A DNA stretch of 64,000 nucleotides. It comes from Tilletia caries (taxonomy: Eukaryota; Basidiomycota; Exobasidiomycetes; Tilletiales; Tilletiaceae). The DNA lies in the NCBI GenBank assembly GCA_032718865.1, contig JALUTQ010000005.1, positions 124,001 through 188,000 on the forward strand, read 5' to 3'. The notes under the pieces were generated by a model. It did not search any database. It was not told the origin of the DNA and saw only the letters and a list, made by a program, of their open reading frames with translations. The translations under genes were made by a program, and so were the position numbers. Shown piece by piece: positions 1 to 64,000 of this stretch (position 1 is the stretch's first letter; every line of letters begins with the position of its first letter).

Positions 1-1320
1 GTAAAACTCAGGGCCACCATAGGCTTGAGCTGAATTTTACAGGGAGTCTCACAACTTTTACCGCCGCACTGTAAAACCCTGACTGTAAAATTCTGTACCC
101 TCCCCCTAACTGTGCCTTGCCTCTGCCAAGTGGCCTGCGTATAATGATAGCACAGGTCCGCAGCATCGTTATTGTCGGTCTTCCACGCACACCGTCTGTA
201 TCTGAAGTATCCGAGTAATACAGCGTGAAGCGTGAAGGAGTAGCGACATGCGATGGTCTATTACTGCGGAACCGTGGCAGCTAGTTCATCGTTCATAAAT
301 CATAGCGCAGCTGTGATGTGTTCAGTGTTGGCTTGCCCGGACAAACCTGATTGTTTTTTCCCTCCCGCCTTTACTTGGACCGGATTCGGCCAACGAATCA
401 ATCACCTCCTGCTCTGGCTCTTAGCTCTAACTGTACTCGCTCTGGTAAACACGACTGCCTGCCTGTCGATCCTTCGCTCTTCCTCGTCGTCGTCTGCTTC
501 CACAACATCGACGGTCTGAGCGTGGGCGAAGCATACACACGATCTCATCTTGCCTCCCGTCGGCGTCGTCAGTTCATCAAAACAACAACAACAGCTCGAG
601 ATTTTCAAGTGCTCGGTCCCTGTGCGCCCCGTTCCCCAAGCGCCCCACCCTTCAGCCTTCGACTTTCAGGACTTCAATCCTCAGCCTAGCTGTCGTACTC
701 GCCCATCCCGCTGCCTCTCATCGGCCATTGATCGCAACGACGTGAAGCGCCTTTCTTACGTCCGTCGCGTGGTGAGTGAACCTGTCTCCCCCTCTCGGCG
801 AGGCTTCATTCTCCAAACTCATATAGGTTTCGCATTCCCAGTTGCCGTCGGTCACCAAGGAATCGCGGTCACCCTTACCCTCACCATTACCAGCACCACC
901 CGCACCACCACCACCCTAGACATACATACGTCCATCGCAAGGTAGCCACTCGCTTTCCCCGCACCAGGTATCTCTGAAGGTTCGGTCGTCATTAGCGTCA
1001 AGACAACACCAGCACCACCGCTTTACTCCATCTGCTGGCCAAGGTGAGTAAATTTTCTGTCCTTTCCCGGTCAAGGTGTCCTTTCCCCGCCAAGGGGTTG
1101 CCATGCCGTAGTGCCTTCAGTTCGTCGCTGTCTGCTTAGATGAAGTACCATAGCTCTGACACAACTCCAATCCTTCCCTTAATCCCTTCTCCCTCTTCAA
1201 ACCCGATCAAACGCACTAATCATCAACCATACCCACTTCACCTCAGTCTTATCCTCGCTCGTGACCTCCTGCATCCTCCCTCTCAAGTCATCGTCGCCGC
1301 GTGACGAGTGGGGTATTTGT
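1..1320 (+). promoter_or_regulatory. Upstream region and probable 5' leader of the giant Ser-rich gene
   Basis: No convincing coding sequence is seen here. Two segments look like short introns in a transcribed leader: 772-826 (GTGAGT to ATATAG, 55 bases) and 1044-1139 (GTGAGT to GCTTAG). The leader is rich in C and T, as is common upstream of fungal start codons. The first 100 bases repeat the words GTAAAA and TTTTAC several times without a clear larger structure. The transcription start cannot be placed. Confidence 0.35.
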
Positions 1321-4300
1321 ATGAACACCGACAGAAGCGCCGTCTCGGCTTCGGAATCAGCCTCGGCTCCTGATCCTCTCCGCACCTCGTTCACATCCCT
1401 CTACACGAGCAGCTCGACCTCCCTCTCCATGTTCGCAGCGTCGTCTCCCGCCACCTCGGAACCCTCTGGGTCGGCAGCCCGACGGGCTGCCGCTGCAGTC
1501 GCCTTGGCTCAACCCTCAGGCAGTAATCTCGCAGACCGGAAGCAAAGTGTAGACACACCATCTCTCTCCGACGATCATGATGTTGACGACGATGATGACG
1601 ATAGCAGATGGTTCCACGGGACCGTCGCGGACGACCTAGGCGCACCAGAGACGACTATGACACATAAGACAAATGGTTCCACACAAGTGGTCACACCAGA
1701 CATGTCATTAATCTCGCATTCTTCACAGACGACACTGCAGCTATACAGCTCCGCAGCTTATCACGACGCTATGATGTCTATGTCTTCCCCCTCACATAGT
1801 CCCACCCAGTCTTTTCCGGAGGCAACGGCAACCCCCATACAGAATAATTCGTTGCCAAGTGAGTATATCATCTTTCTTCATAAGAGAGAGAGAGCCCAGT
1901 CCACTGATCTGCTTTCTCCTCCTGCAGCAACTGCTTCCAACGCTCTCCAAAGACATCTCAGTGGTCCTGCCACGCCTCAAACGCCACGCACCCAACAGGC
2001 GTATGCAAGTGGTAGCAGTCCGCGCAGCTATGAGCCCCTAGACAGCTTCGACGCCGTTGTCCAGGCCGGAGATCCCAATCACCCCGATCACCAAATCTGG
2101 CGACGGCGATTCGGCACCATTGGCACATCCACTCGACACAACGACGGCAGTGCCCATGACTCGTCGACCAGCCCTGGGAATGGATCCGGCAGCGGCAGAC
2201 GCAGGGAGCTGCCCTTTGTCCCTTCTTCTCCCGGTGCTCACACGGCGGACTATTTCTTTCAGCGCGAAAACGAGCGGGAACGTGAGCGAGAAAGGGAGCG
2301 GGTCGAGCGGAGAGAACGGGAACGTGAGCGGGTTGCCAGTCAGCGGTCGTCCAGCTATGGAGGGACTGCGGCCGTACTCGCCTCGGCTGGCTCGGCATCG
2401 CCTGCGATTACGGAGGCCAAGCTCGCTGGGGATCGCTCCAGTTGGACGTTCCCGACTCCGACGCCGGGCACCGCAGTAGGAATGGGAGCGTCGACATCCT
2501 CGAACCCCCCAGCTACACCCCGGGTGGTCGCTTCTCTCGTGGCGGAGTACGAGGAAGTCGCGAAGCGGATCGACGAGGAAGCCTCGCGCTCCCTTTCGCG
2601 GCGTGCATCGATGTCCTCCTTGGGAGGCAGAAGATCATCCTTCTCCCAAAATGTGCACGTACATGGCGGATCTGGCGATGCGACCCGGAGCTCGAGTGAG
2701 CGCGAACGGGACCCTGTTTATCACAGTGTTTTCTTGGACGACCCGCGTCATCCGGAATCCTTTCAGGCCCAACAGCTCTCCGGCGCCCTCATGGACCCCG
2801 TACTGCTACATGGCGCGCTGGAGAACGTGGGCACGATCACCGCGGGGGAGAGTGCGCGCAAGGAGCGGAGGAGCAAACGTGGGGGCGAAGCTGGGATCGA
2901 ACGCAGCGGTGGTGCTGGTGTTGGATCTGGCAGTGGCCGACCACTATCAGCTACTTCTGTATCTGCCGGTGCGACTCGACAGAACTCGGGGAGAACGTCC
3001 AAGAGAGCGTCGAGAAGGACGTCGGCGAATCCACTTCGGGCGTCGGCCACCTCTGTCGGACACGGCAGGCCGATGTATGGGCCCAGTCCGGTTCCACCAC
3101 CTCGCGTCGCCAGCAGCTCCTTGGCCTCTGGTTTGATAAACAGTGCGCCACAGTCTGGCTTTCCTTCGGGCGGTGCGAATCCTGGGTTTGTTCCTGGTAC
3201 GGTGGCTGAGCTGAATGCGGCTGCACAGGCGGCTCAGTCGCATGCTGGTCCGAGTAGTGCGCGTCCTACAAGTGCGCTGTCAAGGTCAACGTCTGGAGTC
3301 GTCGGGTCGCTGGCAGCAGCGTCGCCGACGGCAGAATTAGCAGCGGTGCCTCCTACTTCTCCTGACTCTAGTATGCAGAAGGAATCGTCCCTCAGTCGCC
3401 GGTCGGGACGTTCCCGTCGAAAGGGCTCGAAACGATCTTCGAGAAGCGATGTGGGCCATGCCACTGGCTCCACCTCTCGATTGCACAGCCTGAATCTGCC
3501 ACCAATGCCTGAGATCTTACCTCCGCGAGGCTCGTCGATGCTAAATCTTGTCGACACGTCTCCAAACCTGAACTCATCACCGCCGACGCTGCCAATTGTG
3601 CAGCCGCGATCACCGAACCGGCCCAATGCAATTGGACGGAGGTCCCTGGAAGCGAAGGGCTCTCCTCTTAGCTTCGGCGAGATTGTAGAATCTCCTCCCT
3701 CGCCGCGTGAGGATCCAGCAGAACATGCTACCTCAGCTATTCTACAACGACGTGGGGTCCAGAAGTCGTGGGAGCCTCTTGTGATCTCACCCCGCGAGAA
3801 GGATCAGGCGCTGGATATTTCACAGGCGGAATCAGCCACCTTTGGCCCCTCGCCGCGCTTGGTAGCGGGCCCGGGCCCACCGGCGACCACAGTCGATGAA
3901 GAGCAGGAGGAGATCAAGGAGGAGATTGGGACGGATGATAATGACCACCGGCAAACACATGGCCGATGGAACACCTCTCAGCATGGTGGCGAGACGTTGG
4001 TGAACAGCACCAGCAACAACTACTACCACCATCAACGCTCGCTTTCGAGAGTTTCGAACGATTCGGCTCAATCGAACTGGACCGGTCATTCGGAACCTCT
4101 GATCATCAAACAGCGGGCGCGAAGGGGCACCTTTGGCTCGCAGCGTGGTTCTGGTCTACTGCCTCAGACGGCGGTTGTCCCAGCGAATTCGTCCGGAGAC
4201 ATGCCGCATGCCACACGGCCACCGTCGTCTGCCGGACGACCGTCGATGTCTTCCATGCGGTCGTCAGCGTGGCCATATGGTGGTGAAGGCGAATTGTTGC

Positions 4301-7300
4301 CGTCCGCTGCAAGTCACGGTCATGGCTCGCGAATGATGCCCGCGCAAGGGACTCCTAATGGCGCCGTTGGCTCTACGGCGAGAGGCAGCTTGTCGTCGCA
4401 AAGCCCCCATTCGTCGGCGGCGCTTTCGCCCGAGCACAATCTCATCCGCCTAAGCTATGGCTCGAGTCCTCTGAGCTCGTCCAGTCGGAATCGCGACTCG
4501 ATGTTCACTGCTCGCTCCAGCATGAGCGCAACGAACGGACACGGGCTCGAGCTCGATGGCATCTCTGCGCAGTCGCACGAGGTGAACTCGTCCCTGGGTG
4601 AGGATTACCGGCTCGGAAAGCGTGGTTCGAGCGTGCCGAGCGTTTGGATTGGGCCAGCGCGAGCGGGCGACGAGACTGAGGAAGGGGAGGAGTTCTTTGA
4701 CGCGCGTTCCGACGAGGGTGACGAGGGCGATGATGACTCGGGCGAAGAGCAGGCGCGGCGGCTACAACGACGCCAGAGCGAGCATTCACAAATAACGCAG
4801 CAGCGTGGTCGCATGAGTGCTCACCGGGATCGAATCAACAAGCGCTCAAGTGTGCGGTCTTCGGTGCTCTCCCACCCTTCCTCGTTCCAGAATGGGCACG
4901 AATCTCCCGGTTCGTCTCCCGCCAAGAGTGCCGGCACCGAGAATCACGGCTCAGATTCGGCGGCTGCGGGTCATGGGAGCGTCGTGACCCTGCAGAATGG
5001 AAACATGCCTGCTACTGCCAAAACCTCGGATGGACTCTTGCTCCCTCCGGTTCTTGTGTCTGCTCCTCATGCCGACCCGGCCATCTCCGCCGCTGATGCC
5101 ACCGAATGCCTTGCGTCTTCCGCTGACGCTCCTCCAACTCCACTCAACACGACGCGCCGGTTCGTGGCTAGTCAGCCTAAACGGCGGTCGCGCACTAACA
5201 TGCTAGCCAAGGATGCCTTCGACGAGGACGCTGAGACTTCGAGCAACGAGTCGAACGACGCGGCGAATTCGTATGTGCGTCGCAGCAGCCTTCGGCCCGA
5301 GGGCCGTCGGAGTAAGCACGAGCATGGAAGTCGGCACGGAGATGGCGCCGCCGCGCAGCTTGAGGTCGGTGATGAGGATCCTACGGTGCGGCAAGGTGAC
5401 GTGCCCGCGCAGGTAGTCGCAGTAGAGGCAGAAGAGAAGACGCAAGAACAGGAGGAGGATGAACCCCTGGCGGACATGAGCATACGCGACGACGAGGAAC
5501 GGGGCTTCACACCACCTACGCCCTCGCTGTCTGCTTTTGCTGACGAGTCACTGCCTCAGTTCCCGATGAAGTCTCTCCGCGAGCGAGAGGAGATCGCGAG
5601 GGCTAAGACACTGCGTCGGCTGGAGAAGGTCGAGGGTGCTGCGGCGAGGCGACGACAGGCAGAAGCTGAAGCGCGCGCCCGGGAGGCATCAAGGTCGATT
5701 AGCAGAGGCGCCAGTCCTGTGGAGAGAAGTCCGGACCTGAGGGACCCGATCCAGGTCCGCTTTGACGAGGAGCGGATGGAGAAGACGGTCACTGAGGTCA
5801 GGGCCGGTGTTGCCGCTCCCAATGACTTCTACGCGGAGCGCGCAGGCTCTCTCGAGAACGACCAGATTTACGCGATTACGAGCGTTTCAGACGCTGCGAT
5901 CGCAACGCCAGATCGGTTCAGCCAGAGGTCTCCGGCGTCACCGACCTCACCACCCACTCCCACCGGCCGAAAGAGTCTTGACTCGAAGATTGCGCGCAGG
6001 CTTGGCCAGGGCGAGTTTTGGCAGCGTTCTCCCGAGAGCAACACGGGCAAGCGAGGTTCACGCGCAGTCGAATTCGCCGAAGTCAACACGGTCGATGATT
6101 TCAACACGGCAAGCCTGGGTCGAAAGAAGGGTTTGGCGGCCCTCTTTGGTCGCTCTCGGAGAAAGTCAGTGGCCGCTGCTGACTCGGCCCCATTCAATGC
6201 TCTGAATGCGGACGCGATGCCAATGCCGCATCCGTCGTCTATTGTCGGAGCGCGAAGGCCCTCCGAGCCCGTGATGAGGATCACGAAGATGTCGAGTCCC
6301 GTCTCGCCCGAGCCTGGCCCCGTGCCTTCGCAGTCTGTCCCAGCCCGGATCTCCTCGCCTGTGTCGCCAGCACAACAACACGGTCTTGGAGTCACATACC
6401 CGGAAGAGTCTCGGCCGGCAACTCCTGCTGACGGACGCTCCACGCCTTCGGGTGGTCGTTGGCGGACCCGCATGTCGTCGATCAGCTCGATGCGAAGTCC
6501 TTATCTGGGTCGGAAGAGTGAGAGCGCTGTCCCTCCAGTTCCTAGTCTGTACTCTCCGGATAATGGTGCGGACGAGGAGTGGCGTCGAGCACTTCTGGTT
6601 GATGCCGTCGGTCTCAGTCTCGGCCTTCCCCCGTCGAACAGGGTTCGGAGCGAATCGCGGAGCGGATATCGGAGCGGCGGCGATGATAGACCGGACACGC
6701 CATCCATGTATCGTCGTCCCGTTACGCCGCTGCCGATGAACAACGCAGATCCGCAGGAGACCATAAAGAAATCGCTTTCGACGCCACTGCTATCGGACGA
6801 CCTCGTGGATGACGGCGATGAGTCGAACAAGATCGACAGACTCATGATGGACCTCGACAACGGGCTACTCATCGACGCCGTTCACCGTGAAGGAGGCCGC
6901 AACGGATCCGAAGATGGCAAGCCGACGGTGCCTCAGGTGTCAGTCATCGAGCGAAGTGTGTCGGCCGCTCGACGGATTCGGGGAGGGGGTTCCAATTCAC
7001 CATACCTGCGAAGTCCCAAGATTTTACAGGTATCCGACTCCAGCGGGGACACGCAATCTGTCGGCTCCGAGATGCTTCAGCCCCGTATGCCTAGCAACTT
7101 TGCGGGTCCGCGCGTGTACAGCACCATTATGGAAGACGTGCCGCATAGCTCGCGCAACGAGACGGCCTGGCGAAACCAGAGCAGCAGCGAGGCCACTGAC
7201 AACCTGATTGCTGATGGGCCCGGTTCTTACCTGTCGCCGAGCGAAGGCGGTCACGACGACAGTGCTATCAACCACAGTGACCTGAATATGAGTCGATTGC

Positions 7301-8217
7301 GCTCCGGTTCTCACGCGTCACTGTACGGCAACGGAGCTTCTGATGCTGAAGGTCCGGACGACGGTATTGATCCTTCTCTCGGCCCTGCCTACGAGCCTTT
7401 AGGGAGGGTGTCCAAGTCTGTGGACCATCATCAGATGTCTAGGAGGAACGGGGCCGCTAGCAGCGCGAACGGCGAGCACGATTGGGTCGGCACGGTTTCG
7501 GTGCAAGGTCACCATTCCAGAGGCAGTGGCGGCCGAGCTGGCGGAGCGCATGGGCGGCCTTCGGGCATGCTCTCGAACCTGAAGGCTCGGTTCCGTAATC
7601 GTCGCCAGACCGACGCGAGTCCTCTGGGTATCGGCAACATGCGACTGGACAACTCTCAGGGTGTTGTTCACATGGCGACGGGCCTGCCCGGGGAACATGC
7701 CAGGTCCATGCCATCCTCAGCCTATTCGACGTCGCAGAGCCACGCGGCCTCCTTCCAGGGACATGCATCCCAGCAATCGTTCCAGGCTGCGCAGGATGCC
7801 ACCAACCGGCTCTTGGCTGTGGAACGGGACCTGAGTTTCACCCCGAGTTTGACGCACTCGGCTCTGCCGCCCGAATCGCCTTCGGCCGCCAGCTTACCGA
7901 CTTCCCTTTCGATGAGAGGGAGCGATGTACCGATCGAGTCGTTCCGGCAGGTGAACGAGCGGAGGACGCCACACCTGATCACGCCGTCGTTGACGGCTTG
8001 GTCGGTCGACTCGAAGGTGGCGGAGAACGTGGCCAGTCCTGCGGGTGGTGGACCTACGTCGCCGGGCGGGAACAGTCGAAGGACGTCGACCTCGGAGCTC
8101 ATGGCGTTCGACCAGATGCTGCGTGGATACAGTGCGGCGAACAATGTGTTGGTTCGGCAGATTGCGGCGCGTGCGAGCAGTAGCAACAACCATGGCTCGC
8201 CTATGGTCTCGTCTTGA
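1321..8217 (+). CDS. Giant Ser-rich low-complexity protein, function unknown
   Basis: The longest open frame of the window. The frame is open from 1261, but the first ATG is at 1321 (MNTDRSAVSA). Unspliced it gives 2298 residues. A good in-frame intron (1859-1927, GTGAGT to CTGCAG, 69 bases, no stop) would give 2275. The product is dominated by Ser, Arg, Pro and Gly, with an Arg/Glu charged stretch near residues 310-345, many SRRSS/RRSS-like basic-Ser motifs that look like kinase sites, and Asp/Glu blocks. I see no membrane segment, catalytic motif or known fold. Such architecture is usual for large scaffold or regulatory proteins of fungal cell polarity or signalling, but that is inference only. 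It converges with the Yippee gene downstream. Coding reality is strongly supported by length. Confidence 0.85.
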   Translation: MNTDRSAVSASESASAPDPLRTSFTSLYTSSSTSLSMFAASSPATSEPSGSAARRAAAAVALAQPSGSNLADRKQSVDTPSLSDDHDVDDDDDDSRWFHGTVADDLGAPETTMTHKTNGSTQVVTPDMSLISHSSQTTLQLYSSAAYHDAMMSMSSPSHSPTQSFPEATATPIQNNSLPSEYIIFLHKRERAQSTDLLSPPAATASNALQRHLSGPATPQTPRTQQAYASGSSPRSYEPLDSFDAVVQAGDPNHPDHQIWRRRFGTIGTSTRHNDGSAHDSSTSPGNGSGSGRRRELPFVPSSPGAHTADYFFQRENERERERERERVERRERERERVASQRSSSYGGTAAVLASAGSASPAITEAKLAGDRSSWTFPTPTPGTAVGMGASTSSNPPATPRVVASLVAEYEEVAKRIDEEASRSLSRRASMSSLGGRRSSFSQNVHVHGGSGDATRSSSERERDPVYHSVFLDDPRHPESFQAQQLSGALMDPVLLHGALENVGTITAGESARKERRSKRGGEAGIERSGGAGVGSGSGRPLSATSVSAGATRQNSGRTSKRASRRTSANPLRASATSVGHGRPMYGPSPVPPPRVASSSLASGLINSAPQSGFPSGGANPGFVPGTVAELNAAAQAAQSHAGPSSARPTSALSRSTSGVVGSLAAASPTAELAAVPPTSPDSSMQKESSLSRRSGRSRRKGSKRSSRSDVGHATGSTSRLHSLNLPPMPEILPPRGSSMLNLVDTSPNLNSSPPTLPIVQPRSPNRPNAIGRRSLEAKGSPLSFGEIVESPPSPREDPAEHATSAILQRRGVQKSWEPLVISPREKDQALDISQAESATFGPSPRLVAGPGPPATTVDEEQEEIKEEIGTDDNDHRQTHGRWNTSQHGGETLVNSTSNNYYHHQRSLSRVSNDSAQSNWTGHSEPLIIKQRARRGTFGSQRGSGLLPQTAVVPANSSGDMPHATRPPSSAGRPSMSSMRSSAWPYGGEGELLPSAASHGHGSRMMPAQGTPNGAVGSTARGSLSSQSPHSSAALSPEHNLIRLSYGSSPLSSSSRNRDSMFTARSSMSATNGHGLELDGISAQSHEVNSSLGEDYRLGKRGSSVPSVWIGPARAGDETEEGEEFFDARSDEGDEGDDDSGEEQARRLQRRQSEHSQITQQRGRMSAHRDRINKRSSVRSSVLSHPSSFQNGHESPGSSPAKSAGTENHGSDSAAAGHGSVVTLQNGNMPATAKTSDGLLLPPVLVSAPHADPAISAADATECLASSADAPPTPLNTTRRFVASQPKRRSRTNMLAKDAFDEDAETSSNESNDAANSYVRRSSLRPEGRRSKHEHGSRHGDGAAAQLEVGDEDPTVRQGDVPAQVVAVEAEEKTQEQEEDEPLADMSIRDDEERGFTPPTPSLSAFADESLPQFPMKSLREREEIARAKTLRRLEKVEGAAARRRQAEAEARAREASRSISRGASPVERSPDLRDPIQVRFDEERMEKTVTEVRAGVAAPNDFYAERAGSLENDQIYAITSVSDAAIATPDRFSQRSPASPTSPPTPTGRKSLDSKIARRLGQGEFWQRSPESNTGKRGSRAVEFAEVNTVDDFNTASLGRKKGLAALFGRSRRKSVAAADSAPFNALNADAMPMPHPSSIVGARRPSEPVMRITKMSSPVSPEPGPVPSQSVPARISSPVSPAQQHGLGVTYPEESRPATPADGRSTPSGGRWRTRMSSISSMRSPYLGRKSESAVPPVPSLYSPDNGADEEWRRALLVDAVGLSLGLPPSNRVRSESRSGYRSGGDDRPDTPSMYRRPVTPLPMNNADPQETIKKSLSTPLLSDDLVDDGDESNKIDRLMMDLDNGLLIDAVHREGGRNGSEDGKPTVPQVSVIERSVSAARRIRGGGSNSPYLRSPKILQVSDSSGDTQSVGSEMLQPRMPSNFAGPRVYSTIMEDVPHSSRNETAWRNQSSSEATDNLIADGPGSYLSPSEGGHDDSAINHSDLNMSRLRSGSHASLYGNGASDAEGPDDGIDPSLGPAYEPLGRVSKSVDHHQMSRRNGAASSANGEHDWVGTVSVQGHHSRGSGGRAGGAHGRPSGMLSNLKARFRNRRQTDASPLGIGNMRLDNSQGVVHMATGLPGEHARSMPSSAYSTSQSHAASFQGHASQQSFQAAQDATNRLLAVERDLSFTPSLTHSALPPESPSAASLPTSLSMRGSDVPIESFRQVNERRTPHLITPSLTAWSVDSKVAENVASPAGGGPTSPGGNSRRTSTSELMAFDQMLRGYSAANNVLVRQIAARASSSNNHGSPMVSS

Positions 8218-9294
8218 GGAGAGCCGCGTGGAATGTTCTCCCTCATCAACGTTTCCTTTTTCGAGGAACGCGGGTTTCTCCATCGGTCCAAACACGGATT
8301 TCACACAATCTTTTTTGGGTTTCTTTTTGATCACGGCAAGGTCAGGCTGGATTCTGAACCATGCGACAACTGTCGCCCCCCACCTTTCGGCTTCTCTGGC
8401 GGCATTCGAGGTATTCATCCGCCTCCTCAGCTCGCCGCTCCACTCGTTCTTTTATACCACTTTCTCTTCTCACCACCCCCCTTCTTTGCTTTCTGTCCTT
8501 CAACCCCTCCTCCCTGTGGTCCAAGGTCCCCCTGCCTCCGAGTTGAGCTCGAAGGTCGGCTTATTGCCCTTTCTACCCCTCGGCTCTTGCGCTCTCACCC
8601 TCCCCCCCCCCCCATCTCACCTTGTGCGCTTGTTGTTTTGCATATTTTGTTCTGTTGCAATTGTAAACTCCACCGCTTGAAGGGACTTCTTTTATGTACT
8701 CTCCAAGCTCTCAAGTGACGGCGAACTGAACCGTCAGGAACCTGTTCAAGCGTCCAGAAATCAGGAGAGAGGGAGGAGGAAAGTGGCGGGAAAAGGGGCC
8801 TTTGATGAGGGGCGGGCGTGATTACAGGATATACAACAAAGTGACGAGAGCTAACATGGGACTAATACGAAGAGGGAACGTAGAGAACTGAAGAGTGGGA
8901 GGCTGACGGGCGAGCGGGACGACGGGTAGAGTTGTGCGGAAATGTGAGGAATACAACAGGGGAGGAAACTTGAATTGATGAGGTTGATGCAGAACGGATC
9001 GGACTGGGACGAATGTGAGAGAGATGAGGGCGTGGGACTTGAGGAAGGTTCATGGATCGGGGATGTTCGAGCTGGGGCCATTGATGGTGCGAACGAGAGA
9101 GGCGCGGGTGGACTTGTGCAGTTGACCGCTTCGAGAGAGGCCGCCTTCCTATCCGAGTGAGTGGCGATGACGATGGTTGGTGGGGCGGTATCCGTGGCTG
9201 AGGAGATTTCGCATGCATGCCTGACATGGGCGAGCGTCCGGAGGACTCTTGACTCTTGAGTCTTTGCAAGATGCAAGAAGGGGACGCGCCACCT
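8218..9294. other. Intergenic region between two converging genes
   Basis: Contains the presumed 3' untranslated ends of the Ser-rich gene (T- and C-rich, up to about 8,720) and of the Yippee gene. It includes a C-run near 8,604-8,613. I see no further gene, RNA gene or repeat that I can support. Confidence 0.4.
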
Positions 9295-9633
9295 TCACTG
9301 CACTTCGACCAAGAGCAGCTTCTCAAGGATGAACTTGCCCTCCTTGTACTTCTCGCTCTGCACAAACGCATGGTCGTACTTCCACCCAACGACAGTCTGA
9401 CACTTGACGCAAGACACGTCCCGGACGGTATGTAGACCGGTGCGCATATGTCGGTCGTCAGAGTCGCCCAGACTGATGTTGACCACGCTCTCGAAGAGGT
9501 AGGCGCGGCCGTGTTGACCTGTGAAGTGTTTCGACATGACCGCGTCGGTGGTGGAGAGGTGGGTCTTGCATTTGCGGCAGCCGTAGACGCGACCTGCCGC
9601 TGAGGCGAGGAACTCGTGATTGACGATGCCCAT
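9295..9633 (-). CDS. Yippee-like zinc-binding protein
   Basis: A 112-residue single-exon protein of the Yippee family (yeast Moh1, animal YPEL). The two zinc-binding half-sites are visible: CRKC near residue 19 and CVKC near residue 75. Family hallmark words lie between and after them: GQHGRAYLF, HTVRD, GWKYDHAF and KYKEGKFILE. Length and start (MGIVNHEFLAS, directly before the first zinc pair) match the family. Yippee proteins form a beta-tent zinc fold. In yeast Moh1 is linked to stationary-phase survival, and in animals YPELs belong to ubiquitin-ligase-associated complexes, so the role here is only inferable. The gene is divergent from the Cys-rich microprotein, with about 570 bases between starts. 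Confidence 0.9.
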   Translation of the reverse strand: MGIVNHEFLASAAGRVYGCRKCKTHLSTTDAVMSKHFTGQHGRAYLFESVVNISLGDSDDRHMRTGLHTVRDVSCVKCQTVVGWKYDHAFVQSEKYKEGKFILEKLLLVEVQ

Positions 9634-10063
9634 CGATGACTGCTCTTTGGGGTTCTGGTATGTATACTGAGTCGAAGCCTGCTGAGGGAGAAGTAGTGCG
9701 TTGGTGGAGGCGAGTACGGAGAGAGGAGAGAGTCCGTGCTTGTGCGCTGTCTTGGCGGGTCACACGCTGATTGTCAGCGTTCCTCGCGGCCGCCTTCTCG
9801 CGATCAAGCACGTTGCAACTTGCAGCTGATGAACCGAGTCCGTGTTAGTGATGCGTGATGCGCTCGCTGGGGACTGGGGATGGAAGTCACAACTCACAGG
9901 AGTTCATTTCATGGTCCGCCGCCGGCGCTGGAATCGTTGTCTAATCTTATCTGTCTCATATGTAACTGCCCGCCGGTAAGCATGCAGCAGGCAGCTACAG
10001 GTAGCAGCTACCCGCAGGCTCGCAGCTCCGCCAGGCTCCAGTGCCGAGCTGTCACTCGTTGGC

Positions 10064-10070
10064 TATAAAT
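10064..10070 (+). promoter_or_regulatory. TATA box of the microprotein gene
   Basis: TATAAAT lies 130 bases upstream of the ATG at 10,200, followed by a pyrimidine-rich leader. It is one of the few clear TATA elements in the window and suggests regulated or strong expression. Confidence 0.5.
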
Positions 10071-10199
10071 ACAAGGTCTTTCCTCCCTTTGAAGCTGCGC
10101 GCCTCTCCCCTCAAAACCACATTTCTCGCCCCACTTCCACGTCCGCGACTTCCTGCACCCCCTTCTCACACACCAGAATCTCGATCGTACGACTTCATC

Positions 10200-10523
10200 A
10201 TGATCGCCCCCTCCACCGAGCTCAAGAACAACTGCATGGCCGTCAAGTGTGAGTGATTCAGGATGTTTCCTCTTGCCCGCCGTGATAGACCAGCAGGCAA
10301 CGTAGGCTGACTGTTCGTCTTGCCTCTGACAGGTGACAAGTGCGGCAAGACGACCTGGAAAGGTAAGTAGGGATCCTCGATGGCCGTAACAGGCGTTTAG
10401 TCGCGAGTGAAGCTACTGACATCCTTCTTCATCAATGGTTGGAACACAGGCTGCGGCAAGCATGTCGACAGCGTGATGGCCAACGTGCCTGCGGACGAAC
10501 AATGTGCATGCCCGCGCAACTGA
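10200..10523 (+). CDS. Conserved-looking 50-residue Cys-rich microprotein, three exons
   Basis: No long frame shows this gene. It appears only after splicing 10200-10248, 10333-10362 and 10450-10523 (introns GTGAGT...GACAG and GTAAGT...ACACAG). The product is 50 residues, starting MIAPSTELKN and containing CDKCGKTTWKGCGKHVDSV and ending CACPRN. Six cysteines and one histidine (C12, C17, C20, C28, C45, C47 and H31) suggest one small zinc-binding site built around CxxCGK...GCGxH. The intron phases close exactly and the frame ends at a stop. Small fungal proteins with the KCGKxTWxGCGxH pattern are, as far as I recall, widespread and uncharacterised. A TATA box lies upstream. No signal peptide is visible, so a cytosolic or nuclear location is likely. 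Confidence 0.75.
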
Positions 10524-10680
10524 TGGGAAAGCCAAGTCCTGCACCTCGGTCCTCGAAGTGGTCACACGACACCCTCCCTCCACAACACGGCCTCCCTTGC
10601 TCCACATTTCTAAGAGGGTCTCTCAGAAGCTGTATTCTTACACTTGCGAAAGTTCGTTGTCATGAAGTGCATTGAGATTA

Positions 10681-11685
10681 CTATGACAGCACAGTTGCTA
10701 CAATCTTGCGGGTATGTTTGTCTTTGCGGAATTCGCAAAGATACACGCCCTGCCAAGTGCCCAGGTTCAGGCGACCGTTGGTGATCGGGATCGTGACCGT
10801 GGGGCCAATGAGGGACGCCTTGGTATGCGAAGCAGAGTCGTCCTGTGGCATGTCAGATGAGAGGAATGCATAGCAGATCTCAGTTAAGAATGCATGTTCA
10901 AGTAGGCACGAAGCCGAAGCGAGCAACGTACCGGCCCCTCATCGGTGTGCTTCCAGGCAAAGCTCATCGGAACGATCTTGTCGAGAACGGCGTCCATGTC
11001 CGTGCGAACGTCGGGGTCGTAGTTCTCGTTCAAGGTCAGCGCTGCGGAAGTGTGCTGAATTCAAATGCGCCCAGATCAGGGACTTGATGTCAATACCATA
11101 CCGCCAGCCAGTAAAGGAAGGATTGACTGAGGTATCACTCACCTGGATGAAGAGGTAGAGCATCCCAACTTTGACGTCCTTGATGCCCTCCGATATTTCT
11201 CGCTCGACCTCCTTCTGGATGAGATGACATCCCTTCGATCGGCTGGCGAGCGCAAACGTCTTCTGCCAACCCATGTCGGAATCTCGAGCTGTGACGGCAG
11301 AGGTGGTAGCAGCGGGGCACGATGTTCCAGACGAAGCGCAGCAACACGCAGTCTCAGCGACGGCTCGAGTACTCTTGGAAACTGACGACGCGCTTCGACC
11401 TCCGTGGAAGACGCGATACGAGTCGGAGAAGAAGGGCAGCGGGATCGGCACCACGAACGAGATGAGGAACAGGCCGAGGAGGGCGTAGATGAACAGGCTG
11501 GGATCGGTGTACTTCCGTCGGAATCGGTCCAGACGGCCTCCGGGACGGGGCGTGAACGGTGATCGACGGGGCGGGGGCGAGCGCCGACGAGGCGGTGGTG
11601 GGTAGGCGAAGCTCGAGGACGACGACGCGGCGGGCGGATCGTCACGGCTGCTGGCACGGTTCGAAGTCGCGGGCTCGGCTGGCAT
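10681..11685 (-). CDS. UPF0047/YjbQ family protein with N-terminal membrane anchor
   Basis: Three exons, 11685-11143, 11054-10932 and 10842-10681, give 275 residues. From about residue 137 ([10 protein letters not shown]) the sequence is a complete UPF0047 (YjbQ) domain with [20 protein letters not shown], the HTSA/NE active-site region, the [11 protein letters not shown] loop, and [12 protein letters not shown] near the end. Bacterial YjbQ has weak thiamine-phosphate synthase activity; the fungal role is unknown. The domain is normally about 140 residues and stands alone. Here it is preceded by a Pro/Arg/Ser-rich stretch and one hydrophobic segment ([19 protein letters not shown]). Either the protein is membrane-anchored or translation starts at the internal Met at 11276. 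Both splice junctions fall exactly on conserved positions. Confidence 0.85.
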
Positions 11686-11788
11686 TCAATTTCTCGTTCT
11701 CAACCTGCGATACCCAGGGTTGAGCGTCGCGAGTCATTCGTGGTTGTCCGTCCGTCCGAATCCCAAGGCGATGCTCGATGACGTGCGG
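11686..11788. other. Short upstream flank of the UPF0047 gene
   Basis: Holds the presumed promoter of the minus-strand UPF0047 gene, cut off at 11,789 by the target duplication of the neighbouring inverted-repeat element. The insertion lies only about 115 bases from the start codon. Confidence 0.4.
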
Positions 11789-11799
11789 CATGGAATGAG

Positions 11800-12881
11800 G
11801 ACGGCCTTGTTTCCCCGAATCCTGAGCGGTGATTCGGCGATTAACAGTGCCAATCCCTGGTACACGTGACCCCACTTCCAGCTCGGCGGGGGGGCTTTGC
11901 CCCCCCGGAACCCCCCCAACCAAAAAGGACAGTCTTGTCCGTCTCCATTGCAATCATGTCTAATCCTGCCCGCTACGCGCTAACTCTAACCCGCAAAAAA
12001 AATGGTAACTGTTATCCTAACTTAGCGACCAAGTCGAAAAAAGAGGAAAAAAGGGAAAAAAGAATGATCGATATGGGAATCTATCCACAGACTTGTACAA
12101 AAGCAAGCTGCATCACTAACCGCTGAACTATGAGGGAAAGTTGATGTCCGTCTCAATTTATTGCAATATATGAACACGTCCAACGTGAGCGTGCTAAAGA
12201 TAGTACACTGCCAGTCGGCTGCGAGGATCCTCACCCATCGCGAGGATCTCGCAGGATCATCGTGAGGCTGAGTGAGGCTTACCCGACCCAGGATTTCCCA
12301 CGATCATTTTGGGCTCAATCGTTGAGAGTCGCACGAGATGTTAAGCCCACGATCATCCTCAAAAAAAATCCCAAAAAATGAGAAAAAATGAGGGGAAAAA
12401 AATAAAAGTACTCACACCCGGATTCGAACCCGGGACTTTTTTTCGAAATCCAGCGGTGCTACCACTAAACCACCAGCGCCGCAGCACATAGTGACTATTT
12501 CCAGTTTAAAAACATATAATGTAACATAATTTTGGAAACACGAATCCAGGGCATGGGGATCATTCAAATGCTGGCTGACGCGCTCAATTAGGACCTGGTG
12601 TTGAGAAATAAATAAAGTTGTACAAAAATTATGGCAGGCGGTGCTCATTTATCTGAGGATCTCCTCAGATCTTGTGGATCCCACGAGGGTTGTAGGATGA
12701 TCGCACGATATCGTCGAGGATGATCCTCACGTGTCGTGCTGAGGACTATCCCCAGTTCTTCATGGACGATTGGCAGTGTAGTCAAATCGCGCCCGAGCGC
12801 GCCCCGATCGCGCTTAATCGCCGAACCTCCGGTTCGGGGCGGCTTGTCGCCGCCTTGTCGCTTCGGGGAAACAAGGCCCTC
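11800..12881. mobile_element. Non-autonomous inverted-repeat element, 1082 bp, with 11-bp target duplication
   Basis: The ends match in inverted orientation over 20 bases with one mismatch (left GACGGCCTTGTTTCCCCGAA). After a gap they match again at TTCGGCGATTAA. The direct repeat CATGGAATGAG sits immediately outside both ends, at 11789-11799 and 12882-12892, as expected for a target-site duplication. An 11-bp duplication fits Mutator-like (MULE) elements (9-11 bp). No transposase frame is present. The interior carries many GAGGATC/GATCCTC words in both orientations (12,225-12,270 and 12,655-12,730), a G7C...GC7 hairpin at about 11,885-11,908, and a tRNA-like unit. The element is therefore a MITE-like passenger needing a transposase in trans. 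Confidence 0.75.
12411..12485 (-). pseudogene. tRNA-derived sequence with pol III A and B boxes
   Basis: Read on the minus strand, it has an A box (TGGTTTAGTGGTAG with a GTG/CAC D stem) and a B box (GGTTCGAATCC), followed by runs of T that would terminate pol III. The anticodon region contains A7 in an oversized loop. The T stem has a mismatch and the acceptor ends do not pair, so a working tRNA is unlikely. It resembles the head of a tRNA-derived SINE or a decayed tRNA carried inside the inverted-repeat element. Confidence 0.55.
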
Positions 12882-13596
12882 CATGGAATGAGATGTCGGA
12901 GAAGGTGTTCCCAAAATTTCTCGTCAGCAGTCAGTCTCAGTAAAAAAAAAAACATGGATGTCCGGGGTCAAACGTGGATGTTCCTGGGCCGATCCACGTT
13001 TTTTACCGTGTTCGACCCACGAAACGTCTCCTTTTTGCGGCCGGCTTTTGGCGCAGTGCGCCGCATCTCATTTTGACCGGGTTAATCTTTCTTTTTGTAT
13101 CGCTCATTACAACACCACCAGCTCCCTCAATTACAACACAGCGTCCATGCAGCAGAGTATACGGAACTTAGCGATTTTCAGGCATCCAGCTGCCAGCGCT
13201 GGGGAGCGGTCTCGGCCGAGAGACGTTGAGAAGAGAAGAAAAAAAAGGTGCGCTGCTTCTGCACTGCACCACCACACCACACCACGCACCAAGCACCTTG
13301 CACCGACCCCTCCATCCCGACATCCATCCCATTCACCCATGCATCAGCACGCGCATCTGCCCCGTGAGTCCATCACGCTGCTGCTGGCTGCGCCTTTAAC
13401 TGACGTCTCTCTCTCACTCCTCCCACTGACAGTGCACCAGCCCTCTGCTAACCACTGACTGCTCTCGCCCTGCTTCTCTTTGGACCATCTGCCGCTGACC
13501 ACTGACCAGGCTCACCGCTCTCTCCTCTGGCCTCTGCTTACTTTCGCTTCTTCTCGCTCTCTGCTAACAGCTCACGCTTCTCTTTCATTGCTACAG

Positions 13597-13785
13597 CTAG
13601 TACCTCGACGACGCCAACCTCTTCCCCTTCTTCTCCCACGAGCGCCTGTGAGTCTTGCACCTTCACTCATTTACCACAGACATGGGTTCAAGCTTGCTGA
13701 CATATCCTTCTTCTTCTTGCTCAACAGCTCAAGCACATCCCCGGCCACGAGCGCTTCCCCGAGGACTGGCTCCGCCGTCGGTCTC
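13597..13785 (+). pseudogene. Captured gene fragment with an intron, perhaps from a haem-thiolate peroxidase-like gene
   Basis: Joining across an intron (GTGAGTCTTG at about 13,648 to CAACAG at about 13,729) gives a continuous peptide: YLDDANLFPFFSHERL followed by KHIPGHERFPEDWLRRR. It reads like a real globular protein, unlike the pyrimidine-rich surroundings, and splice sites and frame agree. The words PGHERFPEDW are reminiscent of the chloroperoxidase/peroxygenase (Peroxidase_2) family. That assignment is from memory of motif style and is weak. No start codon or upstream exon is evident, and the frame decays into low-complexity sequence, so I treat it as a fragment carried by the element. 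Confidence 0.35.
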
Positions 13786-13979
13786 CGTCCCTCCCTTCCC
13801 CGTCTACTTCCCTGTCTGCCTCCCTCTCCCCTCCTTCAGTCACAGCCTTCCTCACCTCTTCATCACCTCTTCCTTTCATCGCGCTCGACGCTGTTCTCTT
13901 GTATCTCTCTTTCTGCGTGCAATCATATGATGTCTTTGCTATCTGCTTCTGTCGCTGTCTATTGCAAGTAACCTGAATG

Positions 13980-14695
13980 TCCCGATCTATGGTCGATTCG
14001 CCCCGAGCATGAGGCGATTGGCCCCGTAAGCGTTTTTTGAATTGAGCCCGTAAGATGAGGCGATTCAGCCCGTAATTATCGGCGACTGAACCCATAAACA
14101 AAGGCGATTGAGCCCATAAAGATGGTCGATTGGCCCCATAAGGCAGGGCACTGGCCCCATAAAAATCTCAAATCGCCTTTGGCGACCTTCCCTGCTTCCA
14201 AATCTTCCAGATAAATTATTCTACAGCGGCCAGGGTGCCTAAGGTACCTGTACTGAGCTTCTAGGGTCATAGGCGGCCATAGGCGGGCCGGGATGGCGGT
14301 CTTCGGCGACGTAATTCACTTTGAGAGCTCGTCGACGGGCAGAAACGCTTCACAGAAGCTCGACTTGTGTGTGAGTTGAACCCTCTTACATACCTGAAGG
14401 CCCGACCGGTCGTTTGGACAGTGTTAGTACACACTACCGCTCTATCCGGCTGAAATAGACATTACGGGCTCTGTCCACCATCTTTATGGGCTCTGTCCAC
14501 CATCTTTATGGGGCCAATCGACCATCTTTATGGGTTCAATGTACTAATCTTACGGGGTCAATGCACCAAAATTGCGTTTTTTACGGGCTCAATCGACCAT
14601 CTTTATGGGGTCACATGACCATCTTTATGGGGTCACTCAACCATAGATCGGGGTCAGTGCCGGGGTGCTCGGGGCGAACCGACCATAGATCGGGA
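13980..14695. repeat. Fold-back inverted arrays of a degenerate 20-25 bp unit
   Basis: The left arm (13980-14165) repeats units like GGTCGATTGGCCCCATAA. The right arm (14463-14695) repeats the inverse, like TTATGGGGCCAATCGACC, about seven copies per side. The outer 30 bases match as an inverted repeat (TCCCGATCTATGGTCG on the left, its complement on the right). The transcript or single strand could form a very long hairpin. Confidence 0.8.
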
Positions 14696-14727
14696 TATTC
14701 ACCCGTTCTCGCTGTCTATTGGCTGAG

Positions 14728-14787
14728 AGTGCGGTATCTGGGCGGTGTCTGGATGGCTGTGAGTGCGGTATCTGGGCGGTGTCTGGG
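14728..14787 (+). repeat. Tandem direct repeat, two copies of about 28-32 bp
   Basis: GAGTGCGGTATCTGGGCGGT occurs twice, 32 bases apart, within the right part of the 2-kb element. Confidence 0.8.
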
Positions 14788-15121
14788 GCTTATTGCCCGC
14801 ATAGCCGAGAGGGCGGTTACAAAATCGAGGAGGAAAGATGGCGCAAACATTCCCTTCCCGTTGACGAAACTGGGAGACGTAGAGGAAACGTGGAAGTTCC
14901 CCTTTTACCTCATTTCACTAAGTGAAATCATCCACGTTTGACCCCGGACCTCCACGTTTTTTTTTACTGAGAGTCAGTAGTCAGTCGGGTCGGGAACTTT
15001 GGAGATGGTCGTCTTCGTGAACGTGAACGACTGACGGTCAATCCCAACCAAGCTCCCTGCTCTCTCTGCAGTCTTCCCTCCTTGTATCGCGCGGACCGTG
15101 TCTGCGAGCGTCGGTTCGATA

Positions 15122-16602
15122 ATGGCACCCCAGTCAAGAGGAGACAGTACTAGTAGCGCACAGCAAAATAACAAGAATGGCAGCAAGGCACAACAAGCCA
15201 ACACCTCGTACCAAGGATACCTCGCAGGCACAGCCAGCGGCCTCACCAAGCTCGTCGTCGGCCACCCCTTCGACTCGGTCAAAGTGCGGATGCAATGCAG
15301 CCCACCGGGGACGTACTCAGGACCGTGGCATGCCTTCCGCTCGCTCGTCAAGAACGAGAGCGTGCTGAGCTTGTACAAGGGCGCGTCCCCACCTGCCGTC
15401 GGCTGGGCCATCACCGACGCCGTCTTGCTCGGCAGTCTGCATCAGTATCGCGTCATCTTTGCGCGCTGGAGTGGCACGGGAGAAGGGACGGGGAAACCCC
15501 TTCCGCTTCAGTACCATGGACTCGCCGGTCTCTTGGCCGGATGGACAAACAGTTTCGTGACCAGGTCAGTGAGAGAATTATCATCGATTATCTTCTCCTC
15601 TTGATCTGGTTCGCTTCCAGATGATTGACATATCGCCTTTTGAATGCTCCCCTTTTTCACGCGAATACAGCCCAATCGAGCTGCTGAAGACAAAGCTCCA
15701 AATGCAGACCCAGCGCGTCAGTTTACATCTACCCGGCCGCGGCGCGTCCGCAAGCGTAGGAACAGCCGCCACCGCCCCCCAATTCAAAGGCCCAATCGAC
15801 TGCGCCGCACAAATCGTGCGCGCACACGGTGTGCTCGGCATGTGGCATGCTTTACCCGCCACGCTCCTCTTCCGCTCCTCCTTTGCGGTCATGTGGGTCA
15901 GCTACGACATCATCCAACGCGGCTTTACTCAGTTGCGAGGGACGCCTTTTGAGATGAGCACGGGGGTGCAGACCTTCTTGGCTGGTGGACTTGGGGCGGA
16001 GTTTTATTGGCTGACTGCGCTACCGGCAGATAACATCAAGGTGAGTGGGCGCGCCGGACTCGTTGCTTCTCATCTTTCGCGTTCTTTCGCACTTGCTGAC
16101 CCTACATGACCCTTCTCCCACTGGCTCCGCAGAACCGCATGATGGGAGATGAGTGAGTCCTGCAGGAAAGCCAAACATTGCCGTCATCTCCAGGGAATTG
16201 ACCCATCCTCAATGCTCCAAACGCTCAGTCTGTACAAGCCCAAATATCCGACCATGAAATCGTGCGCGATAGCAATCTGGAACGAGCCAGGACCAAAAGC
16301 TTCAACAGTCGCGAGAATACGGAACTTCTACACGGTACGTGGTCTCCCATGTTTTCAACTGCCTCAAAAGAGTCCAACCTTGCTGAAACCCATCTCAACT
16401 TCCGCCCACACAGGGATTGGCGCCGTGTCTCTTAAGAGCCTTCCCAACCAGTGAGTCTTGATGAACATCCCTGGTCCGAACCCTACAACATTTAACTGAC
16501 CGATCTGCTTTTTCTGACCCTCCCTCCTCAGATGCCGCTGCCATTCTCGCGTTCGAAACAACGATGCGCTTTCTCGGTGCGGAGAACACGGCTGTGCATT
16601 GA
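15122..16602 (+). CDS. Mitochondrial carrier family protein (SLC25, YMC1/carnitine-carrier-like)
   Basis: Six exons (15122-15564, 15671-16040, 16133-16152, 16229-16334, 16414-16450, 16532-16602) give 348 residues. All three carrier repeats are present. Their signature starts are PFDSVKVRMQ (about residue 43), PIELLKTKLQ (created exactly by the first splice) and PADNIKNRMMGD. Family context words are GHPFDSVKV, SLYKGASPPAVGW, and GLAPCLLRAFPTNAAAILAFE at the C-terminus. Such proteins exchange small metabolites across the inner mitochondrial membrane. The first-repeat sequence looks most like the YMC1/acylcarnitine branch, but the substrate cannot be set. Exon 3 is only 20 bases. The N-terminal 30 residues are Gln/Asn/Ser-rich and not conserved. 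Confidence 0.92.
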
Positions 16603-17009
16603 AAACTTCAACGTATTACCTCGACAGACGACGAGGGATCATCGATCATAGAGTTGCTTTTGTTTATCTATATACCTCGCCATTTTGGAACGCTACAAAA
16701 TCCACCTCTCTTTCAATCGCTTGCATGCTTCCATCGCTCTCGTGCTTTCAAGGCTCGGTCCACTTCTGCTCGACTGGTATGCAGGTAAGAATACAATTGC
16801 AAAGTTGTCTATGATGGTTCGAGAGGAGGCAGGGTCTATCTGTAAGTTGTGTGGATAGCAAAGGGAATGGTCCTGCTCGCCCTCTTTTGCAGGGCGTTCT
16901 AGAATATGTTGCCTGCCCGAGGCTCCTATCTTGTCATAACTTCATCGTCCCGCCGTTCAAGGTCAAGCTCCGCCTGACCCGCCCTTCAATATCTCACGCC
17001 GATCGTTGT

Positions 17010-18223
17010 CTAAATCATCAACCGACGAGCGCGAGCGCGCCGCGGGTTGAGGATGAGGGCCAGCACGAAGATGCCGAGCTCGAGGCCGACGACTCCGACG
17101 TAGTTGAGCGCGCCGATGTAGTCGAATCTTTCCTTGAATGCTGCGAAAGGAGGGAGAAATGGGTGGAGGTGACATTAGGTGGGGGAGAGCCTGTCGGGTC
17201 CGCATTTTTCGGCGGGATAGAGAGGGTTTGGACGTACCCAGGGATAACAGGGCGAAGACCCCACCGGCAGTGTCTATAGCAAGGAAGACGAGGCTGATAC
17301 CTCGGACTGAAGGGAGGATAGTAGCGGGAGTTCACGGTGAGCAGCGTTCGAAAACAGTAACCTTTCCTTTGGCACTTCTTACCTTCTTTAAGTCTCCATA
17401 TCTTCGAGCGCAGAAAGGTAGAATCCGGGTCAAAATTTCCCAAACGTCAGCTTGTTACATTCTCTGCGAAAAGCACAGTCAGATAGTCCAAAGGGGCCTG
17501 TTTGGCTCACCTCGACATACTGCGGGATCATCCCAGCAGTCAGTCCAATAGCACCGATCGAGCCCATCATCTTCGTCGCTGCCTCCCTCGATTCCAAGGT
17601 GGGTAGACCCTTGCATATGGAGATACAGGCGAGTTCGAGGCCGCCTGCGACGACCGCGAGGATGAGACCGGACGCGATACATCTCGACCGCGATAGACCG
17701 TAGTTGTAGTACCAGCACTGTAAAATTGTTCGAAGGCACGATCCAAAAGTTAAAAGAAAAATCAAATCCTGAGATCTTTCCCTCCCACAAAGAAGAGGAA
17801 AAAGCCAACGCGCAGAAGAGTAATGCACAGGTGGAAGGGTTTGGGGGGCACTCACCTGCGCCAGTGTAGCAATGGCAAGGGCACCAAAGATCTGCGGCTG
17901 AATAATGAGCGGTAGATTGATGTTCTGCACGACGAAATACGTGCTCTGAGGCACCGTGGCCGCGATCCAGAGTACCAACAGCCAGACCGAAAGCCCTTCC
18001 GTGTTCTTGTTTCGGTGGGACTTGATGATTTGCGGCAGGAGCTGGGTTGACCATAGGATCGTCGCTATCGTGCCTGTAGAAAATCGGACCCAGAGGCGGT
18101 TCGGAGGTGAGAACGGAAGGTTGGGAGTTGAGTAACGGTAAGGAACGAGGATGTTGGCCTCGGCGTCTTAAAAAACAAGTGATGAAGCTCACCACAGACA
18201 TTCTCTGCAATGGCATTGGCCAT
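17010..18223 (-). CDS. PQ-loop repeat membrane protein, downstream copy
   Basis: Six exons (18223-18193, 18073-17856, 17717-17511, 17401-17383, 17306-17238, 17140-17010) give 224 residues. Two PQ loops are visible: LLPQIIKSHRNKNTEGLS near residue 20 and LTAGMIPQYVE near residue 145. Several hydrophobic segments between them fit the seven-span MtN3/cystinosin-like PQ-loop fold, which acts in vacuolar, lysosomal or Golgi transport of amino acids or other solutes. The substrate is unknown. The short 19-base exon IWRLKE and every exon phase match the neighbouring paralogue exactly. The protein ends soon after the last membrane segment (RRARARRLMI), about 100 residues shorter than its paralogue. 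Confidence 0.88.
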
Positions 18224-18559
18224 GTTTACGTCTCTTTGCGCTCTCTGCGGGTTTCCCTGTGGTCAGAGAACAGGATGCAGTCAGGTTGGAGGTGGTTGTG
18301 AGGTGTGTCCGTGGATGCTCCTGGTGGCTCGTCGTAGGGATATGAGGGAAACCGACCGCCGTGCCTTCTCTTTCCGCAACAAACAAACTTGAACGTGTGG
18401 ACGCCACGGTATATACACTTTCATATATGTATACACACTTCGACACGTTCGAGCACGGTAATCCACCTCTCTCCTTCCCTTGCATGCTTCCATCGCTTTC
18501 CAGACTTGGCTTGATCCTATCAACTTTTGTTGGACTGGTAGTGTATAGTGTATATGCAT

Positions 18560-20030
18560 TTAAAAATACAATTGCAAATCTATGAGACCCTCTGTTGAGG
18601 GGGAAGGGGCCATCGACGTGTTACGTGGAGGGCAAGGGCTGTTTCCCTGCTCCTCATCCGCTTTCGCAGGCGATTCTATGTGGTCTGACCGAACTCCCAT
18701 TTGGCCATGACTTCGTACTTCGTTTCCTTGCTCAAGAACAAGTTCCTCCTGGCCTCGTTCAAGCTGCTCTTCAATGCCCCGCTGACCGTTTTCCATAACC
18801 AGACCGCCTGTCTCGCCACCGAGCTCATTAGTGGAGTGCTCAGTGTCGCCACCGGCGTCGTCGCTTTCGAGTCGCTCTTTCTGACGAGCGCGAGCACGCC
18901 GCGGGTTGAGGATGAGGGCAAGCGCGAGGATGCCGAGCTCAGCCACGACGATTCCGATATAGTTGAGCGCTCCGATGTAGTCGAACGTTTCCTTGAATGC
19001 TGCGAGCCGAGGGAGAAGGGGACGACAAAGGTATCAGCGAGCGTGGTCGATCTGCACTAATCGAGAATCTGTAGCAGGTATGGGTAGGACATACCTAAGG
19101 AGATGAGGGCGAAGATCCCACCGGCAGTGTCCACAGCAAGGAAAACGAAGCTGATACCTCGGACTGAATGAAGAGTAGATCAATTTAGTGAGCAGTGTTC
19201 GTAGTCTACTATCCTTCCTTCTTCCACTCTCACCTTCCTTAAACTTCCAGATCTTCAGAAGGAAAAAGGCAGGACTCGGGTCACGATTTCCCATCGTCAG
19301 CTTGCAAGTGATCAGATGACATACTGGAACAGAAGCCTGCTTGCTCACCTCAACATACTGCGGTATCAGCCCAGCAGTCAATCCGATAGCTCCGAGAAAC
19401 CCCATCGCCTTGGTCGCCGCCTCCCTCGAGCCCGATGTGGGCAGACGCTTGCACATGAAGATGAAGCCGAGTTCGAGGCTGCCTGCGATGGCCGCGAGGA
19501 CGAGACCGAGGGCGATACATCTTGAGCGTGACAGGCCATGACTATAGTACCAGCACTGTAATTTTCGGAAGTTACGATTCAAAATGGGATATCAGATATG
19601 GACTTTTATCCTTCCGCGAAGGAAAATTCACGCGCAAAAGGTAGGTGAAGGGTTTGGAAACTCACTTGTGCTAGTGTGACGATGGCGAGGGCATTAAAGA
19701 CCTGCGGCTGGATAATGAGCGGCACGTTGATGTTCTGGACTACGAAGTACACGCCTTGAGGGACGGCAGCCGCGATCCAGAGCGCCAGCAGCCAGACCGA
19801 AAGACCTTCGGTCGTCTTTTTCCTGTAGGACTTGATAATTTGCGGCAGGAGCTGGAGTGACCAGAGAATTGTCGCGATCGTGCCTGTGAAATTCCGAGTG
19901 AAGGCGATTCGGAAGTGGCAACGAACTCTTGGGGGTGAGTGAAGGTAGGACGACCAGATTGCATAACGAAAACCAGGCGAGGAAGATATAAAAACTCACC
20001 AAAGACATTCTCTGCGATGGCATTGGCCAT
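18560..20030 (-). CDS. PQ-loop repeat membrane protein, upstream copy with C-terminal extension
   Basis: Six exons (20030-20000, 19883-19666, 19555-19349, 19252-19234, 19163-19095, 18999-18560) give 327 residues. PQ loops lie at LLPQIIKSYRKKTTEGLS and LTAGLIPQYVE. The last exon carries about 100 extra residues beyond the membrane domain, rich in Glu/Gln and Ser (QRGIEEQLERGQEELVLEQG), probably a cytosolic tail. It has the same intron phases as the downstream copy, so the two arose by tandem duplication and later diverged at the end. The chosen ATG starts MANAIAENV as in the paralogue. An in-frame ATG lies 12 codons upstream, but a splice-like AG just before the conserved start makes it less likely. 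Confidence 0.88.
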
Positions 20031-20504
20031 ACCTGCGGCCGTTTTCGCTCTCTTCGGCTCCTTCAAGTAAAGGAACTCAAGACGAAGTCAGGATGAAGGT
20101 AGAAAAGATGCGTGATGTGTGCCCGTGGATGCTCCTACTGGTCGTGGAGATAAGGCAAAACGACGCCGCGTTAGGCGTTAGGGTTACAAGAGCCTTGTTT
20201 TTCCGCAACAAACAAACGCTTCCGGCGGCCATGTGACTCATCTCATATCGAGTCATCGTCTCAGCAAGATACATTCCAAAACGTTACCTCCTTCAAAGAA
20301 ACAGTTCGAAAGACGACCGGGACAAAGATGGTGTGTGCAGCCTGTAGCAGGGTAGGTGACGCTCTAACGTACATGAAACAAGTACAAAAGGGGGGGAATC
20401 CGTGAAGTTGCGACCCAGCAGAAATGAATGTTGCGCAAGAAGGTGTATAGGGTATCTATTCAAAATGAGAGTGAAGTGAGAAAGCAGCTGGGAGACCTGC
20501 TTTA

Positions 20505-23245
20505 CTAGGAAGAGCGAGTCGGTGTTGGCGTCCTCTTCGTTGACGTCGTCGTCCTTGTGACCTTCCTGGTCGACGTCGTCGTTCTTATGACCTTCTTCGT
20601 CGTCGTCGACGTCTTCCTTGTGGTGATGGGCTTCTTCGTCGTCGTCGACTTCCTTGTGGTAATAGACTTCTTCGTTGTACTCGTCGGCCTTCTGGTCGAG
20701 GTGGTCGATGTAGCCTTCTTAGTGGTGGTCGAAATCACTTTTCTGGTAGTAGAGGTAGCCTGCTTGGTCGAGGTCGAGCTTCGCTTCGTGGTCGTGGAGG
20801 TTATCTTCTTCGTTGTCGACGAGGTCTTGGGAGGCGCTGTCGAAGTGACTGTCCTGATGGTTGATTTAGAGGTGCTCGAGCTGGTAATCGCAGGCGTCCG
20901 AGTAGTAGACGTCAACATCGTGGTGCTGACACTGGTGGAGGAGACGCTGCTCAGCGTTGGGGTACTGGATGAGCTGGAAGAGGAGCTGCTGAGCGTCGAG
21001 GTGCTCAATGAGCTGGAAGTGCTGGTCATTGAGATGCCCAGTGAGGTGGAGGTGCTAGTCATCGAGGTATCCAGTGAAGTGGAGGTGCTGGTGATCGAGG
21101 TATCCAGTGAAGTGGAAGTACTGAGCATGCTCGAGCTCGATGCAGTGTTGGTGGAGTTGGTCGGAGGAGGAGGAGGCGGCGGCGGGGTCTTCGACTCTGT
21201 CGCAAACGTCACATTCCTGTTGGGAAGAAGACTGACGCATCGACCTTGTTCGACTTCGGTTGTGTTCGGTAGAAACACTCGCTCGTCCAAGTTGCGTGGG
21301 ATCCAGCCTTGAGCGACGGAGTCTCGATAGCTCCACTGGCTCGCAGCAAAAGTTTTCCAACTCCTGCGTCCGGTTACGAATCAACGTCAGAGCCGATCCC
21401 TTCCGTGAGTGAAAGCATTTTTGTTGTGAAGATACTCACCACATGAACCAGCCACCAGCACTTCCCTCGTACGCCAATTGCTGAGCTTCCCACAGTTTGC
21501 GGAAATACAAATTCCCACCCTGTATCAAAACGTGAAAGATCGTTTTCAGCATGCAAGATCTCAGGAAAGCACATCGTCACCCCTGCTGGACACGTTCGCC
21601 GTGATACTCACCGCAGTATTATACCAATTGATGTCATCTTCCATAGTGTGATTCCAACAGGTGGGATAGTAGCCGCAGACGCCGCCGAGCGCATTCGCCA
21701 TCTCGCCGATGATCACAGGAACTATGGACTGAGTGCGAGCCAAGGTCTTCGAGATACCGCAGGTATAGTTGATATGCTCTGTCCGGTTGAGCTTCTTGAG
21801 CGGCTGGAAGGCTTGATAGAGATGTTGATCCATGATCACGGATCCCCTCTTGAAGGTGCCGTTCTTGAACATGGCTGCGTACCAGCCCAGCCAATCGTCA
21901 GCGCCGATGAGACCATCCGAGAAGAGGAGCGTAGGCATGGTTTTTGCACCCTTAGCAGCTGAGACCCGGTTCCGAATCGTAGCGTACGATTCGACGTAGA
22001 ACTTCTTTAGGAACTTGATTGGGATCGTCCTGTTGCTCTGCCCGACTCTGGGCTCGTTCAGGACACCGATCGCCTTGACGATGCCACTGTACAGAGGATC
22101 ATCGTTGTTGACGTACCTGCAATTCATCATTGGGAAGGGAAGGTGAGTTACACTGATGATGCCTGCAGATCCTACAAAGGAAACGCACCAGTCCACCATT
22201 GTCTCCAGACACTTCAAAGTCCGATTGTAGTAGTCAGGATTGTTGTCCCAATCGATGGAACCCGCCTTCCCAGAGTTGTCGAATCCATTCTAGGACGAGG
22301 AGGAGAACCCATTGGGCGATAGTCAATTTCCTAAGCCTGATACGCTTCGCCGTCCTGCAGAAATCATCATCAGACTGACCTGTGATCCTGGTGCTGTATG
22401 CAGATCGAGGACAACCTGGAGGTCTGTCGAAGAGGGTGGGCAACAAGCAGCATCAGTACCTGCCATTGGTTCCGAGGACATAATTAAGAATTGAGATTAT
22501 TGCGCCTTACCATATTTCTTTGCCCATTGAAGAGCGCTCCGCACGTATTTGCGTTGTCCTTTGAAGAAGAAGGGTTCCGGCACGACCGTATCATTGGTCG
22601 CCGTCGTGATGGTCGCATTGGTCAAGTTGGCAGCGTACGCAGGCGGACCGTCCTCGAGTGTCCAGTACGGGATCACGAGTCGTACTGCATTCAAACCCAT
22701 CGCCTTCATTTCTTGGAAGTCCTTCTCGGTTATCCACGTTTGGTAATGTTGTCGCAAGACGTCCTTGGCTTCCGATCGATTTGCGTAGGAGAGCATCCAT
22801 TCCTGCATACGTGAGGTGATGAAGGTGTTGCTTTGGTTGAGCACGCAGCCTGTTTGAGCATCCCAGCTGGTACTCCCCCGGCGCTACTTACCCCTTCATC
22901 AGAAATCCTGTTCGACTCGTTCCGCCCTACATCCTGAAGCTGCGCATCCCGATAAAGGTTCGGCTGCATCCAGGATTCTGTAACAAACCATCCGCCGAGA
23001 TTGACTCCGCGCGCTGGCACGCCATCAAGGGTGAATCTGGCCTCGGGCAAGTCGACATCTCTGGCCGATATTGATTCGTCGATTGCTCTTGCCTTCCATT
23101 CGGTGCTGCTATGAGCAGCGACGGCGCCTTGATGGAGAGGAGGTGTTGAAGCTCGGGACTCGAGCCGCGCATCGCTGAGTTGCAGGCAAGAAGCGGCTAT
23201 CAGAAGGCTGGTTGTGGCTCTTGCTGTGAGAGCAGACCACCGCAT
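20505..23245 (-). CDS. Secreted GH5 exo-beta-1,3-glucanase-like enzyme with Ser/Thr-rich tail
   Basis: A minus-strand gene of about seven exons: 23245-22892, then about 22849-22511, 22423-22380, 22289-22189, 22116-21612, 21519-21440 and 21363-20505. A signal peptide (TTSLLIAASCLQLSDA) leads into ARGVNLGGWFVTESWM. The GH5 core follows: LVIPYWTLEDG, VVLDLHTAPGSQNGFDNSG, the acid/base motif VLNEP, and the probable nucleophile in VIIGEM. The usual Trp after this Glu in the Exg1 family is Met here. After the catalytic domain (WSWKTFAASQWSYRDS) comes Pro8 and then over 200 residues of Ser/Thr repeats that become Lys/Arg-rich, a likely O-glycosylated wall-binding stalk. It lacks an obvious GPI signal. 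The first intron junction does not keep frame by one base, so its exact site is open. Confidence 0.85.
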
Positions 23246-24387
23246 GATGGTTGAAGAGGCGGTGAAGTATGGAGCAGCAGGTCCTAAGAACGAGGGTCAA
23301 AGAGCAGGAAGTTCTGTGAGAAATGTCAGTACAGGAGGGAATTGATAGACGGGGAGGGGGGCAAGCTCGCTGGCAGAATAGACAGAGGTTTAAGAGAGTC
23401 AGCACTGTCATAGCAAAGGCGAGCTTGCCCAGAGGCATTTGGCGGAACCCTGTGCTGAGAGGAAGTTTCAACGTCTATCAGTACACAGTCGCGCCATCCT
23501 CTCCCCGAGCGGGACAAGATCCAGAAGAATGGTGAGCGGGAAGCATGCTGGACCTGTCACTCAACACCAAGGGCCAAGTCAATCGGAGTTGGGAGATCCC
23601 AAACACGCCCGCAAGAGTCACTGTGAGAGGTATCGTCCACATGTTCATCCATGCCTTCGCTTTCCTTCTCCGTCCGTTTCGTGCGCTCCGGTCCCGGAGC
23701 GCACGTCCAGTGAGGCAGGAAGACGGGAGGGCGGCAGTCGAGGACCACCTGCTGATCTCCGTCACGTCGCGGCGTGACGGGAATGAGTATGTAGTGTTTT
23801 GTGACCTCGACCGTTGGAAGAACATCGCAGTTTGAGAATCCATGCGTCGGAGTCAAAATGGAGGACGGCCGTGCAGGGAACGCACGGCAGGTGTACGACT
23901 TGGATCTGGGATCTGAGATGTGAGATCTGAGGATCTGAGGACCGAGACAGCGTTCCTCCGACATGACTGTGAGTCCCGGATTCCGAAACAGTTCCGCTCT
24001 GCTTGGCCTGTGGGTGTGTTTGGGCCCTTTCATCGTGGTCGTCGTTTATGTCGAGTATGAGGGCTTCCTTCGTCGAGCAGGTGCACAAAACGGACCAAGA
24101 ATCAGGGCGAAAGAAGTGAAAGAGGAGAGAAGAAGATTGCGTTCCATAGAGAGGGGCTTGAATTAGGAGTAAAGCGAGTCCGTAGGCGTGGGATTTGTTT
24201 AAGTAGGGAGAAGGAGTCCGAAGAGACCAACACATCCAGTATATAAAGATGATGGGAAGGGGCATTATAAGGGAGAGAGCTGTGGTATGATCGCCAGAGC
24301 CAGAATCGCGCCCACCATGGCGCCAAAGTATCGGTCAATGGGCCATCCCAGGTCCACCAGAGTGGAAAAAACCGTCGGACGGCGTAA
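23246..24387. other. Intergenic region between the two GH5 genes
   Basis: Promoter of the downstream GH5 gene and 3' end of the upstream one. Repeated GATCTGAG words occur at about 23,905-23,940. No gene can be supported; the open frames here have no domain or splice support. Confidence 0.4.
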
Positions 24388-26464
24388 CTACGAAGTCCCA
24401 GTGCGGAAGTTGATCCCATGGTTAGACTTTCGGCTGACGCACTGTCCGTCGGCCTTCTCAGTCGTGTTGGGCACAAACACCCGCTCGTTGGGGTTGGAAG
24501 GCAACCAGACCTGCTGGACCGAGTCGCGGTAGGACCATTGGGACGCACTGGTCGACTTCCAGCTCCACTGATGTTCGTCAAATGAGAGGGTATCAAAGAT
24601 TGAAAGAAGGGAAAGTTGTCAATCGACTAGACAGAATATGAGAAGAGAATGGAAGAGAGAAATAGCGGCTACTCACGAAGAACCATCCGCCAGCCTGCTG
24701 CTCGTAGACGACTCGTTGGGCTTCCCAGAATCGTCGCGCAAAGTAGTTGCTCGCCTGTTCAATCAAAAGCAGGAAAACGCAGAACCGATGTCAGTTTTCG
24801 TACCCAAGCGGTGCGCGATGCAAGAAGGGGGACCAGATTAGGAGAAGCAAACGCACCTTGCTGTTGAGCGTGTCAATGTCCTGCTGCATCGTCCTGCCGA
24901 CGCAGTCGCGGTAGTCGACACATCGAAGCTGGACACCGTCGCTCATCTCGCCTGATGAGAGTTGAGTTGTTCGGTCGAGAAATGAAATGAGCAGGTTTGG
25001 GTTTAGCGCAACAAACAAACAGAGTTAGTGAACTGTGAGATGAGGCAAAAGTCAGAAATTCAACATACCGATTACCACGGGCAGGACTGCCTGTACTGCG
25101 GCCAGATCCTTGCCTGACTCGCAGGTTCGGGTGATGTGCTGATTGTACGTAAGCTTGTCGAGCGGCTTGAAGGCCTGGTATCGGTGGAGATCTGTTCAAG
25201 TGACAACATCAGCAACTGCGTGCGAACAAGCAGAGGGCATTCCAATGTGGAGACACCCTTTTTGACTTACCGAATCCAATGGTGCCCTTGATGAAAGTGC
25301 CATCGTTGTACTTCGCCTTAATCCAGCCCATCCAAGGGTCGGTCCCGATGATGCTGTTCGAGAAGTAGATGGTCGGCATGTTTTGAGCTCCCTTGGCAGC
25401 CGAGACCCGACTCCGAATGGCGCGGTACGCGTCAATGTAGAACTTCTTCAGCAAGGGCAGCGGGATCCACTGGTTCGGGTTGTTCACAGTTGTGAGGGGC
25501 TCGTTCATCACGATGATGGCTTTGACCACACCGCCGTAGCTCGCGTTGTTCACGTAGAAGTCGGTCATCGTCTCGAGGGCGGTGATGGTGCGGTCGTAGT
25601 AGCTTTGCTTGGTCTGCCAGAAGACGCCCTTGCGGGAGCCTGAGTTGTCGTACGCGTTCTGCGAACCTGGAGCGGCATGGAGAACCAAGAGAACGTCGAG
25701 GTCTGGTCACGGGAATAAGAATGCCACAGGCGTGAGTGCTGAGCTTTACAGGATTCACCATGAGATGAGCGAAATAGACTGACTGTACTTCTTGCACCAC
25801 AGGAGCATTTGGCGCATCTGAGGTCGTCCACCTTTGAACAGGTAGGCCTCGTCTGGGGAGGAAGCGGCGTCTTCGAGAGTCCAGTACGGAATTGGAACGC
25901 GGACACTGTTGAGGCCGTAGCTTTGCATCAGCTGGAAGTCGGCCTCGGTCAGGTAGGTGGTGTAGTGGGACTTGAGCTTTTCGTAGGCGTCATTGCGGTT
26001 TGAGTGAGCCTTGATCCACGACTGTAAATGGAGAAAACAGAGAGATTCGTTAGTATGCGAGTATATACTAGACATACCGCCTGCTCTATCCGCGTGGGTC
26101 TACGCACGAGCTCATCCACGAGGGGCTGGTCGCTTGTTTGGGCATCATGGTAGAATTCTACAGGGAGGGTGTAAAAGGTATCAAACATCAGCTTCTCTCA
26201 TAGCAGATACCACTTCTCCAGAACGGAGAACTCACTTGGCATCATCCATGATTCTGTGATGAGCCATGATCCGAGGTTAACGCCTCGGATGGGCTTGTTG
26301 CGGTTCAATCCGAAGCGCGCCTCTGGCAGCGTGGCCCGCTCTTGATGTTCGATAGCGGCCCGATGGCGGAGTGATGCCGAGCGCGCAGAATCAGAGTTCT
26401 TGGCCGAGGACAGGGCGCTGAGGCCGAGGAAAAGAGTGAGGAGGGTGGTGGTGAAGAGTTTCAT
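24388..26464 (-). CDS. Secreted GH5 exo-beta-1,3-glucanase-like enzyme, tail-less paralogue
   Basis: Eight exons are visible on the minus strand from ATG at 26464 to TAG at 24388. The signal peptide is LFTTTLLTLFLGLSALSSA. The catalytic domain shows IRGVNLGSWLITESWM, VRVPIPYWTLED, LLVLHAAPGSQNAYDNSG, the acid/base motif VMNEP, and the nucleophile region VVIGEM. As in the neighbour, Met replaces the usual Trp. Paired words shared with the neighbouring gene (LKKFYIDAYRAIRSRVSAAK, GGWFF, SASQWSYRDSVQQ, VFVPNTTEKADGQCVS) show tandem duplication. It ends NFRTGTS a few residues after the domain, so the long tail of the other copy is absent. Likely role: trimming cell-wall or extracellular beta-1,3-glucan. 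Confidence 0.9.
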
Positions 26465-28343
26465 GGTGGAGAAGCACGCGCGGCGGGCTTTGAAATCTAG
26501 GCAGCGGATTTGCGTTTGGAGAAATCGAAGGTGATTGGAGGGATACTGCAGCGCTGTAGCTATCTCCCAGAAGAGCGAGGTCTGGCTATTGCAGGACGGA
26601 GGCGGTTCGTTGCCTTGGACAGTGCTGCTATAGAGAAATCGAACTGGTTGGGTGCGGAAATTATGGAAACAGGAGGAGCAGAAGATGGTCAGGTCGCAAT
26701 CGCTCCAAAGCGAGTGTAACTGGAAAGATGCCGAGCTGCGGAAGGGGAAGGCGGGGAGGGGAGAGGGAAGGACAAAGGACGGGAAAGGAGATGGACGACA
26801 GAACAAAGGGCGGGAGTGTTGTTCGCGCACCCGGAGATCATCGGGAGCGCGTGAGCAGCACGAGCAATAATGAATAATGAATAAGAGCACCTCTGCCAAG
26901 GGTTTTCACTTTCCAGCATCCATCTTCGGTAAGTCTCAGCACGGGACCGGGTATATATATATGTTGAGCTCTAGTAGTGGTGCAAAGGATCTGCAAATTG
27001 AGGGCCTACAGTGCCAATTTAGCGCTGTGCCGATACTCGCGCTACAACACGCTTACTTGGACCCGTCACCCGTGGCGCCCGTCGTGTCCGTGCCTGTGAC
27101 TTGGGAGGCTCGAGGGACAGCGGATGTTCTGACAGCTGCCCTCTTCAGCGCGATCGAACTTCGAATGGCAGCTCGCAGCAGCGAAGGGCCTGTCACCCGA
27201 CCCGTGTCTCGGCCAGGACGCACTGACTTGCGGTATAATGTGGCAGTGAGACCATTATTCGACGGGGTCAATGTTGGCACATGGCACATGGCACAATTGA
27301 TCGTCGCCAAGACGCAGATCCGTTTGGAAAGTCATGCGAACCCGCTGCTTGAGAACGTCGCCTGCCAGGCGCCAGATGAGAGCACAGAAGCTGAGAGAGC
27401 CGCTTCACTTCTCCGTGCCCTTCTTACCCATTCACCAGCGAACGGGCAACGCGCGATGGAAGAGCGGTTTCGATGTGCTTGAATGTCTACGAAGGGAAAA
27501 ACAGAACAGGGAACAGAACGATACCGAAACAGGACGTTATCTAACAACAACAGTATAAGAACTTTTTTTGTGAGGGAGGGGGATGGGTGGTGGAGGATGC
27601 GGTAATGTATGTACCGAGGGATCACTGATCACTGATGGACGAGGATTGGGGAGGGGGGAGTCAGAGTATCTAACAAGTCCGTATAGAAACACAGGGTTGG
27701 GGGGTCCAAGGTTGCAGTCCATGATGAGAATGGAGGTAAGGTAGCCAGGTCGTAAAAAAGGGATGCCAAAGTCGGCGAAGTTTTGGTGTTCTTGAAAGAG
27801 AAGGGCCTCTCTTTTGGCCTGTAAGTTCGTAAAAAGGTGTAAGGTCACCTTTGGGTTGGAAATCGAAAAAAAAAATCCGAGTGTCCTTTGTGCAGCTCCG
27901 ACGTCGAAGGAGGGTTCAAAGGTCGAAGATGATGGTTTTGGGAAGGCCAGGGAGGGGGAAGACCTCTTGTATGGGTTACGTGCAAGCTTGGGTTCGCCCG
28001 AGGGTCGTCAAAGGGAAAAAAAAGTCGCATCTTGTATCCGTGTAGTGGTTGTAAAAGGAAGAGTCCGAAAAAAAACCGGCTGGGACGTGTATATAGATCG
28101 ATCGGTCTTGAAAACGCCTGTGGGTAAAGACGGGAGACGAGAGAGCGGGCTGAATCGACGGGGGGGGGGGGGGGGGAAACTCTGCGAAGCGGGTCGTAGA
28201 AATAGCCCGTGGCAAAATCGACCCTCGAGGCATGGGGTCGGATTCGGCGAATCCCTTCGCGTGTGGCAGGACCAAGGGGAATGCGATGGCCCCTTTCGCG
28301 TATGGACACGGAATGGCAAGCCACCACTCTGCTTCGCCTCGCA
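26465..28343. other. Long intergenic region upstream of the GH5 gene
   Basis: Presumed promoter of the GH5 gene on its right side, and 3' region of the low-complexity membrane-protein gene. It contains a run of 17 G at 28160-28176 and a TATATATATA stretch near 26,952. A 201-codon open frame at 26877-27482 has no recognisable domain and I do not call it a gene. Confidence 0.4.
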
Positions 28344-31300
28344 TCAAGAACGCGCCCGCGCAGCTCCCCCCCGCCGGTAAATCGACACCTCCAACCCAGC
28401 CTCATCCCCATCCCCACCCTCCTCCATCCCACCACCAGCCCCATCCCATCCCCGACCAGCACCAGCACCAGCAGCCCGATACCCAGCAGACGAAGCAGGC
28501 CTCGTCCTCTTCCACCGCTCGTTCGAGTTCGGATGCAGATTCGTGCCCGTAGACGCTGACATCGGCCTGCGCTGCCCCTGCTGACCAGAAGGCGGACTCC
28601 TGACCGAACTCCCGCCTCCCCCTCCCCTCCTCCTCTTCTCCCAGAGCTTCTCCTCCGTCTGCGACGACGACGCCGTCCGCCGCTCCCGCTCCTCCTCCAA
28701 CTTCGCATCCTGCGCCCGCTGCACGAACATCCGCACAAGCGTCGCCCCAAACGCAATCATCAGCGTCAGCATGATCGACGGTATCAGCACACTCAGCGGC
28801 GGGCGGGGCGGGAACGGCGTCGACGTCGACGTCGAATTCGAGGACGGGGAAGGGTCGTCGTCCGTCGCCGGGTGGAACGCATACTCGTCCGACGTCGAGC
28901 TCGTGGCGGTGGTTGCACCCTTCGGCCCGTCAGCGCCCGCGCCGGCGCCGGCGTTGGCATTGGTAGCGCCAGGGGAGAGCGGTGCGTTCTGTGCGTGCAT
29001 CGCGCCCCAGGGGACGTGTGACGGCATACTCCCCGTCCTCATCCTCCTCCCCCCACTCGCCCGACTGAACCCAGCACCCGAGCCCGAGCCCGAGCCCGAA
29101 GTAGGGTTCGAGGACCCAGCACCAGCAGCACTCCAACCCTGCGTCGTCTCCTCGCCAGCTCCCATCCCCGTCCGCGGCGAGCCAGCGCCCGACCCACTCG
29201 CAGCAGCCCCATTGATCGACTCATCCAACGCGGCCGAGCCCCAACCCAGCACGAACGCGCTCTCCAAACTGCCCGCCAACATCCTCTTCCCCCACCTCAC
29301 ACTCGCCTCCACATTCTTCCTCGCCCGGACCCCACCACTACCACCAACACCCGTCGCCCGCCGACTCACATCGTCCCACACGCTGAGGCCGTACCCGACG
29401 CTCATGAAGGCGATCAGACTCAGCAGGGTGAACGACGAGATCCCGATCAGGAGCGCGACGTGGAACATCGGTCTCAGGGGCTCGCTCAGCTGCCGCGTCA
29501 ACGTCAGGGCGAGGTTCCCAGCACTCGCGAGCTGCATCTGCGCAACGCTCATCGTGCGCAGGAGCGCTTCCTCCGACATCGTCTGCGCGGAGGAGAGAGC
29601 GGCGTTGCCCGCGCTGACGATGTGGTGCTGCGTGCCGTAGAGGGACTCGTACGTGTGTTCGAAGGAGGAGGAGGTGCCTCGCGATCCTGCCCCTGCGCCT
29701 GGGCCGGTGCCTTGGCCGGGGATCGAGGCGGTGAAGGGGACGGACCCACCGCGCTGGTGATGATAACCCCGCGTCCCCCCACTCCTCGAAGACATACCCT
29801 CGCCCTCCCTCTGCTGCTGCGCGCCCCACGACATCCCCACCCCAGCCGAAGAAACCGGCCTCCGGCCCAAACTCGCACGCGAGCCCGAACCCATGAACGA
29901 CGGCGGAAGCGCAGGACCGTTCCTCGTCCCAAACCCAGATCCAGATCCAGATGCGAACCGACCACCCTCACCCGCACCCGCACCCGGCCCAGCGCCACCA
30001 AGTCCGAGCCCGGAGAAGAACGCCCTGGCCCTTGCACCCGCATTCGCACCGACCTCCACGGCCGCCGCCAACGAGTGAGTAGGCGGAGGACTCCCAACCC
30101 CTCCAACAGACCCACTCCCCGAGCCATAAACACCATCAATGTCCTCCCCATCCGCCAACAGCGGCTCGCGCTGCTGCTGGGTCCGCCTGTGAGACGACGA
30201 CGGAGGGCTACGCACCGCATCGCCTCTATACAGCTCATCCAATGTCTGGCTCGACGGACGACGGCTCGTCGGTGCTGAGCGGGAGCCGGAGCGGGGGAGG
30301 ACGGGTACGGGTGCTGGACCTCCTCCTCCTCCTCTGGGCATACTTCGACGATGGTGATGTCCCTCCCCCTCACCTTCACCTTCGCCTTCATCCTCGTACC
30401 CGTACTCCCTCCGCCCGCGCCAGTTCCCGTTCCCATTCCCACCCAACCGCAGTTCCACCCCCCGCACAGGCATGAACGCAGAAAAGTTCGCAGTCGAAAA
30501 GCGCGGGCCTGCACCTGCACCTCGTCCCTCCTCCTCATGGCCGGACCGCTGGTTCCAACCCGACGACATCCCCTGCGAGGTCGGGGACGAAGCCGAACCA
30601 GAGCCTGAACCCGAGAGCGAATCACGCGTGCTCCACTGCTCCTGCTGAGCATGCCGCTGCCGCTCCGGCGCCAAACCCCCGAAATCCGGCAACGTACTCG
30701 TCGTCCGCGGCCGTCTCGTCCTCTGAGCACTCCCCGCACTCCAAGAAGAGGGAGGAACGTGAGGAAGAGCGGCGGCGGCGGCGGAGGAGGAGGAAGCAGC
30801 CAACACAGCCTCCTCCTCCCCGCGCGCACTCAGATCAAAGCTGACCCTCCGTTTCGTCCTGCCCGGGGGGGAGAACGTGCCCGCGGAGCTGGAGGAGGCA
30901 GTGCTGACCAGCGTAGGCCGCTGATGATGGGGATACCTCTGCGCTCCTCCATCATCATCGTCATCGTCGTTGTTGAGAGAGTGCTCATAGGCCTGCATGC
31001 CCTCGACGAAGCGCTGTCCTGCGGCCGTTGAAGAGGTGTGGTGGTGGTGGTGTGCTTTGTTGTTCCGGTTGGGATTCGGGGAGATGCTCGTGGGTGGTGT
31101 GGGCGCGGTGATGTCGACCACGGGAGGGATGCTCTTCCCCGCTCCCCCTGACAACATCTGATTCGCATGTCCCTGTCCCTGTCCCTGTCCCTGACTCTGA
31201 CGCTGAGCACCACCCTTCCTACTCTCCCGAGGGACAGGCGGACCATGATAGACACTCGAGGGCGGACTCTCGGTAGAATTCGAGAGCGACGTCGACGCCG

Positions 31301-32096
31301 TTCCCGAGCCCAGACTGGAGCTATGAGCAGAGGAGAGGGACGAGCTGGAGGACAGATGATGGACCACACCCTGTCGATGATGACGGCGTAGACCAGCGTC
31401 GTCCTCCCCGTTGCTACTACTGACGGGGGACGCCTGTGCCGACTTCGTAGCCGTAAGCGGTGTCCGATCATCTCGCACAAGACCCAGTGCAGATCCAGAG
31501 CCAGGAGCGAGAGCGAGGTTCGTCTGGCTATTGTCCCTACTCATAACCGGGCTCACCCCAGCCGACGACGACGGTCTACTCCCGCGATGGTACGCGGTCC
31601 CCGTCCCCGTCCCCGTCCCCGTCGCCGTCCGACGATGATGAAAATAGTGCCTGCCCCCGCCCAACCTGGGAGTGCCGAGTTCTTCGACCTCGTCGTCGGA
31701 GGCTTCCGGGGTGGCTGTTAGGCTGGAGGAGGCGATCCTGTTGCGTGCGGCTGCGAGGAGTGTCTTTGGGCGGGGAGGGGAGAGGATGCGATGTTCTTGT
31801 TGTTGTTGAGATTCGCGGTGGGGAACGTTGGGGTGCGGTGCTGAGGAAGGGAGGGGAGGTTGTCAGAACGAGTGTGGAGGGACAGGGGAATGAGAAAGGG
31901 GAGGGACTGACCTGTGGATGTGTTCTGCTGATCGGAGGGCAGGGAGGAAGCAGCCGTGAAGCTGGAACCGCGCTTGACCCGTCGGACAGACAGACGGCGA
32001 TGGGCGAACTGTGCGGCCTGGCTGCTGTCGTTCTCAAGTGGGCTGGTGCGGAGGGCGAGTCTGGGCGAAGTCGGCGCTGACCTGGATGAGCGCATG

Positions 32097-32130
<34 letters not shown>

Positions 32131-32419
32131 AGGACGACGCGTTGAAGCGGTGCTGGTGCGAGGGCCGATGGAGCGAGGTCAGCTGCGGAGGCGAGGCGAG
32201 TTCGGCGGTTGGGGATGTGCGTGCGCTCTGTGTGGTGCGCATCATCGTCGACGGCCCGCTTGCGAGCAGTTCTGCGATCGAGGCGGCGACTGCGACGGCT
32301 GCTGTCAGCGAGGGTCTGCGCGACGTCGGCGGGGTTTGCTGATGGTGGTCATGGTCATGGCTCCCTGCCACCCCACGTGAGCTGCTGGTGCTCGTGCTGC
32401 TGCTCATGCTCGTGCTCAT
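28344..32419 (-). CDS. Large low-complexity protein with two membrane segments
   Basis: Two exons (32419-31912 and 31840-28344, intron GTCAGT...CCTCAG) give 1334 residues. The N-terminal two thirds are Ser/Gly/His/Arg-rich, with Q10, a (GT)n peptide and many RRPSS-like sites. The C-terminal third has two strong hydrophobic segments, MFHVALLIGISSFTLLSLIA and LSVLIPSIMLTLMIAFGATL, the second followed by a charged helix (FVQRAQDAKLEEERERR). Between them lies a Gly/Ser/Ala stretch. The layout suggests a tail-embedded membrane protein with a long disordered cytosolic region. I do not recognise the family. It is divergent from the ORM gene, with 332 bases between starts. Confidence 0.8.
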
Positions 32420-32751
32420 CCTTGCCCTCGTCGCTGCTGTCGTGGGTCAGGGTTACCACTGACACCCAGAACGAGAGCCAGGCTGATGTTCAAAAAGTGC
32501 GACTAAGTACAATTTGCACATGCGAGGCGATCCAACACCCGCCACGCGACCGGCTAATCTTCTGGGATCTTCATGCCTCATCTCATGTCACATAAAATGG
32601 CGCAAAATACAGTCTGCAGACTCTCCCATGCGCAGTCTCCACTCTCCACTACTGACCACTTCCAGGGAGAGCCAGTCCGCACTCCGCAGCAGCAGAGCAT
32701 CCAGCATCCACGACCGACACTTCACAGCGAGCATCACTGCAGCGTGTCACG
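32420..32751. promoter_or_regulatory. Bidirectional promoter between the membrane-protein gene and the ORM gene
   Basis: 332 bases separate two divergent start codons. No TATA box is evident. Both genes encode poly-Gln tracts close to their N-termini from CAG/CTG triplets. Confidence 0.5.
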
Positions 32752-32792
32752 ATGTCTTCGGAATCAGCGCTGCCATCGAGCTCACACTCCCC

Positions 32793-32831
<39 letters not shown>

Positions 32832-33961
32832 CGCGCACACCGCATCCGCATCCGCATCCGCATCCGCATCCGGCACCTCCCTCCCCGGCTCGCCCAGCAC
32901 AGCAGCAACAGAACCACACCAACGCCGCTCCCCACAACCACTCGCACTACCACAGCTCACCACCGCACCCGAGCCCGAGCCCGACGCCGACTCCGCCCGC
33001 TCCACACCCACCCTCGCCTTCCCGCCCTCGCCAGATCTCTCATCACCGCGTGCCGGTGGCCTGGCTGCGTCGCTCTCGGTGCCCCAACGCCCCGGCCAGA
33101 ATCGCGGACGGAGTAGCTCGCTTTTGAAGCTCGAGCATATTAAGGACTCGCACGATGTCATGCTTGACCAGAACGCCGGCTTCAATGCCAATGCCGACTG
33201 GGTAAACCACAAGGGTCAGTCCCTCCCTCCTACACACATGCGCAGTGTCGTGACCCCCCCCCACACACTGAACACATTCTCTCTCTCTCTCTCTCTCCAT
33301 GAAGGCGCCTGGGTCGTCCACATCGTCCTCATCCTCGCCGGCAAGATCCTCCTCGACGTCGTCCCCGGCATCACCCAAGACGTCTCCTGGACGCTCGTAA
33401 ACCTGGGCTACATCGGCCTCACCTTCCTCATGTTCCACCATGTCACCGGCACGCCCTTCCAGGCCAATGCGGGCGCGTATGATGAGTTGACGCTGTGGGA
33501 GCAGATCGACGAGGGCGCGCAGCATACGCCGGCGAAGAAGTGGTTGACTAGTGTGCCTATTGGCTTGTGAGTATCCCTTTTTCTGTGTCCCTTCTGGTGA
33601 TTATGGCGCACGGTGGGGATGCTCATCATGCGCCTTGTTTTTCCCACCCAGGTTCTTGATCTCGACCCATTACACCAAGTACAACCTCTGGCTCTTCACC
33701 CTCAACTTCTGCGCCCTCCTCTTCGTCCTCTTCCCCAAGCTCCCCATCGTGAGTCTTCTTCCATTCCTCACAGGAAACGCGTGCTTTCATCGCTAACTCC
33801 CCTCCCCCCTTCTTTAACAGCTCCACCGTCTCCGGTTCAAGGTCCTGCCCTCGCACTTCTCCGGCCCACCCACGCCCAACATCTCCCGCGCACCGACGCC
33901 GATCAGTCGGACAGGCACGCCCATCTCACACTCGGGACGGAGGAGTCCTCGGCCGTTTTGA
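32752..33961 (+). CDS. ORM1: ORM1/ORMDL family regulator of sphingolipid synthesis
   Basis: Four exons (32752-33214, 33305-33566, 33652-33748, 33821-33961) give 320 residues. From about residue 146 the sequence is a full ORMDL domain: NADWVNHKGAWVVH, ILLDVVPGITQDVSWTLVN, MFHHVTGTPFQANAGAYDEL, LWEQIDEGAQHTPAKKWL, VPIGLFLISTHYTKY, and LHRLRF. ORM proteins sit in the endoplasmic reticulum membrane and restrain serine palmitoyltransferase. In yeast, phosphorylation of the N-terminal Ser cluster relieves this. Here the N-terminal extension is about 145 residues, far longer than usual, with Q12, an Ala-Ser hexanucleotide repeat and many Ser-Pro sites, so phospho-control is plausible. All junctions fall in conserved words. 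Confidence 0.95.
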
Positions 33962-34583
33962 AGCCGCTGTCTTCCCTTTGTCACGCGCGCTTCCTTTTTC
34001 GGACCTGCTTCCTACGGTACTGGGAGGGCGTTGACTTCGGCACTCCTCTCTCTCACCACCCCACCCCATCCTCTGTTACATAGCCCCGCACAACTTCCCA
34101 ATCGTGTTCAGCTCAGTCCCCCAGCCCCATCTCCTACTCTATCTTTCGCATCCCAGCTTCTCTCTACCTACTCTGGCTGTCCTCTACATATTCCCCCCCC
34201 AAACTTGGTTCACCGTTTCATATCCCTCACCCTCATCAGCTTTCTTTCTTCCTTTTAATCGAATCGCGTATCTCTTCTCATGTTCGCGGGGCGCAGAGGG
34301 CTCCCCCGAGGCTCGAGGACCGAGGTCTGTGCAGGTGTAGTGGAGATGGTTCTGTGGTACGGACGGAGAACGGGTCGCGCCTCCCTCCTCCAACTTTTTG
34401 GATCGCCGCTTGGAATCAATCTCTCAGCGCTCAGCTCACGATCACAACCGCGCGACCCTCAGGGCTCAACTGCAGCCGTTCCCCCGTCGCCCCCTTCGTG
34501 AGAGCGAGCGCGCGCGCAGACGTACAGGAAAAGGGTCCCCGTCACCGAAGCGTAGGGAGACGTCCAGCTTCAGCGGCTGCACG
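33962..34583 (+). promoter_or_regulatory. 3' end of the ORM gene and upstream region of the Zn2Cys6 gene
   Basis: Pyrimidine-rich sequence of about 620 bases. No separate gene or RNA is supported. The open frame that continues into the next gene upstream of 34,584 starts with no conserved residues. Confidence 0.35.
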
Positions 34584-34604
34584 ATGTCCGACACTCTGCT
34601 CCAT

Positions 34605-34639
<35 letters not shown>

Positions 34640-36194
34640 TCATCAAGAGTCCTATACATATCCCAGCAGCAACGCAGAAGCAAGTACCTCCTCCAGCCAG
34701 AGCACAACCACAAGCACAGGAACAGGAACCAGGGCCGACCTCTTCCCCTTCCCATCCCTACTCTCCTCCCCCCCACCCCCCTCCACATCAACATCCTCCT
34801 CCTCCCCAAACTCCCCCGCCCCCGCCCCCGCCCTCTCCCACCCGCTCGCCCGCCCAACCCCAACATACGCCCACCACCCCAAACGCACCCAAGTCCGCCG
34901 CGCCTGCACCCTCTGTCAAAAAGCGTGCAAGAAATGCGACGAAGAGCGGCCCTGTGGACGCTGTGTGCGACTCGGCCTTGGAGATGGGGTATGTGTGGAT
35001 GGGGTGCGGAAGGCGAGGGCGAAAGGGGTGAAGAGGGGGAAGTATAAGAAGAAGAGGGGGGTGGAGGGGGGAGGGGGGAAGAGGAGGAGGGGTGGGAGTG
35101 GGAGTGGGGAGGAGGATGATGATGGGGAGGAGGAGGACGGGGATGGGGATGGGGAGAGGGAGGATGGAGGGATGGAGTACGAGGTCGACCTGATGAACGC
35201 CGCAAACGCCGCCGCGGCCGTAGCAGCCGCCGCCGCCATCTCCACGCACGACCCGCACCAAGACCATAACCAACCCGAGCAAGATCCGCATTTCTACCAC
35301 CACCACCACCACCATCAGCTTCAACAAGGGCAAGCGCACGACCATCATGCGCACAGCTCGGGACAGGCGGAGAATGCTGTGGGTGGGAATATGGGCTCGC
35401 TCGAGATGGAACTAGCAGCAGCCGTCTCAGCCGCAGCAGCCGTAGCAGCCGCCGCCGCCTCCGTCTCCACTTCCCATCACCCACATCCACATCCACATCC
35501 CCAGGATGGGCATCCCCCTGGGGTCGGGGTAGGGATAGGGACGAGTTTACTGGGTCTGCCGTCGGCCGGGATGGTTGATTTGTTTGGGGGGGCGGGGGGC
35601 TTGGAGGCTTTTGCTCATTTGCAGCATTTACAGCATCAGGGTCTTCAACAACATCAGGGTGTGGGGTACGGCGGTATGCCGTTCGGCGGGGGGACGGGTC
35701 TCCCACCTCAACCACCGCCTCCTTCGTCGCAAACTACCTCGACCTCGACCTCAACCTCAGGATTGGGATCAGGTCCAACACAAGACGGGCTCCAACAACA
35801 ACAACAACAACAGGACGACGTTCACTATCACCCCCAAGAAGGAGGCCACGAGGATGACGACGACGAAGATTCGCGCAAAGCGAACGAAGCTGCTGCGGCT
35901 GCTGTGGCTGCGGCCGCCGCTGCTGTGGAGGAGGCGGAGGCGGAAGCTGCTGCTGCTGCTGTGGAGGCGGAGGCTAGGGCGGGGGGGGGCGGGGGGGCGG
36001 GGGGGCGGGGGGGTGGGGGGGGGTGGAGCATGCGTTCTTGCCTTCCTAGCCTTGGGGAAGGAAGGGAAGTCAGCCCATCTTTGGTCCTTGGAGCGAAGGA
36101 GGGCCTTTATTTCACCTGCGTGCTTGCCTTGGACTGCGAAACCTTGGAGGCCCTTTTCGCGCGCCTTTGCTTGCTGTATTACGATGTTATATGA
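34584..36194 (+). CDS. Zn2Cys6 transcription factor with Gln, His and Ala runs
   Basis: A 536-residue single-exon product from MSDTLLHQQQ. The DNA-binding domain at about residues 110-140 has CTLCQKACKKCDEERPCGRC followed by a ninth-position Cys (spacing C-2-C-6-C-5-C-2-C-9-C), then a basic stretch KARAKGVKRGKYKKK typical of the linker. The remainder is low complexity: Q11 near the start, acidic GEEDDDGEEEDGDGD, His runs, Ala runs, poly-Gly. No Fungal_trans domain is seen. The last 60 residues, after a poly-Gly tract encoded by a very G-rich stretch (35,980-36,025), change in character, so the true C-terminus could differ through an unseen intron. The left end of the 9-kb transposon starts 190 bases downstream. 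Confidence 0.8.
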
Positions 36195-36371
36195 CTCGCT
36201 CTCTTTCTCTTCCCCATTTGGTCACCCATCTCTGTTTCATCCTGCATTTATTTAACTTTTGTACTGCGCATCAGCGCATCTGACTTGGCTTTATTTGGCC
36301 TTCGATCGTTGCCGTTGGTTCTGCTGCGGCCTAATAGTACATACCTGTAACGCCTGGCTCAGCATGGCTGC

Positions 36372-36384
36372 CATGCTCGACCCC
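36372..36384 (+). repeat. Left 13-bp direct repeat flanking the helicase/DUF6589 element
   Basis: CATGCTCGACCCC, identical to 45353-45365 about 9 kb away, each abutting an inverted TAGCCTCA end. This is the pattern of a target-site duplication, unusually long at 13 bp. Confidence 0.7.
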
Positions 36385-37195
36385 TAGCCTCATGCATAGT
36401 ATCAGGCGTGCTGTGCAGTGTGGAGAATTTCTCGGCCGAGATCCGAGAACGAAATGGAAGTGAAGCTTCCGATTTTGGTGCCTGAGCGGGCATTTTTTTG
36501 CTTAGTCTCGACACTCGAACGTCGGGCTTGGCCTTGGCCGCCGACGGTCTCGCGAAATTAGGGCCAAATTCTGAGTGTACCCTTCATCGAAATTCACAAA
36601 ACAGCCTCTTTTCGTCTATTATCGAAGTCGGTCGTTTTTAAGACGATTCTACTCAAAAAACTTGGAGGCTCGAGATCCTGGGCAGACGTACAATCCTTTC
36701 TGAGTGTTCGCGACAGGTTGTCAGAGTGGTTGGTGAGCTATGGTGGTGTCTGCCCGTTTTTGTTTCCTGCAATTCTCGATTTTACTATGTGATTTGACCA
36801 TTTCCTCGGTTGCCACTATGAACCTACCCTCCATCGGATTCAAGGTGAGGAAAAAAGTTCATGCACTAGAGCAGTGTTTTACCGTCCCGTCAAACGTTTC
36901 TCTAAGTGAGCTTAAGTTAAGCACGTGGCATCGCCTCTGACAGCTCGATTTTTCTGCCCTTCAGGAGTTGATCGCTGGACACCAGACAGATGATTCAAAT
37001 GACTTGAAAGTCACCAGGATGAGAGCAGGAGGATATATCTGTATTCTGCAGGTGATCTCAGTACGATTGGTTGCGATGCGGCTTCGCTATGGTGGTGCGA
37101 AGATGCGTTAGGAATGCGAGGCCGATGAAGGGTACAGCCAAAATCGGGCACTAATTTTGTGAGACCGCTTTCGCGCAAACGGTGTTTGACTGACT

Positions 37196-37320
37196 GCGAC
37201 GCGTAGTCTCATAGCATCAGACGTCTGTGAAGGACAGAGATTACATAATTTCCACGTGGTAAAAAATTAGCCGCCGCAGAGAGAGCGTCAGCCGTCCTTC
37301 AGGACGTCTGATTCCACGCA
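37196..37320. repeat. Inner inverted repeat, left copy
   Basis: GCGACGCGTAGTCTCATAG followed by ATCAGACGTC and, about 90 bases on, GGACGTCTGATTCCACG. The same order of words occurs in reverse complement at about 45,112-45,240. The helicase ATG follows 90 bases later and the DUF6589 ATG lies 70 bases inside the right copy, so both genes are probably driven from these repeats. Confidence 0.75.
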
Positions 37321-37411
37321 CTAATGAGTAATGACACATAGAGCAGTGCAACAGCAAATACACCTCACCATCAACATCAACCACATCTCCATCATTTCCA
37401 GATAAACCACA

Positions 37412-40059
37412 ATGCCAGCCATACGCTCGTACAGCTGGAAGGCTACGGATGCTATTGGCGCGCACTTGAGTGCGATCCGGACACCTTCGGGATCTACCCT
37501 CTCTGCCTCGCCTGTCACGACTGAGGATCACCTGCCATCTTCGTTGTTGGGTCGCTTGGGCAAACGAAAACGAGCCCGATCGGACAGGGAAGAAGAAGGG
37601 CCATGGTCGAAGCGTGCAAAGGTATGAGCCCGGAACTTGATTTGTTGACCGGACCATTGACTCTTCACAGGAGACAGCGAGCATTTTGAACATTCAGGGC
37701 TTTCATCGCTGATTTTTGTTCTTCATGTCTTTTCTCCTCCCTCTCACCGCTCCCTTCCTCCTTCTGCTACCCTCTTTCTTCATCTTCTTTCACAGCACTG
37801 CTTTCGGACTCTGTTTCTGCTTCAGAACAGCTCGCCTCCTCCCAGATACGATCCGAAGCAATACCAGCTGGTCGCGACGGACGGCGTACGGAACGGAAAG
37901 GATGTTATTGTCAAGGCACCTACGTCGACGGGCAAGGGAGAGATCATCGATTACGTCCAGAAGATCTTCCCTGACGGGGTCGTTATCGTGGCGGAGCCGC
38001 TCCAGTTACTCGTCTCGGATTTTGCTTTACGGTGAGGATCTGCTTCGGAAATTGTCGATGTATGCGTCAGTAAATGCGCTCATGCTCCTTTGGAAACACC
38101 CAGATTTGGCACTCGAGCGACGTACGTTGATGCAACGCACAAGAGCGACGCGCTCCTCGCCGAGATTCGTGATGGCAAATACAAGCTCGTGTTTGCGACG
38201 GCCGAGTCCTTGACCGAAGGAGCCTTCTTGAACAAGGTATTAATGCATGACCGGTTCCGTAGCCGCGCTGCTGCATTCATTTTCGACGAGGCCCATACGC
38301 TCGACCAATGGGGCCGCGACTTTCGTCCAAAGTTCCTGCAGCTTGGGGAGGTACGACGGCATCTGCAAGTTCCCGCAGTCGTAATGTCAGCGACGTTAAC
38401 GAAGCAAACGCAACGAGCATGTGAGACGACCCTCGAACTCACGGATCCACTCATCGTCGATGTCGGAACCAACCGACCGAACCTCTACCTGCGCATCCTG
38501 CCAATGCGATACTCTCCCAAGTCCTTCTTAGACATTCTCAGCCTGTTGCCCGAGCTGTGGGAGCGAGGTGGAGACATTGAGGAGCGGACTAAGAACTTCC
38601 CTGTCACCCTTATTTACGTCAACAACAAGGATCTTGCAACGAACATGTACACTCACATCAGCAAATGGAGCAAGCGAGCCGGCTTCGATGACGTGGTCGA
38701 CGTGTTTCATGCGGACATGTCGGAAGGGAACCGCACCGAGGTTCGCAAGCGTCTCGACCTTCGACAATGCCTCATAGCAATCTGCACGGACGCGTTTGGT
38801 ATGGGCGCGGATTGCCGACTGGTCTTGCGGGCGATGCAGGTTGGTTTGTTTGGCGGCGTATCTGCATTTTGGCAGCGAGTTGGACGTTGTGGAAGGGATT
38901 TTTCCGATGAGGCTGAATGTACCATGCTGGTGGAGCCATCGTACCTTGATGCCGATACCAAAAAGGCCCTCGCAGACAACGGTGACCTTCCTCCAATCCT
39001 GGATCAAGAAGAAGACGATATCGCAGATGTGCATGTGACCCTCGAGAGCGATGTTGAATCGATGCGGACGGGACAAAGCACGGTAGTCGCAAAAAAGATT
39101 GTGGACGACGAGCTGGTTGCCTTGGCCAGCCATGGCATTCGACGCGATGCTTGCGTTCGGCGATTGATTCTCCAGCACCTCGAGCAGCCATCTGCGGAAA
39201 GTCTTCCCGACCCCCTCAAGCTGTACTCGTCCAGCGGGCCGATTGAGAAGGACCGAAAGCTTCGTTGCTGTTCGACATGCGATCCGCTTCCGCTCTCCGA
39301 GATACCCGAGGAGCTGATACCGAGCAAGGAGATCATTCCGAGTCTGCCGGGCATCATGGCGATGCAAAAGGTTTTGCGCTCGCGACTGGAGGACTGGAGG
39401 TCGACGGAATGGGAGGCTTCTTGGAAGGCAAGTAGACGAGCAGGACGATTGGGAATCAATGCCTTCCTGAGTTTTCAGGACATCGACTCATTAGTCAACA
39501 ACCTCAAGACAATCGCACACGGCTTCAACGAGAATGACTCACGACTGGGTTCATTCGTTGGAATGCGGTTCAAGTCGGACGTGTTGCCGGGCCTCGAAGA
39601 CATTGTGAGGAGAGTCTTGGAAGAAGAGGAGACGAGACGGCAAGAGGCCAAAGACAAGGCGGGTGAGGAGCGGCGACTACAGCAAGAGGAAGCGAGGAAG
39701 AGGAGGGAGGCAAAAAGAGATGCTCGTTCAGCGCAAGAGTCTCTTCAGCGGGTTCAAGCTGCAGAAGCATCTGGTTCTCGGGTGAGTAAAGCGTCAAGCA
39801 AGTGCTGCCTGCTAGGGAAACAGAAGTTAGCAAGGAACGTGAGCTCATCCAGCCTGCATACCACCTTCAGACGTCAACCTGTTCCGTTTGCAAGGCTGTG
39901 AACCAGAACGACCCAACCGCCAATCTCGAGACAAGAGGGCACAGGCGCGATAGCAGGGTTTGTCCCTCGAAGCGTTGGCTAGAGAGTCGAAAGCCGACCG
40001 AAGGAGAGGAGTGGGCGCAGGAGTGGATGAAGAAGCTTTTTGAAATCTCGAAGAAGTGA
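37412..40059 (+). CDS. RecQ-like superfamily 2 DNA helicase of the transposon, C-terminal Cys/His cluster
   Basis: Probable exons 37412-37621, 37796-38031 (or from 37826), 38104-39781 and 39871-40059 give about 770 residues with all phases closing. Helicase motifs are in order: Walker A GKDVIVKAPTSTGKGE, QLLVSDFALR, the DEAH box in FIFDEAHTLDQWGRDFR, SATLT, then helicase C motifs HADMSEGNR, CTDAFGMGAD and QRVGRCGRD. A Glu/Arg-rich coiled stretch (ERRLQQEEARKRREAKRD) precedes the last exon, which encodes CSVC...RGHRRDSRVCP, a zinc-knuckle-like cluster that may bind DNA or RNA. The Walker A exon is only reached by splicing. The gene looks intact. Its place opposite the DUF6589 gene between inverted repeats suggests a role in transposition. 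Confidence 0.85.
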
Positions 40060-40870
40060 TGTTGTACTTTTGCTCGAGCGAAAATGGAAAATCGTTCGTC
40101 ATAGTTCGTCATCTTCCAGCTCCTGGACCCCGTCGAGGTTGTCCGACATTCCCACGTAGGAAAACATGCCTTCATTGTCACCCTCCATGTCCTCATCACC
40201 ACTTGCCTCGTCACTCAATTCGTCCTCACGCTCCTTCCCCATCGCTGCAGCCCGCCGAATACACCACCTAGCAAATGCTCCGCTGCGAGAAGCAGTGTCT
40301 TGGAGAGCGAGCATGCCGCTGGCGAACAGGTCGCAAGCAATATTCTTGAGCTGCCGAGCGGATTTGGTACTTTCACCGCTAGCCTGCAGTGTTGCGCGCT
40401 TGACTCGAACCGCCTCTCCTCTGATGAGCTCGAATGCGTTGCTCTGACGTCCTGTGCAATGCCATTCGAAGACAGAGCCGCGATCGAAGTCTCCTTGTAA
40501 CGCCTGAATGGTCGAGGCCCGCTTCTTGTCCGAATGTGTCTGATTCTGCGCTGCAATTCCGAGATCCTTCCAGAACCCGAACTTCAGATCGGCGAGGATC
40601 TGCAACAGAGAACCGATGAAACCCTTGTACTGGAGTGATTTGGGAGTTCCACCCACAGGCCAAGTGTGCTTGAGATCGAAGACGAAGTTTTCTTGAAGAA
40701 GGTCGGTGGGCATGAACGAGTCGGCGTGGCCCTTGGTGTTGACGAGCAAGCTTGCGAGCATGATCGCTCTTAGAGCCGGTGGAGATTCAAAGTGCAAAGT
40801 GACGAGGATCTCCAAGAGCTCAGACACGTAGTTGTGCTGACCGGTGGCTTGAAACCGAGGCACCAGTTGC

Positions 40871-41661
40871 AAAGGTTGTCCCCGGAGTAACGCGGAGGGC
40901 TCCGCCTCCGCACTTCCAAATTCCGCCGGAATTTTGACTTTTTGAGGCGAGCTCCGCCTCCGCAGACTAAGACAGAGCTGAAAAAAAACCAGCTCCGCGT
41001 TCCGACGGAATTATACAAAAATTGAAATCCCAGCTCCGCGCTCCGCGTTTTTCTGTGCGTTTTCATAATGCTCCTCCGTGCTCCGTGTATGCGGAGCTCG
41101 GAATTCCGCGGAATTCCGTCGGAGCGCAGTGGTGGTATAATTCGCTCTCAGAATGACTCTAACACAATCAGAGCTATACATTCACCATCCGACATTGTTG
41201 CGGTATTGACCGCAGTGCTATTCTGAAGCTCTCAACGGATGATGACGCCTGTTTTTATCCCCTGCGCGTGTCTCGACGATGCCTTTTTTCTCGGAATTCC
41301 GCACATTTCCGCGGAACTTGGACGGAATTTCGGCGTAGCGCACCCAAAAATAAGGTCACGTGACCCCTATTCTCGACTATCACGTGACCTCACAGCTCCG
41401 TCGGAATTCCGCGGAAATTCCGCCGGAATTCTCACACAATTTTTGACGACTCCGCGCTCCGTACCTTTGGCTAGTGGGCTCAGGATTGGGCTCCGCGCTC
41501 CGCGTAGATTCCGGCGGAGTCCTCCAGGCGGACTCCGTGCTTTTTTAAGATCAAAAATTTCTCAAAAGTGAGCTCCGCGCTCCGCCTCCGGCGGAGCCCT
41601 CCGTCGGAGGAGTACGGAGTCCGCAAAACCCCAGCTCCGCGTCAACTTCGGGAACAACCTT
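40871..41661. mobile_element. MITE inserted in the DUF6589 gene, 791 bp, 9-bp target duplication
   Basis: ACCAGTTGC is duplicated at 40862-40870 and 41662-41670. The ends are inverted: left AAAGGTTGTCCCCGGAGTAA, right the complement of AAGGTTGTTCCCGAAGTTGA. The interior is a dense array of GCTCCGC and GGAATTCCG words, many self-complementary. If the element and one duplicate are removed, the DUF6589 frame reads straight through (MKQLVPRFQATGQHNY). No usable AG acceptor lies at its 3' edge, so splicing it out precisely is unlikely. Confidence 0.85.
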
Positions 41662-42748
41662 ACCAGTTGCTTCATCGCTATGACCAGACGACCGGGATCA
41701 CCTGCGGAGATCCACGCTTGCAGCTCGATAAAAAGGCCAATGTCGACGAACATGCTCCTGCTGAATAGGTTGATGTCATCGCGCTCCGCTCCTTTCGCCT
41801 TTTGCTCCAGCAGATATTGCTCCGCATCAAGTCGCACAACCTCACGAATAGCCTCTTCGCTGATCTTGAGGAACGTTTCACGGTCGACAGCGTCCTTGAA
41901 TTCATTCTGCCGGTAGGCGGGACCTGGAACCCGTGTCCGCGCCCCGTCGTCTTGGTGGCGTGCTGAAGCACCCGCGTCCTGCGACAATGATCGCGCCGAT
42001 GATGAGGCAGAGGACGGATGAGCGGAAGCTGAGGTTGAAACGGTCGCTACGTGCTTTCGTAATGCCGCTGAGATGATCGAACAGCACGCGGCGCTGAACC
42101 AGAACTGCATGAAGCGGGCCGAGTCGTGGAAGTTGTGTGGCTGTGAGAGAAGATTACGCATACCGACGCGTTCTGCCAGCGTCCGGATGTCGAACCGAGT
42201 GGAGTGCTCCCGTGAGCCTCCATAGTTAATGAAAATGCAGCGAACGTAGGCATACTGAAGACGGAAAGGAGATAATGGATCAACTTTAACGAGCGAAAGC
42301 GGGAGAGGGAAAGATTCTAAGATGTCCAGACTCACCATCAAGTGCCATGGCGCTGCCCATGGCTGCTGCGTGGAGAAAATATCGAAGGATCTCTTCGATC
42401 GTTCGATGCGACGCATTTTCTGTGCAGACCTGATTTTTTCGACAGTGTAGCCATCCGCAACAACTGGCCAGATCCGAGTCTTCCAAACCTCGTCCGGCAG
42501 CTTGAGGTGCTGCAAGAAGAACTGGTCGAAAACCTCGATGTTTCCTTTGACTGATCCTTCGTCGACATCAAGGACAGGAAGAGGAATGATGTTGGTCTTT
42601 CGAGGTTTCAACGGCCATATCTGCGGAGACGCAGGTGGCGGATCGAACCCCAAATACGTGTGCTGTTGCAAAAATAGTTTCTGCGCGTGGCTGATCAATA
42701 TGCGGGCGAGATATTCTTCGTCTTTTTCGCCCATAAGGAGGTCTGCAG

Positions 42749-43522
42749 TAAGGAAGAGCACGGAGTGCCCCGGAATTTCCGTACTCCGGGGAGGACCTCC
42801 GCAGCAATTCCGGGGCCTCTCAGGGCATTCCGCATTCCGGTTAAATTACTCTTCTTTCGGGCGCAGAGCTCCGTATTCCGGGGAAAGATTCAGATTCATA
42901 CATCTGGAATTCCGGCTTCCGTCAAAATTTTTGGTTTTTGATCAATTTTTCGATTCCGCATTCCGCAGCTCCCGGAATGCGGAATTTCGCCGGATTCCTG
43001 GACTCTCCTCCGCAGTCACAAGATCATATGAAAACGAGTCGACCGTTTTTCTAAATCGGCTTTGTACTCGTCCATAGTCTACATTGAAGCTTTGCATTGG
43101 CCATTTGATGCCTCACTCGCATCAATTTGCTTTTCTTCAAGCCTCATGTGTCCTCTTGAGACCACAAGACTGGGTCTCCTCATATGTGAAACTCGCCGTA
43201 GAGTCTCATTTACAGATGAAACCCCGAATGAGACCCCACATCACGTGATCCCCGGAATCTCCCGGAATCCGGCAGAATTTCGGGAGAATGAGCTTGTCTG
43301 GCCACAGATTCCGCATTCCGCAAGAAAAGTCACGGCCAAAGCAAAATCCATTCCGCATTCCGGTTGAGCGGTATCAGGAAATTCCGGCTTCCTGCTTAAA
43401 AGGACTGAATTGACAAAAATGGAAAATTAGCATTCCGGGTTCCGGGTACCGCCGGAACTCTGCCCGGAGTGCCCCGGAATTCCTGCAAACCCATTCCGGG
43501 GTCTACTCCGTGCTCTTCCTTA
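42749..43522. mobile_element. Second MITE in the DUF6589 gene, 774 bp, 8-bp target duplication
   Basis: GTCTGCAG is duplicated at 42741-42748 and 43523-43530. The ends are perfect inverted repeats TAAGGAAGAGCACGGAGT. The 8-bp duplication suggests hAT-type transposition. The interior is again full of CCGGAATTCCGG and GCATTCCGG words, similar in style to the other MITE although the ends differ. Removing it joins PKDLHPAD to LLMGEKDEEYL in frame. Confidence 0.85.
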
Positions 43523-45111
43523 GTCTGCAGGATGTAAGTCTTTGGGTAAAGGCTTCTGCCGTAACTCGTCTCGTTGCCGCCGCAGTTCCGGCCAAGGATT
43601 CCGGGTAGGGGAGCTCGCCACTAGCTCCTCGATCATGCTGGTGACTGCGGTCGTGGGCTTGGGCATGTTCGCACCGAGCGCATCGGTGAACACCTTCGGA
43701 TCACAGGTTGGTGCTGTGGACCGTCCTTTAATTGCACGGATGTATCGACTTCGTACAGAACTCCGTGCGTTGCCGCTGTCATTTGGTTGGAGACCCCGAA
43801 CCCCTTGTTGCGATGCTTCGTCTGCCAGTTGATGTTATCGTATCCGAAGCAGTAGACCTTGGTCTTGTCGAGTAAAGCTGAGCGGGCACGATGCTGAGCC
43901 GATCGAGAAAGCTCCCGGATGGTGCGGAGGAGCGTAAGGTACGAGACTGACATCCCCATCCTGCTGAGCACCTCGACCACACGGCGTCCCGTCCGGGATG
44001 CGAAGAGAAAGAGTCCCAATGACCTTTGAAATCGGGAGATCGTCACATTCCGAGCCAACAGTAGCATCATCGTCGCAGCCATAGCGATCTACGTGGACGC
44101 AAGCGATTGGAGCATCATTAGAGCTTATTGAGCAGAGGATAGAGCATTCATACTTACTCACAACCATGGGTGATCTCTTCCCGCGCTTGGATACCGGTGC
44201 CTGTTTGCTGCTCGGCTCGCCCTCCTCGTCCTCCGCAGACGGCTGTTGATGGCCAATCTCATCGATGTCTTGCCAGATGTCGTCCAGCTCGTGTTCTTCG
44301 AGATCGCGCTCCTCGTCGGTCCGATGCTGGCCCGTGCTTCCAGATTGTCGAGCTTCAGGAGCCGGGGATGGAAGACGCGACCCCGGTTCGGACCTGTCAA
44401 GACGAGAGGTGAGGGGGAGCGTCGAAACGACAGATGCGACGGCCGAGGGACTTTGATCGACCGTGACAGCAGATTGCTCTTCACCGACACCGGCTATTGC
44501 TGTGATCACAGCAAACGTGATCGGTAGTTGAGTCCGAATGGTGTTGGCAGCGTCTCCGAAGCGATAGGTCTGGATGTCGTCGCCACGATTCATGCTTGAT
44601 GGCCGGCGAAGCTCAGGAAGCTTCGAAGCGCCTTTACCCTCGGCCCGCAACTCGTCCACTACGATCGCAAGAGCCGTTCTGCGCCCGCCCTTTGATTGCT
44701 TGACGAAGTTCCTTGCTGCTGTGGTTGAAAAGAAAGGTCGAACATGTCGATGGATCTGCTTTTGGACCTTGTCGTCCAGGTTGACGGATGCAGGGTCGAA
44801 CAGCGTGCGCAGCAGATTGCTGTAGCTGACACCGAGCTCGTCCAGGAAGGTGAAGAATGATTCGATGTCCGACTCTTGAAGGCGACGACGCTTGGACGGT
44901 TCCTTAGGCTGCGGTTGAGCTTGAGCTGGAACTGGCTCTTCCAAAGGCTCCAAAGAGGAAAGACTGGAAAGAGAAGAGAGCATGGACACGTCGTCGGACT
45001 CGGAAGACATGTAGCTGGTGGATAAATTGAGTGTCTTGTTCATGGTGCTTATGAGTGGATGGTATGGAGGTATGGTGTTGGGTCGTGAATTGCAATGTGT
45101 CGATTTCCTTA

Positions 45112-45240
45112 CGTCGTGGAATCAGACGTCCTACGGACGGTTTGCCGGCGCCCGCTGGCGTCTAATTTTGCAAACATTGCTGCATAGCAACAACACCACA
45201 GTCCACATGGACGTCTGATTCTATGAGACTATGCGACGCG
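45112..45240. repeat. Inner inverted repeat, right copy
   Basis: Reverse-complement partner of 37196-37320, with about 125 bases of imperfect match that is strongest at both of its ends. Within the copy, ACGTCTGATT and AATCAGACGT are themselves inverted. Confidence 0.75.
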
Positions 45241-45352
45241 GTCTCTGTTGAGACTGACTATTTTTTGCTCTCACTTCCATTTCGATTTCGGCCGAAAGCC
45301 TAATTGGCCCGCTCTCTGGGCAGCCTGAGTTTCTACCTGAGATCTGAGGCTA

Positions 45353-45365
45353 CATGCTCGACCCC
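45353..45365 (+). repeat. Right 13-bp direct repeat flanking the helicase/DUF6589 element
   Basis: Second copy of CATGCTCGACCCC, directly after the right element end TGAGGCTA. It runs into a C-rich tract, so the last few C matches may be fortuitous and the true duplication may be 9-10 bp. Confidence 0.7.
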
Positions 45366-45559
45366 CCCACCCCCGCGGCGCTCGATTTCATGCTCGACCT
45401 GCTCGACCCGCGCTCGATTCATTGGATATGTACCTTCTAGCGTCCGGCGTCCCGCAGCAGTCAGCGACGCAGCAAGCGCAGCAATAATGTGCATGGATTC
45501 ATTATTCATTGATTATTGATCCTGCCTGCCTGCTGCCTGCGCACTTTGGGGCCATCCGC

Positions 45560-45628
45560 CTTGAGGCTTGAGGCTTGAGGCTTGAGGCTTGAGGCTTGAG
45601 GCTTGAGGCTTGAGGCTTGAGGCTTGAG
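45560..45628 (+). repeat. Minisatellite (CTTGAGG) x 9.9
   Basis: Perfect tandem array of the 7-mer CTTGAGG over 69 bases, just outside the right end of the 9-kb element. It is not the fungal telomere unit TTAGGG. The array is open on the minus strand as SLKPQAS repeats, but no gene context supports coding. Confidence 0.95.
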
Positions 45629-46222
45629 CGTGGAAGTCACAGGAAGCCCGAAGCAGTGTAGGCTGGCTGGAGTGAGGAGTCTGGACGCTGGACAGTAGTG
45701 CGTGGGCCGTGGACGGAGATAGCAGAAAGTGATCCATGCGGCACTATTATGCAGGTTGAAGTCAGTGAGTATATAGTATAGCGTAGACTATTATAGTCAC
45801 GCCTTCTGACTAGACTGACTACTGACTCACTTTCCACCGATATACTACTGAGAACTCTGAACTGAGTGACCGCAAGGCGTGGCTCTGGTCAATCGATTTT
45901 CTGGGTGCCAACTGCCAGTACTCTTGAGTCTGCGCACTGCTGAGTGCTGAGTCTGACCGCGCCAGGCTTGCTTCTTTTTCTTCTCATATCCTCGCTCCTC
46001 GCTTTCGTCCCCCTCGCTCTCGTTCCCACGCTCGCCCCCCTTCGCTGCAAGGAACACAGGCCACCTCTGATCATCGTCTCTCTCGCGTGCTTCTGCTTCT
46101 GCGCCTCCTCAAATCAAACTCGAAGCCCGGAAAGAATCGCAAGGACGCACAGATCTCATCTCATCAGTGAGTGGCCGCTTCGACACGTCCTCGCCGGTGC
46201 AAACTTTCCGACCTTGGGAAGC
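45629..46222 (+). promoter_or_regulatory. Upstream region of the large Zn2Cys6 gene
   Basis: About 600 bases with no supported gene. A C/T-rich leader runs up to the ATG at 46223. The frame is open upstream to 45944, but those residues are hydrophobic and Leu-rich and not like the protein that follows. Confidence 0.35.
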
Positions 46223-49200
46223 ATGCACACCGCCCCGTCCTCCTTCCTGCCCTCCTCACACATCCCTCGCAACGGCACCGCCCTCCCGCCGCCGCCCGTC
46301 CCTACCGTGTACTCTCGCCCACAACCACAGCCATCATCATCGCACCCAGCCACCGAATCAACGTCCATGAGCAAAAAGACGGGAGCAAAAGCAGCAACGG
46401 CGACTGTGGCAGCGGCAGCGGCTACGACCACCGCCCTTTCCAACAACAACCAAGCACAGCAACAGTCACAATCAGCAATGGACGAAGATATCGACGGCGA
46501 CGGTGACGCCGACGACCCTAACAAGCGCAGACGCGTCGCCAGAGCCTGCGATAGCTGTCGCAAGAAGAAGGTCCGATGTGACGGTATCGACCCGCCCCAT
46601 CGCGAGGCCTGCACCAACTGCTCCACCTACGGACATGAGTGCAAGTTCCTCAATGCTGCCAAGCGACGAGCTCCACCGAGGAGGTACGTTTCTCTTTCCC
46701 CCTCTTATCTCTCCCTTTTTCTCTACTCACCTCCCACTTCCAATCACGATCGATTCGGTACAGCTACGTCGACGCTCTCGAAGCTCGCATGGCCAGGATG
46801 GAGGCTCTCGTCTCCTGGTTGGCCCCCGGCGTCGACTTCACCGATAAGGTCGGCCCCCCCGTCGTCCTTCCCGACATCGGCGATAACGCAGATGACCCAA
46901 ATGCTGCAGCAGTAGTAGCCAACACCACCGTCTCTCCTCCGACCGCGAACAGCGGCTTCGTCCCACCAACAGCCAGCATCGAAGCGATCCACAAATCCAA
47001 TTTTGAATCCAATTTCGGTCATTCCATGCCCGCCGATCTCGACCAGGGCGAGGAAGAGCCGGAGAATATTGGGATCTTGCTCCAGCACAAAATCGACCGC
47101 TTTGAATACGAATTCCACTCTTCCACTGGCGATTCTGCCATGGTTGATGGAATTCATCGTTCCAACAGCTCACCCGACAGCGAGACCAATGGCACTTCTG
47201 ATGGCTCGGCAGGCTCGGCCGAAGGGACAACATCAGGAGGAGGAGGAGGAGGAGGCAGCAACGGTAGCAGACCGCCGCTGAGTGCATCCGATTCGGCACC
47301 CAAGCTCACCCACCGCAACGACATCTCCATCCTCTCCACGGACAAACTCGCAGAAGGCCACGAACACTCGAACCAGTTGGACCAGCCGGACACGGCCGTC
47401 TTCTTCGGGCACTCCTCCAACTTCATGCTCTACCCGCAACTCGAAAAACTCTCCCTCGGCATGGCGCAGAATAACAACCCGCACCGGATGCACTTCATGC
47501 AGCATTCCAGATGCATCCCGATCGCGGACATCTATGCCGAGACTGTGGGTCCGCCGTTGGAGAGTATTGACTTGCACTGGCCGGAGCCGGACTTGCAGGA
47601 CGCTCTTGTCGACGCTTACTTCGAGTCTGCTCATCCGAATATCCCCATCGTGAACGAGGCGATCTTCCGTGACGAGTTGGCGAACCAGCCGGAATTGAGG
47701 AAGGACCGGCACTTCCTCAATCTCTGTCTTGGCATCTTCTCCATCGCCAGTCGGTTCGTGGATGATGAGCGCTTGATGACCCATCCGGCCCAGAATGTGC
47801 ATACCCGTTGGCAGTTGGGTATACAGTGGTTGGAGCCCCGGAAGCAGTTGGGCTTTAGGATGTTCCCTACCAACTTGTCTCTCTGCCAGCTCCAGGGCTT
47901 GATCCTCTCCTCCTTCTTCCTCCAAGACACCCCCGTCGGCGGCACGATGGGCTGGGCCCTCCTCGGCGTAGCCATCCGCCTAATGCAGGCCCACGGCGTC
48001 CACCGCCGCGCCGTGAACCGGGCCCGCCAACTTCCCGTACACATCGACGAGCAGTGGAAGCGCTGTTTCTGGGTGTGTTACAACCTCGATGTGGAGCTGA
48101 GCTCGAACATGGGCCGGCCGATCGGGGTGCATGAGGATGATTTCGATTTGGAGTTCCCGTTGGAGGTGGATGATGATGTGCTGTGGGAGGCGGGGAAGGC
48201 TATGCTTGCGGCGCGGAGTCAGGCGCAGGCGCAGCAGCAGGGTAGCGCTGGTACGGGTCCAAGTCCCAGTCCGACGTCCACCTCCGGACCGTCGGCCTCG
48301 ACCTCCGAACCGAACACGAACACGACCTCGACCTCCTCGCCCAGCACGAGCACGTTCCCGCGCGCAAGCGTGAGCGTGGTGGACTCGGTCGCGATGCAAG
48401 GCAACCGCCCCGTGAAATTCATGACCTCCTTCAACGCGATGTCGAAGTTGAACATGATCATGGCCCGCATCCTACGAACGATCTACATGCTCCCCAAAGC
48501 CCGCATCGCGCGCGGCTACGTCGGCTCTCAAGCCCCGCAATTCGTCGTAGCCGAGATCGACTCCGCCCTGAACGAATGGATCAACTCGATCCCGCGCCGG
48601 ATCCGGTTCGACCCGCACGAGGCGGACGATGGGCTGCTGTTGCAGTCGAGTTATGTCGCGATGCGGTATTACAATTCGCAGATTTTGACGCATCGGCCGT
48701 TCATTTCGGGGACACGGCAGGAGAATCCTAATTTTGCGAGTTTGGCGATTTGTACGAATGCGGCGAGGTCGTGTAGTCACATCTTGGACTCGTTGAGGAA
48801 GAGGGGCTTGTTGGGTGAGTTCTCTCTCCGTTTTTTTTCCCTTTCCATTGACTCCCTGTTTGCGTGTGCTGATATATGCTCCCCCATTCTTTCTTTTCTC
48901 TCGTTGAAAGTCAACGCGAGCATGGCTACTGTCGGACACGCCTTTATCGCGGGCTGTGTGCTGCTTATGGTCGTCTGGTCGGCCCGGAAGAGTGGGGCGA
49001 GACTGTCGAGCTCGACGCTTTCGGACGTGGCCAAGTGCGTGGAGGCACTCCGAGCGGCGGAGAAGAGGTGAGTTTTTTGTTGAAACGGCATTTAGAACTG
49101 GGGTATGTCCTACTTTCCGTCTCTCACGGTGGCTAACAAAAAAAAAACCTTCTTCCCGCGCCCCGCGCCCCCCCCCCCCCCTTTTTTATCAGCACATATC

Positions 49201-50915
49201 CGGCGACGGCCCTAGGGGCTGCGTTGGAGCAGATGATCATCGCTGCCGAGATTCCCTTCGCGGCGTACTCGTCCCATAATACGAATCACAAGCGGACACA
49301 TGATGACTCGATGAATGAGGACGTCGCAAGCGCATCCAGCCAGCCTGCCGCTGCGCCTCCTACCACCACCATGCCTTCTACGAACCTGAACGGTACGTCT
49401 TCTTCTTCGTCATCTGGAGGGCGGAACCGGCGACGACCGCGAAGCCATGGCGGTCGGAGGTCGACTAATGGCTCGGGTGCAAGTGGCGTTACTGGCGGGG
49501 TGGGCCCGTTCGCGGTCGGTGCGGACGCCCCGCCGCTACCGCTCTCGACGCAGGAGCTCTCGGCGCCGTTCCACTCTACGATTTCGTCTGCTTCTACGCC
49601 GGAGCATGGTGTAGGAGGACAGGGACAGGGGCAGGCTGGTACGCCTACGGGTCGACAGCAGGCGTCGGGGCCCGGGGCGGGGGCGGGCCGGACTGCGTCG
49701 TTCTCGAATGGGACGACGGGGAATCGGATGTTCTTCCAGCAGCAGCAGCAGCAGCAACAGAACTCGTTCGGCGGTGGACAACAGATGGGCTCGACGGATG
49801 TCGAGCTTGGTCGGGCGATGGGGTTGGCGGGGGCGCAGAGTCCGAATGGCGGTCTCTCGTCCTTCTCGGCGAACGGGATGGGGGTGGGCCAAGCTCAGGC
49901 TCAGACTCAGGGTGTCGGTCGGTCCTCGAGTTTTAATATGGGGAATGGGATGTATGGCTCCTCGGCCTCGCCTTCGTCCTCCTCCGCTTCGGGTCCTGGC
50001 GTGGGTTCCTCGTCTGGGATGGCGGCGCCGACGTTGACGAACATGTTCGGGAATGGAAATGGCAATGGCAATGGCAACGGCAACATCAACGGTCCCAATA
50101 GCGCGAATCATCTTGCCTCCGGACCCGTCCGCCCGTCGTTGGATTTCACGAGCTCGTCATACGACCCGATGCGAGTCGCAGCGGAGAACGCGGCGGACTA
50201 TCCGTTCCTCGGCAACCCGGCGTCCTGGACCGCCGCTGCGTTTGGGGAGAACTCGTTCCCGGCTTTCGCGGATGTCTCGTTGGCTGGTGGTGCAGGAGGG
50301 ATGGGCGGGATGAACAATTTTGTGGCGATGGGGATGGGGGGTATGAGTATGGGGATGGGAATGGGGGGTATGAGTATGGGGATGGGAATGGGGATGGGGT
50401 TTAGGTCTGATCAGACAGGAGGTTCTTCGGGCGGCGGCGGTGGGTTCGACACGCTGCCGGGTATGATGGGCAGCAGCGCGCAGTACCCCACCCACTCCTC
50501 CGCCGCCGCCTCCTCCTCCTCCACCGCCGAACCATCGCACCAAGAATGTACGGCCGGGATGAACAACGCCGCAAATGCGATCAACAACAACCGCTCGGCC
50601 GACGGCGGCTCGGCGGAAGTGATCAACCCGGAGACGGGCGAGACTGCCCCGGAGGAGTGTTTGCGGATGATGGAGGAGCATATTGTGAATTCGATGAATG
50701 TTCATGGGCCTGTTGGTGTTGGTGGGTCGGCGGCGGCGGGGAAACAGCAGCAGCAGCAGATGGGCAACGTCCAGACTCCCCTTGCGGGTGCGGGCTTCCC
50801 TTATGATTTGGGCGGGCATAATGGGCTCGCCGGCGGCGGTGGTGTTGCACAAGGCGCGAGCAACAATGGCGAGCCGGATCCATTTGCGGCGCTTTTCTCG
50901 GCTCCTTTCTTCTGA
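46223..50915 (+). CDS. Large Zn2Cys6 transcription factor with Fungal_trans domain
   Basis: Four exons (46223-46683, 46764-48814, 48911-49067, 49193-50915) give 1463 residues. The zinc cluster at about residue 108 is ACDSCRKKKVRCDG...CTNC...CKF (spacing C-2-C-6-C-n-C-2-C-n-C). The first splice joins RRAPPRS to YVDALEARMARMEAL, a coiled dimerisation helix. The Fungal_trans regulatory domain follows: AHPNIPIVNEAIFRDEL, FLNLCLGIFSIASRFVDD, WALLGVAIRLMQAHGVHRR, RCFWVCYNLDVELSSNMGRP, and DEDFDLE-type end words. The C-terminal 550 residues are Gly/Ser/Gln/Met-rich with a repeated GMSMGMGMG stretch, a likely activation region. The domain order resembles the XlnR/Xyr-like class of metabolic regulators, but the target genes are unknown. 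Confidence 0.92.
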
Positions 50916-52348
50916 GCGCGGTTGCGGTGCGAAGGGACGCCCCATCCTGCATTGCGACCCTCTTCTCGGTCGGTGTGCCACTTTGCAGATTATCCAGCTC
51001 GCGCGCGGTGTCCGTGGATGATCTCGATCTGCTCCGCACCACCTTACCTCGACCTCTGGCGGTATCGGTTTATTTTTTTTTCTTTCTTACGACCCTCGTC
51101 CGAACGCTCTCACGGCAGCCGCACGAATGGGTGATGGCTCTCCCTCCCCCCGAGGCGCGCTGCCACGCTCGTGCCGCTGCATCCTCGACATGGTCTCTCT
51201 CTCTCCCTCTCTCTTCTCAAGACTTCCGCGTTTGCGACTGCGCTCGGCCTACGAATTTTCCGCCTTCGTTGCTCTATGCTCTAGATTTATGTATATCCTT
51301 CTTCTTATCTTCAACTCTCACTCTGCCTCTTACGTCTCTGGGCATGTCTCCACGGTGCGGCCCAAGCCAAATCGTCGTCTTTCCCCGTCGTCCCTGCCCC
51401 TCTGTATGAGTATAATGTAGTTGCTTGAAGAATTCAACCACTCTCTGTTTTGCAGACGGGTGAGTCGCAGCGATGGGGCAAGGTCGCGGGAACCGCAAGA
51501 TCATGCGTGATGCGGTAGACGAAAGCTGACTCGCGGCGGGGAAGGGACTTAGACAGCGCTGGGCGTGAGAGTCAGGCGGGGGCAGGATGAGCGATGTAGA
51601 AAGGGAGGAGAGGGGGACCTCCTTGCGTCGTGGTGGGCGTTGGCCGCTGTGCGGTTGATGATCATCTCTCCCTCTTCTATCTCCCCTCGAGCAGACTACT
51701 TCCCTTTCTCCTCCTGGGCGCTATCGACCACTATGTAAGCCCGCCACTTCCACCTTTCCTCCCTCTCGCATTCCTTTCTCCCACTCCCAATTCCTTTCTC
51801 TCGCCCTCTTATCTTTCCCAGGCTAGAGCGACACAAAGCCCACGATATGTACTTCCCAGTGATACGCGCAAGCAGAGAGGTATACCTATTATACGTTCAC
51901 CATGTATGCTCTCATCCATATCCCTCTCCTCCTGGCCGTCAATCCATCACTCAAGTTTTTCAACGTCTAGGATATTTGTGAGCAGCAGAGGTGGAGACGG
52001 GAAACCGATCCAATACGGTTGTCAGAAGCCGTACAGTAAAATCTGACAACACCAACGGTCGCTCGGCGGCTGAGAGAAGATCTGAGAACTGAGATCTGAG
52101 AGGCGGCGCAAGAAAAGACGTTGCAGGTAGGCTTTGCCTTTGCGTGCTGCGTCGCTCGCCCGGCCTTTGTCGTCCTGCTCCTTCGGGCTATGATGTGAAT
52201 GGAAGAATGAAGATCGATGTAAGATGCCAAAAGCTGCAAATCAATTGCAAGCTCGTGTGCGAGACCGAAACTCCGCAGAAGCGCAGGGAGCCCAACGCAC
52301 CGCTCGGTGCCAGTGAGGGAACCATCGTGAACCGAACGCCATCTGCGC
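50916..52348. other. Intergenic region before the retrotransposon
   Basis: 3' region of the Zn2Cys6 gene (C/T-rich to about 51,420) followed by sequence with no supported gene. GTTGTCAG...CTGACAAC forms a small inverted pair at about 52,019-52,050, and GATCTGAGAACTGAGATCTGAGA lies at about 52,079-52,101. These may belong to the terminal region of the retrotransposon, but I cannot prove it. Confidence 0.35.
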
Positions 52349-53758
52349 TTATGCGGAGGATGGACCCACCGCAACGAGCGTGTTGGATGAAGCCCATCGA
52401 GCTGGTGGAGGAGCGAAGTGGGATGGTGCAGAAATGGTGACCAGAGATGAAGCAGTGGAGGGGATCTTGTCCATGAGAGCGGGAGCAAGAAGCTCAACAT
52501 GTTGACGGAGATAAAGGCGCCATGCCTCACTAGACCAACGACCATGCAGTCGAACCGTGTCGATCGCAACTCCACGCAACAAAAATTCGGTGCAACCTCC
52601 AACCCGAAGACTGTGCCCCTTGAGGTTGACGCGTGACAGCCCCGCCTCACGAAGGATACCATTGATGCGACTTATGAATTTTGATCGAGTGAGGGGCGTG
52701 AAACGATTGCGGCCGCGGTAGCCAAAGAGATGTCCGTCCTGAGGAGGCTGATTGACGACTAGATGTTTCCGAAGCGCACGAACCGGACACGGGGAGTCCG
52801 TCTGTGGGGCGAGCACCAGCTTTTCTCCGTTCGGCTGCGTCTTGGTCCACGGCAGGGTGATCACGCCCGCCAAGATCATCGGAGCATCTTTGGCTACCGA
52901 TTCCCATCTCAGACCACTACCAGTGGGATTGCGCCGAGCGTCGAAACTTCCGGATTTGAGGACCAGTTCTCCGAGACGAGCCAGGCCCCAGAAGGCAACG
53001 AGTAGGCAGGCCCAAATAGCAGCATCTGCTGGCTTTTCGAGGGCAAGATAGCTGCGAATGATGCAGAGGTGATTGATGCGGAAGGGAGTGCGTGGTGGCT
53101 TGATGGACGAAGCTGGCGTGAGACGGTCAGCGCCACGTAATGTGGAGGTGACGCGAGGATGTGTTGTGTTCAAGTTCGCTCCATGTATGATATGCCATGT
53201 TCGTATTCCGGAGACCCAGTTCCTGATGCTGCTGCCTGCGAACGTTCCTGCCAATGAGTCGATGAAGTCGACAAGATCACTGACGCTGACCGGAAAACGA
53301 GAGCCTTCGGGGATACGATGATGATCACACCACAGAAGCCAACGAAGAAGACCTGTTCCATATGTGCTGCGGGTGGAAACCGCCCATGCCGCTGCAAGGA
53401 CTCGTTGTCTCTGAGCAGGATCTCGGGCCGAGTTCAAAGACGATCCTGCCGGGACCCAAAGCAACAGGCGATCAGCGGCGGATACCGCAGTCTGGCCGGC
53501 GGGTGCCGCGGGCAGACGCCTCGCTGTGTGAAGGGATGGGGCAACGAGGGGAACGAGGGGAACAGGAACTGCTGAGGAAGGCGCCATGAAGGATCGCGAA
53601 GGCGTCATGGAGGTAGCCGGAGCTGCACGCCATGAAGCTGATGATAGAGATGCGACTGGAAAGAGCGTAGGTGCTGTCGATCTTGACGGGGACGATGTGA
53701 AGTTGGAAGGACGAGCAGATGAGGTCGCAAATAGAGGCTGCAAGGTAGCCCATGTCTC
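52349..53758 (-). CDS. Tyrosine recombinase of the YR retrotransposon
   Basis: The frame is open from 54208, but its first part is the overlap with RNase H. The recombinase domain begins around STRSTYGTGLLRWLLWCDHH. The catalytic set is visible: first Arg in FWGLARLGELVL, His and Arg in LKGHSLRVGG, and LHGRWSSEAWRLYLR with the Trp in the late His/Trp position and the probable nucleophile Tyr. The enzyme would insert the circular or double-strand cDNA by recombination rather than by DDE chemistry. The start codon is uncertain. The last 50 residues after the domain are not conserved. Confidence 0.85.
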   Translation of the reverse strand, partial: ETWATLQPLFATSSARPSNFTSSPSRSTAPTLFPVASLSSASWRAAPATSMTPSRSFMAPSSAVPVPLVPLVAPSLHTARRLPAAPAGQTAVSAADRLLLWVPAGSSLNSARDPAQRQRVLAAAWAVSTRSTYGTGLLRWLLWCDHHRIPEGSRFPVSVSDLVDFIDSLAGTFAGSSIRNWVSGIRTWHIIHGANLNTTHPRVTSTLRGADRLTPASSIKPPRTPFRINHLCIIRSYLALEKPADAAIWACLLVAFWGLARLGELVLKSGSFDARRNPTGSGLRWESVAKDAPMILAGVITLPWTKTQPNGEKLVLAPQTDSPCPVRALRKHLVVNQPPQDGHLFGYRGRNRFTPLTRSKFISRINGILREAGLSRVNLKGHSLRVGGCTEFLLRGVAIDTVRLHGRWSSEAWRLYLRQHVELLAPALMDKIPSTASSLVTISAPSHFAPPPARWASSNTLVAVGPSSA

Positions 53759-53759
53759 G

Positions 53760-56693
53760 TCATTCAAAGAATGACCGTAGCGTATATGGGAGCTGTGGAC
53801 GGTGAAGTTGCGCAGATGAGGGCCGATGTGCTCTGGAAGGCTCGTCGGCCAGGTTTTGGGCGCTGGGAACCAAGATCGGGACGAGCTCAAGGTTGTGTTG
53901 TGCCTCGAGATCGCGGATACGAGCCAGCACTTCCATGATTGAGCTATTTCGGCTGTACCCAGACCTCTCGGAAAAGAACACAGATGTGTTGTCGGTGAGA
54001 ACGCGCAGCCGACAGTCTGAAATTGCCCGTTCGCTGATGACCAACAGTGCCACTTCCATGGCAACTGCTTCGAGCCAAGCGATGTCTCTTCCTTGGGTCG
54101 CCCAACCAGGACGTACTGGGAGGGAGAGCTCGGCGCCGTCGCAGAAGACGCCAACACCAAATGATGTGGAAGCGTCACAAGCGATGTAGACATTGTCGAA
54201 CCTGTCATCGTCTGTTGAAGATTGCATCTTCATAGCAACCTCCACGTGGTTGTGACCTTTCCACAGTCTTTCCTATATAGATGAGACCCTTAGTCTCATT
54301 TGTGACTCCACTTCCAGTCTCATCGATTCCTGCGTTTGTGACACGAAATCGTTGCGCAACGATGTGGCACACATTGTTCATTGCGCAATGGCTGTCCTCC
54401 CCCCTGTACCCACAAAGCTATATAAGCAGGCACTTTCCACCACCACTGTTTCCCCCCGCTCCTATTGAAATTCACCACACACGTTCCTGCTTCCACTCTC
54501 CCTCGTCACCTCCTCACCTTTGACCTCGTCCTCCTCACCTTTGACCTCGTCCTCCTCATCTTTTTACCTTCTCGCCCTCATCCTTGACTTCCCCGTCAAA
54601 GGTTGCATCCTTTCCGTATCTTCAGGCATAGGCTAGAGTTCTGGCAGCACGTCACTTCGCCCTCATTGCGAGGGGGTACTACGTAGCTGACCGTCCGACA
54701 CCGAACCTGAGATACTGGGATTGCTCCTGCGACTCGTCAAGCGACGTCGGCCTCTCTCCTCCACCTTGTCGGTCCTCCCAAGGTGAGTAGTCGAGCACTG
54801 AGCACCTAGTATTTACAACATCGTCGACGAAAGAGCGGCGAAGATCGGGTCGAGCCAGGGCTTGCGCCCACCACGCAAGGTCTTTGAAGACGTTCTTACT
54901 TGAACGATGTCGAGACCAGCTTCCAGACGATCCCATCGTGGAGACGAAGCCACGAAGAGAACCCAGACGCTTGCGACCATGAGGGACCACAAAACTGGCA
55001 TGCTGTAGTTGACCAAAAAGCTTTTGATCTTCTTGAAGAGTGTGAGACGGGGAGCGCTGCCAGTCTCCAATGGCGGATAGATATTTGATTCGTTTCTTGT
55101 CGGGCAGGCCAACGCGACGTTCTGCAATGAACCACTGGAAGCCGATGTATGTCGGAGAGGACGAGAAGTCGACATCTTTCTCTCGCTTCCAGGGAACACC
55201 GAGAGAGGCTGTAACAGCCGTGATGGCTGATAAAGACGTGACGAGGTCGTCGGAGGTAGCTGCGCAGTGGTTTTGGAGGGGAAAGCTGTAATCCTCGACG
55301 TGTTCAACACCTGCTTCGCCAGCAAAGAAGGTGACTCCGTCGCGTGATTGCTGTCCTGTGATGGTGGAGGCAAGAGAAGCGCGAGCGGCGTTGACCTTGT
55401 CGAGAGAGGACAACGGGACGGAGAAGAAAATGAAGTCGTCGACCCATTTGAGAATGGGTCCGAGGCCATGGGCGCGGCAGATGTCGGCAAGAGCGTCGGC
55501 CACGCATCCCCACACTCCTGTGGCGGGACCGAGGCCGAAGCCCAAATACATGTCGACGTAGAAGAGATCATCTGCGCCACGAACGACGGTGCCGGCCCAT
55601 TGTGACGAATGAAGAGGAAGGATTCGGAACGCATCGGCAACGTCCCGGACAGCGGCCTGCGCAGTCGGGGGAAGAGCAAGGAGCTACAAGGCACGAAAGA
55701 AGTGAAGAGGAGTCAGTGAGTGCCGTAGCTGACTCAGTCCAAGACCCGCAAGGGGAGAAACGCTCGAAGCTCAAGGCGACTGTAGCGACCGCACAAGGCA
55801 AGTACACGGGCTGCGCCCAAGGCATGCAGCGAGACCTCGAAAGGCAAGGGGGGAAAGACGGAAACGAAACTCACGGTTCGAACGATGTCGCGAGCAGCAC
55901 CCCATGTGGTGGGCCACTCGTTGCTTGAAAGAAAGGAATTGATGCTCGATCCAGATCGAGGCCAGGAAAAATCCTGGATGAGCCGCCAGTCTTGGGCACC
56001 TTTGGGTACGAGGCCCAGGGGGCTGTTTTGAAAGTGACCAAGTATTGATTGGAGCTGGGCGGCAGTGTAAGGGCCCCGGTATCGTCCAACAGCGAGCTCG
56101 CGTTGGATTATGGAAGAAATGACACCATGCTGTGAGCGTGCGCTGGCATGATTGACTTGAATGAGAGAAGATGAGAAAGAGGGAATGCCGACGCGAAAAC
56201 CATCGCGAAGGCCAGAAAGAGCGGAAGAATGACGATCCAGCAGAGAGAAGCGAAGAAGCTCTGCTTCGAATGCAACGGCAGAGAGGACAAAGGGGAGACC
56301 CCAAGATTGAGAGTTGGTGGAGGAAATGTCAGGGAGCTCATGCGGAGCAGGTGGAAGCTCCGTGACCTCCGATTTCGCAGTTGGCGCAGCGATGCACACC
56401 GCCCGTACGGCATGCGGTCGAGCATCCCTTGAGCTGATAGTCGATGCATATAGGCTTGAGAGAGTCTGCGAAGACGACTCGTCCTCCTGGGCCACGGATG
56501 GCGTGCTGCTCTTTGCCGTCCACGCGTACCTTGGCGGAGCAGGTTCGGAAGGGATGTCCGGAGTCGGACGCAAAACAGACGAAGCACCGAAAAATTGTGC
56601 GCGCCACTTTGGGACGCGGAGCGGAGGGAGGATAATCGCTGGGAGGAGGACGCTTGCCGCCAGAGCCTCCTGAGGGACCGCTGCCTCCTCCAC
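53760..56693 (-). CDS. Reverse transcriptase-RNase H (pol) of the YR retrotransposon, apparently spliced
   Basis: The RT N-terminal part (56693-55875) has GLVPKGAQDWRLIQDFSWPR and EWPTTWGAARDIVRT. It joins across an intron (55874-55684, GTGAGT...TTGTAG) to LLALPPTAQAAVRDVADAFR, which holds RT motif A, then LGFGLGPATGVWG and the catalytic KWVDDF. RNase H (CDASTSFGVGVFCDG, LTDNTSVFF) follows in another frame. It can be joined in frame if 54805-54202 is removed (GTGCTC...GACAG), but that stretch may instead be an insertion. The first RT frame contains no ATG over 273 codons and overlaps the gag end by about 355 bases in the +1 frame, so expression by frameshift or splicing from gag is implied. 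Confidence 0.75.
54202..54805 (-). other. 604-base segment separating reverse transcriptase from RNase H: intron or insertion
   Basis: It sits where the pol protein should be continuous. Its edges allow an in-frame splice on the minus strand (VVNT-R-FDNVYIACDAS), but the donor GTGCTC is weak. On the plus strand it carries a TATA box (TATATAAG, 54419-54426) and a following C/T-rich stretch like a pol II promoter, as well as GAGAC/GTCTC inverted words near 54,281-54,320. No target duplication was found. Confidence 0.4.
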
Positions 56694-57588
56694 CAGATCC
56701 AGCCTGTCCGCTGGAGCCCCCCGAACTCAGCGAACTGGCGCGTTCCTCCATGATGCGAAGGCGGAGCTCGTCGAAGTGCTGAGAGTTGGGTCGTCCGAGG
56801 TTGAACCTCTTGCCCTCCGCATTGAGAGTTCCGCTCAGAACCCACAGCCGACGCTGTTGCTGATGCCAAAGCCGAATAGCCGCAGCGTGCCGGGCGAAGT
56901 CTGGGTGATTCGTGAGGATGTAATTGAGGCGAATCATCGACTGCACGATGTTCTCTGCCACGCCCTCCGCTTGCATGATGCGTACGTAATGACCCAAGGC
57001 GGTCACCCATGCGGCCATGGTCAGTTCTTGATCCGCCTTGAAGCCAGTGACGGAGTCCTTCAGCTTGAAGGATCCGTCGGTGCCGAGCTCGAAGGTCGTG
57101 TCTCCGGTCAACTTGGCCCGAGTGGCGACAGCCATTCCTTTGGCCGTAAGATGCCAGAGGTCGACGTAGTCGCAGGCTCTGATGCAGTCGCGAATCTTTT
57201 GGGAGGGAGTGGCGACGAGAAGGTCGAGCGAATTCTCCAGATCGTCGTCTTGCAGCACTTTCTTGTGCTTGTCCTTGGGTTCGGCCACGCTGTCCTGAGA
57301 CTTGACCAAATCGACTAGCGTCTTGGCCGCGGCAATATGCGCCTCCTGTTCTCGCAAAACGGCCTGCTGACGTTGATTTTCGACGTCGGCAGCCAGCTGA
57401 TCGGCTTGAAGACGTTCTTCTTCTTCCTCCGCAGCGCGGGCGGCATCCGCTTCCGCTTCTTCTTGGTCCTCTTCGAATTGTTCTCGAATGGCCTGCTCGA
57501 CTGCCGCTCGGTCTGCAGCGGGCAGCCGCTCGAGAACGCGAAGCTGTTCGGCGAGAGCAGGAGGATTGGGTTCGACGCCGTTGGACAT
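56338..57588 (-). CDS. Gag-like protein of the YR retrotransposon
   Basis: A 416-residue protein starting MSNGVEPNPPALAEQLRVLE. A long Glu/Ala/Gln coiled coil (residues 25-90) is followed by a globular middle (DLLVATPSQKIRDCIRACDYV, TMAAWVTALGHYVRIMQAEG), then Gly/Ser-rich linkers. The C-terminal zinc-binding region is FRCFVCFASDSGHPFRTC and CIDYQLKGCSTACRTGGVHRCANC...HGASTC. This gag organisation, ending in a CCCH/CCHC-like cluster, is typical of fungal YR retrotransposons. The ATG is the first in frame. The overlap with pol at its 3' end is in a different frame. Confidence 0.8.
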   Translation of the reverse strand: MSNGVEPNPPALAEQLRVLERLPAADRAAVEQAIREQFEEDQEEAEADAARAAEEEEERLQADQLAADVENQRQQAVLREQEAHIAAAKTLVDLVKSQDSVAEPKDKHKKVLQDDDLENSLDLLVATPSQKIRDCIRACDYVDLWHLTAKGMAVATRAKLTGDTTFELGTDGSFKLKDSVTGFKADQELTMAAWVTALGHYVRIMQAEGVAENIVQSMIRLNYILTNHPDFARHAAAIRLWHQQQRRLWVLSGTLNAEGKRFNLGRPNSQHFDELRLRIMEERASSLSSGGSSGQAGSGGGGSGPSGGSGGKRPPPSDYPPSAPRPKVARTIFRCFVCFASDSGHPFRTCSAKVRVDGKEQHAIRGPGGRVVFADSLKPICIDYQLKGCSTACRTGGVHRCANCEIGGHGASTCSA

Positions 57589-59533
57589 GTCGTTGTCGAG
57601 TCTTGAACGAGGAGATAATGACGGGCAGAGGATTGGAAAACGAGAAAAAAAAGGTTTGACCAGAGTCCAGAAAAGATAAACGTGTGGGAATTGAGTCTTG
57701 AGATGAGAACGAAAGATGAGAACAAAATGTGAAGGAGAACTGCAGAAGAGTAGAGCGAAGGAGAGGAAAGAAACGTTGTGGGGGGCCGGAAGAGGGAAGA
57801 GGAAGCGAAAGAGCGTTGCTTTAAGTACTCATGTCGGATAAAGGGAAGGTGTTGCTGGAGGGCGAGGGCTGAATAAAAGTGGGACAAAGCATGACTGCGG
57901 AACAAAGAACGTTGCCGGCCCCCTTTGTTTGGACCGGCGCTCTCCTTCGCCACGGCTCCAAAGGCCAAGTGTGGCTGAACCCACACAAAGATCCCTCTTG
58001 ACTCACAGGTTGACGTCTTGATTTTGCCTCATCGCCTTAGAATCTAGAAACCTCAGAGAAACCCTCTCCCCAACTTCAGCTCGTTCTCACGCTCTGACAT
58101 ACAATGTCCGACCTTGTTGACCTTTGTTCTGCTGCACCCCGTCTCCGCTGTCTCAGTAATACCAGTTCTGACAGCTCCCAAACAGTCGGCATCGCACTCC
58201 GCCAGCAAAGATTCCTCAATCGATGGAGCGATGAAGAGTGCAAGGCAGGCAACAGCGTAACTTCGACCTTCGCTGTTTGCTTTTGACTTCCAACGTCCCC
58301 GTTACATGCCTGTCTCTCATCTTTCCCGACTCCCCTTCCAGCCTCCAAGCGGCCGTCGGACAGCCACACTCCCTTCACATAACCCGGTCCTCCTATACGC
58401 CAATGCCCAGAAACGCAACGACGACCCGCAACCTGGAGGCTTGAGGTCTTGCTTTACCGGCTGGCAGGGCGTCAATGAGGGCGGGCCGAACAGAAAACCT
58501 TGAGCAATGATACCGGGACGCAGCATGAGCAAGAGCGAGCAAGGTGCTGTCAGGCGCCAGGAGGTCCTGAGACCTGAACCCTTCCTTATTTTTTTTTTGC
58601 CAACCCCAAGGCGAATTTGCAAAGTAGAGTTCCCAAGCAGGATCGCAGGCGCCCCGAGGCCTTTTTCTCCCTCCGCCTCCTCGTTTCCTCAGGTCGGGCA
58701 GGCTGTCCCTTTTTTGCTGTTGCGCACAGTAGACGGCAGGCTTGTCTTGGAACCCTTTTGCTTCTTGCAACGAAGATCCCCCCCCTCCGAAGGTTGCAGC
58801 GCCGAATACTACTGCTCGACTCGAACTGCGCCCTTTCCCGCGATACCAAACAGGTTAGGATCTCCCCAACGTGTCATTCGCAGCGCTCAGCGCAGTACAA
58901 ACTTCGGCCTTACCCACGGGCGCAGCGTACTACATCTGAGGCGGCAGGCGTTTGATCCGTTCTCCTGGTGAGACAATCCTCAACCGCAAACATGGGTGTG
59001 TTTATTATTGGAGGATGATGGGGTTACATACTCTGGCGCCTGCCTGTTATACTAACACCGATGCTTTGTGCCACCAAGCTTCGACCGCTCGTAGGAACTG
59101 GTGGAGGCGCAAGGTCAGTCAGTCGTCGTTGACTCAATGGTGTTGCGCGAAGGAGGTCCATTGTCACCGACTTCGCACTGACCACCGATGGACAATTGGC
59201 TTCTATATCTTCAAATAAGTATATTTGGGGCTGCTCACTTTGAATCTGGGCCCTCGTCTCTAGCTCACGTTGATCTATTTCTTTCCTTCCCTTTCTTCTC
59301 TTTCGCTCTATTGAACTCACCACCTTCGCCTTTGCTTTGTTTCCTCCGTGCCATATTGGATCCACCCTTTGTGCAGCGCGGTTCACGCTCTGCTTCCTTG
59401 GATCTTCTTCCTTCGCCATTCGCCATTCGCCCTTCGCCCTTCGCCCTTCTGCCTTCTGACGACAACCACTCTCCTTCGCATTCCGAACCGAGATCCTGGT
59501 CTTTTCTCTCTTCCCAAATTGCAGCCTGTTCCG
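57589..59533. other. Intergenic region after the retrotransposon
   Basis: Contains the untranslated 5' region of the retrotransposon and the promoter of the next gene. CATTCGCC/CTTCGCC words repeat at about 59,418-59,452. Several frames of 60-155 codons (for example 58507-58971) show no domain, codon pattern or splice support. I see no RNA gene. Confidence 0.35.
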
Positions 59534-61361
59534 ATGTCAACATCGACGCAGCTACACTCGACTCGATGGGTCGTACGGATCGAGCCGAGGGGGGCGACGT
59601 CGGCGGACGTTGCCGTTCTTCTTCCACTGTGCGACACTATGCTCAAACAATCTCAGCTTGTTGCTGATCACTACGATCTACCGTTTGGCTGTGCGTCGAG
59701 CATATGCTTCTACCTTGCCAAGTGAGTTCTTGCTGCTGGTAATGGTCTGGTCGAGGGCGGTCTTGCTGATATTTGGCTGCTCCCCCTTGTTGCTGGTTCC
59801 ATCAAGCGATTGGCCTTTCTCGGTGCCTACGAGCATGAGCGCATCAGCATGGCCCCTGGCCTTCGACTCCTTCCATTCGTCCGGACCTTCAAAGACGGAC
59901 ATGGACCAGTTCCCCTCGCCCATCTCTCTGCCTCTTCCCCCAACAGCCACGCAGACAGGTTTGCCCATCTGTGCCAATCTGTGCTTCGACTTCGGCGCGG
60001 AGGAAGCCTACGGGGACGCAGACTCCGAGTCGGACTCCGCATCTCGAGCTGCGATGCCGGCCCGACAGTCAGCGCCGGCCTACTGGCGATCGCCATCGTG
60101 GGAGCGTCGATCGTCTTTCCAGCAGATGCCGTATGCGAATCTGGAAAACTCGCCCTCCCCTCGCAAAGGCAGGCTCTCGTCTGGCAGCACACTCTCGCCT
60201 GCGACCAGACGGATGCGGACGTTTGCGTTCAACGCCGAGCTGAGACGGAGAGGATCGACGAGCGCGGCGAGTCCTTGCTTTACTTCTTCGATGTCCAGGT
60301 TGGTGGGGCCTCCAAGCGTCGTCCCTGCGGCTAAACCCGCTGCTTTGGCGGATTTTCTTCATCAACAACAACAACATAGTTACGGGAGAATGGATATGGA
60401 ATCTCCCAAGACAAACCTGCTTCCTAAGGTCATGAGCACCCCGAGCGATGTACACGAAGACGATGGTGAGGACGAGGACAGCGACGAGAAGGAGGACTAC
60501 GTGGACACCCATTCGGAACGCTCGGAGTCGGTCTCCTCGATGAGCATCGCGACCTTCGGAAGGTCCCAATCTTCTCTTTTCTCATCGACGCAAGGGACAA
60601 CGGTGTGGAACGAGGACGATGCCGTCTTCGAGGACGCTCGTCCCCAGTCTTGGACGGGAGAAGGGGAACAGCCGACCCCTCATAGGAAGCGACACAGCCG
60701 ACTGGAATCCAACAGAGGCTTGCCGATGGCTCACCATGCTGCCATCATCGACGCCACGATGCCCTTCTGGTCGATCGCTGGACCCGGCTCAATCTTGACT
60801 CCATCCACGCTCTCGCCCTCGGGAGCCGAGGCGGAAGAAGAAGCGGAAGAACTTCGCACGGCCCAAGTGCACTCGAGGGCGACGCGAGTTGTGGATGTGA
60901 CAACGGCGAAGATGATGAGCCCCTTGACGGCCACTACAGCTGTCGGCCGCGGACGGGCGTACACTTGTTTTGAGCGATCATCGCAATCCGTCGATTCTGG
61001 GCAGCGGGACGTTTACATACCATGGGGCAAGGGCTCTACCCTCGATGGGGCGGTCACTCCGAATGCAAATGCGCATGCGAATGCTGGTCCGAGTACGAAG
61101 AACGTAGCGGATCCGAGCACGGCGACCGCAATGACAGGGTTGGGATTAGGTCCGCCTTCCGGTCTGGCTCCGCCGCCCGTTGCGGTCGTACTGCCCCTGA
61201 AGACGGTCATAGTTCCCATCATCAACCGGTCACCTGCGAACGGGACGCTGGCGAGGCGGAGGGCCCTGACGATGCTGAATCAGCCTTCTACGTCGTCTTC
61301 GGTCTCGACGTGTACACCGAATTCCAAGGACGTCGGCGCCAATCTTTCGGTCGGGCGTTGA
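59534..61361 (+). CDS. Ser-rich protein of unknown function, two exons
   Basis: Exons 59534-59721 and 59807-61361 (intron GTGAGT...ATCAAG, 85 bases) give 580 residues, with the frame closing exactly. The first 60 residues (TRWVVRIEPRGATSADVAVL, LPFGCASSICFYLA) look globular. The remainder is Ser/Thr/Pro-rich with an acidic block HEDDGEDEDSDEKEDYVD, Q4, and basic-Ser motifs such as ERRSSF and RKRHSRLES that resemble kinase or 14-3-3 sites. No membrane segment or known domain is recognised. The first exon is short, so an alternative start at MDQFPSPISL in exon 2 cannot be excluded. Confidence 0.65.
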
Positions 61362-61924
61362 TCGCTCGCCGCTGACCGCACTGAACGGTCGGGAGCGAGC
61401 CGGAGGCGACTGGGAAGAAAACACACGACAAACCCAGTAACCTCGAGGCCCGCTTCCGAACCAGTTTCGAGCTTCACTCTCCGGTGGACACCTCGTCCCC
61501 CATTCTCGGCCCCAAGATTCCACTCGACACACTCTTTTTCTCCGGCGGTCATCCTTCCCTTCTCTTTTGCTTTCCCGGGGGATCATTTTGGGTCGGGGTC
61601 ATTGCTATCGGCAGCAGTGGGTGGGGGAATCATCTGTCACCTGTCTGTCTCTTGCAACGTCTTGGAATCAATGGCATCAGGCATGTCTCTCTGTCCTCAA
61701 ACACATTCAGTATTCACCTGGGTCGAGGGCATTGTTTGTTATCGTGACCTCGCGACGCTATGAGACCCGAAGATTAGAGAAGCTCGTCATCGAAGTCGCG
61801 GCCGACGAGCTCGAAGACGAATTGGAGCGACCTTCGCGGCTGTCGGTCTCGCCGGGAATTGTGAATGAATTGTCCTGCTTCTCTCCACGACCATCTTTCT
61901 TTCTTGCCTGCCTTGTTCGGAATC
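61362..61924. other. Intergenic region upstream of the ATM1-like gene
   Basis: About 560 bases holding the 3' end of the Ser-rich gene and the promoter of the ABC transporter. No TATA box and no further gene are seen. Confidence 0.4.
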
Positions 61925-64000
61925 ATGTTGCAGCTACAGGCTCTCGCTCGCTCTCGTGGTGCGGCATGCGGTGTGGCCAGCGCGGGTCGGAGCAGCGGCA
62001 GCGGCAGCAGTAGGAGTAGCCCCTCCTCCTCCTCCTCCTCCTCGTCCAACTCCAGGCGTTGTTACATCAGCACGGCAGCGTATGCAAGAATATCAGCAGG
62101 ACCCTCTTCCAACGCGACCTCGCTCACCGCGCAGCCGAGCTCGATATCGGCGTCCAGCTCTCGCTGCTTCCTCAGAGCTCTCCACACGCCATCATCTCAC
62201 ACGGACGCTTTCCAACGGCACTCTTTCCTCGCGTCTCCGCCTTCATCGGCTACTCCCGCCCGTGCAAGACTACGAAGCTCGTCGGTCAGCTATCCCAGTA
62301 CATGGAACACTCAACTGCGGTCATATCGGCACCTCGCTCCGTCCGGAGATCAAGACGAACCATCACCGCGACGCGCAAGCCCGGTCCCGTCTCAGCCGCC
62401 CTCCAAGCCCTCTGCCACAGCAACAGCGACCGAAGGATCAGCAGCGGCTATCACCAAAGCATCGGCCTCTCGCCTGGCCTCGCAGGAGAAGGCCAAAGCT
62501 GCAGGCGACGATCCGCTCAATCTGAATCAGACCTCCAACAAGACGGATAAGGAGCAACGGGAGGCGGACTGGAGCATCGTCAAAAATCTGTTTGTCTACA
62601 TCTGGCCGAAGAACGATCGTGGCATCAAGATCCGCGTCGTCCTCGCACTTGCACTCCTTATTGGTGGAAAAGTGAGTTCCTTTTCATCACAATCTGAACG
62701 CGTTTCGCAAGAAAGGGTCATGCTGACATACATTTTTTTTTGCTTTCGCAATTTTCTCAACCAGCTCTTGAACGTCCAAGTGCCATTCTTCTTCAAAGCG
62801 ATAGTCGACAAGTTTAACGAGGCAGTTCAGCTCCCGGTCGACGTCACCAATCCAGCCAGCGTCTGGGTCCTCGGTGGGACCGTCATCCTCGGCTATGGTC
62901 TGGCCCGAATCGGAGCAGCAGCCTTCTCCGAGCTTCGAAACGCCGTCTTTGCCAATGTGGCTCAACGCTCTATCCGACGCGTCGCCCGGTCCGTCTTCAC
63001 CCACTTACTCGCCCTCGATCTGGGCTGGCACCTCTCGCGTCAAACGGGTGGCTTGACGCGTGCGATCGACCGAGGAACGAAAGGGATCTCATTCTTGCTG
63101 TCCTCCATCGTTTTCCACATCGTACCCACCGCTCTTGAGATTGCCATGGTCTGCGGCATCTTGACGTACAAGTGCGGTCCGACCTTTGCGCTTGTTACCG
63201 CGGGTACCATGGGTGCTTATTCGTATTACACGATCAAGACCACCGCTTGGCGGACGCAGTTTAGGAAGGAGGCGAATGCTGCCGACAATCGCGGAGCCAC
63301 CACGAGCGTAGATTCCCTCTTGAACTACGAGGCTGTGAAGGTACGTGACTGTCTGCCAGGGTCCAGAGAATGGAATGGATGTTCTGACTTCTTCGAACTC
63401 TCATCCTTACAGTACTTCAACAATGAGAAGTACGAGATTCAGAAGTATGATGCCGCGCTACAGGATTACGAGAAGTCGAGCATCAAGGTCTCAACTTCGC
63501 TTGCTGCGCTCAACACCGGTCAGAGTATAATCTTCTCAACCTCTCTGACGATGATGATGCTGTTGGCTGCACAGGGAGTGCTGAACGGTGCGTATTGTCG
63601 TAACGGGCCAACCTGGGGGTGATCATGTTTTGTACGCGTTACAACTACCGCTGACTTCGGACGCGTTATCCATTTCCCAGGCACAATGACTGTTGGAGAC
63701 CTCGTCATGGTCAACCAGCTCGTCTTCCAACTTTCGCTGCCACTCAACTTCTTGGGCACAGTATATCGTGAGCTGCGTCAGAGCTTGATTGATATGGAGG
63801 CCATGTTCAATCTGGAACGTGTGCAGGTCAAGGTTAAGGTGAGCACGAACAATCGAGGCAGTCAAAAACGCGTACTTGCAAGTCCACGCTGGAAGCTTAC
63901 CAGCCCGCCTTTTTCCCCGCTTGAACGGAACGTGTCTATGTGAAAACTTGTAGGAGAACCCAGATGCGCCGCCTCTGCAGGTCAAAGGTGGCGAGATCCG
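61925..64000 (+). CDS. ATM1: Mitochondrial ABC half-transporter ATM1 (5' part, cut by window end)
   Basis: Exons 61925-62671, 62765-63340, 63413-63587, 63681-63838 and 63954 onward, all in phase. The N-terminus is long, Ser/Arg-rich and almost free of acidic residues, as expected of a mitochondrial targeting sequence. The transmembrane domain follows: [97 protein letters not shown] and [19 protein letters not shown]. These words are characteristic of Atm1/ABCB7. The protein exports a glutathione- or persulfide-linked sulfur species from the matrix for cytosolic iron-sulfur cluster assembly. The ATPase domain lies beyond the window, so the call rests on the membrane part. Confidence 0.93.

What the first reader, a model, noticed from the sequence alone, without database searches (positions are those of the whole stretch)
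36385..45352. A 9-kb inverted-repeat element built on a RecQ-like helicase plus DUF6589: possible undescribed transposon class
The sequence shows a 13-bp direct repeat (CATGCTCGACCCC) on both sides, inverted TAGCCTCA ends with further inverted blocks inside, and two convergent genes filling the interior. One gene is a RecQ-like helicase with a C-terminal Cys/His cluster and the other is a DUF6589 protein. No DDE transposase, Rep/Pif1 helitron protein or tyrosine recombinase is present. DUF6589 is a widespread basidiomycete family without a known function, and I infer that it is the transposase (RNase H-like, with YDN and DGYT as candidate catalytic blocks) and the helicase its partner.
Basis: partly seen in the sequence, partly recalled or inferred. 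Interest (0 to 1): 0.9.

Follow-up and report, generated by a model that had tools for sequence, protein, structure and literature searches.

The report
Nested helicase-carrying transposons in a fungus
This is a real jumping-DNA element made of a probable transposase (so far filed only as "DUF6589, unknown function") and a RecQ-type helicase, but the supposed 9-kb unit is three such elements nested in one another, and the type matches a transposon lineage called AcademH that was named in 2020.

Summary
The repeats and the two convergent genes are real, but the boundaries are not those of one element. Three related elements are nested: A (36385-45352, the TAGCCTCA ends and 13-bp repeat), B (36503-45260, TSD TTTTTTGCT) and C (37204-45231, TSD TGCGACGCG). 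C holds both genes. Two 0.8-kb MITEs break its DUF6589 gene.

The genes form a mobile pair. The genome has 48 DUF6589 loci; 37 have a RecQ-like match within 6 kb, 36 of those convergent. Of 21 two-gene loci examined, 11 have inverted ends and an exact 9-bp TSD, as have 5 of 6 short copies (the sixth is A, 13 bp). Five B-family ends elsewhere carry C's target site once: empty sites. Two AlphaFold models of DUF6589 proteins resemble Hermes and RAG1 best, at middling Z.

So DUF6589 is most likely a DDD/E transposase with a RecQ-like partner. A helicase plus 9-10 bp TSDs is how AcademH is described, so I call this a new AcademH-like family, not a new class. Homology to Repbase Academ could not be tested. 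No held paper mentions DUF6589.

The parts
36372..36384 (+). 13-bp direct repeat CATGCTCGACCCC, left of element A
45353..45365 (+). 13-bp direct repeat CATGCTCGACCCC, right of element A
36385..45352 (.). Element A, outermost, non-autonomous (about 0.2 kb without what is inserted in it); TIR TAGCCTCA...TGAGGCTA; end sequence shared with the two-gene family of L024/L025
36494..36502 (+). TSD TTTTTTGCT, left of element B
45261..45269 (+). TSD TTTTTTGCT, right of element B
36503..45260 (.). Element B, non-autonomous (about 721 bp without C), inserted in A; TIR TAGTCTCGACA...TGTTGAGACTGACTA; copies not interrupted at this site elsewhere (L039-L041); two-gene relatives L031 and L032
37195..37203 (+). 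TSD TGCGACGCG, left of element C
45232..45240 (+). TSD TGCGACGCG, right of element C
37204..45231 (.). Element C, 8028 bp, the two-gene element inserted in B; a second copy (about 98% identical in the aligned blocks) lies at C5:81928-90320
37204..37225 (+). Left TIR of C (19 of the 20 terminal bases match the right TIR)
45210..45231 (-). Right TIR of C
37412..39901 (+). RecQ-like helicase gene: first exon from ATG 37412, Walker A exon (KAPTSTGKGE), long frame 38090-39901 with DEAH at 38285. Exon borders and the true 3' end were judged by eye only.
40099..45043 (-). DUF6589 gene (probable DDD/E transposase), broken by two MITEs and containing introns; YDN block 43828-43842, DEG block 42552-42572, ADGYT block 42444-42461, WH block 42336-42350, PTDLLQEN block 40687-40710
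40871..41662 (.). MITE 1 inside the DUF6589 gene, TAAGGTTGT-type ends (first base differs), 8-bp TSD CCAGTTGC read by eye
   Evidence: family ends seen in L020
42749..43522 (.). MITE 2 inside the DUF6589 gene, TAAGGAAGAGCACGG ends, 8-bp TSD GTCTGCAG

Best explanation
Element C (37204-45231) is a two-gene TIR transposon of the AcademH type. The DUF6589 protein is most likely its RNase H-like DDD/E transposase: it would bind the TIRs (TAGTCTCATAG...), cut at the terminal TA bases and join the ends to target DNA with a 9-bp stagger, giving the 9-bp TSD. The convergent RecQ-like helicase is its partner and probably unwinds the ends or the insertion intermediate. C inserted into a non-autonomous element B, which had itself inserted into A; both belong to sister families of the same kind. 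Later two MITEs broke C's DUF6589 gene. Shown here: boundaries, TSDs, empty sites, gene pairing, repeated mobilisation. Supported by predicted structure only: the transposase fold. Inferred: catalysis, the helicase's role, cut-and-paste rather than another route.
Confidence: 0.75

Rival explanations
1. A superfamily of its own: DUF6589 elements have a RecQ-like helicase and 9-bp TSDs but their transposase is not an Academ relative; the likeness to AcademH is convergent.
For: DUF6589 is in no paper of the held library, has no Pfam relative at E up to 1 that is a transposase, and its models lean to Hermes and RAG1. Transposase homology to Academ was not tested.
Against: Helicase plus 9-10 bp TSD is the published description of AcademH, which is reported from fungi; a second unrelated lineage with both would be a coincidence.
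Confidence: 0.18
2. KolobokH: a Kolobok transposon with a RecQ helicase, found only in fungi.
For: RecQ helicase and fungal host fit; a rhodophyte Kolobok even has its RecQ helicase on the complementary strand (PMC9587614, passages).
Against: Kolobok makes TTAA 4-bp TSDs; here TSDs are 9 bp and none is TTAA. [quoted passage not shown] here it is a separate convergent gene.
Confidence: 0.02
3. One 9-kb element with a 13-bp TSD; the inner repeats are sub-terminal binding sites.
For: The 13-bp repeat and the TAGCCTCA ends are exact.
Against: Copy 2 of C ends exactly at the inner TIR with its own TSD GTTCGAAAG; B occurs without C, with its own TSDs; A-type ends occur on other elements.
Confidence: 0.02
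4. Fixed host genes, helicase and DUF6589, that happen to lie between repeats.
For: Both proteins are encoded as long frames.
Against: 48 dispersed DUF6589 loci, TIRs, TSDs and empty sites.
Confidence: 0.01

Closest known systems
AcademH DNA transposons (Kojima 2020; seen only through passages of PMC10045372 and PMC10799480)
   Same: Encodes a helicase; 9-bp TSD (AcademH 9 or 10); reported from Basidiomycota; low copy per family (2-4 near-identical copies in each group among the 21 loci compared)
   Different: Transposase relationship not tested; 48 DUF6589 loci over many families in one genome; no passage I saw links AcademH to DUF6589
KolobokH (PMC9587614, passages)
   Same: RecQ helicase, fungi
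   Different: TTAA 4-bp TSD; [quoted passage not shown]
hAT (Hermes) and RAG1/Transib transposases
   Same: Predicted overall fold with insertion domain; best structural matches
Helitrons
   Same: Carry a helicase
   Different: Rolling-circle elements with HUH nuclease and without TIR/TSD of this kind (recall); here TIR and TSD are clear

Membership tests
AcademH | Encodes a helicase | tested here: met
   DEAD and Helicase_C, RecQ-like by phmmer for copy 2, helicase match beside 37 of 48 DUF6589 loci
AcademH | TSD of 9 or 10 bp | tested here: met
   9 bp in 16 of the 17 element copies for which both ends and a flanking repeat were found; element A has 13 bp; L024 and L026 have end motifs on both sides but no flanking repeat
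AcademH | Encodes a DDD/E transposase with RNase H-like fold | tested here: inconclusive
AcademH | Transposase sequence homologous to Academ of Repbase | not testable with these tools
   Repbase not available; defining paper not held
AcademH | Range includes Basidiomycota | tested here: met
KolobokH | TTAA 4-bp TSD | tested here: not met
   9-bp TSDs, none TTAA
[quoted passage not shown]
   Separate gene on the opposite strand, 36 of 37 convergent
Helitron | No TIR, no TSD (recalled) | tested here: not met
   TIR and 9-bp TSD present

The most novel reading that the evidence does not exclude
DUF6589 elements are a transposase superfamily separate from Academ: a Hermes/RAG-like fold that works with a dedicated RecQ-type helicase and a 9-bp stagger, expanded into many families in one fungal lineage, so that a whole Pfam family of unknown function is an unrecognised transposase lineage.
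Probability: 0.18. Interest if true: 0.72.

Novelty: new member of a known kind. Interest (0 to 1): 0.42.

Why it matters
It gives a testable function to Pfam DUF6589 (PF20231): probable transposase of helicase-carrying DNA transposons. Genome annotations that count these proteins and their RecQ neighbours as host genes would then be counting transposons. It also supplies several families with mapped ends, TSDs and empty sites, from which one can ask why a DNA transposon needs its own RecQ helicase and how it makes a 9-bp stagger.

Tried and rejected
Rejected: the single 9-kb element (inner ends are ends of separate elements); KolobokH (TSD); Helitron (TIR, TSD); fixed host genes (48 loci).

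Led nowhere: homologue searches reached few relatives (8, 1 and 10 proteins; each scored only the roughly 8000 candidates sharing most words), so I have no view of DUF6589 outside Tilletia plus one unnamed protein (P0008, sources lgn and ena). Foldseek against the PDB found no match at E 0.001 and ranked TolC-type proteins first. A PDB sequence search with the DUF6589 profile gave one chance hit at E 2.3. No Rfam match at gathering scores in 36000-46000. Literature: 'DUF6589' in 0 papers; with 'PF20231' and matching inside words, 4 papers of unrelated subject by title, none holding DUF6589; 'AcademH' in 7 papers; further listings. None of the passages I read gives an Academ transposase sequence or domain name. 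The 13-bp length of A's repeat stays unexplained: the A-family copy at C28 has 9 bp, and A's left end carries an extra TGCA. L024 and L026 have A-type ends but no TSD.

What I saw of papers: passages only of PMC10045372, PMC10799480, PMC9587614, PMC8290104, PMC12210899, PMC12730594, PMC7473861 and PMC10294476; PMC9674265 had no occurrence of the terms; Kojima 2020 (AcademH) nothing: it is cited through the others and from recall.
Full report
1. The 13-bp repeat, the TAGCCTCA ends and the two convergent genes are in the sequence at the stated places. The helicase frame matches DEAD and Helicase_C; the corresponding frame of the second copy matches WRN, BLM and RecQ in the PDB (E 3.6e-21). The other gene matches Pfam DUF6589 in two frames.

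2. The window is part of a 38.1-Mb assembly in 40 contigs (G000). The named relatives of its DUF6589 proteins are from Tilletia: 47-53% identity for the window family, and 95% to a T. controversa protein for another family. I take the host to be a Tilletia-like smut or bunt fungus; this is inference.

3. Ends. A second copy of the two genes, about 98% identical in the aligned blocks, lies at C5:81928-90320. Its homology to the window stops not at TAGCCTCA but at the inner repeat TAGTCTCATAG...CTATGAGACTA, and there it is flanked by its own 9-bp TSD GTTCGAAAG. In the window the same inner ends, 37204 and 45231, are flanked by TGCGACGCG. So the gene-carrying element, C, is 8028 bp.

4. Nesting. 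C lies in element B (36503-45260, TSD TTTTTTGCT). B occurs elsewhere without C: L039, L040 and L041 have TAGTCTCGACA...TGTTGAGACTA with 9-bp TSDs TATGTAGCG, TACGATCCG and CACTCCAGT (L041 has another insertion in its middle); the two-gene relative L032 has ACCCCAGGC. The target of C, TTGACTGCGACGCGGTCTCTGTTGAGACT, occurs whole at five places, with a single TGCGACGCG, and at none for the reversed control pattern: three are B copies (L039-L041) and two (L037, L038) are the right ends of the two-gene loci L032 and L031. These are paralogous empty sites. B lies in A, whose ends recur on L024, L025 and L043. The A-family copy at C28 has TSD GGTCTTCTG, 9 bp; A in the window has 13 bp. Two MITEs with 8-bp TSDs lie inside C's DUF6589 gene; copy 2 lacks them.

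5. The pair is a module. PF20231 gives 75 matches, which cluster into 48 loci; a search with the window helicase gives 47 matches in 43 loci (clustered within 4 kb; the tool calls such counts lower bounds). 37 of 48 DUF6589 loci have a helicase match within 6 kb; 36 of these 37 are convergent, none divergent, and the one tandem case points at a helicase that already belongs to a neighbouring pair. 11 DUF6589 loci have no such match and 7 helicase loci have no DUF6589 match; the helicase search used one query, so distant helicases may be missed. I fetched 20 of the 48 loci, all chosen for having both genes. Protein identities of the two genes tend to rise and fall together over the 190 pairs of these loci (Spearman 0.41; zeros from fragmentary frames included, pairs not independent), for example 66/66, 97/98, 99/98, 56/48.

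6. TSD count. Two-gene loci examined: 21 (the window's C and L017-L036). TIRs and an exact 9-bp TSD: 11 (window C, copy 2 [L017+L042], L019, L020, L021, L022, L028, L029, L030, L032, L035). Without: 10 (L018, L023, L024, L025, L026, L027, L031, L033, L034, L036). Short copies: 9 bp in 5 (window B, L039, L040, L041, L043/L044), 13 bp in one (window A). The script found 9 of the 20 fetched loci; 50 randomisations of the same 20 loci gave 1 hit of 9 bp or more and 4 of 8 bp or more.

8. Known kind. AcademH is described as a lineage of Academ transposons with a helicase and 9 or 10 bp TSDs, in contrast to AcademX with a nuclease and 3 or 4 bp (PMC10045372, passages), and as low-copy in Basidiomycota, Ascomycota and Mucoromycota (PMC10799480, passages). 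The elements here meet the helicase, TSD and host features. KolobokH fails on TSD and gene order (PMC9587614, passages). So the class is very probably not new. I found no mention of DUF6589 in the held library, hence none of its link to AcademH; Repbase may contain it.

9. Mechanism. Shown: insertion with 9-bp duplication, repeated mobilisation of a two-gene unit and of short derivatives with the same ends, genes kept together. Supported by models: transposase fold. Inferred: TIR cleavage and strand transfer by DUF6589, and unwinding of ends or of the insertion intermediate by the helicase. The window copy of C has a broken DUF6589 gene and could move only with protein from elsewhere; I describe this and mend nothing.

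10. Scores. The element is real and well mapped, the DUF6589 assignment is useful, the class is probably known: interest 0.42.

Noticed in passing
40871-41662 and 42749-43522: Two MITEs of about 0.8 kb with TAAGG-type ends, 8-bp TSDs and GC-rich TCCGCGGAATTCC-like inner repeats; 43 of the 47 matches listed are copies of these two families (40 of 338 candidates scored, so a lower bound). MITEs with TAAGG ends and 8-bp TSDs also sit in the stretches of L020, L023, L033 and L036.
   Followed up: partly
C5:88326-90277 (L017, L042): Copy 2 of element C carries an insertion of about 1.95 kb near its left end; its nature was not examined.
   Followed up: no
45944-49071: Zn(2)-Cys(6) and Fungal_trans frames (probably one transcription factor gene) start about 0.6 kb right of element A; another frame with a weak, sub-threshold Zn_clus match lies left at 34398-36194.
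   Followed up: partly
45560-45635: Tandem array of the heptamer CTTGAGG.
   Followed up: no
36385-36404: A's left end has TGCA inserted relative to family copies, and its flanking repeat is 13 rather than 9 bp (9 + 4); whether the two are linked is open.
   Followed up: partly
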